NCBI GenBank assembly: GCA_030695925.1
Contig: JAUYOH010000148.1
Location: 1 to 64,000 of the forward strand
DNA from: Candidatus Omnitrophota bacterium
GTDB lineage: Bacteria; Omnitrophota; Gorgyraeia; Pluralincolimonadales; Pluralincolimonadaceae
DNA length: 64,000 nucleotides
Direction: 5' to 3'
Shown here: piece after piece, positions 1-64,000 of the stretch
Layout: every line of letters starts with the position of its first letter
How positions within the stretch are numbered: position 1 is the first letter of the stretch
Notes under the pieces: generated by a model
What the model was told of the DNA's origin: nothing
Database searches by the model: none
The model's input: the letters and a program-made list of their open reading frames with translations, nothing else
Made by a program: the position numbers and the translations under genes

Positions 1-638
1 GCCATCCTGGCTGTCTTATCTTCTTCTTTCCTGTAGCAATAGAACTCGTCGCTCCTGCAGGAAGTGCAGATGCCGCAATCGAACATATTCTTTGAGGTGG
101 CGCCGGCCGATAAAAGCCGCTCAGCATTCTCGCCCGCGAGGTCGAAATAATACTTATGCGCCATTTTAACAACTGATTCGGGAAAACGCACCAAAAATTC
201 TCTACTCACTTCATAGCAGCACTGCCTTATCGCCGGCCCGAAACCAACCAGTATCCTGGCCGGGTCGGACTTGAATTCCGCCTTCATCGCGTTTACGATG
301 TTCTTCGCGATACCCTCGAGCGTGCCGCGCCAGCCGGCATGCGCGATGCCTATCGCGTTCCTCTCCGGGTCATAGAAAAATATCGGAAGGCAATCCGCTG
401 TCAGGACCATAAGCGCGATACCTTTGGTATTCGTTATCGCGCCGTCGCAACCCGCGATCTTAGACGACAAATCCGTCTTCGAGGTCACCTTTACGACCTT
501 GCCTTTATGTACCTGCTCCAATTTTGCCAGCGGAAGGTCCGTTACACCGAGCGCCTTCAAAAAATCCTCTAACTTTGTGCGGCGGTCAGATACGCCGTGC
601 GCGATCGGATATTTATTTAATTCTTCCAGGTAGACCAT
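1..638 (-). CDS. YfiH/YlmD-type polyphenol oxidase (laccase-domain) family protein, 3' end beyond window
   Basis: Reverse-strand reading from ATG at 638 gives MVYLEELNKYPIAHGVSDRR...LTADCLPIFFYDPERNAIGIAHAGWRGTLEGI...GPAIRQCCYEVS...; the HAGWRG motif is typical. Not in the ORF track because it is truncated by the window edge. Confidence 0.85.
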   Translation of the reverse strand, partial: MVYLEELNKYPIAHGVSDRRTKLEDFLKALGVTDLPLAKLEQVHKGKVVKVTSKTDLSSKIAGCDGAITNTKGIALMVLTADCLPIFFYDPERNAIGIAHAGWRGTLEGIAKNIVNAMKAEFKSDPARILVGFGPAIRQCCYEVSREFLVRFPESVVKMAHKYYFDLAGENAERLLSAGATSKNMFDCGICTSCRSDEFYCYRKEEDKTARM

Positions 639-640
639 CT

Positions 641-3466
641 CTAAAACGGTACCCCCAAACCGAAATGGAACCTTCCTGTCTCGCCGGGATTACGGTTAAG
701 CGGATATCCGTAATCAAACCGCAGGACCGTCCATTTCGTCCTGTATCTTAATCCCGTCCCGACCGAACTCTTAAGGTCTTTCGGCAGCTTGACGTCGCTT
801 ATCCTCTCCCAGAGGCCTCCGACATCGTAGAATAAAGCGCCGTTTAACCCGGCAAACATCGGAAACCTCACCTCGATATTGCCGATGGTCGTGACATCTC
901 CTCCGAGCGGCAGGTCCTTTGAGTCCTTCGGCCCTATGAAGCGCAGTTTATAGCCGCGGATGGTATCAGAACTTCCGGCGTAGAACCTCTCATAAAACGG
1001 GACATTGGCCGAGCCGGCGTATTCGCTTTCCCATCCGCCTTTTATCCTGAACACAAAGGTTATCTTCGGATGGGGTGTGGTGATATACCAAGTCGCCTCG
1101 CCGGTGGTCCTCACAAAATTAAAGTCTCCGCCAAGGACGCTCGATGCGACGTCGACGGTCACGTTGCGGTATGAACCGTCTATCGGATAAAGGTTATCGT
1201 CATATGTGCTCCTCTCGTAAGTAAGCGACGCCGCTGAGACGCCTTTTCTTCCGGTGTGACGACTGATCTCCGTCGGGGCAAATGACTCCACATGGTAGAC
1301 GTCCACGGACTCATAGGAATATTTAAGATACGCGTTGGATGTCTCGCTTAAACGGCAACCGAACAATAACGCCCCGCCTAATCCGTCGAGCTTGTAGCGG
1401 TCGTCTTTCTCTTGCCTGCCGAACGCTTCACTTCCGCCGAAATATCCTTTCTCAAAAAGGTCCTTCGCGAAGACGCCGAGCCTCAGGCTTTTTGTCTCCG
1501 TCTCATCATCGCCGGACCCAAAACCCGACCACTTTCCCGAGACGCTAATCTTTAGGTTATGTCCGAGCGCCTCCGCAGGTTTAAAGCGAAATGCCGACAG
1601 CGGAGAGCCCGGCGTATAATCAAGCCCCATCTCTTCGGCCTTCTTCTTATCCACAAGTTGCGCATAAAAATACTGGAAGGTCTTTATCTTGGCGTATCCT
1701 ATCTCGAATAAAGAGGTGGCGTGTACGGACGGCAACCACGTCAACTGCGGTTTTCCGAGGGCACGCCACAATTTTAAGGTGCTCGAACCCGGGACATTGA
1801 TATCGAAATTGGCGTTTATCATTATGACAGGTTTCTTCTTCGCCTTAAAACAGAACGTAAGTGGGTCTACTATCCACATCTTCTCTTCCAGTTCCTGCGC
1901 TGAATCTATTCCTTCGCTTATCAGGCGTTCCTTGAAGAAACCGGTCATAGCGCTGTTCCATAATATCTCGCCCATATCGCCGCCGCCTAAAATTATCGCC
2001 ATACAATTGACCCTGTCGTCAACGCCGGCGACGATAGGCACCAGTATGCCTCCGAGGCTTATCCCCATTAAACCTATCCTGTCTTTCATCACCTTGGGTT
2101 GTGTCTCAAGCCAATCGATGCTCCTTCGTGTCTCGATGACAAGTTGGCGCAGTAATTCCAGAAGTTCGTCGACGCCGCGTTCCTTCAATTTCTCAACAAA
2201 CCACTTGGAACTGAAACTGAAATTCTTCTGATAGGCCGTCTGGATAAGTAGCGCGGCTATGCCGTTTGAGGCGAGGTCGCGGCAGAATTCGCCCTCTATC
2301 TGCGGGATGCTTCCCGTGGTGTGGCTTATGAAGATAACGACGGGATATTTATCATATCCCTTCGGCTCATAGAAATCGACGAAAACCCTGTTATCCGGAT
2401 AATCGGTCTGGACGACCGAGGGGTAATTAAAGGAGTAGTGCTCGTATTCGCGGGTCTTCTCCTTCGGCTCAAGTTTGAATTCGGGGATCTTCTTCTCATA
2501 ATTGTAAAACTCAAACGGGTCGATGGGCGTTTCTTCTGTCACCGCGATATTAAATTCCTCTTTAAGCTTGATGAAATACCGCAGGGATCCGGCGACTTTA
2601 TCAGTCTCGAATGTCGCGTCATACCTTTTGGTGTCAAAATCTATGACACAGCCCTCATTTACCCTCATATCCGCCACGACCACCGAATCGGCTATCGTCC
2701 GTTGCGAGGAGGAGACGATCCTTATCGCGTCGTAAGGAGAATCGGAATACTGAAGCCACTGCCTCAGGAGGAATAGGATAGGAATGCCCCTGGTGAATGT
2801 CTCGGTCTTGCCGTATCCGACTTCATCAAGAGTGACACCTTTTTCATTCATTCCTGTCAGGGCACCGATTATGCCGGGGCAACCGACCGTCACAAATTCA
2901 TTGCCGGACTCCGGCGCGTAAAATATTACTACCTTCCTCTCTTTTAATATATCCCTGAATCTCGAGTCGAGGTTAAGTTGCGACAGCGAGGCGGTATCGA
3001 CTGCCGTATGCATAAGGAGCAGGTCCTCGTAACTTAAACCGCAACCCTCCGAGAGGCCTCTTAATTCCTCACGATAATCCTCCGGGATATATCTTTCGAG
3101 GCTCTCCGCCTTGGAGCGGAAGTATTGCACAAGGGAAGAATTCGGGAAAGCGTTGCGTCGGCGTTTCTTCTCCTCGGAGATAAGATAACCAAGCACATCA
3201 TCGCGGAAAAATTTCCGTATACTATCTTTAAGAAGAACGCCGCGCTGATACCCCATCTCATATGGCGTGCCTGCCAGGCGCAGGACTAAAACTCCGTCTC
3301 GCTCTTCAAGCGCGGCTTTCTTTACTATCGCGTCTTTTGCCGCCGGAGTCATCGCGAAATTCCGCGTCTCGGCGCGACATAGCGGCGCGCTAAATAATAA
3401 TATCGACGCCAAGACCGCGGCTCCGACGATACGTCGGAGCCGGCTTTTCACTGCTTTATCTTCCAT
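641..3466 (-). CDS. Signal peptide + C45/phospholipase B-like domain + alpha/beta hydrolase + C-terminal Omp85/BamA-like beta-barrel fusion
   Basis: 941-aa ORF: N-terminal GTPYEMGYQRGVLL and GALTGMNEKGVTL (C45-like); GLMGISLGG nucleophile elbow; C-terminal YERFYAGSSDTIRGY (Omp85 VRGF/Y-type motif) and a terminal Phe. Confidence 0.75.
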   Translation of the reverse strand: MEDKAVKSRLRRIVGAAVLASILLFSAPLCRAETRNFAMTPAAKDAIVKKAALEERDGVLVLRLAGTPYEMGYQRGVLLKDSIRKFFRDDVLGYLISEEKKRRRNAFPNSSLVQYFRSKAESLERYIPEDYREELRGLSEGCGLSYEDLLLMHTAVDTASLSQLNLDSRFRDILKERKVVIFYAPESGNEFVTVGCPGIIGALTGMNEKGVTLDEVGYGKTETFTRGIPILFLLRQWLQYSDSPYDAIRIVSSSQRTIADSVVVADMRVNEGCVIDFDTKRYDATFETDKVAGSLRYFIKLKEEFNIAVTEETPIDPFEFYNYEKKIPEFKLEPKEKTREYEHYSFNYPSVVQTDYPDNRVFVDFYEPKGYDKYPVVIFISHTTGSIPQIEGEFCRDLASNGIAALLIQTAYQKNFSFSSKWFVEKLKERGVDELLELLRQLVIETRRSIDWLETQPKVMKDRIGLMGISLGGILVPIVAGVDDRVNCMAIILGGGDMGEILWNSAMTGFFKERLISEGIDSAQELEEKMWIVDPLTFCFKAKKKPVIMINANFDINVPGSSTLKLWRALGKPQLTWLPSVHATSLFEIGYAKIKTFQYFYAQLVDKKKAEEMGLDYTPGSPLSAFRFKPAEALGHNLKISVSGKWSGFGSGDDETETKSLRLGVFAKDLFEKGYFGGSEAFGRQEKDDRYKLDGLGGALLFGCRLSETSNAYLKYSYESVDVYHVESFAPTEISRHTGRKGVSAASLTYERSTYDDNLYPIDGSYRNVTVDVASSVLGGDFNFVRTTGEATWYITTPHPKITFVFRIKGGWESEYAGSANVPFYERFYAGSSDTIRGYKLRFIGPKDSKDLPLGGDVTTIGNIEVRFPMFAGLNGALFYDVGGLWERISDVKLPKDLKSSVGTGLRYRTKWTVLRFDYGYPLNRNPGETGRFHFGLGVPF

Positions 3467-4227
3467 TTACTTCCTTCGACCGTCTTCCATTTCTTGTTCT
3501 CGCTTCGGCCTCCGCTACCACGCGCCACCTCTTGTGTCGGCTTCTCGCCGACGACCGGAGCTATCAACGTCCCTTTAAAATCGCATTTCTTGAGCTTTGA
3601 GCCACTCTCTTTCTCGACGAGGAGCGCCTTGCTCGATTCCCTGTCTCCGATACGGATGATGAGTTTACCGCCAATCTTCAATTGGTCTATCAATTTCTGC
3701 GGAATATATGAGATGGGATAAGTAATGACGACATCATCAAACGGGGCGTATTCTTCCCATCCCTCATCGGCGGTTCCCGTCTTTATCCTGATATTTTTAT
3801 AACCGAGCGCTTCAAACCTTTCTTCCGCCTCTATCTTTAAGGCCCCTACTGATTCGATCGTATATACCTCTTTGGCTAATTCGGCCAATACCGCCGTCTG
3901 ATAGCCCGAACCTGTCCCCACCTCAAGTATCTTCTCCTTGCCTTTTAATTTTAAGAGTTCCGCGACGAGCGCCACCGAATAAGGTTGCGCGAGCGTCTCG
4001 CCTTCGCCTATCGTGATGACCATATCATCGTAGGCATATTCCTTCATCATCTCCGTAACGAACCTGTGCCTCTCAACAAGGCTCATCACATCAAGGACTC
4101 TCTCGTCTTTTATGTCGCGGACGATGAGTTGTTCCCTGACCATCCTAAGCCGCTCCGCGGCATAATCTATTTCACCGAATGCGGTGGCAAAGGATATGAC
4201 AAATAAAATAATAGAGGCTCGTCTCAC
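3448..4227 (-). CDS. pcm: Protein-L-isoaspartate O-methyltransferase with N-terminal signal-like segment
   Basis: MVREQLIVRDIKDERVLDVM, GEGETLAQPYSVALVAELL, ILEVGTGSGYQTAVLAEL. Confidence 0.88.
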   Translation of the reverse strand: MRRASIILFVISFATAFGEIDYAAERLRMVREQLIVRDIKDERVLDVMSLVERHRFVTEMMKEYAYDDMVITIGEGETLAQPYSVALVAELLKLKGKEKILEVGTGSGYQTAVLAELAKEVYTIESVGALKIEAEERFEALGYKNIRIKTGTADEGWEEYAPFDDVVITYPISYIPQKLIDQLKIGGKLIIRIGDRESSKALLVEKESGSKLKKCDFKGTLIAPVVGEKPTQEVARGSGGRSENKKWKTVEGSKWKIKQ

Positions 4228-4238
4228 TTATCTCGTTC

Positions 4239-5054
4239 CTATTTTGCCGGTGCGGGAATCGGGGACTGAACCGGAGGCTGGCTATGCGTCTCTTTCAGAT
4301 ATGCGGCATATGCCCGTGCCTTCGAGATCCTCTCGGAATAGAGGGGATGACTCTTCAAATAGACAAGGGTCTTATCAAAGGGGGTTCCCTTTTCCTGCCG
4401 TTGGAGTTTCTCCAAAAAAGTGACTTCGCCGTTCGGATCAAATCCCGCGTAATAAGCGTATCTTACGCCCAGCTTATCCGCTTCAAATTCGTCTTCCCTC
4501 GAATATCCCAGCATTATCAGATTTAACGCGACACTCGCCCCCTGCATGGCCTGCCGTGAACTGTCGGAGGATTTCACGAAAATGCTGGCTACTATCGCTC
4601 CGGCAGATATCAGGTTCTGCGACTGCATGGCCTGGACGGAGTGTCGCGCCGCGATATGCCCCACTTCGTGGCCGATGACCGCGGCTACTTCGTCGTCATT
4701 GGCTTTCTCCAGAAGGCCGGAATTCACGTAGACATACCCGCCGGGAGTGGACAACGCGTTTATATCTTTGTTATCAAGCACCTTAAAATAATATTTTAGA
4801 TCCTGCCTGTCGCTTACCGCCGCGATCCTTCTGCCTATGGAATTGACCCTCTCTATCTGCGCGGGATCCTGCGAGAGCTTATATTTGGTCTCTACCGCGG
4901 CCGCCACCTGATTGCCGATAGAGACCTCCTGTGCCGTTCCTATCATGATGTATTCCTTGGCGCCTGTGGCGGGGTTATAGACCGTCGCGCAGCCGGTAAG
5001 AAACACGGGCAAGGTCAGAACTGTCAAAAGAAATATTTTATTTGAAATTCTCAT
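4239..5054 (-). CDS. M48 family metallopeptidase, lipoprotein
   Basis: Lipobox LTGCATV; HEVGHIAARHS zinc motif; EFEADKLG. Confidence 0.9.
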   Translation of the reverse strand: MRISNKIFLLTVLTLPVFLTGCATVYNPATGAKEYIMIGTAQEVSIGNQVAAAVETKYKLSQDPAQIERVNSIGRRIAAVSDRQDLKYYFKVLDNKDINALSTPGGYVYVNSGLLEKANDDEVAAVIGHEVGHIAARHSVQAMQSQNLISAGAIVASIFVKSSDSSRQAMQGASVALNLIMLGYSREDEFEADKLGVRYAYYAGFDPNGEVTFLEKLQRQEKGTPFDKTLVYLKSHPLYSERISKARAYAAYLKETHSQPPVQSPIPAPAK

Positions 5055-5575
5055 TTTCCAAATTGCATATACCCGGCAAGGGGATCAACCGGGTCTTCGC
5101 CTATCCTTATCTCAAAATGCAGGTGCGGAAGCATGCAGGGGTTCCGGGCGTTTCCTGTCTTTCCCGCCTCGCCTATTATATCACCTCTTCTTACCGGTTC
5201 GCCGTTTACGACAAACATCTTGGAAAGGTGGCCGTATAACGTCTTTGTACCATCAATGTGTTGAATGACTATATACTTGCCCATCCCCGCGTTTGTCTTC
5301 GCGAAGGCCTTTCCCGATTTCGCGGCCCTTACCGGTGTCCCCACCGGCGCCTGAAGGTCGATGCCGAGATGCAATCTCCCGTTGTTCCTCTTCGCCCCGA
5401 ATGCGCCGTCGCCGTATCCGTCGTTGCGGAGCCTCATCTCATCATTATACTCTATTGGGCACAGAAATTTCGGTTCCCTTATATGGAATATCAATACCGC
5501 CACCGGCTTATATAGAACCGCGACTAACGCCGCCGCACCAAGAACCAGAGCGATGGCCTTAAAACGTTTTATCAT
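5051..5575 (-). CDS. M23 family metallopeptidase (LytM-like)
   Basis: HLGIDLQAPVGTPVRAAKSGK, YGHLSK, LPHLHFEIR. Confidence 0.85.
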   Translation of the reverse strand: MIKRFKAIALVLGAAALVAVLYKPVAVLIFHIREPKFLCPIEYNDEMRLRNDGYGDGAFGAKRNNGRLHLGIDLQAPVGTPVRAAKSGKAFAKTNAGMGKYIVIQHIDGTKTLYGHLSKMFVVNGEPVRRGDIIGEAGKTGNARNPCMLPHLHFEIRIGEDPVDPLAGYMQFGK

Positions 5576-6405
5576 TTACCCGCCCTCGACGATACCCAAT
5601 CAATAATGCCCTCTATTATCTCCCGCCGGTTCGTTTCCCTGAGTAATTCATGATAAAGCCCGTCATATAACCTGACCTCTTTATCGGCCGAGCCCATCTT
5701 ATCACAGAACTCCTTCGTCGCTTTCGAGTCTATGACTTTATCGCCGGTGCCATGCAATAATAAGACGGGCGCTGTTATCTTGGACGCATTATCAAATGCG
5801 TATCTCATGGCCTTGGTCATCTCGACGTACATCCTGAAAGAGATTATCCTAATCGAGAGTTTATCGGCCTTCTGCGCCTCGATTGCCGCCGCGTCGTGAG
5901 TAAGGTCTTCAAAAGGCACCCTGTTAGATGTCGTAAGCGTCGGGAATAAAAATGCCAGCGGCTCGGCCAAGCTTGCCTCTATCCCGGTCGGAGGTTTTAC
6001 TAAACGCAGCGCCGGAGAGGAGGCGATCACTCCTTTTATCCTTTCCCCATATTCTATCGCGAAAAGAAGTGACGTCAAGCCGCCCATGCTCAGTCCCAAA
6101 AGATAGACATCCTCACGCAATGACTCGACTTTCGCGATATCAGTAAACTGCCTTAAGTCCTCCAAGAGGTCGGCGTAGCTGTTTGCATGGCCCCTCTTTC
6201 CGTCCGAACGGCCATGCCCGCGCTGGTCATACGAAAAGAACGCGAGGCCTTTATCGTAAAACATCTCGGCCATGTAATCATATTTCAAAGAATGCTCGCC
6301 CATTCCGTGGACGAGGACGACGGCGGCCTTCGGATTCTCGGGGATGAACGCCCTGTAAACGAGGTTCTGCGCGTCTTTATTCTTGAAAGAGCCCTCAAAC
6401 TTCAT
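5572..6405 (-). CDS. Alpha/beta hydrolase, monoacylglycerol lipase/lysophospholipase family
   Basis: VLVHGMGEHSLKYDYMAEMF, YDQRGHGRSDGKRGH, GLSMGG. Confidence 0.87.
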   Translation of the reverse strand: MKFEGSFKNKDAQNLVYRAFIPENPKAAVVLVHGMGEHSLKYDYMAEMFYDKGLAFFSYDQRGHGRSDGKRGHANSYADLLEDLRQFTDIAKVESLREDVYLLGLSMGGLTSLLFAIEYGERIKGVIASSPALRLVKPPTGIEASLAEPLAFLFPTLTTSNRVPFEDLTHDAAAIEAQKADKLSIRIISFRMYVEMTKAMRYAFDNASKITAPVLLLHGTGDKVIDSKATKEFCDKMGSADKEVRLYDGLYHELLRETNRREIIEGIIDWVSSRAGK

Positions 6406-8191
6406 ACATATTATCCAGGATTTTTTTATACCTCTCGGCGATCACCCGGCGCTTGACCTTTAGCGTGGGGGTTATCTCGCCTTCCTCTATAGTCAGGCCC
6501 CTGTCCAGTAACGCGAACTTCTTGACCTTCTCGTAGTTCGCGAGGTCTTTTTGTTTTTCTTCTATCCTCTTGGCGATGAATTCGTAGACCCTCGGATGCC
6601 TGACCAGTTCGTCTGTCGTCACGTACGGGATGCCCTGACGCAGCGCCAGTCCTTTGAGCGCGTCAAAATTAGGAACGACCAGCGCCGTAAGATACGGCCT
6701 CTTGTCGCCGTGCAGGATCACCTCCTGAAGGTATGAATCCGATTTAAACAGGTTCTCGATAGGTTGCGGCGCCAAATTCTTGCCGCTCGCGGTTATTATT
6801 ATATCTTTCTTGCGGTCGGTTATACGAAGGAACCCTTCCTCGTCTATGAAACCTATATCTCCGGTGTGTAACCATCCGTCGCTGTTGAGCGCCTCTTTCG
6901 TCTCCTTTTCTTTCTTGTAATATTCTTTCATCACGCTCGGGCCGCTTACGAGGATTTCGCCATCGGCGGCTATCCTTACCTCAACATCCTTTACCGGCCT
7001 TCCGACCGAGCCGAATTTGAATGCCTTGAGCGTATTGCAACTTACGACCGGGGAGGTCTCTGTCAGGCCGTAGCCCTCCAGGACTATCATCCCGACGGAA
7101 TATAAAAATTCCGCCAGTTCCTTGGAGAGCGGCGCTCCCCCTGAGATGAAAAATTTGATGCGTCCTCCCACCGCTTCGCGCACCTTAGAAAAAATAAACG
7201 CCTTCGCCATATGATACCAAAACCACGTAACGGGATCGACGCCTATCCTGTTTAATTTCTGCTCTATGTATTTCTTCGCGATAGCCAGCGACCGGTTAAA
7301 TAAATGCTGCCTGAACGGGGGGCTCTGGGCGACGGAATTCATTATGTTTATGTACATCTTCTCGTAAAATCTCGGAGCGGAACAGACATAGGTGGGCCTG
7401 ACCTCCCTTAAGTTCCGCTGGAGCGAATCCATATTCTCGGCGTAGGCGATCGTGCCTCCTATAAAGACCGTAAAGTAATAACTAGCCATCCGCTCGAAGA
7501 CATGGCTTAACGGAAGAAATGAGAGGGCTATGTCCTCCTCGCCGAGCGGAAGAAGTTCAAGACAGGAACGGCAATTAGACAAAAAATTATCGTGCGTCAG
7601 GCACACGCCCTTCGGTTCCCCTGTCGTCCCCGAGGTATAAATTATGGACGCGAGACTGCCTTTCGTTGTCGATTGGACGCGCGCCTCAAACTCCAGCCGC
7701 ACATTCGAGGCATTCTCCGCGCCCGAGCGGAGTACCGACTCAAGCGATATTATATCCTTATCTTTTATCTCGGACGGCGGGTCCATTACGATTATTTTCT
7801 GGAGGGCCGGCGCTTTTGCCTTGACTGCAAGGATCTTATCGAGCTGATCCCGATTGGAGACGATGACTATCTTTGAGTCCGAATCGGCGAGAATGTATCC
7901 GATTTGATGGGCCACATCTGTAGGATAGAGAGGTACGTCCGCGCAGCCCAGGGAAAGGACGGCAAGGTCCGAATACGCCCACTCAGGGCGGTTCTCCGAT
8001 AACAGGGCTACTTTATCGCCGGGCTTAAGGCCTAAAGTCAATAACCCGTAAGCGAGATTCTTGACTTTACTCTCGAACTCAAGCCAACTTATATCGCGAT
8101 ATCTCCCCTCGCGTTTTACCTTAAGGGCGCATCTCGCTGTGTACTTATTGGCCCTCGCGAAAAACATCAAAGGGATAGTGTCTTCTCTCAT
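6395..8191 (-). CDS. Long-chain acyl-CoA synthetase (AMP-forming)
   Basis: IIYTSGTTGEPKGVCLTH; EGYGLTETSPVVSCN; GWLHTGDIGFIDEEGFLRITDRKKDIIITASGKN. Confidence 0.93.
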   Translation of the reverse strand: MREDTIPLMFFARANKYTARCALKVKREGRYRDISWLEFESKVKNLAYGLLTLGLKPGDKVALLSENRPEWAYSDLAVLSLGCADVPLYPTDVAHQIGYILADSDSKIVIVSNRDQLDKILAVKAKAPALQKIIVMDPPSEIKDKDIISLESVLRSGAENASNVRLEFEARVQSTTKGSLASIIYTSGTTGEPKGVCLTHDNFLSNCRSCLELLPLGEEDIALSFLPLSHVFERMASYYFTVFIGGTIAYAENMDSLQRNLREVRPTYVCSAPRFYEKMYINIMNSVAQSPPFRQHLFNRSLAIAKKYIEQKLNRIGVDPVTWFWYHMAKAFIFSKVREAVGGRIKFFISGGAPLSKELAEFLYSVGMIVLEGYGLTETSPVVSCNTLKAFKFGSVGRPVKDVEVRIAADGEILVSGPSVMKEYYKKEKETKEALNSDGWLHTGDIGFIDEEGFLRITDRKKDIIITASGKNLAPQPIENLFKSDSYLQEVILHGDKRPYLTALVVPNFDALKGLALRQGIPYVTTDELVRHPRVYEFIAKRIEEKQKDLANYEKVKKFALLDRGLTIEEGEITPTLKVKRRVIAERYKKILDNMYEV

Positions 8192-8201
8192 AAAACAACT
8201 C

Positions 8202-9512
8202 TTAGAACATCACCTTCCGGGCGCGGTTTAACCCAATCGCTAGTTTCAGGAAATTTACCCTCTTTATTATCTTCTTGATCAAGAGGCCCCTGGATTTGCC
8301 CTTCGGCATCTCCGAGACCGTGAAGAAATCTCTCGCCAACTCTATCATCAATTCCGGATATTCCTTGAAGAATTCCGGATGTCTTATCGCGAAGTCCGAT
8401 ATCCCCTTGTAGCGTTTGAGGTCTTTGAGCACGAACGAGTCGGCGAGCCGCCTGCGGTATCCGGACAAGACCTTATTGGAAAAATCGTTCTTCTGCTTTG
8501 CCTCGAGTATCGTCTCGGCTGCCGCCAAACCGGATGCCATAGCGAGGTTCGAACCCTCATGAAACATCGGGTTCATATTGACGAAGCCGGCCGCGTCGCC
8601 GGTCAAGATAAGCCCGTTCATCGTCAATTCCGGCAAGTGGTCATAACCGAACTCCGGTATCATATGCGCCGAGTATTCCAGCAATTTGCCGCCCTTGACA
8701 AGGCGGCGGATAGACGGATGCGCTTTGAAATTCTCTATGAGGTCGTTGGGTGTAGTCTTCCCATATTTAATGTCCCTTGTCGAGGCGCCGATCCCGACGG
8801 ATAGCGTCTCCTTGTTGGTATAGATAAACGCCGAACCGACAAACCCCTTGACCGAGCCGCCGAAATATTCCAACGAGGCGCCTTCCTCACCTTCAAGGTT
8901 AAACCTCTCCTCGATGACGCCCCTCGGCAGTTCAAGGATTTCTTTACAGCAGGTGACCATATGCTCTGGCATATGTGTCCCGCGAAGGCCCAAGCTCTGG
9001 GAAAGAAGCGAAGTCACGCCTTCCGCGACGACGACCACATCGGTGAATAAGTCGCCTTCCTCGAGACGCGTCTTTACACCGACGGCCTTCGACCCCTCTA
9101 CTATTATCTTATCTACCACCGCCTCGTTTAAGAGCATAACTCCGGCTTGCTCCGCCTTTTTCGCATACCACGGGTCGAACTTCCCGCGTAAGACCGAAAA
9201 CGTATTATTAAAAGGCGGCTTATTGAAATCCTCGAACCTCATCCCCATCTGCAGTTCCGAATCCGCGGACAATATCGAAAAGGTCTTCTTTACTATCCTC
9301 CTCTCGACCGGCGCCTCCTCCCAGAAGTTCGGGATGACCTTATTTAATATGGTCGAATAGAGGATGCCGCCCATCACGTTCTTTGAGCCCGGGACTTCGC
9401 CGCGTTCCAAAATAACCACACTCAAGCCCGCCTTCGCCAGCGCATAGGCGCAGGTTACCCCGGCGGGGCCCGCGCCCACGACTATACAGTCAAATTTCTC
9501 CTCATTTGCCAC
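8202..9512 (-). CDS. FAD-dependent oxidoreductase, FixC / electron-transfer-flavoprotein:quinone oxidoreductase-like
   Basis: DCIVVGAGPAGVTCAYALAKAGLSVVILERG; GLILTGDAAGFVNMNPMFHEGSNLAMASG. Confidence 0.85.
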   Translation of the reverse strand: MANEEKFDCIVVGAGPAGVTCAYALAKAGLSVVILERGEVPGSKNVMGGILYSTILNKVIPNFWEEAPVERRIVKKTFSILSADSELQMGMRFEDFNKPPFNNTFSVLRGKFDPWYAKKAEQAGVMLLNEAVVDKIIVEGSKAVGVKTRLEEGDLFTDVVVVAEGVTSLLSQSLGLRGTHMPEHMVTCCKEILELPRGVIEERFNLEGEEGASLEYFGGSVKGFVGSAFIYTNKETLSVGIGASTRDIKYGKTTPNDLIENFKAHPSIRRLVKGGKLLEYSAHMIPEFGYDHLPELTMNGLILTGDAAGFVNMNPMFHEGSNLAMASGLAAAETILEAKQKNDFSNKVLSGYRRRLADSFVLKDLKRYKGISDFAIRHPEFFKEYPELMIELARDFFTVSEMPKGKSRGLLIKKIIKRVNFLKLAIGLNRARKVMF

Positions 9513-9573
9513 AATTCTTCTCCTAATTTTAAACTCATATTATAGCTCTATAGTGATAATCTGTCAAACTGGC

Positions 9574-11625
9574 TTATTCCTCGATAAGCGCCTTTATCTG
9601 CGGAAGCATACGCTCTGCCTCCTCTTCTCCGCGCTTGATCAAGATCTCGACTTTATACAACTCAAACCAGTTTACGGTCGGGATTATGGGGTGCAAGACG
9701 CAATCCGCTTCTCGCGAAGAGGCCTCGGCAAGGACATACTGCATGGAAAGCGAGGAATTCATCAGGACATCGAGAAAGTTCGGGGTGAACGTCCTGCGTG
9801 TCCAGTTCATAAACCTGAAGAGCGCCCGCGCGAAAATCGAACGCTCCGCCAGTTTAAGTTCCTCTTTCCTGCGTCTCGCCTCGAACTCCTGAAAGGGCTT
9901 TAACATCTCCTCCGGGCTCGGAAGGCAGTTTACGGCGATTATCTTCCTCGCTCCGAGTTTAGCTAAGACATCTATCGGGACCGGGTCAAGCGTCCCGCCG
10001 TCTATCAAAAAATCCTCGTCTTTTCTGTACGGCTTGACTACCGCCGGAATCGAGCATGATGCCCGAAGCGCGTCGACCAGACTTCCCTCATCTATGACGA
10101 CCAATTGTCGCGAACGCAATGTGCTTGATATTATCTTGATCGGGGTATGCGTGTCGTGAAATGTCTTTCTGCCGAGATATTCTCTGAAGAACCTCGTAAG
10201 GTTCCGGCCGTTGATAAACCCCAATAGCGGAAATAAAGAAAAATCCGCCAGACTTAAGAGCATCCTCTTGCTCTTGAACCTAAGCGCGACCTTCTCCAAT
10301 TCCGCCGCCTCTATGCCCGAGGCCCAAAATGCCCCCACCACAGCTCCTATAGACGTGCCGGCGATAAAATCTATCGGGATCTTCTCCCTCTCGAGTACTT
10401 TCATCACACCCACATGCGCGAGGCCCAAGGCAGCGCCGGAACTGAGCGCCAATCCCACGAGGATCTTACCGATATCCCTCGCTATACGACGCACCGTCCT
10501 CGAATATAAACTATCCGGCACCGCCAAAACAGGCGGAAGCCCCATCGACATTATCCCGCCCAAGAGGCCGAGGTCGGGCAGGGTCGTATAAGGTTTGTGG
10601 CCCAATGTTTTAACGCGTTCTTCGAATGTCTTTTCGGCCACAAATTCGTTCATTATTACCTTAAGGCGCGCCTCAAAATCCTTTATGCCCTTGCTTAACT
10701 CGTCTATGAGCCTGCCGGTCGCTTTCAGGTTATGTTCGTCGCAATCCGTCACAAGATGGATCAAATCCGACTGAGTAAGGACCGCGTACATCGCCTTATC
10801 TATCACGATCGGAAGGTCCACGACGATATAATTAAATTCCGCCGCCAGATAACTTAAAAGCGGGCCTAATTGGGTAAGCGCGGATGGGTCATCGCTCTCG
10901 TAGGCGACATTCAAGAGGCAGATGCCGCTCGATTCGACATCCATGATGAGAGGCCTGACTTTCTCGTGGTCAAAGGTCAGCGTCTTTAAGTCGACGTGGA
11001 GCGGCCTTTTACCGGTCCGCAGCATCGAGGCGCATTCTTCGCCTGTCCTGCTCATATCAAGAAGGATGACTTTTTTGCGCGTCTCATAAGCGAGCGCGAT
11101 GGCAAGATTGACCGCGTACATCGTGCGGCCGGCTTTCTTGGCCAGGCCAAATACGGAGATGATCGTGGACTCAAATATGGCTTTTGGCCCCGCGTCTTTC
11201 TTCTTCAAGCGGCGCGATAACGATTGGCTTAATTTAATGGCGAGTTGGGGGATTTCTTTAAGGAGCGTATTAAAATTTCCCTTGTCGATCCTTAGGATCA
11301 GGGCGTCATTTATGATGCGGATTGATGCCGAATGCGGCTCGTTGGTCAAGAGTGATATTATGCCGACGTAATCGCCGCGATGCAGATTGATCAAAGTCCT
11401 CTCGCTGCCGGATGGAGTCTTTACGAATACATTTACCCTGCCGGTTATTATGCAATAAAATGAACTGGGCGGGTCTCCTTCGCGATATAGGATATGGTCT
11501 TTTCTGTATTCGGCTATATAGGATTTCTCTTGGATAAGCTTACGCGCCCCCGCGGATAAGTCCGCGAAGAGGGGTATTTTTTTTATTATAGCCGCTTTGT
11601 CTAAACTAACGTTGGAAGGGCTCAT
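9574..11625 (-). CDS. Cyclic nucleotide-binding domain + MinD/ParA-like (degenerate P-loop) + patatin-like phospholipase fusion
   Basis: N-terminal CAP_ED-like domain (FADLSAGARKLIQEKSYIAEYRKDHILYREGDPPSSFYCIITGRVNVFV); MinD-like middle (VFGLAKKAGRTMYAVNLAIALAYETRKKVILLDMS); patatin GTSIGA and DGG. Confidence 0.85.
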   Translation of the reverse strand: MSPSNVSLDKAAIIKKIPLFADLSAGARKLIQEKSYIAEYRKDHILYREGDPPSSFYCIITGRVNVFVKTPSGSERTLINLHRGDYVGIISLLTNEPHSASIRIINDALILRIDKGNFNTLLKEIPQLAIKLSQSLSRRLKKKDAGPKAIFESTIISVFGLAKKAGRTMYAVNLAIALAYETRKKVILLDMSRTGEECASMLRTGKRPLHVDLKTLTFDHEKVRPLIMDVESSGICLLNVAYESDDPSALTQLGPLLSYLAAEFNYIVVDLPIVIDKAMYAVLTQSDLIHLVTDCDEHNLKATGRLIDELSKGIKDFEARLKVIMNEFVAEKTFEERVKTLGHKPYTTLPDLGLLGGIMSMGLPPVLAVPDSLYSRTVRRIARDIGKILVGLALSSGAALGLAHVGVMKVLEREKIPIDFIAGTSIGAVVGAFWASGIEAAELEKVALRFKSKRMLLSLADFSLFPLLGFINGRNLTRFFREYLGRKTFHDTHTPIKIISSTLRSRQLVVIDEGSLVDALRASCSIPAVVKPYRKDEDFLIDGGTLDPVPIDVLAKLGARKIIAVNCLPSPEEMLKPFQEFEARRRKEELKLAERSIFARALFRFMNWTRRTFTPNFLDVLMNSSLSMQYVLAEASSREADCVLHPIIPTVNWFELYKVEILIKRGEEEAERMLPQIKALIEE

Positions 11626-11663
11626 TACCTGATATTATATTAGGTTAAAATCAAAATAGCAAG

Positions 11664-11712
11664 CCCCTCACCCTGCCCTCTCCCCAACGGGGAGAGGATT
11701 AAGGTGAGGGGG
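11664..11712. repeat. Palindromic repeat (REP-like), copy 1
   Basis: CCCCTCACCCTGCCCTCTCCCCAACGGGGAGAGGATTAAGGTGAGGGG; near-identical copy at 21333-21382. Confidence 0.85.
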
Positions 11713-11714
11713 AC

Positions 11715-11799
11715 AAAAAAAGGCCAGCGGCTTTGAAACTTACTTACTGCTGCTTACTTCTGTGTTCTGCTTGTTTCTTTTCTTACTTCAGCCGCTGGC
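11715..11799 (-). terminator. Candidate intrinsic terminator / riboswitch expression platform
   Basis: Minus strand GCCAGCGGCT ... AGCCGCTGGC followed by a T-run; 10-bp perfect arms with a long A-rich loop, just downstream of the GEMM aptamer. Confidence 0.6.
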
Positions 11800-11840
11800 A
11801 ATCCATTTTGTACTTCGACCGATTAGGGAAACAACCTACG

Positions 11841-11990
11841 CCTTTGACCTTTTCTCCGGTTTCGGTAACCCAGCTGCCTTGCCGTGCCACCTGGAATGAC
11901 CTCGGTTTAGGCCTGCGGTTTTGTGTCCCGCCCTTTCGGTCCTGAATGGGATCCCGATATTATCGGGAGCGGTTTACCCTTTTCGGTCAT
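11841..11990 (-). ncRNA. GEMM / cyclic-di-GMP-I class riboswitch aptamer
   Basis: Minus strand AGGGTAAACC-[hairpin]-GGGACACAAAACCGCAGGCCTAAACC...AAGGCAGCTGGGTTACCG closely follows Vc2 (AGGGCAAACC..GGGACGCAAAGCCUCCGGCCUAAACC..GGUAGCGGGGUUACCG). Confidence 0.83.
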
Positions 11991-12038
11991 CTTAAGTATG
12001 CCATACTCTACGGAAAAATCAAGGGGCAATCGTAAAAA

Positions 12039-12938
12039 TCAGGCGTACCCCAGTATCTTCAAGGCCTGCGGGTCCTTGCGCCAGTTCTCGTAGACCTTGA
12101 CCCACAACTCCAGATATACGCGCTTATTTAGAAGACCTTCTATCTCTTTCCTCGCCGCCTCGCCTATGGCCTTTAACATCTGCCCCTTATGGCCGACGAT
12201 TATCTTTTTTTGCGAATGCCTCTCGACGAATATCGTAGCCCTGATATAGACTAACTTTTTCTTCGACCGCTCCTTGAATTCCTCGACGAGGACCGCGAGT
12301 GAATGCGGGACTTCCTCGCGCGTCAACTCAAGCGCCTTGCCGCGGACGATCTCTCCGGCCATGAAGCGTTCCGTCTTGTCGGTAAACTGGCCGTCGGAAA
12401 AATACTTCGGCCCCTCAGGCAGGTACTCGATGGTTTTCTTAAGAAGGATATCCATATTGTCGCCCAACGTCGCTGATGTCGGGATTATCTCCTTAAAATC
12501 ATAAAGCCGGGACGCCTCCTCTATCATCGGCAGAGCGAGGGATTTACTTACTTTATCTACTTTATTTATAATGGCTATGGCGGGTTTCTTCGCCTGCTTC
12601 AACAGGCCGAATATAAGCCGGTCCTCCTGCGTTATACCCTTTGCCACATCAAGGACAAATACGATAAGGTCCACCTCCGATAGCGAATCCTTGGCGACCC
12701 GCGTGATCTGTTTGCCGAGCAGGTTTATCGGCTTGTGGATGCCCGGGGTGTCCACGAAGATGATCTGCGCGTCGGGTCGCGTCAATATCCCGCGGATCTT
12801 ATCGCGTGTCGTCTCCGGTTTTTCGGTAACTATCGCGACCTTCTCGCCGACGAGGTAATTCAATACCGTGGATTTTCCGACGTTCGGCCTTCCGATTATC
12901 GCGACAAACCCGGACCTGAATTTTTTATCGCCTGGCAT
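12039..12938 (-). CDS. era: GTPase Era (start moved to MPGDKKFRSGF)
   Basis: GRPNVGKSTVLNYLVGEKVAIVTEKPETTRDKIRGI; KH domain GHKGQMLKAIG. The track ORF starts at 12992, but 12938 abuts the upstream gene. Confidence 0.95.
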   Translation of the reverse strand: MPGDKKFRSGFVAIIGRPNVGKSTVLNYLVGEKVAIVTEKPETTRDKIRGILTRPDAQIIFVDTPGIHKPINLLGKQITRVAKDSLSEVDLIVFVLDVAKGITQEDRLIFGLLKQAKKPAIAIINKVDKVSKSLALPMIEEASRLYDFKEIIPTSATLGDNMDILLKKTIEYLPEGPKYFSDGQFTDKTERFMAGEIVRGKALELTREEVPHSLAVLVEEFKERSKKKLVYIRATIFVERHSQKKIIVGHKGQMLKAIGEAARKEIEGLLNKRVYLELWVKVYENWRKDPQALKILGYA

Positions 12939-12939
12939 A

Positions 12940-14118
12940 TTAATAAAGCTTCCCGGCTTCCAACTCAGCCAACCAGCGCTTCTCAAATTCATCGACAGTA
13001 ACGTTTAATTTGTCCCTCATCACCGTTTCGAGGGGCTGGCCCTTGCCGAGCTCCTCCAATATCTCGCGTACTTTGTATTTGTTATACCTCTTCATCAGAT
13101 AGTTGGCCAAGGTGTAAGATTCCAGGTAGGCGAGATAACGCTGAGTGGCATCTTCGTTATTGATATCGGTAAAGACCGCATCCAGGTCTTTCAAAGGTAT
13201 CAGTAAATTTGATTTTACAGCGGATTTCAAGACGGACATGTCCTTCTTTAAATAACGCGCGCCCTCATATTCGGCGAGTCCCTCATCGAGCCATTTCGGC
13301 GCTTTCCTGTCAGATATGTCGTTGACAAGCAGATGGGTATATTCATGGTATATTATCCCGCGTATCTCGTCAGTCGTAAAATCGGCCCCTATAAAAGGCA
13401 GGCGTATCTTTCCGTCATAGATACCGCCGGCGCCTTTGATCCATAGGCCGTCACCTATATACTCGAAATCTTTCTTTTCATATATCAGTACCGTTATCTT
13501 ATATTGCGGGCGGTAATCAAAATCCTGCCCTAACAACCTGTACGCTTCCTGAAGATAATAGCGGACGCTGTAACTTAACCTAGCGCCCTCTTTAGAATAT
13601 CTTATATCGAACTGGTCCATCCCGGCGGAACGGTAGTTCTTCTCGACAGCGCTCTCTTTTTCCAGTTTCGCGATCCTCTTCTTAAGTTCGTCGGCGTATT
13701 TAAAATCCGGCTCGAGTTTAATGACCTTCTCCCAGAGCGCCTTTGCCTCATCCATCTTCTGCGAGAGATATTTTATGTCACCCATTAGAAAGAGCGCGGG
13801 GACATTATTAGGATCGTATCTTACGGCGGAAGCAAGATAATTCTCGGCGTAGGCGAAATTGCGTTTCAGGTATTCGACCTCGCCCTTCCGGTAATAGGCG
13901 ACCGAGAGATTTTTCTTTACGGTATTGTTGCTTGGATTTAATTTATGCGCCTGTTGGAAGTATGATAAAGCGGCGTCCAGCGCCTCATCGTTTAGCGCCT
14001 TGACCCCCATCTCGTTATACATGGAGGCGCCGAGCGGGTCTTCTTTTACGGCGAAGCAGGGCATCGCAGTCGAAAGCATCGCTACCAGAAGTATAAAGTT
14101 GAGGATTTTTATTTTCAT
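12940..14118 (-). CDS. TPR-repeat protein with C-terminal gluzincin (peptidase MA-like) domain, exported
   Basis: Signal peptide MKIKILNFILLVAMLSTAMPCFA; TPRs; HEYTHLLV...WLDEGLAEY. Start moved from 14268 to 14118. Confidence 0.8.
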   Translation of the reverse strand: MKIKILNFILLVAMLSTAMPCFAVKEDPLGASMYNEMGVKALNDEALDAALSYFQQAHKLNPSNNTVKKNLSVAYYRKGEVEYLKRNFAYAENYLASAVRYDPNNVPALFLMGDIKYLSQKMDEAKALWEKVIKLEPDFKYADELKKRIAKLEKESAVEKNYRSAGMDQFDIRYSKEGARLSYSVRYYLQEAYRLLGQDFDYRPQYKITVLIYEKKDFEYIGDGLWIKGAGGIYDGKIRLPFIGADFTTDEIRGIIYHEYTHLLVNDISDRKAPKWLDEGLAEYEGARYLKKDMSVLKSAVKSNLLIPLKDLDAVFTDINNEDATQRYLAYLESYTLANYLMKRYNKYKVREILEELGKGQPLETVMRDKLNVTVDEFEKRWLAELEAGKLY

Positions 14119-14160
14119 GTTATAATTAGTATACCCTACAAAAAAACCTATGTCTACAAA

Positions 14161-14931
14161 ATGAGTGCTAAATCTTTTACGAAACTTGTGAAGGTGATGG
14201 AGAAGCTCCGTTCCAGGGGCGGTTGTCCGTGGGACAGGGCGCAGACGCATTCCTCGCTTAAGAAACATCTCATCGAGGAGGCATACGAGGTCTGCGAGGC
14301 GATAGATTCCAAGGACCCTGAGCGGCTAAAGGATGAACTGGGGGATTTTTTATTCCAAGTCGTATTCCACGCGCAGGTCGCCAAGGAGCGCGGCGCATTC
14401 GATATCAAGGATGTAATAAGGGCCTCATATAAAAAGATGCTCCGCCGTCATCCTCATGTATTCGGAAAACACAAAGCAAAAAGTCCAGAAGACGCGTATA
14501 AACGCTGGCAGGAAAAGAAAGGTCAGGAAAAAAATTATAGGAGCAGGAAGTCCCTGCTCGACGGAGTCCCGAAGACCCTTCCTGCCCTGCTTAAGGCCCA
14601 GAAGATATCCAAACGCGCGGCATCTGCCGGTTTTGACTGGCCGGATGTGGAATTCGCGGTAAATAAAGTCCACGAAGAATTAGAAGAGGTAAAAGAAGAG
14701 CTAAAAAGCAAGAATAAGAGGCGGCTTGCCGAAGAGATAGGTGACCTGCTCTTCGTGATAACGATCGTGGCAAGGTTCGGCGGAGTCGATGCCGAAGATG
14801 CCTTACATAGCGCCACCAAAAAATTCGCCCGCAGATTCGGAAAGATCGAGAGCACTTTAAAGAGACGAAATAAAAAGATCAACGAATGCGGTTTTGAGGA
14901 GCTTTACCGTCTCTGGCGGATAAATAGGTAG
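14161..14931 (+). CDS. mazG: Nucleoside triphosphate pyrophosphohydrolase MazG
   Basis: LRSRGGCPWDRAQTHSSLKKHLIEEAYEVCEAI; ELGDFLFQVVFHAQ. Confidence 0.95.
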   Translation: MSAKSFTKLVKVMEKLRSRGGCPWDRAQTHSSLKKHLIEEAYEVCEAIDSKDPERLKDELGDFLFQVVFHAQVAKERGAFDIKDVIRASYKKMLRRHPHVFGKHKAKSPEDAYKRWQEKKGQEKNYRSRKSLLDGVPKTLPALLKAQKISKRAASAGFDWPDVEFAVNKVHEELEEVKEELKSKNKRRLAEEIGDLLFVITIVARFGGVDAEDALHSATKKFARRFGKIESTLKRRNKKINECGFEELYRLWRINR

Positions 14932-15851
14932 GGCAACCCCGCCAAAAACAAGATGCAGGTTGCCGGTTCAGGTATGACGTTAATTGTATCGACAGAATAG
15001 CCGCTCGACTCCATTGCGAGGTTCATATCCTCAATATAGACGGGTATGAAGGCGTCGTAGGTCGTCCAAGTGGCAGCCGGCTGAAGATCGCTTACCCCAA
15101 AATGTGTTCCCAGTACCGTTAATTGTCCGTTCCACGGCATAAGGGTCGGGCTGCCGGAATCTCCGGGTTCACCGCCGGCAAGGCCCGGATAATATCCGAG
15201 ATTATCATAATCAAATGTACTGGTAAATGTCATATCCGCATACAGATTGGGGTAATTCGTTGAGTAGGCCCATGTAAGGTCGCTTATCGCGTTCTCCCCT
15301 GCCTTGGCATACCAGCCGTAAACATATATATCCTTATTTAAATACCAATCAAGATCGAACTCGGGTGTCGCAGGGTCATCGGCATTCAATACGGAATAAC
15401 GGGCGATATTGTCGGCTTCCGGAATGGGCGCTGTAAGCCAGCCAAGCGCCAAATCCGAAGTATGCGTGCCGTCCCCATCCGTAAAACTAAAGGTGGAATA
15501 CCTATCTACGGTATAATTTTTCAACTGACCGTCTCTGTTGAAGAATGTGACGGAGTTTCCCGAAGGGATCTGCCAGTGATTGGCGACGACAAAATGAAGC
15601 GGCGATACCATCGTTATGCTCCGCATCTGGTCTGAGGTCATCCAACCAACACCCGACCAATCGTAGGATGAGGCGAAGAAATCAGGGTTCGGTGTGGGAC
15701 TACTGGGATATGTGCCGGAAACAAAACGGTCGTAAAGCGTAGGGTCTGAACTGTAATTATTGACAACGAGCGCTTCGGCAGGCCTGAATAACGCCAAACA
15801 GGAAAGCAGAAGAATTAAGAATAATACCTTAGAAGCAAACTTTTTATCCAA
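14904..15851 (-). CDS. PEP-CTERM-anchored trypsin-like serine protease-like protein
   Basis: Signal peptide; GEPGDSGSPTLMPW; C-terminal VIPEPATCILFLAGLPYLFIRQRR sorting signal. Confidence 0.8.
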   Translation of the reverse strand: MDKKFASKVLFLILLLSCLALFRPAEALVVNNYSSDPTLYDRFVSGTYPSSPTPNPDFFASSYDWSGVGWMTSDQMRSITMVSPLHFVVANHWQIPSGNSVTFFNRDGQLKNYTVDRYSTFSFTDGDGTHTSDLALGWLTAPIPEADNIARYSVLNADDPATPEFDLDWYLNKDIYVYGWYAKAGENAISDLTWAYSTNYPNLYADMTFTSTFDYDNLGYYPGLAGGEPGDSGSPTLMPWNGQLTVLGTHFGVSDLQPAATWTTYDAFIPVYIEDMNLAMESSGYSVDTINVIPEPATCILFLAGLPYLFIRQRR

Positions 15852-15935
15852 AACTAAGACCTCTCTATTCGATAAGATTCTATCACAAAGACCGGCTACG
15901 TAAAGACAAATTATTTGCTATTTTTAGGTAATCTT

Positions 15936-16316
15936 TTATTGGTCTAATTTATATTTGACGGCGCGGTCAAAGGCCTCTTTAAAATCATACGCGCCCTTGA
16001 AGTCATCTATGGAATCCGCCTCTGTCTTGGAGAGGAGTTTCGCATCTATCATATTAAATACTATATTTCCGAAATCCTCGGTCGAAGAAACGCCCCAGTT
16101 CTCCAGCACTGTCCGGGCCATAGGGCCGAACTGCTCTATGGCGTAAAGTTTAAGCCCCTCGGATAACTCCTGCCCCGAGACATGGCGATGTTTTTCAAGT
16201 CTTCCGACCGCAAAATTCAACCCTTTCATCAAAAAAAGGTACGCTTCGGCATTATACCGCGGGTCTTTTCCCGTAATCTTCTCGATGACATCCATAAAAT
16301 CAATCCGGTCTTTCAT
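15936..16316 (-). CDS. Minf_1886 (Planctomycetes/Verrucomicrobia-type) conserved family protein, function unknown
   Basis: AYLFLMKGLNFAVGRLEKHRHVSGQELSEGLKLYAIEQFGPMARTVLENWGVSSTEDFGNIVFNMID. Confidence 0.7.
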   Translation of the reverse strand: MKDRIDFMDVIEKITGKDPRYNAEAYLFLMKGLNFAVGRLEKHRHVSGQELSEGLKLYAIEQFGPMARTVLENWGVSSTEDFGNIVFNMIDAKLLSKTEADSIDDFKGAYDFKEAFDRAVKYKLDQ

Positions 16317-16837
16317 CTTCCTCCTGCCACAAGTAAAATCGCTATTATCGTCTTCGCGTCTTTTATCCTGCCTTCCTTAATATATCCTAATGCCTCGGAG
16401 GGCCTCATTATCCTTACTTTTATATCCTCATCAAAATCCGGCTCCAGCCGCGCGGGCCTTAAGCCGGTCGCCTTATATATTACGACAAATTCATCGGTAA
16501 CCCCGGGCGACGGGTAGAATGTATATAACTTTTTAAAATTCCTGGCGGCGTAGCCGATCTCTTCCTGTACCTCTCTTCTCGCAGCGGCAAGCGGCGCTTC
16601 GCCTTTGTGCAGGGTGCCGGCCGGGATTTCCAGAAGTCTCTCGCCTACGGGGTAGCGGAACTGCTCGACTAAGACTATCTTATCCTTCGTAAGAAACGGC
16701 ACTACACCGACCGAGCCGGTGTGATGGACAACCTCCCACCTCACCTTCCGCCCTCTTATAGTGCCGTCGCTTACGACAAGTTTGACTATCCTGCCGTTAT
16801 AGATCAGCGTCTTTTTATTGAGCTTAAATCTTGCCAT
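16313..16837 (-). CDS. NUDIX hydrolase (ADP-ribose pyrophosphatase-like)
   Basis: ETIGYA-type Nudix box: GEAPLAAARREVQEEIGY. Confidence 0.9.
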   Translation of the reverse strand: MARFKLNKKTLIYNGRIVKLVVSDGTIRGRKVRWEVVHHTGSVGVVPFLTKDKIVLVEQFRYPVGERLLEIPAGTLHKGEAPLAAARREVQEEIGYAARNFKKLYTFYPSPGVTDEFVVIYKATGLRPARLEPDFDEDIKVRIMRPSEALGYIKEGRIKDAKTIIAILLVAGGR

Positions 16838-16890
16838 AGTTTTTTATATTCTACACGCTTGGCGGGAAAAAGCAAGGAAAATGAAAATCT

Positions 16891-16920
16891 TTGACATAAC
16901 CCCCTCCTATTTTGTATAAT
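16891..16920 (+). promoter_or_regulatory. Sigma70-type promoter for nuo operon
   Basis: TTGACA, 18-nt spacer, TATAAT, 45 nt upstream of nuoA ATG. Confidence 0.8.
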
Positions 16921-16964
16921 TAGGCGTTGCCTACCTTATCGGCACCGGAAGGAATCTCAAATAT

Positions 16965-17321
16965 ATGATAACAGACTACGGATACGTGGGGTTGTTCCTG
17001 ATCTTCGGAATTGCTTTCGTCGCGGGCGCTTTGATAGTATCGTGGCTCCTGCGCCCACGCGATCCTAACCCCATTAAAAAATCCCCCTATGAATGCGGGG
17101 AGATAGTTAAAGGTAACTCGTGGGTACAGTTTAACGTCCGCTACTACCTTATCGCGCTCATCTTCGTCATCTTCGACGTGGAGGTCCTGTTCCTTGTGCC
17201 TTGGGCGGTCATATTTCGCGACTTGGGGCCTGTCGCCTTTATCGAGATGATGGTCTTCATCGGAATTTTGATCCTCGGACTTATCTACGCCTGGAAAAAA
17301 GGAGCCCTTGAATGGCAGTAA
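16965..17321 (+). CDS. nuoA: NADH-quinone oxidoreductase subunit A
   Basis: [41 protein letters not shown]. Confidence 0.95.
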
Positions 17322-17827
17322 TAGAAAAAATCCCCGCTTCAGGATTGATACAGAAATTCCCGGGCGGCGGGTTGGTCCTTGCTACCGGCGAAAGCGTATT
17401 AAAATGGAGCAAGGCATCCTCTCTTTGGCCCTTGACATTCGGACTTGCCTGCTGCGCCTTCGAGATGATAGCCGCGGGCGCTTCACGGTTTGACATAGAC
17501 CGCTTCGGCGCCGGCGTATTCCGCGCGTCCCCGAGGCAGTGCGACGTAATGATAGTGGCGGGAACGATATGCGTAAAGATGGGTGAATGCATGAAACGGC
17601 TTTACGCGCAGATGCCTGAGCCGAAGTACGTCATCGCGATGGGTAATTGCGCGGTCTCAGGCGGAATCTTCTACCACGATACCTATTCCGTCGTCAAGGG
17701 AACTGAGGCGCTGGGTATACCGGTCGATGTCCATATCCCGGGATGCCCTCCCCGCCCGGAAAATCTCCTGTTCGGGTTGATGAAATTGCAGGAAAAGATA
17801 CGGAAGGAGAAGAATGAACGGCGCTGA
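17312..17827 (+). CDS. nuoB: NADH-quinone oxidoreductase subunit B
   Basis: [31 protein letters not shown]. Confidence 0.96.
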
Positions 17828-18266
17828 GATATCCGGATTGATAAAGATAAAGGTGCCTGACGCCGTAAAAGAGGACCAGACCGGCGCGATAATAATCCCC
17901 AAGGGCTTGCTCTTGGAGGCGGCCCGTTATATCATAAGCCCGGCCCTTGATTTTGATAACTTGCATTGCATAACCGCCGTTGAGAAGAACGATAACATCG
18001 AGCTTATTTACACCTTCTACTCTATAAAAAAACACCACGGGTTGACCCTAAAGACGCGATTGGCGTTCAGCGATTTAAATGTAGAGAGTTTGGCTAAATT
18101 CTGGAAGTCCGCCGACTGGTTCGAGCGTGAGATATACGACCTCTTCGGCGTAAATTTCCTGAACCACCCGAACTTAAAGAGAATACTGAATCCCGACGAA
18201 TGGACCGTCCATCCGTTAAGAAAAGATTTCGTAAATAAGGATTTTATTAAAAAACCCCGATACTGA
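17814..18266 (+). CDS. nuoC: NADH-quinone oxidoreductase subunit C
   Basis: [38 protein letters not shown]. Confidence 0.95.
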
Positions 18267-18267
18267 C

Positions 18268-19392
18268 ATGGAAACTATTGTAAACGAAAAAAATATCCAT
18301 ACCGAAGAGTTCCTCGTAAATCTGGGGCCGCAGCATCCCTCGACCCACGGCGTCCTCTACCTTGAGGCCAAGCTCGACGGAGAGGTCATAATCGATTGCG
18401 TGACTCACGTCGGATACCTGCACCGTTCGATGGAGAAGATAGCCGAGAACCGCACATATACGCAGTTCATCCCGTTTACCGACAGGCTGGATTATGTCGC
18501 CTCTATGAATAATAATTTGGCTTACGTGATGGCTGTTGAAAAACTGATGAAGACAGAAGTCTCGGAGCGGGCAAAATATATCAGGGTGATAATCGCGGAA
18601 TTAAACCGCGTCGCCAGCCACCTCGTAGGCATAGGAACGTTCGTCCAGGACTTAGGCGCTTTCGCCACTCCCCTATTCTACGCCTTCCGCGAACGCGAGA
18701 AGATAATAGAGATATTTGACGCGGTATGCGGAAACCGCCTTACTTATAATTATATAAGGGTCGGCGGAGTCCAGTTTGACCTTCCGGCAGGCATAGATCT
18801 GAAGATAAGGGAATTTATCGGCTATATGCGGACAAGGACAGACGAGTTGGAGGGCCTATTCACAAAAAACGTGATATTCCTCGCGAGGACAAAAGGCATC
18901 GGTATCCTGTCGGGAGATACCGCTATAAATTACAGCGTAACCGGCCCGAACCTGCGGGGCTCAGGCGTAAAATGGGACTTAAGGAAAGACGAGCCGTATC
19001 TTGTCTATGATAAATTTAATTTCGATATCCCGACCGGCGATAGCGGCGACGCGTGGGACAGATATAAGGTAAGGATAGAGGAGATGCGGCAGAGCCTAAG
19101 GATAATAGAACAGGCTATAGGCGGCATCCCCGAGGGCGACCCTACGGTAAAAGTAGGTAGGATATTAAGGCCCGAGCCCGGAGAGGCATACTTCAGGGCA
19201 GAGAACCCGCGCGGTGAATTGGGATTTTATATCGTAAGCGATGGTTCGCCGTATCCGTACAGGCTAAAGATAAGAGGGCCATCATTCTCAAACCTCGCGG
19301 TCCTGACGCCGCTTGTCAGGGGTGTTAAGGTGGCGGACCTCATCTGCATCCTTGGAAGTTTAGATATAGTGGTGGGAGAAATAGACAGATAA
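18268..19392 (+). CDS. nuoD: NADH-quinone oxidoreductase subunit D
   Basis: NLGPQHPSTHGVLYLEAKLDGEVI; MNNNLAYVMAVEKL. Confidence 0.96.
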   Translation: METIVNEKNIHTEEFLVNLGPQHPSTHGVLYLEAKLDGEVIIDCVTHVGYLHRSMEKIAENRTYTQFIPFTDRLDYVASMNNNLAYVMAVEKLMKTEVSERAKYIRVIIAELNRVASHLVGIGTFVQDLGAFATPLFYAFREREKIIEIFDAVCGNRLTYNYIRVGGVQFDLPAGIDLKIREFIGYMRTRTDELEGLFTKNVIFLARTKGIGILSGDTAINYSVTGPNLRGSGVKWDLRKDEPYLVYDKFNFDIPTGDSGDAWDRYKVRIEEMRQSLRIIEQAIGGIPEGDPTVKVGRILRPEPGEAYFRAENPRGELGFYIVSDGSPYPYRLKIRGPSFSNLAVLTPLVRGVKVADLICILGSLDIVVGEIDR

Positions 19393-20366
19393 TGGTATCG
19401 ATCCTGACTTTTATTATCATGATTATAGTCGGCGCGATAATCTTGGGATTCATCTCGGTCTCGGCGATGTTCCTTATCTGGTGGGAGAGAAAGGTCTCGG
19501 CGCACATCCAGACGAGGTATGGCCCTATGCGCGTGGGCTGGCACGGCGTCCTTCAGCCGGTAGCCGATGTCATAAAACTTTTATTGAAAGAAGATATAGT
19601 GCCGGCAGGTGTGGACAGATGGGTCTGGTGGTTCGCCCCGTTCTTCGCGGTAGTGCCGTCGGTAATGGTCTTCGCATGCATCCCGTTTGGAAATATATTC
19701 GGGATAACTTTGATACCGGCGGATTTAAACATCGGCATTTTATATATACTCGCTATAACCTCTGTCTGCACGCTGGGGATATTCATGGCCGGCTGGGGCT
19801 CGAACAATAAATACTCGCTCCTTGGCGCGATGAGGGCGGCCGCGCAGATGATCAGTTATGAGATACCTTTGGTCCTTTCGATAATAACCGTCGTAATGTT
19901 CGCAGGGTCGCTCTCGATGCAAAAGATAGTCGAGGGACAGAGTAAACTATGGTTCGTATTTCAGCCGAATCTCGCCATCGCTTTCATTATCTACCTTATA
20001 TCGGCTGTCGCCGAGACAAACCGTGTCCCCTTCGATATCCCGGAGGCCGAATCCGAGCTTGTCGCCGGCTTCCACACGGAATACTCGGGAATGAAATTCG
20101 CGATGTTCTTTCTGGGCGAATACACGAATTTGTTCATCGTCTCCGCGATAGCGGCGACACTTTTCTTGGGCGGGTGGCAGGGGCCGTTTCTTCCGCCGGT
20201 CATATGGTTTTTGATAAAGACATACGGAATCATCACCGTAATGATGTGGTTCAGGTGGACGTTTCCGAGGGTAAGGGTCGACCAGCTGATGGGGTTCACG
20301 TGGAAAGTGCTTACGCCTATATCATTCGCGAACTTAGCTGTCGCGGGATGGGTACTTCTTAAATGA
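19392..20366 (+). CDS. nuoH: NADH-quinone oxidoreductase subunit H
   Basis: WWERKVSAHIQTRYGPMRVGWHGVLQPVADVIKLLLKE. Confidence 0.96.
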   Translation: MVSILTFIIMIIVGAIILGFISVSAMFLIWWERKVSAHIQTRYGPMRVGWHGVLQPVADVIKLLLKEDIVPAGVDRWVWWFAPFFAVVPSVMVFACIPFGNIFGITLIPADLNIGILYILAITSVCTLGIFMAGWGSNNKYSLLGAMRAAAQMISYEIPLVLSIITVVMFAGSLSMQKIVEGQSKLWFVFQPNLAIAFIIYLISAVAETNRVPFDIPEAESELVAGFHTEYSGMKFAMFFLGEYTNLFIVSAIAATLFLGGWQGPFLPPVIWFLIKTYGIITVMMWFRWTFPRVRVDQLMGFTWKVLTPISFANLAVAGWVLLK

Positions 20367-20803
20367 TAGGATACTTCATAAATATAATAACCGGTGCATG
20401 GAGCCTTATAATAGGCCTTATGGTCACGCTCAAGAATACCTTAAGGCGTGCCGTCACTATCCAGTATCCGACTCAGAAACTCTCGATGACCGAGAGGTTC
20501 AGGGGGCTGGTCGATTTACGCGTTGAGAAGTGCATAAAATGCTACCAGTGCGTCAAGATATGCCCTACGGGCTGCCTCTCTATCACGCACAAAGAAACCC
20601 CGGAAAAGAAAAAAGAACTTATCACTTTTAAATATAATATGGAACTCTGCTGCTTTTGCGGGTTCTGTGATCAGATATGCCCGACACAGGCGATATATAT
20701 GAGCAGGATATATGAAATCGCTACTTATGGCCACGAAAAATTGCATATCGACTTATTAGACTCGGAGAAATACCGTGAATGGCTTAATCCAACTGTTAAA
20801 TAG
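20363..20803 (+). CDS. nuoI: NADH-quinone oxidoreductase subunit I (2x 4Fe-4S)
   Basis: CIKCYQCVKICP and CCFCGFCDQICP. Confidence 0.95.
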   Translation: MIGYFINIITGAWSLIIGLMVTLKNTLRRAVTIQYPTQKLSMTERFRGLVDLRVEKCIKCYQCVKICPTGCLSITHKETPEKKKELITFKYNMELCCFCGFCDQICPTQAIYMSRIYEIATYGHEKLHIDLLDSEKYREWLNPTVK

Positions 20804-21398
20804 TTTCTTAAACGAGTTCGGCCTGTACCAGGAATTCATAATAAAGGCCTCGTTCTATTTTATCGCGGCGCTGACGTGCCTGTTCGCTTTTATGGTTGTA
20901 ACGAGCCGCGATATCTTCCATTGCGCGGTATTTTTGGCCGCTACCCTCTTCGGAGTTGCCTGTGTCTACTTATTCCTCAACGCCGAGTTTTTGGCAGTGG
21001 TACAGGTATTGATCTACGTAGGAGCCATAGTGACATTGTTTATATTCGCGATAATGCTGACTACAAAAATCCACGATAAGGCCATAAAGCAAACCAACCA
21101 TCAGGTATTGATAGGCGGGGCTCTCGCTTTGGCTCTCTTATTCTCTCTTATAATCATAATAAATCGAGATCCGTGGAAGGCATCCGCCGCGGGCACGACC
21201 AGCGGCTATCTTGGGCTGGGCGAACTCGGGAAATCCCTTATGTCTACATACGCCCTGCCGTTTGAGGTGATATCTCTTATATTGCTCGCGGCACTCGTCG
21301 GCGCGATCGTGATTGGAAAAGTAAGCCAAGGGCCCCTCACCCTTCCCTCTCCCCAGAGGGGAGAGGATAAAGGTGAGGGGGGAAAAAAGCAGACATGA
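20775..21398 (+). CDS. nuoJ: NADH-quinone oxidoreductase subunit J with repeat-encoded C-terminal tail
   Basis: ALTCLFAFMVVTSRDIFHCAVFLAATLFGVACVYLFLNAEFLAVVQVLIYVGAIVTLFIF; tail SQGPLTLPSPQRGEDKGEGGKKQT. Confidence 0.93.
   Translation: MNGLIQLLNSFLNEFGLYQEFIIKASFYFIAALTCLFAFMVVTSRDIFHCAVFLAATLFGVACVYLFLNAEFLAVVQVLIYVGAIVTLFIFAIMLTTKIHDKAIKQTNHQVLIGGALALALLFSLIIIINRDPWKASAAGTTSGYLGLGELGKSLMSTYALPFEVISLILLAALVGAIVIGKVSQGPLTLPSPQRGEDKGEGGKKQT
21333..21382. repeat. Palindromic repeat (REP-like), copy 2, inside the 3' end of nuoJ
   Basis: CCCCTCACCCTTCCCTCTCCCCAGAGGGGAGAGGATAAAGGTGAGGGG matches 11664-11712. Confidence 0.85.
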
Positions 21399-21703
21399 TA
21401 CCGCAAAGCCATTTTCTGATATTGGGGGCGACACTCTTCGCAATAGGCATCTACGGGGCCTTGACTCGCAGGACCGCCATCGGCATCCTTATGTCGATCG
21501 AACTTATATTAAACGCGGCCAATATCAATCTCGTAGCATTCAACCGGTTTCTGGGAAGTCCGGACGGACTCGGGCAGATATTCGCTCTATTCGTAATCGC
21601 TATAGCGGCCGCATCCGCGGTCGTGGGCCTCGTCCTTGTCATCGCGATTTACAGGAACTCAAAGACAATACTAATGGATAAGATAAACCTGATGAAATGG
21701 TAA
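21395..21703 (+). CDS. nuoK: NADH-quinone oxidoreductase subunit K
   Basis: MSIELILNAANINLVAFNRF. Confidence 0.94.
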   Translation: MIPQSHFLILGATLFAIGIYGALTRRTAIGILMSIELILNAANINLVAFNRFLGSPDGLGQIFALFVIAIAAASAVVGLVLVIAIYRNSKTILMDKINLMKW

Positions 21704-23616
21704 AATACGCGCATTTAATACCACTGTTTCCGTTTTTGGCCTTCGCCATAAATATCCTCTTCGGGCGGAAGCTGAAGAGATCGAGCGCGATAATTTCTGT
21801 CGCTGCCTCGAGCATATCCCTCTTTCTCGCGGCCTTGACCTTTTTGGGAAACTTAAAAGGCGAGGGTTCTTACGTTATCGCGAAATGGCTTTCGTTCAAC
21901 GGCATACCGCTAAACTTCGGCGTGACAGTCGACCCGCTCTCGTGCATGATGCTTTTAGTCGTCACGATAGTCGGGACACTCATCCAGGTCTACTCCATCG
22001 GATATATGGGCGAGGACAAAAGGTTCTCGAGGTTCTTCGCGTATATGTCGCTTTTTATGGGCTCAATGCTGGGGCTCGTCCTTGCCGATAACTTCGTCAT
22101 ACTCTATATCTTTTGGGAAGGCGTGGGCCTCTGCTCCTACTTTTTGATCTCATTCTGGTTCGAGCGGCCGGCAGCGGCAAAGGCGGGCATGAAGGCATTT
22201 ATCACGACAAGGATCGGCGACACAGGTTTGTTGATCGGCATACTCTTACTGTTCTTCACCACCAAGACGCTTTACTTTAAAGATCTCTCCGGACTTTCCG
22301 GCGATAACACCATATTTACGATAGCGGCGCTGTTGATATTCTGCGGCGCCATCGGAAAATCGGCGCAATTCCCGCTTCATGTATGGCTTCCGGATGCAAT
22401 GGAAGGCCCTACCCCTGTCTCGGCTTTAATACACGCGGCCACAATGGTCGCGGCAGGCGTTTACCTCGTCGCGCGCGCATACGGCATATTTGTGATGAAC
22501 CAGATACCATTGATAGCCGTCGCATACATCGGCGCGATAACCGCGCTCATGGCCGCCTCTATCGCCCTCGTAAATAACGATATAAAAAGGATTCTCGCTT
22601 ACTCGACGATAAGCCAGCTGGGCCTGATGATGGTAGGCCTTGGCGCCGGAGCGTATTCGGCAGGGACATTTCATCTTATGACACACGCTTTCTTTAAGGC
22701 GCTTCTCTTCTTGTGCGCCGGCAGCGTGATACATTCGATACATATACAGGACATCCAAAAGATGGGCGGACTCTTTAACAAGATGAAGGTAACCGGCACG
22801 ACTTTTATAATCGCGGGCCTGGCGATAGCCGGCGTGCCGCCTTTGGCAGGCTTCTGGTCAAAAGATGAGATACTCTCGGAACTATTAAAGAGCGGCCACC
22901 CCGCGTTATTCGCCATAGCGCTCGCAACGAGCCTGATGACCGCGTTTTATATGTTCCGTCTTATATTCTTGGTCCTCTTCGGCAAACCGCGCTCTGAACT
23001 GCATGCCCATGAGTCGCCGAACGTGATGACGATTCCCTTGAGTATCCTTGCGGTATTTTCCATATTCATCGGATTCATCGGCTCGCCGTTTATGAACCAC
23101 GCGTTCCAGAATTTCATTTATTTCGGCGACGTACACACCATGGAAGTCATAGAGCCGAATTACTTCGCAATGGGACTCTCCACTGCCGTAGGGCTTTTCG
23201 GTATCGGTTTGGCATATTTATTTTATATCTTGAACAACAAGATACTCTCACAGACAATACGCGCTAAGTTTTCTCTGTTATACGACGTCCTTTCGAATAA
23301 ATATTATAGCGACGAGATATACGAATTCCTGTTCATAAAACCGTGCCTGCGTCTCGCGGACCTGTCGTTTAAATTTGACCTTGGGGTGATAGACGGGGCG
23401 GTCAACGGAGCGGCAAGAGTCACCATGGCCATAAGCCGCGTAAAATCATGGATAGACATCCATGTCGTCGATTTTTTCGTAAACCTGGTCGCTGTCCTGA
23501 CCGGATTTACTTCGTTGGCCGTTCGCCGTATCCATACCGGCCGCGTGCAGAATTATCTCTTGATAGCGTTCTTCGGACTTGTGCTCATAATCGTAATCAA
23601 ATTGATAGGAGGTTAA
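21697..23616 (+). CDS. nuoL: NADH-quinone oxidoreductase subunit L
   Basis: IFWEGVGLCSYFLISFWFERPAAAKAGMKAFITTRIGDTG; ALIHAATMVAAGVYLVAR. Confidence 0.96.
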   Translation: MVKYAHLIPLFPFLAFAINILFGRKLKRSSAIISVAASSISLFLAALTFLGNLKGEGSYVIAKWLSFNGIPLNFGVTVDPLSCMMLLVVTIVGTLIQVYSIGYMGEDKRFSRFFAYMSLFMGSMLGLVLADNFVILYIFWEGVGLCSYFLISFWFERPAAAKAGMKAFITTRIGDTGLLIGILLLFFTTKTLYFKDLSGLSGDNTIFTIAALLIFCGAIGKSAQFPLHVWLPDAMEGPTPVSALIHAATMVAAGVYLVARAYGIFVMNQIPLIAVAYIGAITALMAASIALVNNDIKRILAYSTISQLGLMMVGLGAGAYSAGTFHLMTHAFFKALLFLCAGSVIHSIHIQDIQKMGGLFNKMKVTGTTFIIAGLAIAGVPPLAGFWSKDEILSELLKSGHPALFAIALATSLMTAFYMFRLIFLVLFGKPRSELHAHESPNVMTIPLSILAVFSIFIGFIGSPFMNHAFQNFIYFGDVHTMEVIEPNYFAMGLSTAVGLFGIGLAYLFYILNNKILSQTIRAKFSLLYDVLSNKYYSDEIYEFLFIKPCLRLADLSFKFDLGVIDGAVNGAARVTMAISRVKSWIDIHVVDFFVNLVAVLTGFTSLAVRRIHTGRVQNYLLIAFFGLVLIIVIKLIGG

Positions 23617-23617
23617 T

Positions 23618-25096
23618 ATGCCTTTCCCGATCCTGACTTTTATCGTATTCCTGCCGCTTCTCGGAGCCATGCTCATACTCTTTACGCCGAAAAATAACTC
23701 CACCTTGATAAAGACGATCGCCACAGCCGTCACAGGGTTGGCGCTTCTTCTGTCTATAGGGCTCGTGCTCCGATTCGAGTACCTGAACCCCGCGATACAG
23801 TTCGAGGAGATCTGCCCGTGGATACCGCAATTAAACATCTTTTACCATCTGGGTACCGACGGCATAAGTATAGGCCTTATATTCCTGACCACCTTGTTGG
23901 GCTTCTTCGCTTGTATTGCGTCCTACGGGATAGAAACACGCCGGAAGGAATATTTCTTCCTCTATCTTTTATTGACTACCGGCATGCTCGGGACATTCGC
24001 CGCGCTCGATCTTTTCTTATTCTATGTCTTCTGGGAGATAGTCCTCGTGCCGATGTACTTCTTGATCGGCATCTGGGGCGGCCCAAGGAAAGAATACGCG
24101 GCGATAAAGTTCTTTATATACACCCTCGCCGGCTCGGTCTTTATGCTCCTTGCGATACTGGCGCTTTATTTCACCTCAAGCCCGCATACGTTCAATATGC
24201 TCGAACTGGCCAATAGCGGAAATACGCTGGCAAAAAACCTCCAGATACTGATATTCATCGGTTTTTATCTCGGATTCGCCGTAAAGGTCCCGGTCTTCCC
24301 TTTTCATACATGGTTACCTGACGCGCACGTCGAGGCGCCCACTCCTATAAGCGTCTTACTCGCCGGCGTCCTGCTTAAGATGGGCGGATACGGGTTCTTC
24401 AGGATAAGTTTTCCGATATTAAAGGACGCGGCTATCTACTTCGCGCTGCCCTTCGCCATCCTCGGTATGATAAACATAGTCTACGGTGCGTTTGTCGCGA
24501 TGGCGCAGACCGATTTCAAGAAGATGGTCGCGTATTCGTCAGTAAGCCATATGGGATTCGTGATGCTTGGCCTTGCCAGCATGACGTCGACCGGATTTAA
24601 CGGTGCCCTTATGCAGATGTTCAACCACGGTGTCATCACCGGCGGGATGTTCTTGCTCGTCGGCGTCCTTTACGACCGCGCCCACACAAGGGACCTTAAT
24701 AAGTTCGGCGGCTTAGGCGTCAAGATGCCTGTCTACGCGGGGTTATTGACGGTATTTACCCTCGCCTCACTCGGCCTTCCCGGATTAAGCGGATTCGTAA
24801 GCGAGTTCCTGTCGCTGGTCGGGGCCTTCTTCGGCTTCAAATTGATAACGATAATATCGGTCCTCGGCATAATCATAACCGCGGGTTACTTCCTGTATAT
24901 GATACAGCGCGTCCTCTTGGGGCCGTTAAATCAGGTGTGGGTGAATATATCCGATATAAACAAGCGCGAGCTCTTCACGTTGATACCTTTGATGATAGTC
25001 ATAATCGCGATCGGTGTATATCCGATGCTTCTGCTTAATTACCAATCGGCCGCGGTAGGCGGGCTTATCCAAAAGATCGGAGGCGTCCTGTTTTGA
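23618..25096 (+). CDS. nuoM: NADH-quinone oxidoreductase subunit M
   Basis: FWEIVLVPMYFLIGIWGG; FHTWLPDAHVEAPTPISVLLAGVLLKMGGYG. Confidence 0.96.
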   Translation: MPFPILTFIVFLPLLGAMLILFTPKNNSTLIKTIATAVTGLALLLSIGLVLRFEYLNPAIQFEEICPWIPQLNIFYHLGTDGISIGLIFLTTLLGFFACIASYGIETRRKEYFFLYLLLTTGMLGTFAALDLFLFYVFWEIVLVPMYFLIGIWGGPRKEYAAIKFFIYTLAGSVFMLLAILALYFTSSPHTFNMLELANSGNTLAKNLQILIFIGFYLGFAVKVPVFPFHTWLPDAHVEAPTPISVLLAGVLLKMGGYGFFRISFPILKDAAIYFALPFAILGMINIVYGAFVAMAQTDFKKMVAYSSVSHMGFVMLGLASMTSTGFNGALMQMFNHGVITGGMFLLVGVLYDRAHTRDLNKFGGLGVKMPVYAGLLTVFTLASLGLPGLSGFVSEFLSLVGAFFGFKLITIISVLGIIITAGYFLYMIQRVLLGPLNQVWVNISDINKRELFTLIPLMIVIIAIGVYPMLLLNYQSAAVGGLIQKIGGVLF

Positions 25097-26514
25097 GCGT
25101 CATTGAGAGCGTAAGATATATACTGCCTGAGATTATCCTGACAGGATTCGCGCTGGCATCGTTGATACTCGGGCTATTCATAAAGAAAAAAGGGTTCCTC
25201 GGGGCGCTCTGCCTCGCCGGGATACTGCTTGCGGTCCTGTCTTTACAAGAGAGCTATAAAGCGGCCTCACCCCTGTTCTCCGGAATGCTCCTTAACGATT
25301 CCTTCTCGGAATTCTTCAAAGAGATCTCCCTTCTCGTCGCGGGTCTTATAATCCTCATCTCCATGGGATACAGGCCTTTCTCGGGCGAGGACTCGGGAGA
25401 ATATTATTTCCTGCTTCTGACGGTCGCTGTCGCGATGATGTTCGCCGTCTCCTCAAATAACCTTATAATGATATACATAGCGCTTGAGGCCGTCTCTCTT
25501 ATATCGTACATACTTGTCGGTTTCCTGAAGCGGGATGTCCTCTCAAGCGAGGGGGCGTTAAAATACTTTCTATTCGGCGCGCTATCCACCGGCATCATGC
25601 TTTATGGAATATCCTTTATCTACGGCCTGTTCGGGACGACGGATCTATCGGCCATCTCTGCGGCTCTGGAGGCAGGTGATGTAAATAACTTTACGGCATT
25701 TATATCGCTCGTGCTGATACTGGCGGGCCTCTGTTTCAAATGCGCTCTCGTGCCTTTCCATATGTGGGTGCCGGACGCCTATCAGGGAGCGCCTACGCCG
25801 ATTGCGGCGTTCATCTCGGTCGGGCCCAAGGCGATAGGCTTCGCAATATTGATCAGGATATTCTTAAAGAATTTCTTTCCGTTGTTCCCCAACTGGGTGG
25901 ACATCATCACCGTCATATCCATATTCACGATGACCGCCGGAAACCTAATCGCCATCTCTCAGGACAATATAAAACGGATGCTCGGTTATTCTTCTATCGC
26001 GCAGGCGGGATATATATTGATAGGTTTTGCGGTCGGCACACCGCTGGGAGTGGAAGGCAGTTTACTCTATATCCTTGCCTATGTCCTTATGAACCTCGGG
26101 GCTTTCGGCTGTGTGGTCCTTGTCTCGAATTCCATAAAAAGCGACGAGATCAAAGATTACGCCGGCCTCTATAAAAAAGACCCCGCGATAGCGTTTATGC
26201 TGACGATCTTCCTCCTCTCGCTTGCCGGAATACCTCCGCTTGCGGGATTCCTCGGGAAATTTTTAGTCTTCGCCGCGGCTATCGAATCAAGATTTATCCT
26301 CCTTGCGGTCGCCGGAGTTATAAATAGTGTGGTAGCGCTATACTATTACGTGAGAGTCGTAAAATTCATGTATCTGGACGAGCCGAGGACATTCGAGGCG
26401 CAACCCAGGCCCATCTCTCTACAAATCGCCTTGATAGTGGCATTGGCAGGAATTCTTATCGTCGGCCTATTCCCGCTGCCATTCTTAGACTGGATAGCGG
26501 CATCGCTTCTTTAA
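25093..26514 (+). CDS. nuoN: NADH-quinone oxidoreductase subunit N
   Basis: ALEAVSLISYILVGFLKRD; PFHMWVPDAYQGAPTPIAAF. Confidence 0.95.
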   Translation: MSVIESVRYILPEIILTGFALASLILGLFIKKKGFLGALCLAGILLAVLSLQESYKAASPLFSGMLLNDSFSEFFKEISLLVAGLIILISMGYRPFSGEDSGEYYFLLLTVAVAMMFAVSSNNLIMIYIALEAVSLISYILVGFLKRDVLSSEGALKYFLFGALSTGIMLYGISFIYGLFGTTDLSAISAALEAGDVNNFTAFISLVLILAGLCFKCALVPFHMWVPDAYQGAPTPIAAFISVGPKAIGFAILIRIFLKNFFPLFPNWVDIITVISIFTMTAGNLIAISQDNIKRMLGYSSIAQAGYILIGFAVGTPLGVEGSLLYILAYVLMNLGAFGCVVLVSNSIKSDEIKDYAGLYKKDPAIAFMLTIFLLSLAGIPPLAGFLGKFLVFAAAIESRFILLAVAGVINSVVALYYYVRVVKFMYLDEPRTFEAQPRPISLQIALIVALAGILIVGLFPLPFLDWIAASLL

Positions 26515-26553
26515 GTTTATAGATTGAATTGAATAAAAATTTCGTGATATAAT

Positions 26554-26802
26554 ATGTCCCCAACGGATAAAAAGAAGGCGGAATTTTACAAGGTGGCTAA
26601 GATCTGGGGGCTCGTCTCTTTTATCCCCGTGGTTCTGGCCGCCGGCCCGATAGCGGGATATTTCTTCGGCGAGTATCTAGAAAGGAAATTCGGGTTCGCG
26701 CCTTACATATCTATGTTCTTTGTCGCGATAGGGTTTATAGCCGGCGCCAGAGAGGTAGTCAGGATATTAAGACTTATAAACAAGTCGGACAGGGAATCTT
26801 AA
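26554..26802 (+). CDS. AtpZ/AtpI family small membrane protein
   Basis: Two-TM protein at the head of the ATP synthase operon: LAAGPIAGYFFGEYLERKFG...FIAGAREVVRIL. Confidence 0.75.
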   Translation: MSPTDKKKAEFYKVAKIWGLVSFIPVVLAAGPIAGYFFGEYLERKFGFAPYISMFFVAIGFIAGAREVVRILRLINKSDRES

Positions 26803-27147
26803 ATGGATGAAGCGTTAAAGAGAGTGATAAATTTGATTGCGCTCACGGTGGCGGTAGCGTCGGTCGTGCTTATCGCCATGGGTAGATTGAGTTGGGCTAC
26901 CGGCCTCTTAATCTCGACCGCATGGTCAATAATCAACTTCCTGCTTCTGATGAACATCTTCGGGATAGCGATGCTTCAAAAATCCAGGAAAGTACTTCTC
27001 GCGGTCCTCCTTATTAAATTCCCGATCCTGTATCTGATAGGGTATTTGATCCTGTCCTCAAAACTATTTCCGCTGTCAAGTATCCTTACCGGCTTAATTA
27101 CATTGATCATTCTCGGAGTAGTGACCATATGGCCGAAGCAGACGTAA
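26803..27147 (+). CDS. ATP synthase subunit I-like membrane protein
   Basis: Four-TM small protein directly upstream of atpB. Confidence 0.65.
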   Translation: MDEALKRVINLIALTVAVASVVLIAMGRLSWATGLLISTAWSIINFLLLMNIFGIAMLQKSRKVLLAVLLIKFPILYLIGYLILSSKLFPLSSILTGLITLIILGVVTIWPKQT

Positions 27148-27878
27148 TTCGACAAGAGCTCCCTAATCTGGTAACGTTTCTTGCTGAGAAACTTGAAGGA
27201 ACACCGGCCGCCCATTTCCTGCATATCTGGGAGAACGTCATATTCTCGCTTATCATCGTCTGTATCATCTCTTTGGTCGCGTATCTCGCGTCCCGCAAGA
27301 GCACTCTGATCCCGAATAGACTGCAGGCCTTCGTCGAGATCATCGTGGGCGGGCTCGATGACTTTGTATGCGGTATCCTTGGGCCGAAAGGAAGTAAATA
27401 TACGCCTTTCATCGGGACACTCTTTATTTACATACTCGTTATGAACCTTTTCGGCATAGTTCCTTTTATGAAATCCTCAACCTCAAGTTTATCCACGACC
27501 GCGGCGCTTGCGATCTGCGTATTTTTCTACCTCCAATATACCGGGATTAAAGAAATGGGGCCGCTCGGCTATCTGGACCATCTTATGGGAAACCCACGAG
27601 GGATAATCGCGTTCAGCGTATTTATCCCCATAATCCTGTTTGTCATACATATCATCACGGAACTCGTAAGGCCGCTTAGTTTGACATTGCGTCTCGGAAG
27701 CAATATACTGGCTGAAGATAAACTGCTCGCGGTATCGGCGGGTTTCGGTATCGGCGGGGTACCTCTATTGTTATTCAGTATGTTACTTATGATTTTGTCG
27801 GGACTGATACAGGCTGTCGTATTCAGCCTCTTGAGCACGGTGTATTTCGCTCTCGCATTGACACATGAGGAAAAATAA
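27129..27878 (+). CDS. atpB: F0F1 ATP synthase subunit a
   Basis: ELVRPLSLTLRLGSNILAEDKLL; FSLLSTVYFALALTHEE. Confidence 0.95.
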   Translation: MAEADVIRQELPNLVTFLAEKLEGTPAAHFLHIWENVIFSLIIVCIISLVAYLASRKSTLIPNRLQAFVEIIVGGLDDFVCGILGPKGSKYTPFIGTLFIYILVMNLFGIVPFMKSSTSSLSTTAALAICVFFYLQYTGIKEMGPLGYLDHLMGNPRGIIAFSVFIPIILFVIHIITELVRPLSLTLRLGSNILAEDKLLAVSAGFGIGGVPLLLFSMLLMILSGLIQAVVFSLLSTVYFALALTHEEK

Positions 27879-27928
27879 TAGTAACTTCCTCTTAGGAAAA
27901 GAGGAATAGCTCTGAAAGGAGGTAACAA

Positions 27929-28159
27929 ATGGATTACAAAGTGGCGCTTTCGGTCTTTCTTCCATTGAGTGTTGCGATAGCGGCATTCGGCTCGGCGCTG
28001 GCCCTCGGCAGGGCTGTGACCGCGGCTATGGAAGCGACGGCAAGGCAGCCTGAGGCATCTATGAAGATACTCATCAATATGATAGCGGGCTGCGCGCTGA
28101 TCGAGGCCCTGACGATCTACGCGCTTGTGTTCGGGTTTTCGTTGATGGGAAAAATATAA
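27929..28159 (+). CDS. atpE: F0F1 ATP synthase subunit c
   Basis: 76 aa hairpin: AAMEATARQPEAS...IEALTIYALVFGFSLM. Confidence 0.95.
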   Translation: MDYKVALSVFLPLSVAIAAFGSALALGRAVTAAMEATARQPEASMKILINMIAGCALIEALTIYALVFGFSLMGKI

Positions 28160-28164
28160 ATATA

Positions 28165-28248
28165 GACGTCATTCCCGAAATCTTTTGTCGGGAATCCAGA
28201 AACGCAAAATTGGTGTCTGGATTGTCCGATTAAATCGGACAATGACAA
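28165..28248. repeat. Multi-hairpin palindromic (MITE/REP-like) element between atpE and atpF
   Basis: ATTCCCGA..TCGGGAAT, ATCCAGA..TCTGGAT and ATTGTCCGATT-A-AATCGGACAAT nested inverted repeats. Confidence 0.8.
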
Positions 28249-28257
28249 TGGAAAATT

Positions 28258-28752
28258 ATGGACTTATTAAAGCAGTTCAGCACAAGCGAGATATTCGCGC
28301 AGATAGTCGGCTTCCTTCTTCTCCTCTTTCTCCTGCGCGCCTTCGCGTGGAAGAAACTTCTTAAGCTCTTGGACGACAGGCGCGAGAGGATCGCTTCGGA
28401 GTTTAAGAAGATAGAGGCGACGCAGGCCGAGATCGCTAAATTAAGGGCGGAATACGACAAAAAGTTAAGCGATATCGATGAGACCTCAAGGACAAAGATA
28501 CAGGAAGCGATGGCGCGCGCGAAACAACTCGCCGAGGAAGTAAGAGAATCATCGCAGCACCAGGCACGCAAGATACTCGAGAAGGCCGAGGAGAGCATAG
28601 GGATCGAGCTTGCCAAAGCGAAAGAAGAACTGAAGAATAAAGTGATCGATTTGACCATCAATACGACCGAAAAGATAATAAAAGAAAAATTGACCGAAGA
28701 AAAAGACAGGAAACTTGTCTCGGAATTCATCGAGGAGATAGACAAGGCGTGA
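28258..28752 (+). CDS. atpF: F0F1 ATP synthase subunit b
   Basis: N-terminal TM then long charged helix; operon position. Confidence 0.92.
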   Translation: MDLLKQFSTSEIFAQIVGFLLLLFLLRAFAWKKLLKLLDDRRERIASEFKKIEATQAEIAKLRAEYDKKLSDIDETSRTKIQEAMARAKQLAEEVRESSQHQARKILEKAEESIGIELAKAKEELKNKVIDLTINTTEKIIKEKLTEEKDRKLVSEFIEEIDKA

Positions 28753-29297
28753 AAGATAAGGCGGCAGCCAGGAGATACGCCGAAGGGTTCCTGGGTTTCG
28801 CGAAAGAGACTATCGGCCTTGAAAAGGGCTTTAATGAACTGGCGCTTGCGGTCCAAATAATAGCCGCCAACCCCGACTTAAAAAAACTTCTGGTGAGCGC
28901 CGAGATCTCTGAGCCGCAAAAATACGAAGTCGTCGACAATGTCTTCGCAAAAGATATCTCGGAGCAGACGAGAGAATTCTTTAAACTGCTGATACATAAA
29001 AAGCGCGTCGAGGATATCTACGATATCGCGGACCACGCCAAGGCCCTCTTCTGGCGAGCGCGCGGGATCGAGAAAGCCCTGATAACGTCGGCGACCAAGT
29101 TAAATAAAGAGACGATGGGCATCATAAAAGATAAACTTGAGAAAAAATCCGGAAAGCGGCTGGAGCTGGAAGCGCGTATAGACCCCGGCCTGATAGGCGG
29201 CATACGGGCGCAGATAGGGAATCTCGTCATAGACGGCTCTGTAAAGAGAAAACTCGCGCAATTAAAAGAATATTTGATGGAGATCGAGGTCGGTTAA
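28749..29297 (+). CDS. atpH: F0F1 ATP synthase subunit delta
   Basis: [13 protein letters not shown]...[32 protein letters not shown]. Confidence 0.94.
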
Positions 29298-29298
29298 A

Positions 29299-30834
29299 AT
29301 GGCTCTAAGGCCCGAAGAAGTAACTTCTGTAATAAAAAAAGAACTTGAGAAATACAAGTCAAAACTGAAGATGGAATCTGTCGGAAACATCCTCCAGGTC
29401 GGTGACGGCATAGCGCGCGCCTACGGGCTCGATGATGTCATGGTGGGCGAACTTGTCGAACTGCCGGGAAATGTCATGGGGATGGCCCTTAACCTTGAGG
29501 AAGACAATGTCGGCATCGTGATCTTCGGTTCGGATGAGAACATAAAAGACGGCGACCTCGTCAAGAGGACCGGCAAGGTAGCGCAGGTGCCGGTCGGAAA
29601 AGCCCTGCTCGGCCGCGTCGTGGATACCCTCGGAAATCCTGTTGACGGCAAAGGGCTTATAGCCGCCGATAAATACCGGCCGATGGAAAGCGGCGCCCCT
29701 AACGTCATCCACCGCCAGCCGGTCAAGGAACCTCTGCAGACCGGCATCAAGGCCATCGACTCGATGATACCGATAGGCCGCGGACAGCGGGAACTTATCA
29801 TTGCCGACAGGCAGACCGGAAAGACCGCCATCGCTATCGACACGATAATCAACCAAAAAGACAAGGACCTCTACTGTATATACGTCGCGGTAGGCCAAAA
29901 ACTTTCCAATATAGTCGCGGTGGTCGAGACGCTGGAACGATATGGCGCGATGGAATATACGATAGTCGTCAGCGCCCCTGCCGAGGCGCCGGCAGCCCTG
30001 CAATATCTGGCGCCCTACGCGGGATGCGCGATGGGCGAGGAGTTCATGTATAACGGAAAACACGCGCTGGTGGTCTACGATGACCTTTCAAAACACGCTC
30101 AGGCATACCGGCAAATTTCGCTTCTCTTAAGGCGTCCGCCCGGAAGAGAGGCATATCCGGGAGATGTATTCTATCTTCACTCGCGGCTGCTCGAACGCGC
30201 CGCGAAACTCTCGGACGCTCTCGGCGCGGGCTCCCTGACGGCGCTACCCTTTATCGAGACGCAGGCTGGGGATATAACAAGTTATATCCCGACAAACGTG
30301 ATATCGATAACGGACGGCCAGATATATTTAGAAGCTGATATGTTCCACGCGGGTGTGCGCCCGGCGATCAACGTCGGCCTCTCGGTATCGCGCGTCGGGG
30401 GAAAAGCGCAGACCAAAGCGATGAAACATATCGCCGGAAGGTTAAGGCTCGACCTCGCGCAATACCGGGAACTCGCGGCCTTCGCCCAGTTCGGCTCAGA
30501 ACTGGATAAGACGACACAGGCGCAGTTGACCCGCGGCGAGAGGATGACCGAGATATTAAAACAGGGGCAATACGAGCCCCTTCCCCTCTCAAAGCAGGTG
30601 ATGATAATCTACGCCGGTACGCACGGTTTCCTGGACAACCTGCATCTGGATTGGCTAAAGGAATTCGAGAGCGGTTTCTACGCGTATATGAGCGAAAACT
30701 ATCCGCACATAGAGCACGAGATAGACTCAAAGAAAGAGATAAGCGAGGCGCTCTCAAAGGAACTGGACAAAGCGATCGCGGAATTCAAGAAGATATTTGT
30801 GGAGCCGTTGACAAAAGATGCTATTATCACTTAG
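29299..30834 (+). CDS. atpA: F0F1 ATP synthase subunit alpha
   Basis: GDRQTGKT-type [21 protein letters not shown]; operon. Confidence 0.98.
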
Positions 30835-31675
30835 GCAGATAAAAAGAAGGATACGCAGCGTAGACAGCACAAAGAAGATAACCCGCGCGATGCAGATGGT
30901 CTCGACGGCGAAACTGAAGCATGCGCAGGATATGCTCTTTGCCGGAAAACCCTATTATTTCAAGATGGACGCGCTCCTTAAAAAACTGCTCGCGAGCGCC
31001 AAGACAGCCACGCATCCGCTTCTGGAAGAAAGGCCGGTCAAGAACAATTTCACCCTTTGCGTCGTAACCTCGGACAGCGGCCTCTGCAGCACGTATAACG
31101 ACAATATCATCCGCATAGCGGAGGGTTTCATAAACAAACACGGCGCGGAAAACACAAGATTGATCACGATAGGCAAAAAGGGATTCAGTTATTTTAAGAA
31201 ACGTAAAATTAAGATAACGCACGCGTATTTAGGCCTGCAGGGGCGTTACTCAAACGAGATCGCCGAAGAGGTCATCAAGACCGTCGTCAACGCCTTCCTC
31301 TCGAAAGAAACGGACGAGGTCCATATAGCCCATACGCATTTCGATGCTACATTAAAGTACAGGCCGGAACTGCAGAAACTTTTGAACATAGATCGGGTCG
31401 CGGAAGAACGCGAAGTCGATTATATACTTGAGCCGAGCGCCGAGAAGATCCTCGAGGAGCTTATCCCCGCGTATATCTCGGCAAAAGTAAAAGGTATACT
31501 TCTCGATGCCTTCACCTCTGAACATTCGCAAAGGATGATAGCGATGAAGTCGGCGACCGATAACGCGGTCGAACTGATAGACAACCTCACTTTATTAAGA
31601 AACAAGGCGCGGCAGGCGGCTATCACGGCAGAGATAATCGAGGTTTCCTCAGCCGCGGAAGCACTGAAAGGATAA
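30818..31675 (+). CDS. atpG: F0F1 ATP synthase subunit gamma
   Basis: [63 protein letters not shown]. Confidence 0.96.
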
Positions 31676-33088
<1,413 letters not shown>

Positions 33089-33094
33089 GGCCAA

Positions 33095-33370
33095 ATGACA
33101 GGTAAAACATTCAAAGTAAGCGTCATTACGCCTCGGCATATCGTCTACGATGGCCAGGCATCTTCTCTGATAGCGCCTGCCGAACTCGGTTATCTTGGCG
33201 TATTGGTAAACCATGCGCCTCTAATCGCCAACCTCGTCCCCGGCAAAATCACCGTCAGGGACCCGTCTGACAGGACAAGGATCTTTCGTTCTCCGGGAAA
33301 GGGAATCATTGAAGTACTTGAGAATAACGTCAACATCTTGATTGATTCTATAGAAAAAACCGACTTATAA
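33095..33370 (+). CDS. atpC: F0F1 ATP synthase subunit epsilon (short)
   Basis: FKVSVITPRHIVYDGQASSLIAPAELGYLGVLVNHAPLIANL; 91 aa, little or no C-terminal helical domain. Confidence 0.92.
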   Translation: MTGKTFKVSVITPRHIVYDGQASSLIAPAELGYLGVLVNHAPLIANLVPGKITVRDPSDRTRIFRSPGKGIIEVLENNVNILIDSIEKTDL

Positions 33371-33371
33371 A

Positions 33372-34607
33372 ATGACATTTCTATTACAACTCCTCATTGC
33401 GGTAAGTATAATAATCACGGCAGCGAAACTCGCCGGAAGCCTAAGCGCGGCTGTGGGACAGCCGCCTGTCTTGGGTAAGATATTGGTGGGATTAGTGCTC
33501 GGGCCCAGTCTTCTTAATATGCTCGGTTGGCCCATATTCCAGCCGCAGGCAGCCGAGATAGCGCCGCAATTAGGGCAGATCATACACTACCTTGCGGAAA
33601 TAGGCGTCATACTCCTTATGTTCATCGCGGGACTGGAGACCGATATAAAAGGCGTCTTAAAAGTCGGCAATAACGCTTTTTGGACGGCTGCCGGCGGCGT
33701 CATACTTCCTATGGGTGCGGGAACATGGTTTTCGTATTTTATGGGCTTCCCTCTCAGAGAATCGATATTTATCGGGACGATACTTACCGCGACGTCGGTA
33801 TCCATCACGGCGCAGACCTTGATGGAACTGGGCACCTTAAAGTCGAAAGAGGGTTCGACCATCCTTGGGGCTGCCGTGATTGACGATGTGATGGGGATCA
33901 TCGTCTTATCCCTCGTTGTCGCCTTTTCTCTTAATCCGCCTTCAGCTTCAACGGCTTCTTCGGCAAACTTCTCATCGATAATAATATTACTGGCTCAGAT
34001 CGCCCTCTTCTTTGTTATCTCGATATTCATAGGCTTTAAGTTCTTTGACCCTATCCTGAAATACGCGGAGAAGCTTACGGCAAGCAAGGCGCTATTCGCG
34101 ATGGTCTTGGTCCTCTGTTTTATGTACGCGTGGGCCGCCGAATTCTTGGGAAAGGTAGCTGCGATCACCGGTTCCTATATAGCGGGCGTCTTGCTTACAA
34201 GGACCAAATATTTCAAGCAGATAGCGGAGGAGGCAAAGACCTTTGCCTATCCATTCTTTGTGCCGATATTCTTAATAGATATCGGCCTGCGCGCGAACGC
34301 GCGTGAATTAGGCGCGAACATCATCTTTACCGTAGTGATAATCCTTATTGCTATCGTCACTAAGGTCTTTGGATGCGCGGCTGGTTCGCTCGCGACAGGA
34401 TTTAACATGAAGGAATCCACTCGCGTAGGCATCGGGATGATATCACGGGGAGAGGTTGGACTCATCATCGCAAGTTACGGTTTGACGCACGCTGTCATAA
34501 ACCGGGATATATTCTCGGCCATGATACTGATGGTGCTTGTGACTACCCTCATAACCCCCATATTATTGAGGTTCGTCTTTCCCAAGAAGCAACTTCTTGA
34601 AGTTTAA
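33372..34607 (+). CDS. Kef/NapA-type cation:proton antiporter (CPA2)
   Basis: ~12 TM; VLGKILVGLVLGPSLLNML; GVILLMFIAGLETDI; SRGEVGLIIASYG. Confidence 0.88.
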   Translation: MTFLLQLLIAVSIIITAAKLAGSLSAAVGQPPVLGKILVGLVLGPSLLNMLGWPIFQPQAAEIAPQLGQIIHYLAEIGVILLMFIAGLETDIKGVLKVGNNAFWTAAGGVILPMGAGTWFSYFMGFPLRESIFIGTILTATSVSITAQTLMELGTLKSKEGSTILGAAVIDDVMGIIVLSLVVAFSLNPPSASTASSANFSSIIILLAQIALFFVISIFIGFKFFDPILKYAEKLTASKALFAMVLVLCFMYAWAAEFLGKVAAITGSYIAGVLLTRTKYFKQIAEEAKTFAYPFFVPIFLIDIGLRANARELGANIIFTVVIILIAIVTKVFGCAAGSLATGFNMKESTRVGIGMISRGEVGLIIASYGLTHAVINRDIFSAMILMVLVTTLITPILLRFVFPKKQLLEV

Positions 34608-34609
34608 CT

Positions 34610-35161
34610 CTATTTCCTGCTTCCCGGTTTAACGATGGGTATGCCATTTTTGCAGAGAGGGCATTTTTCTGCTTGGTAGGTCTTTATATTTAATTTCGCG
34701 AGGGATTTGAAAGGGATTCCGAACTTTGCCTTGCCGTTGGACCTGTCTATTATGGCGCCTACGCCTACAACTTTGGCGCCGAGTGACTTGCCCATCTCGA
34801 CTACTTCCTTTGCCGAGCCGCCGGTCGTAGTCACATCCTCAACGACTAAGATCTTCTCGCCGCGATTTAATCTAAACCCGCGTCTTAGGGCCATCTTCCC
34901 CTCTTCCCTTTCGGAAAAGATCCCTTTTGCGCCAAGCGCGCGCGCGACTTCATACGCCGCCGTGATACCCCCTATCGCGGGCCCTATTACCACATCTATT
35001 TTTTTGCCGTGGAATTTCTTCGCCAGTTCGCCGCATAATTTAGCCGCGACTTTTGGGTCTTCGAGGACAAGCGCGCATTGCAGGTAATATTCGCTGTGAA
35101 GGCCGCTTGATAATTTGAAGTGCCCCTTATGATACGCGCCGCATTCCCTGAAGATCTTCAT
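34610..35161 (-). CDS. pyrE: Orotate phosphoribosyltransferase (start moved to MKIFREC)
   Basis: GHFKLSSGLHSEYYLQCALVLEDP; ILVVEDVTTTGGSAKEVVE. Confidence 0.94.
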   Translation of the reverse strand: MKIFRECGAYHKGHFKLSSGLHSEYYLQCALVLEDPKVAAKLCGELAKKFHGKKIDVVIGPAIGGITAAYEVARALGAKGIFSEREEGKMALRRGFRLNRGEKILVVEDVTTTGGSAKEVVEMGKSLGAKVVGVGAIIDRSNGKAKFGIPFKSLAKLNIKTYQAEKCPLCKNGIPIVKPGSRK

Positions 35162-35175
35162 TACGGCTTCCTGTT

Positions 35176-35886
35176 TCAAATCTCCATTTCCTCCAGGATT
35201 TTTTTCGCTGCTTCCGCAGGATCGTCGGCTTCTATTATAGGCCGGCCGACAACGATGTAATCCGCGCCGGATTTTATCGCCGAGGACGGTGTCGCAATTC
35301 TTTTCTGGTCGCCTTTCGCGGCCCACTCAGGCCGAACGCCGGGCGTCACTACGATAAAATCCTTACCTAATTTCTTCCGAATGGCGCCTGTCTCCTGCGG
35401 GGAAGCTACTACTCCGTCCAACCCCGCGTCTCTGGCCATCGTAGCGAGATTTAAGACTTCCTCCTCGACGCTCTTTTCTATCCCGACCTCGTTAATCGCT
35501 TTCTGATCCATGCTTGTCAGAATCGTGACTCCCAAGATCTTTGGTCTCTCCGAGAGGCCTTTGACCGCCTCGGCTGCTTTTCTCATCATCTCTGAGCCGC
35601 CGAGCGTATGCACATTTAAGATAAAGACGCCTAAATCCGATGCGGACTTTACGGCGGAAGTGACGGTATTCGGTATATCGTGGAATTTCAAGTCCAAAAA
35701 CACTTTGCCTCCTTTATCTTTGACCATCTTGACCGCGGCAGGGCCATATAAGGTAAAAAGCCCAAGGCCGACTTTAAATATCTTGACTGCCGGAATAAGT
35801 TTATCTGCAAGGGCCTTGGCTTCATCAAGCGACTTTACGTCAAGTGCGACTATCAATCTTTCGTTTGCCGCTAAACCTTTAGGCAT
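35176..35886 (-). CDS. pyrF: Orotidine 5'-phosphate decarboxylase
   Basis: LIVALDVKSLDEAKALADKL; VFLDLKFHDIPNTV. Confidence 0.95.
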   Translation of the reverse strand: MPKGLAANERLIVALDVKSLDEAKALADKLIPAVKIFKVGLGLFTLYGPAAVKMVKDKGGKVFLDLKFHDIPNTVTSAVKSASDLGVFILNVHTLGGSEMMRKAAEAVKGLSERPKILGVTILTSMDQKAINEVGIEKSVEEEVLNLATMARDAGLDGVVASPQETGAIRKKLGKDFIVVTPGVRPEWAAKGDQKRIATPSSAIKSGADYIVVGRPIIEADDPAEAAKKILEEMEI

Positions 35887-36788
35887 CCTATTAATTCCTT
35901 CATGTTTTTTATCCTACCCTGCCGCATGTATCTTTCTATCCCATCGATAACCTCGACGGCTGCCTTTGGGTTTACAAAATTCGCGGTCCCGATCTCGACT
36001 GCGCTTGCGCCCGCGATTATAAATTCCAGCGCATCATCGCTATCCATTATCCCGCCCATCCCTATGACCGGGATCCTGACTTTCTTAAAGACCTCCCAGA
36101 CCATCCTTAAGGCGATTGGCTTTATCGCGGGCCCGCTCAAGCCGCCTACGATATTGCCCAATACGGGCCTCTTTGTATCTATGTCCACGGCCATCCCTGT
36201 AAAAGTATTTACAAGTGAGACGGCATCCGCCCCCGCGTCTTCCGCGGCCGCCGCTATCGTCGCGATATCAGTGACATTGGGGGAAAGTTTGGCGATCACG
36301 GTCTTCTTTGTCTTTCTCCTAACCGCGTTGACGACCTCAAAAGCGGAGACAGGCTCACGTGAAAACTCAAGTCCGCCTTTTACATTTGGGCAGGAGATAT
36401 TTATCTCTAACGCATCCACCCTTTTGATATCATCTAGCCTTTCCGCTAATTTGACGTAGTCATTAACGCTATGCGCCGCTATCGAGACTATAACGGCGGA
36501 TCTTATCGTCTTCAAAAACGGTATTTTTTCTTTAATAAACGCCTCTACCCCGTCATTCTGAAGGCCTATCGAATTTAACATGCCGGACGGCGTCTCGACT
36601 ATCCTCGGAGGAGGATTGCCTTTCCTGGCCTTAAGCGTGATAGACTTCGTGACAATAGCGCCTATCTTATTTAAATCCAAGAGGTCCTTGTATTCCTCCC
36701 CTGACCCAAAGGTCCCGGACGCGACCATCACCGGGTTTTTAAGTTCAAGCCTTCCTATCTTAACTTTCAGGTCCGGCTTCATCTCCAT
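35871..36788 (-). CDS. pyrD: Dihydroorotate dehydrogenase, class 1B catalytic subunit
   Basis: NPVMVASGTFGSGEEY; EINISCPNVKGG; GMGGIMDSDDALEFIIAGASAVEIGTANF. Confidence 0.95.
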   Translation of the reverse strand: MEMKPDLKVKIGRLELKNPVMVASGTFGSGEEYKDLLDLNKIGAIVTKSITLKARKGNPPPRIVETPSGMLNSIGLQNDGVEAFIKEKIPFLKTIRSAVIVSIAAHSVNDYVKLAERLDDIKRVDALEINISCPNVKGGLEFSREPVSAFEVVNAVRRKTKKTVIAKLSPNVTDIATIAAAAEDAGADAVSLVNTFTGMAVDIDTKRPVLGNIVGGLSGPAIKPIALRMVWEVFKKVRIPVIGMGGIMDSDDALEFIIAGASAVEIGTANFVNPKAAVEVIDGIERYMRQGRIKNMKELIGCLKV

Positions 36789-37567
36789 ACCACCTCGTTT
36801 AAATTAAAGACCGGTCCGTCTTCGCAGACTAATTTATAGCCCGACCTCGTCTCTATAGCGCACCCCAGACAAGCGCCTACGCCGCAGGCTATATTTCCCT
36901 CAAGCGACGCGTAAGCTTCCGATTTTCGTTTTCTCGCGATAGCGGCGATTTCCTTGAGCATCGCCTCCGGTCCGCAGGCGTAAATAGTCGATAGACGATA
37001 GTCGATAGACGATAGTAAATCTTCCAATAGATCCGTAACTCCCCCCTTAAAGCCCTGCGAACCGTCATCCGTGGAAACTTTAATTTCGCATTCCAATTTT
37101 CTAAATTCTCTCACACACAGAATGTCATTCCTTGTTCTTGCCCCAAGCAAAACTAACGGTTTTCTGTGGACTATTGACTGTGGACTATTGACTATTTTTT
37201 CCGCCAGCGCGACGAGCGGCGCGACACCGATTCCTCCCGCCACAATGATAACATCCTTCGTCTTCCCTGGAACTGTAAACCCGTTGCCTAACGGCCCTAA
37301 CACGTCTACTTTGTTTCCCGGTTTCAGTTCCGACAAAAGACGCGTCCCTTTTCCTACGACCTCATATAAGACCTGGAACCCAGAATCATTTATCCTGTGG
37401 AACCCGAATGGCCGTCTTAATAAAGGCGAAGTGACATCGCCGCACCTCACAGTCAGGAACTGCCCCGGTTTAGCCTGCCTCGCGATCGACGGCGATCTTA
37501 TGTCCATCAGGAAATATCCACGTTTTACCTCGCTGTTAGAGACCACCCTGCCTAAATCCTGAACCAT
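36779..37567 (-). CDS. pyrK: Dihydroorotate dehydrogenase electron-transfer subunit
   Basis: VIIVAGGIGVAPLVALAEKI; ACGPEAMLKEI; EGNIACGVGACLGCAIETRSGYKLVCEDGPVF. Confidence 0.94.
   Translation of the reverse strand: MVQDLGRVVSNSEVKRGYFLMDIRSPSIARQAKPGQFLTVRCGDVTSPLLRRPFGFHRINDSGFQVLYEVVGKGTRLLSELKPGNKVDVLGPLGNGFTVPGKTKDVIIVAGGIGVAPLVALAEKIVNSPQSIVHRKPLVLLGARTRNDILCVREFRKLECEIKVSTDDGSQGFKGGVTDLLEDLLSSIDYRLSTIYACGPEAMLKEIAAIARKRKSEAYASLEGNIACGVGACLGCAIETRSGYKLVCEDGPVFNLNEVVWR
36985..37015. repeat. Heptameric short tandem repeat inside pyrK
   Basis: TAGTCGA TAGACGA TAGTCGA TAGACGA TAG (2 x 14 nt + 3). Confidence 0.9.
37164..37194. repeat. Second heptameric short tandem repeat inside pyrK
   Basis: CTGTGGA CTATTGA CTGTGGA CTATTGA CTA (2 x 14 nt + 3). 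Confidence 0.9.
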
Positions 37568-37583
37568 CTTTGCCTCTTCATCT

Positions 37584-38813
37584 TCAGAACAATGTAAGCT
37601 GTTTTTCTCTCACTTCGTCTTCATCAAAGATCTTTATCTTACCGTATTCTCCGTCATAACCGGGCAGGATACTGACTTTTCCTTTTCTTACCCTGATAAC
37701 GCCTTCGGCTATCTTATCGGGCAGTTGGCTCTTAAGTTCGTCTTCGCTCATCTTTAATAATATATTAAACTCGCTTCCGCATTTATTGATAAGGCCCGTA
37801 TATTCTCTCTCGACGGAGACGCTGGTCTCGCCCACCCCGCGCGCGTCCGCGATTATCTGGCCAAGCGGTATCATATGTTTAAACGGGATTGAATTATCCG
37901 GCACAACACCATCCTGCCTATCCGCTAAATCTTCCACCCTGTGCATGACCCCCACGGTGACCTTCTTGCCGCATACCGGACATAGGTTCCTGTTTTTTAT
38001 CGCGTCTTTGGGGGCAACGCGGGCCTTGCAATTCCTATGCCCGTCGTAATGATACTTACCCTCCTCGGGAAAAAATTCCACCGTATATAAAAACTTCTTC
38101 TTGTCCTTGGACTTTATAGACTCTATTATCTCTTTGTAATCCAGCACGCCGTCAAAGACATTCGCCTCCCTGCCGATCCTGTGCGGAGAGTGCGAGTCGG
38201 AATTGGATATTAACGCGTACTTATCCAGCTTGCTCAATCTCCAATTCATCGCAGGGTCAGAGGAAAGCCCTGTCTCAAGACAGAATATATTCTTCGCCTC
38301 ATCGCCGAAGCATTCCTCGACACTGTTAAATCCGGAATTCGACCCGAATATCGAGAAGTGCGGCGTCCAGGCGTGCGCCGGCACTATCAGGCATTCTCCG
38401 GATACGTCCAGACATACCTTGACCAAGTCCCTTGCGCTTAAATTCAATATCGGCCTTCCGTCCGAGACGAGGTCACCGTATTCTCCGAGCCTTTTATTTA
38501 ACCTCTCGGCTGTCTCCATATCCGGGGCGAAGATGATATTGTGTATCCGCTTGGATTTGCCGTCGACATAAAAATTATTAAAGACCTCGCATGTAAGGAT
38601 AAAATTTATTCCGTTATGCTCATACAGCCCGCCCGAAACCTGTTTTAAGTTCTTCTTTAATTCCATAAACCACATCGGGTGGGTGAAATCGCCTGTCCCT
38701 ATAAGCGATATGCCCTTTAATTTGGCCCAGCGCGCGAGTTCCCCGACATTCATCGACTCCGAGGTCGCGCGGCTGTATCTGGAATGTATATGAAAATCAG
38801 CTACGAATTCCAT
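37584..38813 (-). CDS. Endonuclease Q family protein (PHP domain)
   Basis: FVADFHIHSRYSRATSESMNVGELARWAKLKGISLIGTGDFTHPMWF; CPVCGKKVTVGVMHRVEDLADR. Confidence 0.85.
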   Translation of the reverse strand: MEFVADFHIHSRYSRATSESMNVGELARWAKLKGISLIGTGDFTHPMWFMELKKNLKQVSGGLYEHNGINFILTCEVFNNFYVDGKSKRIHNIIFAPDMETAERLNKRLGEYGDLVSDGRPILNLSARDLVKVCLDVSGECLIVPAHAWTPHFSIFGSNSGFNSVEECFGDEAKNIFCLETGLSSDPAMNWRLSKLDKYALISNSDSHSPHRIGREANVFDGVLDYKEIIESIKSKDKKKFLYTVEFFPEEGKYHYDGHRNCKARVAPKDAIKNRNLCPVCGKKVTVGVMHRVEDLADRQDGVVPDNSIPFKHMIPLGQIIADARGVGETSVSVEREYTGLINKCGSEFNILLKMSEDELKSQLPDKIAEGVIRVRKGKVSILPGYDGEYGKIKIFDEDEVREKQLTLF

Positions 38814-38876
38814 CGAGGTATTCGCAATCGTAGCCTAAGATCCTGAATGAATTAAGAAAGGTGCGGGGTCCATCTT

Positions 38877-39218
38877 TCACTGCAGCGGCGCCATCATAGG
38901 GTCATCTACCACCGGATCTAACACCTCTATCGCCTTTTGGACCGTCCGCCCAATAAGGCCTTTCTGGTAGCTGACGTAACCTAAATTCTCCTTGGCCTTC
39001 TTGCCGTAATAGGTGCCCGGGTATTTCTTAACTATCAATTCATAAAAATACTGCGCCTCATCATAATTCTTTAACTTATAGGCCACCTCACCGGCGTGCA
39101 GCCAGTCCTTCGCCTCCAATTTTTCCTTGCCGCTTAAGCCCGTATTAAGGCTGGCGCAGCCGAGCATCAATGTCAGAGCCACGGCTGAAAATACCATCCT
39201 GCTTATTCTGCCCATCAT
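38877..39218 (-). CDS. TPR-like lipoprotein (BamD-like, short)
   Basis: Lipobox LMLGCASLN; YKLKNYDEAQYFYELIVKKYPGTYYGKKAKENL. Confidence 0.7.
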   Translation of the reverse strand: MMGRISRMVFSAVALTLMLGCASLNTGLSGKEKLEAKDWLHAGEVAYKLKNYDEAQYFYELIVKKYPGTYYGKKAKENLGYVSYQKGLIGRTVQKAIEVLDPVVDDPMMAPLQ

Positions 39219-40501
39219 ACCGCACCTCCCTCAAATTTTATTTTCCCGCCGACGATCACCAATTCTGCCGCGCCGTTTAACTTCTTCCCGATAAACGGCG
39301 TGTTCTTTGACTTCGACTCCAGCGACTTGGCTTCCACGACCCAGTTTGCCTCGGGGTCGAAAACGGTTACGTCCGCGTCACTGCCCGGCTTAAGCGAACC
39401 TTTCCCGGATAGGCCCAGGATCTTCGCCGGATTCAATGACATCCTTTCCGCCGCCTCGCTCCACTTCAAGACCCCCTTTATGACAAGTTCCATATAAACA
39501 AGCGGAAGCGCCGTCTCTAATCCTATCATACCCGAGGCCGCAAGATCAAACTCAATATCTTTCTCTTCCTCCGTATGTGGCGCGTGGTCCGTGGCTATCG
39601 CGTCTATCGTGCCGTCGGCTAATCCCTTCTTTATTGCCTCGGCGTCCTCCTTTGTCCTTAACGGCGGGTTGACCTTCGCGCTGGTATTAAATCCCGATAC
39701 CGCCTCTTCCGTCAAAATAAAATAATGCGGGCACGTCTCGCAGGTAACACCTATCTTCTTTTTCTTTGCCTGCCTTATAAGTTCAACGCTTTCTTTAGTC
39801 GATACGTGGGCGATGTGGACACGCGAGAGCGTCAATTGCGCCAATTCTATATCCCGCATCACCATCACTATCTCGGCGGCGCGCGGGACGCCTTTCAAGC
39901 CCAGCTTCGTGGAGATAAATCCTTCGTTCATGACGCCGTTTCTTGAAAGATTTAAGTCCTCACAGTGCGAGATGATAGGCAAACCAAACATCTTCGTGTA
40001 TTCCAGCGCGCGCCTCATTAATTCCGCGTCCATGATAGGCCTGCCGTCATCCGACAGCGCCTTAGCTCCCGCCTCGAATATCTGGCCTATCTCGGTCAAT
40101 TCTTTGCCCTCAAGGCCCTTCGTGACAGCGCCGACAGTATAAATGTTGGCGAGATCCGCCTTCGCGGATTCGGCATAGATATATTCAACGACTCCTTTAT
40201 TATCGACAGGAGGATTTGTATTTGCCATGCACAATACCGAGGTAAAGCCGCCTTTCAGCGCCGCTCTGCCTCCGGTGATAAATGTCTCCTCGTCCTCTCT
40301 GCCCGGCTGCCGCAGGTGGGTATGCATATCTATAAGCCCCGGTAAGACTATCTTACCTTTGCAATCTATCATCTTTGCGCCGGTTGCTTTCAAATTCTTG
40401 CCGACATCCGCGACCTTCTCGCCTTTTATAAAAATATCAGCGGTGGAATCCAAATCGGTAGCGGGATCCACCACATGCCCGCCTTTCAGCAGGATGTCCA
40501 T
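39215..40501 (-). CDS. pyrC: Dihydroorotase
   Basis: GLIDMHTHLRQPGREDEETF; AIATDHAPHTEEEK. Confidence 0.95.
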   Translation of the reverse strand: MDILLKGGHVVDPATDLDSTADIFIKGEKVADVGKNLKATGAKMIDCKGKIVLPGLIDMHTHLRQPGREDEETFITGGRAALKGGFTSVLCMANTNPPVDNKGVVEYIYAESAKADLANIYTVGAVTKGLEGKELTEIGQIFEAGAKALSDDGRPIMDAELMRRALEYTKMFGLPIISHCEDLNLSRNGVMNEGFISTKLGLKGVPRAAEIVMVMRDIELAQLTLSRVHIAHVSTKESVELIRQAKKKKIGVTCETCPHYFILTEEAVSGFNTSAKVNPPLRTKEDAEAIKKGLADGTIDAIATDHAPHTEEEKDIEFDLAASGMIGLETALPLVYMELVIKGVLKWSEAAERMSLNPAKILGLSGKGSLKPGSDADVTVFDPEANWVVEAKSLESKSKNTPFIGKKLNGAAELVIVGGKIKFEGGAV

Positions 40502-40502
40502 T

Positions 40503-41441
40503 TTAAGTTGTCCTCTCTTTAACGCCGGAGAGCAGATATAACACAGCCATCCTCACCGCAATACCATTGGTCACCTGTTCAAGTATCACGGAATAAGGCC
40601 CGTCGGCTACCTCTGGTGTTATCTCGACACCGCGATTTATAGGCCCGGGATGCATGATCAAGACGTCTTTCTTCGCGTACTTCATCTTCTCGGCATCGAG
40701 CCCGAATCTCATCGCGTATTCCCTTACGGATGGAACCAGGTTCTGGCTTTGGCGTTCAGTCTGTATCCTTAAGAGGTTTATCGCATCCGCGCCTTCTATC
40801 GCTTCCCTTATATCATACGTCACCTTGACTCCTAATCTCTCTATCCCAACCGGCATCAGAGTCGCAGGGCCGCAGACGGTAACTTTCGCGCCGAGTTTTG
40901 TCAGTCCCCAAATATTAGACCTCGCCACCCGTGAGTGCGCCAAGTCGCCGATTATCGAGACATTCAGCCCTGCTATCTTCTTCTTATGTTCCTTTATCGT
41001 AAATATATCCAGTAAGCCCTGCGTGGGATGCTCGTGAGAACCGTCTCCCGCGTTTATGATGGAGGGCGAGACCGACCGCGAGAGAAGATGCGGCGCACCG
41101 GAGGAAGAATGGCGCATGATGATTATATCGACCTTCATCGCTTCTATGTTCTTCGCGGTATCTTTAAGGGTCTCTCCCTTAGCGAGGCTCGAGGCGCTTG
41201 CCTGAATATTTAATATATCGGCGCTCATCCGCTTGGCCGCTAACTCAAAGGAGGTGCGTGTCCTAGTGGACGGCTCGAAGAAGAAAAGCACTACTGTCTT
41301 GCCGCGAAGCGTGGGAACCTTTTTTATCGGCCTCTGCGATATCTCCTTGAAAGAATCGGTGGTCTGGAGTATCAGCTCTATCTCCGCCGCCGATAACTCC
41401 TCCAGCCCCAAAAGGTCTTTCTTCGTCCAGGTGACCGTCAA
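40503..41441 (-). CDS. pyrB: Aspartate carbamoyltransferase catalytic subunit
   Basis: FFEPSTRTRTSFELAAKRMSADILN; HPTQGLLDIFTI; MHPGPINRGVEI. Confidence 0.96.
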   Translation of the reverse strand: MTVTWTKKDLLGLEELSAAEIELILQTTDSFKEISQRPIKKVPTLRGKTVVLFFFEPSTRTRTSFELAAKRMSADILNIQASASSLAKGETLKDTAKNIEAMKVDIIIMRHSSSGAPHLLSRSVSPSIINAGDGSHEHPTQGLLDIFTIKEHKKKIAGLNVSIIGDLAHSRVARSNIWGLTKLGAKVTVCGPATLMPVGIERLGVKVTYDIREAIEGADAINLLRIQTERQSQNLVPSVREYAMRFGLDAEKMKYAKKDVLIMHPGPINRGVEITPEVADGPYSVILEQVTNGIAVRMAVLYLLSGVKERTT

Positions 41442-41442
41442 C

Positions 41443-41991
41443 TCAATCCTCCTTTTCTTCCAGTATCACTTCATCAACGCCGTCGACTTCCTTTATCCTG
41501 ACCTGCACCACTTCCTTCTGCGAGGTCGGGATATTCTTACCCGCGTAGTCGGCCCTTATCGGAAGCTCCCTGTGGCCCCTGTCTACCAAAACAGCAAGCT
41601 GAATACTCTTCGGCCGCCCGAAATCTATGAGGGCATCCAAAGCGCACCTTATCGTCCGCCCCGTGTATAAGACATCGTCGACCAGGATTATGACCTTGTC
41701 ATGGATATCGAATTCTATCTCGGTCTTATGCACGACCGGCTGTTCCGCGATAGTGGTAAGGTCATCCCGGTACAACGTGATGTCCAATATCCCGAAGGGT
41801 ATGTCCCTGCCGGCGATCTCCTTTATCTTCGCCGTAAGGCGCTCCGCCAGGAACGCGCCCCTTGTACGTATGCCGACCACCGATAATTTACCGATGTCCT
41901 TATTTTTCTCTATTATCTCGTGCGCTATTCTCGCAAGCGATTTATCCACCCCTTCGGAGTCCATTACCTTCGCTTTATCATGAAGCGTCAT
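41443..41991 (-). CDS. pyrR: Bifunctional pyr operon regulator / uracil phosphoribosyltransferase PyrR (start moved to [10 protein letters not shown])
   Basis: [42 protein letters not shown] upstream. The track start at 42042 lies inside the attenuator hairpin. Confidence 0.95.
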
Positions 41992-42020
41992 TCTGACATC
42001 CTCCAGATGCGATAGACAAT

Positions 42021-42056
42021 AAAAAACCTGTCCCCGGCCCAAAGCCGAAAACAGGT
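42021..42056 (-). terminator. pyr attenuator terminator
   Basis: ACCTGTTTTCGGC-TTTGG-GCCGGGGACAGGT-TTTTTT between promoter and pyrR. Confidence 0.88.
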
Positions 42057-42098
42057 ATAATATTCTCTTTCTTTAAATCTTTTCCGCATTTTCTTCTC

Positions 42099-42127
42099 CT
42101 TTTCCGGCCTCACAGGACCGGATTAAA
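42099..42127 (-). promoter_or_regulatory. PyrR-binding RNA (anti-antiterminator)
   Basis: TTTTAATCCGGTCCTGTGAGGCCGGAAAAGG matches the TCCnGnGAGGCyGG consensus of PyrR RNA sites. Confidence 0.85.
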
Positions 42128-42146
42128 AGGGTGTTGTTGATGTTTA

Positions 42147-42175
42147 AATATAGCATACGGCTATCCCTTTGTCAA
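42147..42175 (-). promoter_or_regulatory. Sigma70-type promoter of pyr operon
   Basis: TTGACA, 17-nt spacer, TATATT; -35 overlaps the stop codon of the upstream gene. Confidence 0.85.
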
Positions 42176-44289
42176 GGGGTATTCTTTGCCGAATATCCCA
42201 ATGAATCGGTGGGAATAGACTTAAAGAGCTTGGCGACGGCTTCGTAACCAGGCTTTGGTTTCCTGTCCCACGTCAATATCCCCCAGTATTCCTCTATGTG
42301 CTTATCCTGAACAGAGGGGTTGCCGCCTTTCCACCACTCGTCTATCCACTCAAATATAACAACACCGGCTAACTTTTCTCCAACGGCCTTTATTTGCACC
42401 TCGATGGCGTCATCCTGCTTGGCCTTCTTGACAAATGTGCTAAAACCCGTCTCGGTTATGATAACGGGCTTATCATACTTCTTGGAGATATCGGACATCT
42501 GGCTGACCACTTTTGAGGCCAGCGGCTGCCCGCCCCAGCCGAAGCCGTGGCCGCCGACATACGCGTTACATCCGATGACGTCCAGAAAATCAAACCCTAA
42601 GTTATAGCCCTCGACGTTCAATATGTTAGCGGCGGTGACCGGATGAGTCTTATCTGCCTCCTTGACCGCCAGATATATCTCCTTCATGAACTTATTTACG
42701 ACGTCAAAACCATAGCGGGGTATGGGGCTGCCCGATTCCTCGTAGCAAAACGGCGCGTCATTCCATATCAGCCACATCAGTATGCATTTCCTGTTGCTGT
42801 GTTTCTTTACGGTCTCGGCCGCCATCTTCTTTAACGCCTTAAGTTCCACATCCGAGGAATAATCGGTATACGAAGAAGGAGAGACGACCTGTTCTATTAT
42901 CTTTATATCGTACTTCTCCGCTAGATCCAGAAGCGCGTCGGGAAGCGGTTCGTATGTCCTTATGGTATTTATGCCGGATTCCTTCATCATCCTAAAATCG
43001 TTCTCAAAGACAGACATCGGGATCTTGGAGAACGACCCCTCTACCCCCGGCGCAAGGCCGGGCGCGCTTATCCCGTATGCCACGCCCTTTATGAAGAAAA
43101 GTTTCCCGTCCACATAGATCCTCGTGCCCTTTGCGATTATTCCTTTCCCCTCTATCCTCTTTGATATCTCGGCGCCGCCCTTCCCTGCCTCTTTGGTCTC
43201 GCTGGGTTTTTGAACCCGTTCGGTTTTCTGCTCCTCAATCTGCTTTTGTCTTTCTATATCCTTTTGCCGCGCCATCGATAACGCGCGCTCCTCGAGCTTC
43301 AAGCGTTCCTTCGCAAGCTCGACTATTTCCTTGTCACTCGGTGTAGTCATTGAGGCTATAAGATCGCGCCTTAAAGTGATGACTCCGGTGGGGACCTCGA
43401 CCCTGATTGAATTCGCTGATTCAAATACGACCTTACCTATCACGACCCCGCCAGCCGCCAAATTGACCTTAACGGGCTTAGACGCCTTTATTTCCTCTAT
43501 CACCGTCAGCTGCTCTTCAAGCTTCGTCTTCTCCTTTGTGAACTTTTCAAGATCCCTGTTCAATTCGGCGGTCTTGGTCTGCGCCTTTAATAATTCGCCC
43601 TCCAGTTTTACTATCTCCTCCGGTTTTGCCTCGGCTTCGGCCTTCGCGGCCTCCAGCCTTTTCTCCAGATCCGCCCTTTCTTCCTCAAAGACCTTCAGCT
43701 TGGATTCCAAGGCGCTGCGGCTTTGCCTTAAATCCTCCAACGACCGGGAAAGCCCGGAGCGCTCCTCTTCCGCTAAAACCAGTTTCTTCTCGGCCTCCCT
43801 GCGCAAGGCTTCTTTCTTTGAGACCTGAAGAGCGGCGACGGCTATCGCTATAGACAAAACCGCGACCGCGACGACGATCGCTTTCTGCTTGAACCACAAA
43901 ATCCTCGCAAAATTCACGATGCGCCTTCTGTCTCTATCGGCTATCTGTTTATATGAAATGCCTATCAGGAATTTATTGGGATGGTCTTCTTTTGTCTTCT
44001 TGAGCCACGCGGCGTCGGCCTCGGCCGAGATGGGTTTTGCCGAAAACGGCACGTTGATCTGAAGGCGCATCTTCGCGGTCTTATCATTCAGCCTACCAGC
44101 CAACTCGTCCTTGAGGTTATTTATCTCAAGGCATATGCCGCCTTCGCTTACGTCCCGCGTGAAGGACTGATGAAATCCGGATAATACCTCTTTGCCGTCG
44201 GAGCTTACTATCTCTAACTCGACCGGAAAAACGGTATTGAGCCTTATATATCTTCTGCGTTCCGGGCCGCCTTGCTGGCTCTTTTCCAT
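42172..44289 (-). CDS. PilZ domain + TM + coiled coil + glycosidase TIM-barrel fusion
   Basis: RRRYIRLNTVFPVELEI...TRDVSEGGICLEI (PilZ); TM VVAVAVLSIAIAVAAL; heptad-rich coiled coil; C-terminal GH-like IKGVAYG...GINTIRTYEPLPD...CILMWLIWNDAP...PVIITETGFSTF. Confidence 0.75.
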   Translation of the reverse strand: MEKSQQGGPERRRYIRLNTVFPVELEIVSSDGKEVLSGFHQSFTRDVSEGGICLEINNLKDELAGRLNDKTAKMRLQINVPFSAKPISAEADAAWLKKTKEDHPNKFLIGISYKQIADRDRRRIVNFARILWFKQKAIVVAVAVLSIAIAVAALQVSKKEALRREAEKKLVLAEEERSGLSRSLEDLRQSRSALESKLKVFEEERADLEKRLEAAKAEAEAKPEEIVKLEGELLKAQTKTAELNRDLEKFTKEKTKLEEQLTVIEEIKASKPVKVNLAAGGVVIGKVVFESANSIRVEVPTGVITLRRDLIASMTTPSDKEIVELAKERLKLEERALSMARQKDIERQKQIEEQKTERVQKPSETKEAGKGGAEISKRIEGKGIIAKGTRIYVDGKLFFIKGVAYGISAPGLAPGVEGSFSKIPMSVFENDFRMMKESGINTIRTYEPLPDALLDLAEKYDIKIIEQVVSPSSYTDYSSDVELKALKKMAAETVKKHSNRKCILMWLIWNDAPFCYEESGSPIPRYGFDVVNKFMKEIYLAVKEADKTHPVTAANILNVEGYNLGFDFLDVIGCNAYVGGHGFGWGGQPLASKVVSQMSDISKKYDKPVIITETGFSTFVKKAKQDDAIEVQIKAVGEKLAGVVIFEWIDEWWKGGNPSVQDKHIEEYWGILTWDRKPKPGYEAVAKLFKSIPTDSLGYSAKNTP

Positions 44290-44306
44290 AAATAAGTTCT
44301 CCGTAC

Positions 44307-45092
44307 TTACACGGCCGATTTTCTGTGCTTACAGATCCCGCGTTCCGACGATTTTATGAATTCGACCATATGCTTTGCTTCGTCTGCCAGGTTTCCGGCT
44401 TTCGCGATCTCATCTAGCGCATGAGAGACGTTTAATCCGGAGCGATAGACCAACTTATATATACTCTTTATCTGGGCCTTCGCCTTTTCGCTTATATCCG
44501 ACCTCTTGATTCCCACGATGTTCAGCGAGCACACTTCCGAATTCCCCTCGATAAGCATATACGGTACGACGTCCTTAATTACCCGCGCAAGCCCCCCTAT
44601 CATGGCAAGCGTCCCTATCTTTACAAATTGGTGCGCTGCGGCATTACCCCCTATGAATGTCTTATCTTCCACTACGACATGGCCTGCCAGCAAGACGCCG
44701 TTACATATGACGACGTTATCTCCTATCCGGCAATCATGCGCAATGTGCGAACAGCCCATAAAAAAATTATCGTTACCGATGAGGGTGCTTGCGCCTTCCT
44801 TGAACCCGCGGTGGACGCTTGAATATTCCCTGAACACGTTCCTGTCGCCGGCCTTCAAATAACTCTTGCCTCCCTTAAACTGCAGGTGCTGCGGGATATG
44901 CCCCAATACCGCGCCCATGTGGATTTCGCAATCCTTGCCGATAGTCGTGCCGGAGCATACGTAGGCATGCGCCATCACTTTCGTCCCCTTGCCTATCGTG
45001 ACATCATCCTCGATTATGGCGTACGGACCTATCTCAACTGCGTCTATCTTTGCCTTTTTACTTACGATCGCGGTCGGATGTATCTTCGCCAC
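44307..45092 (-). CDS. lpxA: Acyl-ACP--UDP-N-acetylglucosamine O-acyltransferase
   Basis: IHPTAIVSKKAKIDAVEIGPYAIIEDDVTIGKGT; hexapeptide repeats; GHIPQHLQFKG. Confidence 0.95.
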   Translation of the reverse strand: MAKIHPTAIVSKKAKIDAVEIGPYAIIEDDVTIGKGTKVMAHAYVCSGTTIGKDCEIHMGAVLGHIPQHLQFKGGKSYLKAGDRNVFREYSSVHRGFKEGASTLIGNDNFFMGCSHIAHDCRIGDNVVICNGVLLAGHVVVEDKTFIGGNAAAHQFVKIGTLAMIGGLARVIKDVVPYMLIEGNSEVCSLNIVGIKRSDISEKAKAQIKSIYKLVYRSGLNVSHALDEIAKAGNLADEAKHMVEFIKSSERGICKHRKSAV

Positions 45093-45768
45093 CTGCTGCC
45101 TCCTTGGAGTTTAAGACGACCAAAAATTCCCCTCTTGGCCTTGTCTTCTCGAAATTATTTATTAACACGCTGACTTTATCCCTTAATATCTCCTCAAACT
45201 TCTTTGTGAGTTCGCGCATCACCGAGATACGTATATCGCCCAGTGTTTCAAGTATATCATATAAAGTCCTTAAAATCCTATGCGGAGATTCGTAAAAAAT
45301 AACTGTGCGCTTCTCATCTTTGAACTGTGAAAGCCTCTTTTTTCTCGCCGTTGACTTAGCCGGCAGGAATCCCTCGAATACAAACCTGTCCGTTGGAGCG
45401 CCGGAGACGACCAAGCCCAATACCAAGGCTGTCGGCCCCGGGATTCCGACAACCGGAATAGCGTTTTTTATCGCGAGTCCTATTATATGCGCGCCGGGAT
45501 CAGAGATGCCCGGTGTCCCCGCGTCCGAAACGAGCGCCACACTCTTTCCTTCTTTCAATAGTCTTATCAGGTAATCGCCTTTGGTGATCTTATTGTGCTC
45601 AAAATAGCTCGTAAGCGGGGTCTTGATATCGTAATGGCTTGTCAGTATCTTTGTGTGGCGGGTATCCTCTGCGGCTATCAGATCGACACTCTTTAAGACT
45701 TCGAGGGCCCGAAGAGTTATATCTTTGAGATTTCCGATAGGGGTAGCAACTATATATAGCATGCTCAT
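45058..45768 (-). CDS. rsmI: 16S rRNA (cytidine1402-2'-O)-methyltransferase
   Basis: LYIVATPIGNLKDITLRALEVLKSVDLIAAEDTRHT; ALVSDAGTPGISDPG. Confidence 0.96.
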   Translation of the reverse strand: MSMLYIVATPIGNLKDITLRALEVLKSVDLIAAEDTRHTKILTSHYDIKTPLTSYFEHNKITKGDYLIRLLKEGKSVALVSDAGTPGISDPGAHIIGLAIKNAIPVVGIPGPTALVLGLVVSGAPTDRFVFEGFLPAKSTARKKRLSQFKDEKRTVIFYESPHRILRTLYDILETLGDIRISVMRELTKKFEEILRDKVSVLINNFEKTRPRGEFLVVLNSKEAAGGEDTSDRDRK

Positions 45769-45777
45769 TACTTGGAA

Positions 45778-47607
45778 CTACTCTACCGTGACTGATTTCG
45801 CTAAATTTCTCGGTTGGTCAACGTCTCTTCCCCTGGCGACCGCGACATGGTACGCCAATAATTGCAGCGGCAAAACCGTCAAAAGAGGCGAGAGGACTTC
45901 CTGTGTCTTGGGGACATATAGGGTAGTGCTGACGTGTTTCTTGATCGAAGAATCACCTTCGCTCACAATCGCTATAATTTTCCCTTCCCGCGCGCGTATC
46001 TCCCGAATATTCGAGAGCATCTTCTCGTAAGTGGGGGCTTGCGGCGCTATCGCGACTACGGCCATATTCTCCTCGATCAAAGCGATCGGCCCATGTTTCA
46101 TCTCGCCGGCGCCGTATCCCTCCGCGTGGATATATGAGATCTCCTTTAGTTTAAGCGCCCCCTCGAGCGCGTTAGGAAAGTTTACGCCGCGCGCGATGTA
46201 CATAAAACACGACAGTTTGGAGTACTTCTTCGCGCAATTCTTTATGGCCTCGGCCTCATCAAGGATCTCATCCATATGTTCCGGGATCATCTCGAACTCA
46301 TTGAGGAGATTCTTCATCTGCCGCCGGCCGAGGAGGCCTTTTATCCCGCCCAGATACAGAGCCAATAAGATAAATGTCGCCACCTGAGCCGTATACGCCT
46401 TTGTCGAGGCCACACCGATCTCGGGGCCGGCATAAGTATATATTACGCCGTCTGACTCCCTGGTGATGGTGGAACCGGCGACATTACAGATAGAGACAAC
46501 TTTGGCGCCGTTCTTCTTCGCTTCCCGCAAGGCCGCTAATGTGTCGGCGGTCTCGCCCGACTGGCTTACGGCAATAAACAGCGTCCTCTTATCCAGGATC
46601 GGGCTTCGGTATCTGAATTCGCTCGAGACATCCACCTCGACAGGTATGCGGGCGAATTTCTCTATCAGATATTCCCCTATCAAGCCGGCGTGATAGGCGG
46701 TGCCGCAGGCCGAGATGATGATATTATCGAACTTTAATAGTTGTTTCGGCGTAAGGTTTATGCCGTCGACCTTCACTTGGCCTTTCCTTACGTTGGTCCT
46801 CGCGGACAGGATCTTATGGATCACACGCGGTTGTTCATATATCTCCTTCAACATAAAATGCGCGAACCCGCCTTTCTCCGCCTGCGAGATATCCCATTCT
46901 ATGGCAGTGGGTTTCCTGTTTACGCGCTTGCCGTTTAAATCCGAGATCTCGATAGAATCTTTTGTCAGGGCTATTACTTCGCGGTCCTCCACAAATATGA
47001 CTTTTCTTGTCTTGTCGAGAATAGCCGGGCAATCGGATGCGAGGAAATTTTCACCCTTTCCCACGCCAACGATAAGCGGGCTGCCGCACTTTGCCCCCAC
47101 AAGTTTATCGGGTTCGTTCGTATGAATAACGGCTATCGCGTATGAGCCGTGCGCGTTTTTCAGGGCGCGCCTGACAGCCGCCTCAAGATTCCCTTTGTAG
47201 TATTTCTCTATCAGATGCGGCAGGACTTCCGTGTCCGTCTCGGACAAAAATTTGTGCCCTTCCTTTTTCAGCTGCGCTTTTAATTCGTCGCAGTTCTCTA
47301 TGATGCCGTTATGGACAAGCGCGATAGCGCCGGTGCAGTCATAATGAGGGTGGGCGTTTATATTATTAGGAATGCCGTGTGTGGCCCATCTGGTATGGGC
47401 GATCCCCAGTGTCCCGTTTATGGAGGTCTTCTTGAGGCAGTCGGATAACCGCTTTATCTTTCCCGCCGTCTTCAGGCGCCTCATGACATTGCCATCTAAA
47501 ACAGCTACCCCGGCCGAATCGTAACCCCTGTATTCAAGCCGCGTAAGGCCTTTTATCAGGATCGGCACCGCTTCATCCTTGCCTACGTATCCGATTATTC
47601 CGCACAT
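45778..47607 (-). CDS. glmS: Glutamine--fructose-6-phosphate aminotransferase (isomerizing)
   Basis: MCGIIGYVGKDEAVPILIKGLTRLEYRGYDSAGVAV; SQSGETADTLAAL. Confidence 0.97.
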   Translation of the reverse strand: MCGIIGYVGKDEAVPILIKGLTRLEYRGYDSAGVAVLDGNVMRRLKTAGKIKRLSDCLKKTSINGTLGIAHTRWATHGIPNNINAHPHYDCTGAIALVHNGIIENCDELKAQLKKEGHKFLSETDTEVLPHLIEKYYKGNLEAAVRRALKNAHGSYAIAVIHTNEPDKLVGAKCGSPLIVGVGKGENFLASDCPAILDKTRKVIFVEDREVIALTKDSIEISDLNGKRVNRKPTAIEWDISQAEKGGFAHFMLKEIYEQPRVIHKILSARTNVRKGQVKVDGINLTPKQLLKFDNIIISACGTAYHAGLIGEYLIEKFARIPVEVDVSSEFRYRSPILDKRTLFIAVSQSGETADTLAALREAKKNGAKVVSICNVAGSTITRESDGVIYTYAGPEIGVASTKAYTAQVATFILLALYLGGIKGLLGRRQMKNLLNEFEMIPEHMDEILDEAEAIKNCAKKYSKLSCFMYIARGVNFPNALEGALKLKEISYIHAEGYGAGEMKHGPIALIEENMAVVAIAPQAPTYEKMLSNIREIRAREGKIIAIVSEGDSSIKKHVSTTLYVPKTQEVLSPLLTVLPLQLLAYHVAVARGRDVDQPRNLAKSVTVE

Positions 47608-48317
47608 ATTTTATATGCGACCTTTCCTTTTGGGGGGTTGCTGCCAAAACATACATCATCTATATAAACCGTCCCTTTATCTATGCCGCGGCCATGCCTG
47701 AAAACAAATACTATTTCCAATATCTTTCCCCAATCGGTAATATTTCTAAATCCAGAAAGAGGTATAACGATCTCCTGCCATTTGCCGCGCATCGTTACAT
47801 CATTATACGATGCTATATCAACGGATGATATTTTATCCTTCCCCATAATATAAGTACCGTCACCGTCCACATCTTGATGTAACTCCACCGCGAAATCTGC
47901 CCCCCCTTGTGGATCCATCAACCAAAATGAAAGATAATCATATCCGCTTAAATCCTTAAAGGCCCTGGCCTCAAATGTCTTGTCACTAAATGCGCCCGCG
48001 TATTCAGTAATTAATTTCGTCCAATAATAAGAAAAGCTATTCGGTGCGCTAACATTGAAATCTAAACGCAGCGAGGAGCCCTTGCCGGCACGTGTCTCTT
48101 CCGGGCTTGTTGCGAAAGTAGGGATACACTTAACTCCGGCCTCCTCGTAACCCTGGGTCTTGCCACCTAAAAGATTAAACATCTTTCCCTGATTAAAATC
48201 ATCTACCATAAAAATGCTGCCCTCTTGACTTGATAAAACGGCGCCAGAAGATGCCGGTTGAACAATCGCGACTACGACAAAGAAAATAATAAATAAAAAA
48301 ATCTTCTTCATACACAT
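47595..48317 (-). CDS. Exported CBM/CIA30-like beta-sandwich protein
   Basis: Signal peptide; FMVDDFNQGKMFNLLGG...YDYLSFWLMD...WQEIVIPLSGFRNITDWGKILEIVFVF...GTVYIDDVCF. Confidence 0.65.
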   Translation of the reverse strand: MCMKKIFLFIIFFVVVAIVQPASSGAVLSSQEGSIFMVDDFNQGKMFNLLGGKTQGYEEAGVKCIPTFATSPEETRAGKGSSLRLDFNVSAPNSFSYYWTKLITEYAGAFSDKTFEARAFKDLSGYDYLSFWLMDPQGGADFAVELHQDVDGDGTYIMGKDKISSVDIASYNDVTMRGKWQEIVIPLSGFRNITDWGKILEIVFVFRHGRGIDKGTVYIDDVCFGSNPPKGKVAYKICAE

Positions 48318-48331
48318 CTGGCGGTCTCCTT

Positions 48332-48952
48332 CTATTGGGCCCGCTCCTTCGAGGAGAACTTGATGTCATCTACATACAAGATGCCATTTTTGCGCGTCAC
48401 GGTTAAGTCATCGAAGGTAAATACAAGCTCCTTCGTCTTTGACCAGTCCGATATAGAGCCGGGGGCCTTCAGCTCTTTCATCGGAATAACGACCCGCTGC
48501 CATTGATCCGTAATGCCCTTTACTATACAGACGACGCGCTCCCCCTTGGCATTCTTAAGTTCCAGCTTAAATTGTGTTGTAAAACCGGCCTCCTCGTCAC
48601 CTTTTATCAACATACTCATCTCGTCGTAAGAACTCAGGTCCGTATTATTAAGCCCGATCCAGATTCCGTTAAAGGCGGGCTCGGTTGATTCCACATCGTA
48701 GGAAATCTTTAACACGTTGGTCTGGGTCGGGTTGCCCATGACTCCGGGCATAAGGATGACATCCATTTTACAGCCCTGCGTTGTATCAAGCGGGTTTGAG
48801 TCCCAAGTACCTACGCCTCCGCCAACGTCACTGTTGCCGCCGGTTCCAAAGCTCGCTATCATCAGGTCAGCAGCGAATAAAGGCCCACTAAAAATAATTG
48901 TGGCACATAAAAATATGAGTGAAAAAGCCGGGGATATCTTTCTGTTTTTCAT
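48332..48952 (-). CDS. Exported CBM-like protein, paralogue of the preceding gene
   Basis: Signal peptide MKNRKISPAFSLIFLCATIIFSGPLFA; YDEMSMLIKGD...WQRVVIPMKELKAPGSISDWSKTKELVFTFDD...GILYVDDIKF. Start moved from GTG 48991; GGGAGG SD. Confidence 0.65.
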   Translation of the reverse strand: MKNRKISPAFSLIFLCATIIFSGPLFAADLMIASFGTGGNSDVGGGVGTWDSNPLDTTQGCKMDVILMPGVMGNPTQTNVLKISYDVESTEPAFNGIWIGLNNTDLSSYDEMSMLIKGDEEAGFTTQFKLELKNAKGERVVCIVKGITDQWQRVVIPMKELKAPGSISDWSKTKELVFTFDDLTVTRKNGILYVDDIKFSSKERAQ

Positions 48953-48977
48953 GCCTCGCCTCCCTTTAATTCTTAAT

Positions 48978-49002
48978 TCTGGCGTCCCCACGGGGATTCG
49001 AA
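48978..49002 (-). repeat. 25-bp duplicate of tRNA-Glu 3' end (att-like)
   Basis: tctggcgtccccacggggattcgaa identical to 49693-49717. Confidence 0.92.
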
Positions 49003-49038
49003 GTCGTTCGGCCTTGCGGCCTCTCTTAATCGCAAATC

Positions 49039-49482
49039 CTAAACAGCCTCTTTAAAATACGAATCATAAATCGCCTTGGCTACAAAAAAACCTCCTAACG
49101 CAATTAAGATATCGGCCAGAGTGGATTTAAAAACCCAATCTAAAAACGCGGTGTTCTTATTCAAAAGGCCCGCGATCGAGAAATGGCTCATTAAAACGAC
49201 CGCGAATATAGCGAAAATGCCTTTTAATAAAAAACCGTAGATGACCGTCCTGCGCGACAAGAATAGCGCGGTAATCAAAAAAATGTCTATAAAGCTAAGT
49301 ATTGAAGCGAGGCTGTGAGAAAATGAAAATTTTTTAGCGCCTGAGATTATCACCTGCTCGCCCTGCCGATGAACTTCCAATTGGGGTTTTACATCGACCA
49401 GGGGAGGGTGAACCCTATAATGCAACATCCCGCCGCCTAACGCTACCAAAAACATCGCTAAAATTAACGCGCCTTTGTTCAT
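49039..49482 (-). CDS. Small multi-TM membrane protein of unknown function
   Basis: 147 aa, about four hydrophobic segments, no recognised family. Confidence 0.6.
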   Translation of the reverse strand: MNKGALILAMFLVALGGGMLHYRVHPPLVDVKPQLEVHRQGEQVIISGAKKFSFSHSLASILSFIDIFLITALFLSRRTVIYGFLLKGIFAIFAVVLMSHFSIAGLLNKNTAFLDWVFKSTLADILIALGGFFVAKAIYDSYFKEAV

Positions 49483-49488
49483 ATTCTT

Positions 49489-49587
49489 TTAGAACCTAAC
49501 CAAATGCCCCAAATAAAATATCAAAGCCATAACGATTATATGAAATATCCACCAGCCCGGTTTGCCCCACATAATATATTTTAGCAT
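49489..49587 (-). CDS. 32-aa single-TM small protein (tandem paralogue B)
   Basis: MLKYIMWGKPGWWIFHIIVMALIFYLGHLVRF; shares GWWxxHxI...YxLG with paralogue A; ATG 1 nt after the upstream stop. Confidence 0.6.
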   Translation of the reverse strand: MLKYIMWGKPGWWIFHIIVMALIFYLGHLVRF

Positions 49588-49588
49588 A

Positions 49589-49687
49589 TTACTTCCACAG
49601 AATATTTCCTAATGCATAAACAACCGCTATGCCTATCAGATGCACCAGCCACCAGCCCCATCCTAAGAATCTAAATGTTCGTTTCAT
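49589..49687 (-). CDS. 32-aa single-TM small protein (tandem paralogue A)
   Basis: MKRTFRFLGWGWWLVHLIGIAVVYALGNILWK; begins 7 nt downstream of tRNA-Glu CCA. Confidence 0.6.
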   Translation of the reverse strand: MKRTFRFLGWGWWLVHLIGIAVVYALGNILWK

Positions 49688-49694
49688 ATTTATC

Positions 49695-49772
49695 TGGCGT
49701 CCCCACGGGGATTCGAACCCCGGTCGAGAGCTTGAAAAGCTCTTGTCCTAGTCCGTCTAGACGATGGGGACG
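49695..49772 (-). tRNA. tRNA-Glu (anticodon TTC), CCA encoded
   Basis: CGTCCCCATCGTCTAGACGGACTAGGACAAGAGCTTTTCAAGCTCTCGACCGGGGTTCGAATCCCCGTGGGGACGCCA folds as a cloverleaf; anticodon loop TTTTCAA. Confidence 0.95.
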
Positions 49773-49779
49773 GCTCTAC

Positions 49780-50868
49780 TCATTCTCCTACCATATCCTT
49801 CACGTCCATCTTCTTTAAATACTCGACCCACGCCCTATCCAGGGCACCTATATTATCAAAACCATATACCTCAAAGAGCGAATTCTCGAACCCTTTCCCT
49901 TTTCTTAAATTATAATTAAATTCCTTAAATCTATCCTTACCTTTATCTCGCGCCAAAAAATACACTACACTCAGCCCGTCTTCGTAATTATGCTCGTAGG
50001 AATCATTGTTTGGGCTCAATAACGGGATGTGCTGGTTATTCATGGCCCTGAACCTGGAATTAGATATATCTCTCCTTGCCTCTCCGGTAGTCAAAAGGGC
50101 GTATTGTGCGATGCCCTCTGACCACCATCTCGGGATATTCGCCTCCTTCGTAAGCTCTCTGTATATCTCGTGCGCTATTTCGTGATAGATGACATCGGTC
50201 TTCATATACAGTTCGTAAAAAAAGACTCTTCTGTTTCCGGCCGCGAATGCCATCAGGGTATCGGGGTTAAAGCCTCGCGCCTGCGCGGCTTTCTTCCAAC
50301 TGGCGAAATCCCCGTATGAGTAAAATTTGAACTTCAGATCCCAATCCGGAGAGGCCGACTCATCGTAAATCTTAAACTCTTCATATCCGAATTTATCGGC
50401 GACCCTTTTACAATAATCCCCGACTTTTCCTTTCAACCGGCCCCTTACGATACCTTCATCGTGATGAAAGGCTATAAAGGCGTCTTCCTCGTAGATCTGC
50501 CATGGCTTGTCCGAATACCTGACCGTATCGGAGAATTTCAGCTCTTCATCGCGGCCCTGCGAACTCCCGTCCGAAGCGGAAGAGGCGCTCCATTTTTCCG
50601 TAAGGGCGCCATTCTCCTGCCTGCTCCATTTTTTGATATACTTTAAATCCGATCTCTTAAACGTCATCGTCCCTTCTTTGAGGCGAACGGTAACGCTGGA
50701 AGGCGACTGGTTTACGATTACCCCTTCATAGTGCTTTCCGTCTGAGGTCGCTAATTCATCTGCTAAAACGGGAATGACGACGCCGGATAATATTAGAAAG
50801 AGCGGGACTGTCGCATATCTTGAAAAATTACTTTTCCTCTCCACTTTCCTCTTCTTCCTCCGCGACAA
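49780..50868 (-). CDS. Gluzincin (peptidase MA-like) exported protein
   Basis: [29 protein letters not shown]; hydrophobic N-terminus. Confidence 0.65.
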
Positions 50869-53278
50869 CAGGCGCGACGGATGCGACTTTATCTTTCGCG
50901 TCGAGTTTGATGATCCTCACGCCTTGCGCCGCGCGGCCGGTATTGCGGATATCTTTAACCGGGCAACGGACGATGACACCCTTCTCAGTGATTATCATCA
51001 TTTCATCTTTGTCGCCGACCGTCTTCAAAGAAACCGCCTCGCCGTTCTTAGCCGTAACCTTGATGTTAATAATCCCTTTGCCGCCCCTGCTTTGGGTCCT
51101 GTACTCCTTGATCTCGGTTCTCTTGCCGAAACCTAAAGACGTTATGGTAAGCACTGCCGTGTCTTCTTCCGCAACCGACATGCCTATGACCTCGTCCTTC
51201 TTGCCAAGCCGGATACCTCTTACGCCTTTTGCCGAACGGCCCATCTCCCTTACCTGCGATTCGGAGAATCTTATGGCTTTGCCGTCTCTGGTCGCTAAGA
51301 AAATTTCTTTCTTGCCGTCGGTGAATTCCACGCCTATTAACTCATCGCCCTTTTCCAGCGTTATCCCGACTATGCCGCCCTTCCGCGGATGGCTGTATGC
51401 CTCGAGCGAGGTCTTCTTTATCACGCCTTGCTTAGTGCACATTATCAGGAACTGTCCTTCTTTAAATTCCTTTACAGGGATGAAAGCGCTTATGGTCTCG
51501 CCCTGTTGCAACTCGAGAAGATTTATAACCGCCTTGCCTCTGGCCTGCCTTCCGGCCTGAGGAATATCGTAAACCTTAAGCCAGTGGACGCGCCCCTGAT
51601 TTGTGAAGAAGAGTATAAATTCGTGGGTCGTCGCGATAAAGAGATGCTCCGAGAAGTCCTCTTCCTTAACGTCGGCGCCTGTCATACCTTTGCCGCCGCG
51701 GCGCTGTTTGCGATAAGCCGATACCGGCAGGCGCTTGATATATCCGGCGTGGCTTACCGTTATAACGACGTCTTCCTCGGCTATCAGGTCCTCGACTTCG
51801 AGGTCCTCGACTTCCCCTACGATATCCGTACGCCTTTCGTCGCCGTATTTTTCCTTGACCTTTAACATTTCCTCTTTTATGATCTGGAGCACCTTCTTCT
51901 CGCTCTTCAATATAGATTCGTATAATTCTATCTTCTTTATTAATTCCAGATATTCGGCCTCGAGTTTCTCGCGTTCCAGCGCGGTAAGCCTGCGAAGCTG
52001 CATCTCGAGTATCGCCTGCGCCTGTATCTCGCTAAAGTCGAACTTTTTGATGAGCGCTTCCCTAGCCTCTACCTCGGACTTTGATTTCTTTATGATCTCT
52101 ATTATCTTGTCGAGATTGGCAAGAGCCTTCTTTAATCCCTCGATTATGTGGGCGCGCTCTTTCGCGCGCGCCAGGTCAAACCTGGTTCTGCGAGTGACTA
52201 TCTCTTTACGATGCGCGACATAACACTCGAGTATCTGCTTTAAATTTAATACCTTCGGCCTTTTCTCTACAAGCGCCAGCATGATAATCCCGAATGATAC
52301 CGTAAGCTGCGTGTGCTTGAATAGCTGATTCAATACCACCTGCGCGTTCGCGTCGCGTTTTAGTTCTATGACGACCCTTAAGCCGTCTTTATCGGACTCG
52401 TCGCGGATATCGGATATCCCCTCTATCTTCTTATCCTGGACAAGCTGAGCTATCGCTTCTATAAGATTAGCCTTGTTTACCTGATATGGTATCTCGGTTA
52501 TTATGATAGATTCCTTGCCTGATTTCTGCGATTCTACACCGGCCTTGGCGCGTATCTTTATAAGGCCGCGGCCTGTAGTATAGGCCTGCTTTATCCCTTC
52601 GCGCCCGCAAATAATCCCGCCCGTCGGGAAATCCGGCGCCTTTATTATTTTCATTAAATCTTTAAGTGAAATATCTGAATCATCTATTAGCGCTACCACT
52701 CCGTCCGCGACCTCTGAGAGATTGTGCGGAGGGATATTGGTCGCCATGCCGACCGCTATTCCAGATGAGCCGTTTATCAGAAGATTCGGCAATGCCGCGG
52801 GCAAGACAGTCGGCTCTTCAAGCGAAGCGTCAAAGTTCGGCATAAAGTCAACCGTGTCTTTCTCCATATCCCCCAACATCTCTTCGGTTATTGACGCAAG
52901 CCGCGCTTCGGTGTAGCGCATAGCCGCCGGAGAGTCGCCGTCTACGGAGCCGAAGTTTCCCTGGCCGTCAACCAAAGGATAACGAAGCGAAAAATCCTGA
53001 ACCATTCTTACAAGCGAGTCGTAAACCGCCACATCTCCGTGAGGGTGGTACTTTCCGAGAACTTCACCGACGATCCTCGCCGATTTCTTATAAGACTTGG
53101 AGTGGTCGAGCCCTAATTCTCTCATCCCGTAAAGTATCCTGCGGTGAACGGGCTTAAGGCCGTCTCGTACATCGGGAAGGGCCCTTCCTACGATTACGCT
53201 CATCGCGTAAGATATGTAAGAATCCTTCATCTCGTCTTCGATATAAATAGGGACTATCTTTTCATTGCGCGCGTACAT
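50828..53278 (-). CDS. gyrA: DNA gyrase subunit A
   Basis: [48 protein letters not shown]; GyrA-box QRRGGKG. Confidence 0.97.
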
Positions 53279-53294
53279 AAACTTATATCCTCAC

Positions 53295-55760
<2,466 letters not shown>

Positions 55761-56060
55761 CTATAACTCCCCTATCCTCAGTTTTATATCTTTAATAATA
55801 CCTTCTCCGATCTTCTCCTTCATCTTTATCAGGATCCTTGGCTTCTCCATTGAAAGCTTGTGGATCCAACTCGAAGAATCCACGTGAACTATAAGAATCC
55901 CCTCCCTGAGATCTACCGGCTTCGCGTGCCTTAAGTTCTCCTCCCCTATGATCGTCGCCCAGCAGGCGCTCAACGCTTCCGCCTGTAATCCTCTACCGGT
56001 CTTGAGCTTCTTTATAATATCACCCACCACATCTCTTATCGCAACGGCTTCTTTTTTCAC
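55761..56060 (-). CDS. dciA: DciA (DUF721) family replication protein
   Basis: LQAEALSACWATIIGEENLRHAKPVDLREGILIVHVDSSSWIHKLSMEKPRIL. Confidence 0.8.
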   Translation of the reverse strand: MKKEAVAIRDVVGDIIKKLKTGRGLQAEALSACWATIIGEENLRHAKPVDLREGILIVHVDSSSWIHKLSMEKPRILIKMKEKIGEGIIKDIKLRIGEL

Positions 56061-56065
56061 TTGGC

Positions 56066-57166
56066 CTATTCCGTCCGCACAGGCAGCACGATATAGATAT
56101 AATCGTTGCCTTCCGCCCGTATGACTCCCCGCTTATCCGCGCCGGCGAACTCAAAGATTATCTCCTCTTCGCCTATGTTTTTAAGCGCGTCCATTAAATA
56201 GTTGGGGTTAAACCCCAGCGTCAGGTCTTCCCCGCCGTAGCCGCAATCCAGTTCTTCCCGGGACTCCCCGCCGTCATGCGAGACCTTCGAGATTACAATC
56301 TTATTTTTTAAGACATCGAGTTTTATAGACTGCGAGTCCGGCGTCGTAAAGAGGCTTGCCCTCTTTATCGCGGCACAAAAACTGTCCTTGCTTACCCTAA
56401 GCTTCTCCTGGGTCGATTTCGGAATAACCTGTTCGTAGTTTGGGTAGTCTCCCTCGATCAACCTTGTGATCAACAGTGTCTCGTCAAACTCAAATGCTAT
56501 CTGGTTTTCGCCGAACAAGATCTTAACATCACCTTCATCCTTCAAGATCTTCAGGAGTTCCGCCACAGCCTTAATCGGCACAATAACTTTTCTGGTAAAA
56601 CCGCCGGGTTTCGGTATGTCTTTGTTTACTACCGCCAGTCTTCGTCCGTCTGTGGCGACAAGCGATAATTTTTTATCCGTTACTATAAACAATATACCGG
56701 TCAGTATATATCTTGACTCGTCCTTTGAGACGGCAAAAGATGTCAGGCTTAACATTGATTTTAATAGTTTTTGAGGAATATCCAAAACGTCCTCATTGGA
56801 CAGTTCCGGCACCTTGGGAAACTCGTCTTTTGGCAGCCCCATTATCTTAAGGATGGATTTGTCGCATTTTATTACCACCTGATTGTTCTTTTTTACTGAG
56901 ATATGTATTTCTTTGTTTGGCAACTCTTTCACTATGTCGCTTATTTTCTTGGCCGGTATAGATATCGCGCCATCCTCTTGCACGTCTATGTTGACCAGTT
57001 TCGATATTATGCCTATCTCTAAATCTGTCGCCGCAAGTTTTATCTTATTTTTCGACGCTTCAAACAGTATGTTGGCTAATACCGGTAAGCCGCTCTTTTG
57101 TGAAACAGCGTTTTGAACGGTTTGTATGCCTTTTTGTAGGATATCCTTGGGTAGTTTAAACTCCAT
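56066..57166 (-). CDS. dnaN: DNA polymerase III subunit beta
   Basis: LANILFEASKNKIKLAATDLEIGI; VATDGRRLAVV; C-terminal YIVLPVRTE. Confidence 0.96.
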   Translation of the reverse strand: MEFKLPKDILQKGIQTVQNAVSQKSGLPVLANILFEASKNKIKLAATDLEIGIISKLVNIDVQEDGAISIPAKKISDIVKELPNKEIHISVKKNNQVVIKCDKSILKIMGLPKDEFPKVPELSNEDVLDIPQKLLKSMLSLTSFAVSKDESRYILTGILFIVTDKKLSLVATDGRRLAVVNKDIPKPGGFTRKVIVPIKAVAELLKILKDEGDVKILFGENQIAFEFDETLLITRLIEGDYPNYEQVIPKSTQEKLRVSKDSFCAAIKRASLFTTPDSQSIKLDVLKNKIVISKVSHDGGESREELDCGYGGEDLTLGFNPNYLMDALKNIGEEEIIFEFAGADKRGVIRAEGNDYIYIVLPVRTE

Positions 57167-57179
57167 TACTCCTCCTTTT

Positions 57180-57379
57180 AGTATATTTATAAAGATTAGT
57201 CATAGTAGAAGTAATCCCTGTTAATTTGTGGACATGTCCAAAACTCTTTTTGTGGTTATAAATTACAGCATTTATTAATTAGAAAGTTATCCACAACTTA
57301 TAACCAATAACAAAGCCCAACCCGATTTACCACAACTTATTCACAACCTATGAACATTCGTAAACAACTTATCCACAGG
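57180..57379. other. Putative oriC (dnaA-dnaN intergenic) with DnaA boxes
   Basis: TTATCCACA at 57286 and 57369, TTATTCACA at 57337, TTTACCACA at 57326; AT-rich. Confidence 0.75.
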
Positions 57380-58738
57380 CTATTCTCCGCGGATTTCCAC
57401 CATAAGTCTGTTCATTAAGTCTCTTATTTTAACATCTTTCTTCATGTCGGCTTCAATGCTGTCGCACGCATGGAGAATAGTCGTATGGTCCCGTCCACCG
57501 CACAACTCCCCGATCTCAGATAAGGAGTGGTCAGTCAATTTCCTGATTAAATACATCGCCGTTTGCCGCGGCAGGACCACTTGCTTAGTTCTTCTCCTGC
57601 CTTTTATGTCAGAGATGCGCACATTGAAATAGTTCGCGACGCCATCAAAGATGGAATCCGCTACGATCCTCGACTCTTTCTCCTTTATCATGTCCTTAAG
57701 TATGGAACGCGTGAGGTCGAGAGTGATGTTTTGTTTTAAGAGCACGGCATTCGCGACCACTCTTTTTAGGGCGCCTTCAAGTTCGCGGATATTGGATTTG
57801 ATCTTTTCGGCTATATAAAGTATCACATCATCCGGGATAGCCACGCTTTCCCTTTCAGCCTTCTTTTTTAATATAGCGGCGCGGGTCTCGAATGGCGGCG
57901 GCTGAATGTCGGCGATAAGGCCCCACGCGAATCTCGAGACAAGGCGTTCCTCAAGTTTGTTTATCTCTTTCGGCGGCCGGTCGCTCGAGAGCACCACCTG
58001 CTTATGCGCGTCGTGCAGTGTGTTGAAGGTATTGAAAAACTCTTCCTGTGTGGACTCTTTGCCGGCGATGAAATGTATATCGTCTATCAAAAGCACGTCC
58101 ACGTTCCTGTATCTGGCCCTGAATTTACCGGTGGCCTCGTTTTGTATGGAACTTATGAGCTGATTTGTGAACTGCTCGCTTGTTATATAGACGATCTTTA
58201 GGTTCTGATTTTTCGCGGCGATGCAGTGAGCTATCGCGTGCATAAGATGCGTCTTCCCTAATCCCACCTTCCCGTATATAAACAGGGGGTTATAAGCCTT
58301 GGCCGGTGATTCTGAAACCGCCAGGGCTGCGGCATGGACGAAACGGTTGTTCGGGCCGACGACGAAATTATCGAATGTATACGCCGGGTTAAGCCCGAGG
58401 TAACTTACGGCATCGTGCTTTTTTTCAGATGATTTCGCCGCCGGTTGCGCTACAATATCGTTAATTTGTGGCGCCGGTTCGCGCGCCGAATAATTGAATT
58501 CTAACGCGAGGTTGTCACCCGAGACCTCCTTGAGAGTCACTTTTATTAAGTCCAGATGATGGTCAAGGAGCCAGTCTTTGAAGAAGCTGTTTGGCACCTC
58601 GATGGTGAGGGTACCCTTGGAGATATCCATCCCCTTCGCGGGCTTAAACCATGTCTCAAAGGTTTGGGGGTTGACTTTTGATTTTATGAGGTCTTTTGTT
58701 TTATCCCAGACCTCGATGGCATTCTTGAGATTATCCAT
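57380..58738 (-). CDS. dnaA: Chromosomal replication initiator DnaA
   Basis: FIYGKVGLGKTHLMHAIAH; DVLLIDDIHFIAGKESTQEEFF; GGRDHTTILHACDSIE. Confidence 0.97.
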   Translation of the reverse strand: MDNLKNAIEVWDKTKDLIKSKVNPQTFETWFKPAKGMDISKGTLTIEVPNSFFKDWLLDHHLDLIKVTLKEVSGDNLALEFNYSAREPAPQINDIVAQPAAKSSEKKHDAVSYLGLNPAYTFDNFVVGPNNRFVHAAALAVSESPAKAYNPLFIYGKVGLGKTHLMHAIAHCIAAKNQNLKIVYITSEQFTNQLISSIQNEATGKFRARYRNVDVLLIDDIHFIAGKESTQEEFFNTFNTLHDAHKQVVLSSDRPPKEINKLEERLVSRFAWGLIADIQPPPFETRAAILKKKAERESVAIPDDVILYIAEKIKSNIRELEGALKRVVANAVLLKQNITLDLTRSILKDMIKEKESRIVADSIFDGVANYFNVRISDIKGRRRTKQVVLPRQTAMYLIRKLTDHSLSEIGELCGGRDHTTILHACDSIEADMKKDVKIRDLMNRLMVEIRGE

Positions 58739-58745
58739 TAAAAGT

Positions 58746-58765
58746 TATTCACAGTTTATTCACAG
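58746..58765 (+). promoter_or_regulatory. Two DnaA boxes in the dnaA 5' leader
   Basis: TTATTCACA at 58746 and 58757. Confidence 0.7.
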
Positions 58766-58800
58766 GCCGCTTTATTGCAGTCCACGACAGATTTGAAAAA

Positions 58801-58829
58801 ATTATACCAAAGATAGTGGCTCTTTGCAA
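58801..58829 (-). promoter_or_regulatory. dnaA promoter
   Basis: Minus strand TTGCAA, 17 nt, TATAAT. Confidence 0.6.
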
Positions 58830-58839
58830 GAACTTTTTC

Positions 58840-58867
58840 TTGACTAAGGCGGCAATCGTGCTATAAT
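58840..58867 (+). promoter_or_regulatory. rpmH promoter
   Basis: TTGACT, 16 nt, TATAAT, GGGAGGAGA SD before ATG 58897. Confidence 0.7.
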
Positions 58868-58896
58868 TGTGCTTTAACTCTGGGAGGAGATCCATA

Positions 58897-59034
58897 ATGA
58901 AGAAGAACCTGACATTAAAATCGAACATAAAGAGAAGACGCGTGCACGGCTTTAGAAAAAGGATGTCCACGCAGGAAGGCAGGGCCGTTTTACGAAGAAG
59001 ACGCCAAAAAGGGAGAAAGCGTCTTATCCCTTAG
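58897..59034 (+). CDS. rpmH: 50S ribosomal protein L34
   Basis: [45 protein letters not shown]; below the track length cut-off. Confidence 0.95.
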
Positions 59035-59050
59035 GCCGCCTCAAGGTATA

Positions 59051-59410
59051 ATGAAGAGATATTCCCTTTCGAGGTCCGAAAGGATTACCAAAACATCCGA
59101 ATTCAAATCCGGGCTTAAAGACGGGGCAGCCTATACCGGCAGGTCGCTTAAACTGAAAGTAGCCCCCAATAAATACGGGATCTCGAGGATAGGCGTCTCG
59201 CTCGGCCGCCATCATTTCAAACTCGCGGTACAGCGCAATTTATTGCGCAGATATTTAAAAGAAATTTTTAGATTAAATAAATATAATTTTAGCAAGGGCT
59301 ACGATATCATAGTGATTCCAAGGGCCAATTGCGCCGGCCTGAAATTCAGTGAATTAAATGACGAGTTTATAGATATGATCAAAAAATCGGGGATATTTAA
59401 GAAGGCGTAG
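59051..59410 (+). CDS. rnpA: Ribonuclease P protein component
   Basis: YSLSRSERITKTSEFKSGL; RNLLRRYLKEIFR; position after rpmH. Confidence 0.92.
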   Translation: MKRYSLSRSERITKTSEFKSGLKDGAAYTGRSLKLKVAPNKYGISRIGVSLGRHHFKLAVQRNLLRRYLKEIFRLNKYNFSKGYDIIVIPRANCAGLKFSELNDEFIDMIKKSGIFKKA

Positions 59411-59412
59411 AC

Positions 59413-59625
59413 ATGCTCAAAAAATTAGCGGTATCAGTAATAAATTTTTATCGTAACTTCTTGTCTTTCAGCAGGTTACCATGTTGCAGGTTTTATCCTT
59501 CCTGCTCGGCCTACACGGCCGAGGCCATTGAAAAGAAAGGATTCTTTAAGGGTTTAATTCTATCGTCTTTCAGGCTACTAAGATGTAATCCATTTTCCAG
59601 AGGCGGATACGATCCGGTAAAATAA
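59413..59625 (+). CDS. yidD: Membrane protein insertion efficiency factor YidD
   Basis: INFYRNFLSFSRLPCCRFYPSCSAYTAEAIEKKGFFKG. Confidence 0.95.
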   Translation: MLKKLAVSVINFYRNFLSFSRLPCCRFYPSCSAYTAEAIEKKGFFKGLILSSFRLLRCNPFSRGGYDPVK

Positions 59626-59627
59626 TT

Positions 59628-61241
59628 ATGAGTATGGAAAAACGCGCGCTCTTAGCTATAGTCATTTCGATGTTGATATTGCTTCTCCTGCCTTCTATAA
59701 TGCCGAAGCCTAAACCGGTAGTCATCAAAAAAGATGTCCTAGCCCAGATACCCAAGGAGACACCGCAAAAAATAATCAGGATCGAGCAGGCCCCGTTGCC
59801 GTTCGAAAAAGAGATCGCTTTTGAGACGGCAGATTATAAAGCCATATTATCGAACTTAGGCGGTGTAGTAAAAAGCATAACCTTAAAGAAGCATCTGGAC
59901 TCCGCGGATAAACCGATAGTCCTCGCCAGTGCTCCCGACCCGAGGGATTCTATCTTCGCTATTACGGGGCTGGACCCGGAATTCGATAAAGGCATACCAT
60001 TTTCATTCGTAGAAAAGCCGGACAGAGTAGTGTTTAAAGCAGGCACGCAGAGCGGGCTAATTGTAGAAAAAGAGATCATCTTCCGTCCGGGAAAATACAC
60101 TATAGAATTGAAACAGACGATAATGAATAACACAAGTCAGGCGCGCGCCTTAAAGTATAAGATCACCGGTGGCTGCGGGATCACGGATATCTCTCCTTCG
60201 GATGCGGTATATGTAGAGGTGGTCAGGAACGTAAGCGGGAAGATAACCAATGTAAATAAAAACTCAATTAAATCCGCAACGACTTGGAACGGCGGGCAGG
60301 CCTACTGGGTCTCGCTTAAGAACAGGTATTTTTCCTTAATATTGAAACCGCCCGTATCTTTTACGAATGTTTTCTCTAACACGCTGTCTAATAAAGAGTT
60401 AGAAACAGGAGTCGAAACACCAGATTTTAATATCGAACCGAATTCTTCCGTAACGCAGGATTTCGTTTTATACGCCGGCCCAAATGATTTCAATGAGATC
60501 CGCAGCTTGAAATTAGGGCTCGAGGATTCCCTCAACTTGGGTTTTACAGGCGGCATAGGCAGATGGCTTTTTGTGGCCTTGGAATTTTTTGAGAGCATAG
60601 TTAAGAACTGGGGCCTCGCGATAATAATACTTACTATCCTGATAAATGTCGTGCTGTTTCCCTTAACCTTCAAGAGCCTAAAATCCATGAAGCAGATGCA
60701 GGCCCTACAGCCGAAGATCGAGGCATTGCGCGCGGCCCATAAGGATAATCCCCAAAAGGTCAATAAGGAAATCATGGAGGTGTACAGGAAGTATAAGATC
60801 AATCCTTTGGGCGGCTGCCTGCCAATGCTCCTGCAAATGCCCGTATTTTTCGCCCTATATCAGGTTTTAATGAGGTCTATAGAGTTGCGCGGCGCGCCAT
60901 TCCTCTGGATCAAGGATTTATCTCAGCCGGACCGATTAATCGCTAGTATCCCTATATTTCCCAATGAGTTAAATATATTACCGCTTTTAATGGCCGTTGC
61001 TATGTTCCTTCAGCAAAAACTATCCACGCCCCCCAAGTCAGCTTCTGGCGGCGCTTCGGATCAAATGGCCCAGCAGCAGCGGATGATGATGGTTATGATG
61101 CCGGTCTTGTTTGGGGTCTTGTTCTACAAGCTTCCGTCAGGCCTCGTATTATATTGGTTAGTCAATACCATCCTGACGATAGTCGAGCAGGGGTTATTCC
61201 TAAAACCGCATTTGTTCCACGTGGAACATTTGGAGAATTAA
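59628..61241 (+). CDS. yidC: Membrane protein insertase YidC
   Basis: MEKRALLAIVISMLILLLLPSI; GGCLPMLLQMPVFFALYQVLMRSIELRGAPFLWIKDLS. Confidence 0.96.
   Translation: MSMEKRALLAIVISMLILLLLPSIMPKPKPVVIKKDVLAQIPKETPQKIIRIEQAPLPFEKEIAFETADYKAILSNLGGVVKSITLKKHLDSADKPIVLASAPDPRDSIFAITGLDPEFDKGIPFSFVEKPDRVVFKAGTQSGLIVEKEIIFRPGKYTIELKQTIMNNTSQARALKYKITGGCGITDISPSDAVYVEVVRNVSGKITNVNKNSIKSATTWNGGQAYWVSLKNRYFSLILKPPVSFTNVFSNTLSNKELETGVETPDFNIEPNSSVTQDFVLYAGPNDFNEIRSLKLGLEDSLNLGFTGGIGRWLFVALEFFESIVKNWGLAIIILTILINVVLFPLTFKSLKSMKQMQALQPKIEALRAAHKDNPQKVNKEIMEVYRKYKINPLGGCLPMLLQMPVFFALYQVLMRSIELRGAPFLWIKDLSQPDRLIASIPIFPNELNILPLLMAVAMFLQQKLSTPPKSASGGASDQMAQQQRMMMVMMPVLFGVLFYKLPSGLVLYWLVNTILTIVEQGLFLKPHLFHVEHLEN
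61213..61228. promoter_or_regulatory. parS-like site 1 (inside yidC 3' end)
   Basis: TGTTCCACGTGGAACA perfect 16-bp palindrome. Confidence 0.85.
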
Positions 61242-61248
61242 GGGCATT

Positions 61249-61449
61249 ATGAAGTCAATAGAAGCCGAAGGTAAAACTACAAAAGAAGCGATCCATATAG
61301 CGCTGCAGAAGCTCGACGTCACACGCGACAAGGTCACGGTAAAGATCTTAACCGAGGGCCACCACGGCCTGTTCGGAATGACCGGCCCGAAGCAAGCCAA
61401 GGTAAAAGTTACTCTCAAAGAAGACGCCTACCACGCCCATAAAATTTAA
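61249..61449 (+). CDS. Jag N-terminal domain-only protein
   Basis: MKSIEAEGKTTKEAIHIALQKLDVTRDKVTVKILTEGHHGLFGMTGPKQAKVKV; no KH or R3H domain. Confidence 0.82.
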   Translation: MKSIEAEGKTTKEAIHIALQKLDVTRDKVTVKILTEGHHGLFGMTGPKQAKVKVTLKEDAYHAHKI

Positions 61450-61468
61450 GTAACTCTTTACATTTCAA

Positions 61469-63229
61469 ATGACAACAGTCAGTTACGATAAAGAATATGA
61501 TGTGATTATTATCGGAGGCGGGCATGCCGGCTGCGAGGCGGCCCTTGCTGTCTCTAGGATGGGCTTAAAATGCCTGATGCTGACTATGAATCTGGATACC
61601 ATTGCCCAGATGTCCTGCAACCCCGCTATCGGAGGATTGGCAAAGGGCCATATCGTGCGCGAGATAGACGCGTTAGGCGGCGAGATGGCAAAGGTAACTG
61701 ATAAGACGGGTATCCAGTTTAGGTTATTAAATACCAAGAAGGGTCCCGCTGTTCAGGCGCCGCGGGCACAGGCGGATAAGAAACTCTATCAGTTTACGAT
61801 GAAGAAGCGCCTTGAAGATCAGGAAGGCCTTGATATAAAACAGGAGAGCGCGGAAGAGATACTCGTTAAGAACGGCAAGGTTTACAGTGTTGCTTGCCAG
61901 ACAGGAATGCGCTATAAAGCCAAAGCCGTAATCGTGACAACCGGAACCTTCTTAAACGGACTTATTCATATCGGCTTGACCAGTTTCCCGGCCGGTCGGA
62001 TGGGCGAATTCCCCGCCGTCAAATTATCAGAGTCACTGCGCTCCCTAGGCTTTGATATTAAAAGACTTAAGACAGGAACTCCCGCTCGGATAAACAAAAG
62101 GTCAATAGATTTTTCAAAGGTAGAAACCCAATACGGCGACCCAGTCCCTACACCATTTTCTTTTTCTACCGAGCGGATTGAGCAAGAACAAGTTCCCTGT
62201 TACATAACCCATACAAATCCGGACACACATAAATATATCCTGGATAACTTAGACCGTTCGCCTTTGTATAGCGGCAGGATTAAGGGTATCGGCCCTAGAT
62301 ATTGTCCTTCTATTGAAGATAAGGTTGTCCGGTTTAAAGAGAAAGAGCGGCACCAGATATTTCTTGAACCGGAAGGCCTTAATACCGATGAGATCTATCT
62401 AAACGGGCTCTCGACGAGCCTTCCACAGGATGTCCAAGTTTCTATCTTGCGGACAATAAATGGGTTAGAGAATTCCGAGATAATGCGCTTCGGCTACGCC
62501 ATAGAATACGACTTCTGCCCGCCCACCCAGATAAAACCTACTCTCGAGACAAAGCTGATAGAAAACCTCTATTTCGCTGGACAGATAAACGGGACCTCAG
62601 GCTATGAGGAAGCGGCTGCTCAAGGTTTAATGGCCGGTATAAACGCGGTCTTAAAGATACGGGATGACTCTCCGTTTGTCCTTGCAAGGTCTGAAGCATA
62701 TATCGGCGTTTTAATAGATGATCTGGTCACAAAAGGAACTAACGAGCCATACAGGATGTTTACGTCCCGCGCCGAGTACAGATTATTATTGCGGCATGAT
62801 AATGCCGATATGCGCCTTATGGAATACGGGTTTAAATTTGGCCTGATCTCAAATTCTCAATATGACGCGATGAGGATTAAAAAGGATTTGATCCGGGAGG
62901 GCATCGAGCTCGCGAAGGCCAAGCGCCGCGACGAAATAGCGGCCTTTCCCGAGGAGGTCAAAAAGCAGATCGATCTCGAGATTAAATATGAAGGATATAT
63001 AAAAAGACAGGTTAAAGAAGCCGAACGCCTTCGAAAACTAGAAAAGGTAAAGATCCCGCCGTCGTTAGAATACAAAAAAATCAAAGGAATCCGCAAAGAG
63101 GCGCAGGAAAAACTTGAGAATATACGGCCCGAATCGATCGGACAGGCCTCGCGAATATCAGGTATTTCTCCCTGCGACATATCAATGCTTTATGTCTATC
63201 TTGAGTCCCTGCCCAAAAGAACCACTTGA
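61469..63229 (+). CDS. mnmG: tRNA uridine-5-carboxymethylaminomethyl modification enzyme MnmG (GidA)
   Basis: [70 protein letters not shown]. Confidence 0.97.
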
Positions 63230-63253
63230 CTTTTGAAATACGAAATATTAAAA

Positions 63254-63269
63254 TGTTCCACGTGGAACA
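63254..63269. promoter_or_regulatory. parS-like site 2 (immediately upstream of parA)
   Basis: TGTTCCACGTGGAACA identical to site 1. Confidence 0.88.
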
Positions 63270-64000
63270 ATGGCAAAGATAATATCGGTTTGTAACCAGA
63301 AGGGCGGCGTAGGCAAGACCACCACCGCGATAAACCTCGCCTCATTTATAGCGTTGGCGGGCCGGAATGTCTTGGTGGTAGATTGCGACCCGCAAGCCAA
63401 CGCGACCTCAGGTTTAGGCATCGATAAGAAGCAAGTCAAAGAATCCATCTATAACGCCCTAATAGACAACAAAGATATATCGCAACTACTTGTAAATACT
63501 AAACTTACAAATCTTTATCTCGTGCCGTCAAACGTTGATTTGACCGGCGTTGAGGTTGAGCTCGTATCAATTGAAGGGCGCGAATTCCGTTTAAAGAACG
63601 CGTTGGAAAGTATACGGCCATCTTTTGATTATATAATTTTAGACGCGCCGCCGAGCCTCGGGCTTTTGACCATCAACGCGCTGACCGCCTCCAACTCCAC
63701 GCTCATTCCGCTGCAATGCGAGTATTACGCCTTAGAGGGTTTGTCGCAGTTGTTAAACACGATAAATTTAGTAAGGCAGAATTTAAATCCGCATCTGGAG
63801 ATAGAAGGTATTCTCCTTACGATGGCGGATTTCAGGACGAAGCTGACAGACGAGGTCATAAAAGAAGCGAGGAACTTTTTTCAGCATAAAGTATACCGCA
63901 CCGTGATACCCCGTTCGATAAAACTCGGCGAGGCTCCGGGTTTCGGGATGCCGATAATTTTATATGATAGGAATTCGAACGGCGCGCGCAGTTATTACGA
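63270..64000 (+). CDS. parA: Chromosome partitioning ATPase ParA/Soj, 3' end beyond window
   Basis: MAKIISVCNQKGGVGKTTTAINLASFIALAGRNVLVVDCDPQANATSGLG. Confidence 0.95.
   Translation, partial: MAKIISVCNQKGGVGKTTTAINLASFIALAGRNVLVVDCDPQANATSGLGIDKKQVKESIYNALIDNKDISQLLVNTKLTNLYLVPSNVDLTGVEVELVSIEGREFRLKNALESIRPSFDYIILDAPPSLGLLTINALTASNSTLIPLQCEYYALEGLSQLLNTINLVRQNLNPHLEIEGILLTMADFRTKLTDEVIKEARNFFQHKVYRTVIPRSIKLGEAPGFGMPIILYDRNSNGARSYY

What the first reader, a model, noticed from the sequence alone, without database searches (positions are those of the whole stretch)
48978..49772. A ~0.7-kb cassette of three small membrane-protein ORFs bounded by a duplicated tRNA-Glu 3' end
The last 25 bp of the tRNA-Glu locus (49693-49717, acceptor 3' strand through the T-loop) recur exactly, same orientation, at 48978-49002. 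Everything between the copies is a compact minus-strand run: a 32-aa ORF, a 32-aa ORF and a 147-aa multi-TM ORF, separated by 1 and 6 nt. Exact duplication of a tRNA 3' end is the classic footprint of tyrosine-recombinase integration (attL/attR), yet there is no integrase and the unit is far too small for a conventional island. It could be a minimal mobilised cassette, an eroded element, or a tRNA-fragment duplication. Without it, tRNA-Glu would lie directly upstream of the CBM-like gene at 48332.
Basis: partly seen in the sequence, partly recalled or inferred. Interest (0 to 1): 0.82.

Follow-up and report, generated by a model that had tools for sequence, protein, structure and literature searches.

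The report
Gene-carrying tRNA-trailer repeat in Omnitrophota
Three small membrane-protein genes lie between an intact tRNA-Glu gene and a second copy of its 3' end, and that second copy looks like the end of a widespread, barely studied class of structured repeats that copy pieces of the tRNA they follow, a class that includes the old unexplained tyrT/RtT repeats of E. coli.

Summary
The 25-bp repeat is real and occurs only twice in the genome. Six relatives have an empty site: tRNA-Glu lies directly upstream of the CBM-like gene. So the 32aa-32aa-147aa run was inserted. It is an ordinary cross-phylum operon, elsewhere not linked to tRNA ends, and low in GC, hence probably acquired.

The tyrosine-recombinase reading is not supported. 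The genome's only tyrosine recombinases are Xer-like. Three other tRNAs of this genome (Ala, Pro, Gln), and 43 tRNAs in all across the class, are followed by a structured repeat that ends in a copy of that tRNA's 3' end. Most also carry an inverse copy of its T-arm (permutation z = 11.8). The window's right end (hairpin, GAACGAC, T-loop) resembles those repeats' right ends (0 of 2000 controls). Its guide and core are missing, replaced by the genes.

E. coli RtT repeats after tRNA-Tyr and -Lys, and similar copies after tRNA-Arg, show the same plan. Best reading: an RtT-like tRNA-trailer repeat whose body was replaced by a tRNA-cotranscribed operon. How such repeats spread is unknown.

The parts
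49695..49771 (-). intact tRNA-Glu(TTC); its last 23 nt plus 2 flanking nt (49693-49717) are the first copy of the repeat
49589..49687 (-). gene A, 32 aa, single-helix GWWxxH protein, starts 7-8 nt after the tRNA CCA
   Evidence: homologues in L136, L137, L042, L044; fused to the C-terminus of core elsewhere
49489..49587 (-). gene B, 32 aa, second GWWxxH single-helix protein
49039..49482 (-). core, 147 aa multi-helix membrane protein with conserved HxRxH and MSHxS; no named family
   Evidence: AlphaFold model pLDDT 88.6
49003..49026 (-). right-end hairpin (GGCC GCAA GGCC at 49010-49021) plus GAACGAC (49003-49009), the remnant that resembles RtT-like element right ends
48978..49002 (-). second copy of the tRNA-Glu 3' end, the original tRNA terminus in front of the CBM-like gene
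48332..48952 (-). CBM-like secreted protein gene; in six relatives it follows tRNA-Glu directly (empty site)

Best explanation
The duplicated tRNA-Glu end is the right-hand end of an RtT-like tRNA-trailer repeat. These are structured elements (about 95-370 nt) that lie behind tRNA (and once 5S rRNA) genes. They carry an inverse copy of the host's T-arm ('guide') and two or three hairpins, and end in a direct copy of the host 3' end; guide and copy pair to close the structure (stem P1). In this genome the body of the tRNA-Glu element (guide and core hairpins) is missing and a small membrane-protein operon (A-B-core) lies in its place; only the last hairpin, GAACGAC and the tRNA copy remain. How it works: gene A starts 7-8 nt after the tRNA CCA, so the operon has no room for its own promoter and should be read from the tRNA-Glu (or an upstream) promoter, then freed when the tRNA 3' end is cut, like the tpr ORF in the E. 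coli tyrT operon. Shown: duplication, empty sites, element class with host-specific inverse and direct copies, right-end match, cross-phylum operon. Inferred: cotranscription and processing, horizontal arrival of the operon, replacement of the element body by the genes. Unknown: the enzyme or event that makes the host-derived copies.
For: Empty site in six relatives. Three further tRNA 3'-end duplications in the same genome around a common structured element. 43 tRNAs of 13 isotypes with downstream copies in the class, 46 downstream against 5 upstream copies. Host-specific inverse copies, permutation z = 11.8; unconstrained folds close the stem in seven of eight elements. Window right end matches element right ends better than all 2000 controls; GARCGA motif in 29 of 43 against 1.4% background. 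E. coli tyrT/RtT shows inverse T-arm copies plus direct 3'-end copies. The operon is cross-phylum and not tied to tRNA ends elsewhere; GC 41% against 49%.
Against: The covariance model does not hit the window, and the window has no significant inverse T-arm guide, so membership rests on the right end only. Its length (694 nt from the tRNA) and gene content are unique among the elements found. No intermediate with both guide/core and genes was seen. The right-end match was tested after the resemblance had been noticed.
Confidence: 0.6

Rival explanations
1. Minimal tyrosine-recombinase cassette or eroded island: DNA carrying A-B-core and a tRNA-Glu 3' end (attP) was integrated into the T-loop of tRNA-Glu by an integrase acting in trans or since lost, leaving attL and attR.
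For: Exact 25-bp same-strand duplication from T-loop to CCA, empty site in relatives, foreign-looking GC and relatives.
Against: Only Xer-like recombinases in a 94.6% complete genome; no viral or plasmid carrier found; other duplications in this genome have no island and share a structured repeat; flanks of 8 and about 37 nt leave no trace of an island.
Confidence: 0.18
2. In-place duplication by template switching or slippage at the palindromic T-arm, with the operon captured in the same event; the resemblance to other right ends is convergence or chance.
For: Direct copies have one fixed left edge in the T-arm and variable right edges, 18 to over 70 bp, and tandem arrays occur, as slippage could give.
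Against: Does not explain the shared core sequence at different tRNAs and in different genomes, nor the right-end match of the window.
Confidence: 0.14
3. Homologous or illegitimate recombination with donor DNA in which A-B-core already lay behind a tRNA-Glu, one crossover inside the tRNA and one at the T-loop.
For: A core-A/B gene pair lies directly behind a tRNA-Gln in family member G009, so such donors are possible.
Against: No locus found has A-B-core behind tRNA-Glu other than the window; needs two crossovers within 25 bp.
Confidence: 0.08

Closest known systems
RtT RNA / tyrT 178-bp repeats of E. coli (Rfam RF00391; Bosl and Kersten 1991 as cited in PMC4986893)
   Same: Lies behind tRNA genes; each unit ends in a copy of the tRNA 3' end, carries hairpins and an inverse T-arm copy that closes the fold; tyrT unit holds an ORF (tpr).
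   Different: RF00391 does not match the window or the Omnitrophota elements scanned; the window lacks the guide; Omnitrophota elements occur behind 13 tRNA isotypes and 5S rRNA.
tRNA-integrated genomic islands (attL/attR)
   Same: Exact duplication of the tRNA 3' end around inserted genes; empty site in relatives.
   Different: No integrase, 715 bp, and the genome's other tRNA duplications are structured repeats, not islands.
Integron gene cassettes (attC folded sites)
   Same: Analogy only: a small promoterless gene unit ended by a folded hairpin site with an internal loop.
   Different: No IntI-type gene found in the genome (only Xer-like); attC consensus not shown; elements keep a host tRNA copy.
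Rfam Clostridiales-2 RNA (RF02937)
   Same: Sub-threshold similarity to the dispersed non-tRNA relatives (43.7, 42.3, 35.9 bits) and about 25 bits to the Ala and Pro elements.
   Different: Below the gathering score of 58.6; no link to tRNAs known to me.

Membership tests
RtT-like tRNA-trailer repeats (class as delimited here) | direct downstream copy of the host tRNA 3' end | tested here: met
RtT-like tRNA-trailer repeats (class as delimited here) | right-end hairpin and GARCGAC directly before the copy | tested here: met
RtT-like tRNA-trailer repeats (class as delimited here) | inverse T-arm copy (guide) pairing with the direct copy | tested here: not met
   window energy no better than swaps or shuffles; a short fold stem exists but is not significant. 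Met by the class as a whole
RtT-like tRNA-trailer repeats (class as delimited here) | conserved core hairpins (model R1) | tested here: not met
   no match at 48978-49040 with filters off
Rfam RtT (RF00391) | match to the family model | tested here: not met
   E. coli positive control matches at 133-138 bits, window stretch L001 has no match at E <= 1
Tyrosine-recombinase island | integrase gene in the element or the genome | tested here: not met
   only two XerC/XerD-like proteins
Tyrosine-recombinase island | duplicated tRNA 3' end and empty site in relatives | tested here: met
Tyrosine-recombinase island | excised circle with attP | not testable with these tools
   needs reads or PCR; the 25-mer is absent from viral contigs
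Integron cassette | integron integrase | tested here: not met
Integron cassette | attC site with R and L boxes | not tested
   no attC model was on hand; only loose resemblance by eye

The most novel reading that the evidence does not exclude
RtT-like elements are one widespread class of non-autonomous mobile elements that make their ends from the host RNA itself (inverse plus direct copy of the tRNA T-arm or 3' end), settle behind many tRNA isotypes and 5S rRNA without harming them, and can carry protein-coding cargo such as this operon, like a gene cassette anchored to a tRNA.
Probability: 0.25. Interest if true: 0.9.

Novelty: new variant of a known kind. Interest (0 to 1): 0.68.

Why it matters
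It gives a likely reason why some tRNA 3' ends are duplicated with no integrase nearby, and warns against reading every such duplication as an att site. It links long-unexplained E. coli tRNA-operon repeats to a much larger set in an uncultured phylum, with a testable rule: the insert carries both a reverse complement and a copy of its own host's 3' region. The window adds a case in which genes occupy such a unit.

Tried and rejected
Circular permutation by integration: relatives have core-A fused followed by B while the window has A-B-core, which first looked like a circle opened inside the gene; but the A-B-core order is also native in Nitrospirota and other Omnitrophota, so the order is old. 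Viral or plasmid origin: none found. Pfam and NCBIfam for the proteins: none. PDB fold search with a fused homologue: best E-value 2.8, no match. A T-arm guide in the window by RNAduplex: not better than chance; the same crude test was weak for the class too (8 of 43 best), and the position-specific test replaced it. The scan used a wrong sequence and says nothing. Contig ends at tRNA-Glu in G001 and G009 are ambiguous because assemblies often break at tRNAs. Literature: no description of host-specific inverse copies found in 8 searches of an open-licence library, which misses most subscription papers.

Full report
Observation. The 25-bp direct repeat is exact and occurs in the genome only at these two places. 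The intact tRNA-Glu(TTC) lies at 49695-49771 on the minus strand. Between the copies, on the minus strand, are A (32 aa), B (32 aa) and a 147-aa membrane protein here called core.

It is an insertion. In six family relatives (G002, G003, G005, G006, G007, G008) the order gyrA - tRNA-Glu - CBM-like gene is kept, with the CBM start codon roughly 17-25 nt after CCA. In the window the second copy has this same junction with the CBM gene (27 nt), so the copy at 48978 is the original tRNA end, and the inserted unit is the operon plus one tRNA 3' end. The same-genus genome G001 breaks off at the tRNA CCA; core was not found in it by protein search, and neither the operon nor the CBM gene by DNA search, but it is only 81% complete. 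In G009 the same site holds an ExbB-ExbD pair without a tRNA copy.

The genes are an ordinary operon. Core (invariant HxRxH, nearly invariant MxHxS) with GWWxxH single-helix partners occurs in Omnitrophota, Nitrospirota, Deltaproteobacteria and others, either as core-A fused followed by B, or as A-B-core as in the window. The window protein is closer to Omnitrophota of another family (49%) and to Nitrospirota (45-48%) than to its family member G009 (about 35%). Cassette GC is 41% against 49% for the window. Horizontal arrival is likely but not proved. No domain family or solved fold matches. Nearby cytochrome c and HAMP-type genes in some genomes (named by eye) and one GWW segment fused to a rubredoxin-like sequence (by eye) suggest a membrane redox role, inferred only.

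The duplication is not unique. I scanned 47 tRNA genes of the same genome for copies of their last 22 nt: tRNA-Ala(GGC), tRNA-Pro(TGG) and tRNA-Gln(CTG) also have a downstream same-strand copy. These enclose a structured element: an inverse copy of that tRNA's own T-arm, then AAGGGG and hairpins, then a GAGCGACG-like motif, then the tRNA 3' end again (Ala and Pro are 90% identical over 86 nt). BLAST found relatives behind tRNA-Lys, -Thr, -Ala and -Gln, and behind 5S rRNA in G009. A covariance model from nine of them hits 56 of 296 class genomes; in a phylum sample nearly all hits stay in this class.

Around those hits and in the other loci held, 46 downstream but only 5 upstream 3'-end copies were found among 147 tRNAs; the upstream ones are cross-matches between paralogous tRNA-Ser genes. 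The copies belong to 43 tRNAs of 13 isotypes, and several are tandem. This set was gathered mostly through the model and is not an unbiased rate; the own genome gives 4 of 47. The inverse copies match their own tRNA: mean local score 9.16 against 6.29 (sd 0.24) when tRNAs are reassigned, z = 11.8, none of 5000 permutations reaching it. Related elements share ancestry, so the z-score overstates independence. Minimum-energy folds close the inverse x direct stem without constraint in seven of the eight elements folded; the exception, Thr of G008, has no tRNA copy.

The window belongs to this class by its right end only. The 30 nt before its T-loop copy (hairpin GGCC-GCAA-GGCC, then GAACGAC) resemble the other right ends: top-five mean score 11.6, reached by none of 2000 GC-matched 30-mers of the window (mean 7.4). 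GARCGA stands within 45 nt of the copy in 29 of 43 elements against 1.4% of random 45-mers. Guide and core are absent. I therefore call it a remnant or variant whose body is replaced by the operon. At 694 nt from the tRNA it is by far the longest insert; the other first copies lie within 94-343 nt, and the longest of those showed no obvious gene.

Known relatives. E. coli tyrT/RtT repeats have the same plan: 178-nt units ending in the tRNA-Tyr 3' end, each with a 22-nt inverse T-arm copy (86%), folding with that stem closed. RtT matches also follow tRNA-Lys genes, and 3'-end copies follow tRNA-Lys and tRNA-Arg genes; inverse stretches there are shorter (scores 6-13). Rfam RF00391 hits E. coli strongly but not the window nor the other Omnitrophota loci scanned. 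So this works like RtT, but membership by sequence model fails. Published work describes RtT as released from tRNA transcripts (PMC4986893) and reports dispersed related repeats in enterobacteria (PMC2965389); the Omnitrophota class also has dispersed non-tRNA relatives. I found no report of the host-specific inverse copy, within a limited library.

Mechanism. Gene A starts 7-8 nt after CCA, so the operon very probably depends on tRNA-Glu or upstream transcription and on tRNA 3' cleavage (inferred). How host-specific inverse and direct copies arise is open: a mobile hairpin with host-made ends, or template switching at the palindromic T-arm. Fixed left edges and variable right edges fit either. 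Integrase models lack an enzyme here.

Noticed in passing
L185:8027-8238, L175:7995-8239, L188:1079-1371 (own genome): tRNA-Ala, tRNA-Pro and tRNA-Gln each followed by a structured element ending in a copy of their own 3' end.
   Followed up: yes
L199:1370-1650 (G009): The same kind of element behind a 5S rRNA gene, with inverse and direct copies of the 5S 3' end.
   Followed up: partly
L250, L252, L253, L254, L255, L258, L264, L267, L270 (class genomes, up to 17 model hits in G260): Dispersed relatives with no tRNA, several ending in CTAG-type repeats (CTAGTACACCG... / ...GGAGCACTAG); three match Rfam Clostridiales-2 below threshold.
   Followed up: partly
L135:3953-5167 (G009): ExbB-ExbD-like pair inserted between tRNA-Glu and the CBM-like gene, without a tRNA copy: the same site taken by other genes.
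   Followed up: partly
L008:1284-2140 (G009): Fused core-A plus B lie directly between tRNA-Gln and tRNA-Leu, the site where the own genome and G001 carry a structured element behind tRNA-Gln.
   Followed up: partly
window 49780-50868: Peptidase-MA-like gene between gyrA and tRNA-Glu, shared with G001 but absent in the other family members: a second genus-specific insertion next to the tRNA.
   Followed up: no
L283, L284, L287 (E. coli MG1655 argQ-argV, lysT-lysQ, lysV): tRNA-Arg and tRNA-Lys genes carry downstream copies of their 3' end with hairpins; the right end behind argV (GCCGCAAGGCGAGT-AATCC) resembles the window's.
   Followed up: partly
L260:1850-2040 (G269): tRNA-Pro followed by a longer partial tRNA copy interrupted by a hairpin in its D/anticodon part; the direct repeat is 151 bp.
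   Followed up: no
L047:4522-4770: GWWxxH segment fused to a rubredoxin-like sequence (named by eye), a hint at a redox role of the A/B/core proteins.
   Followed up: no
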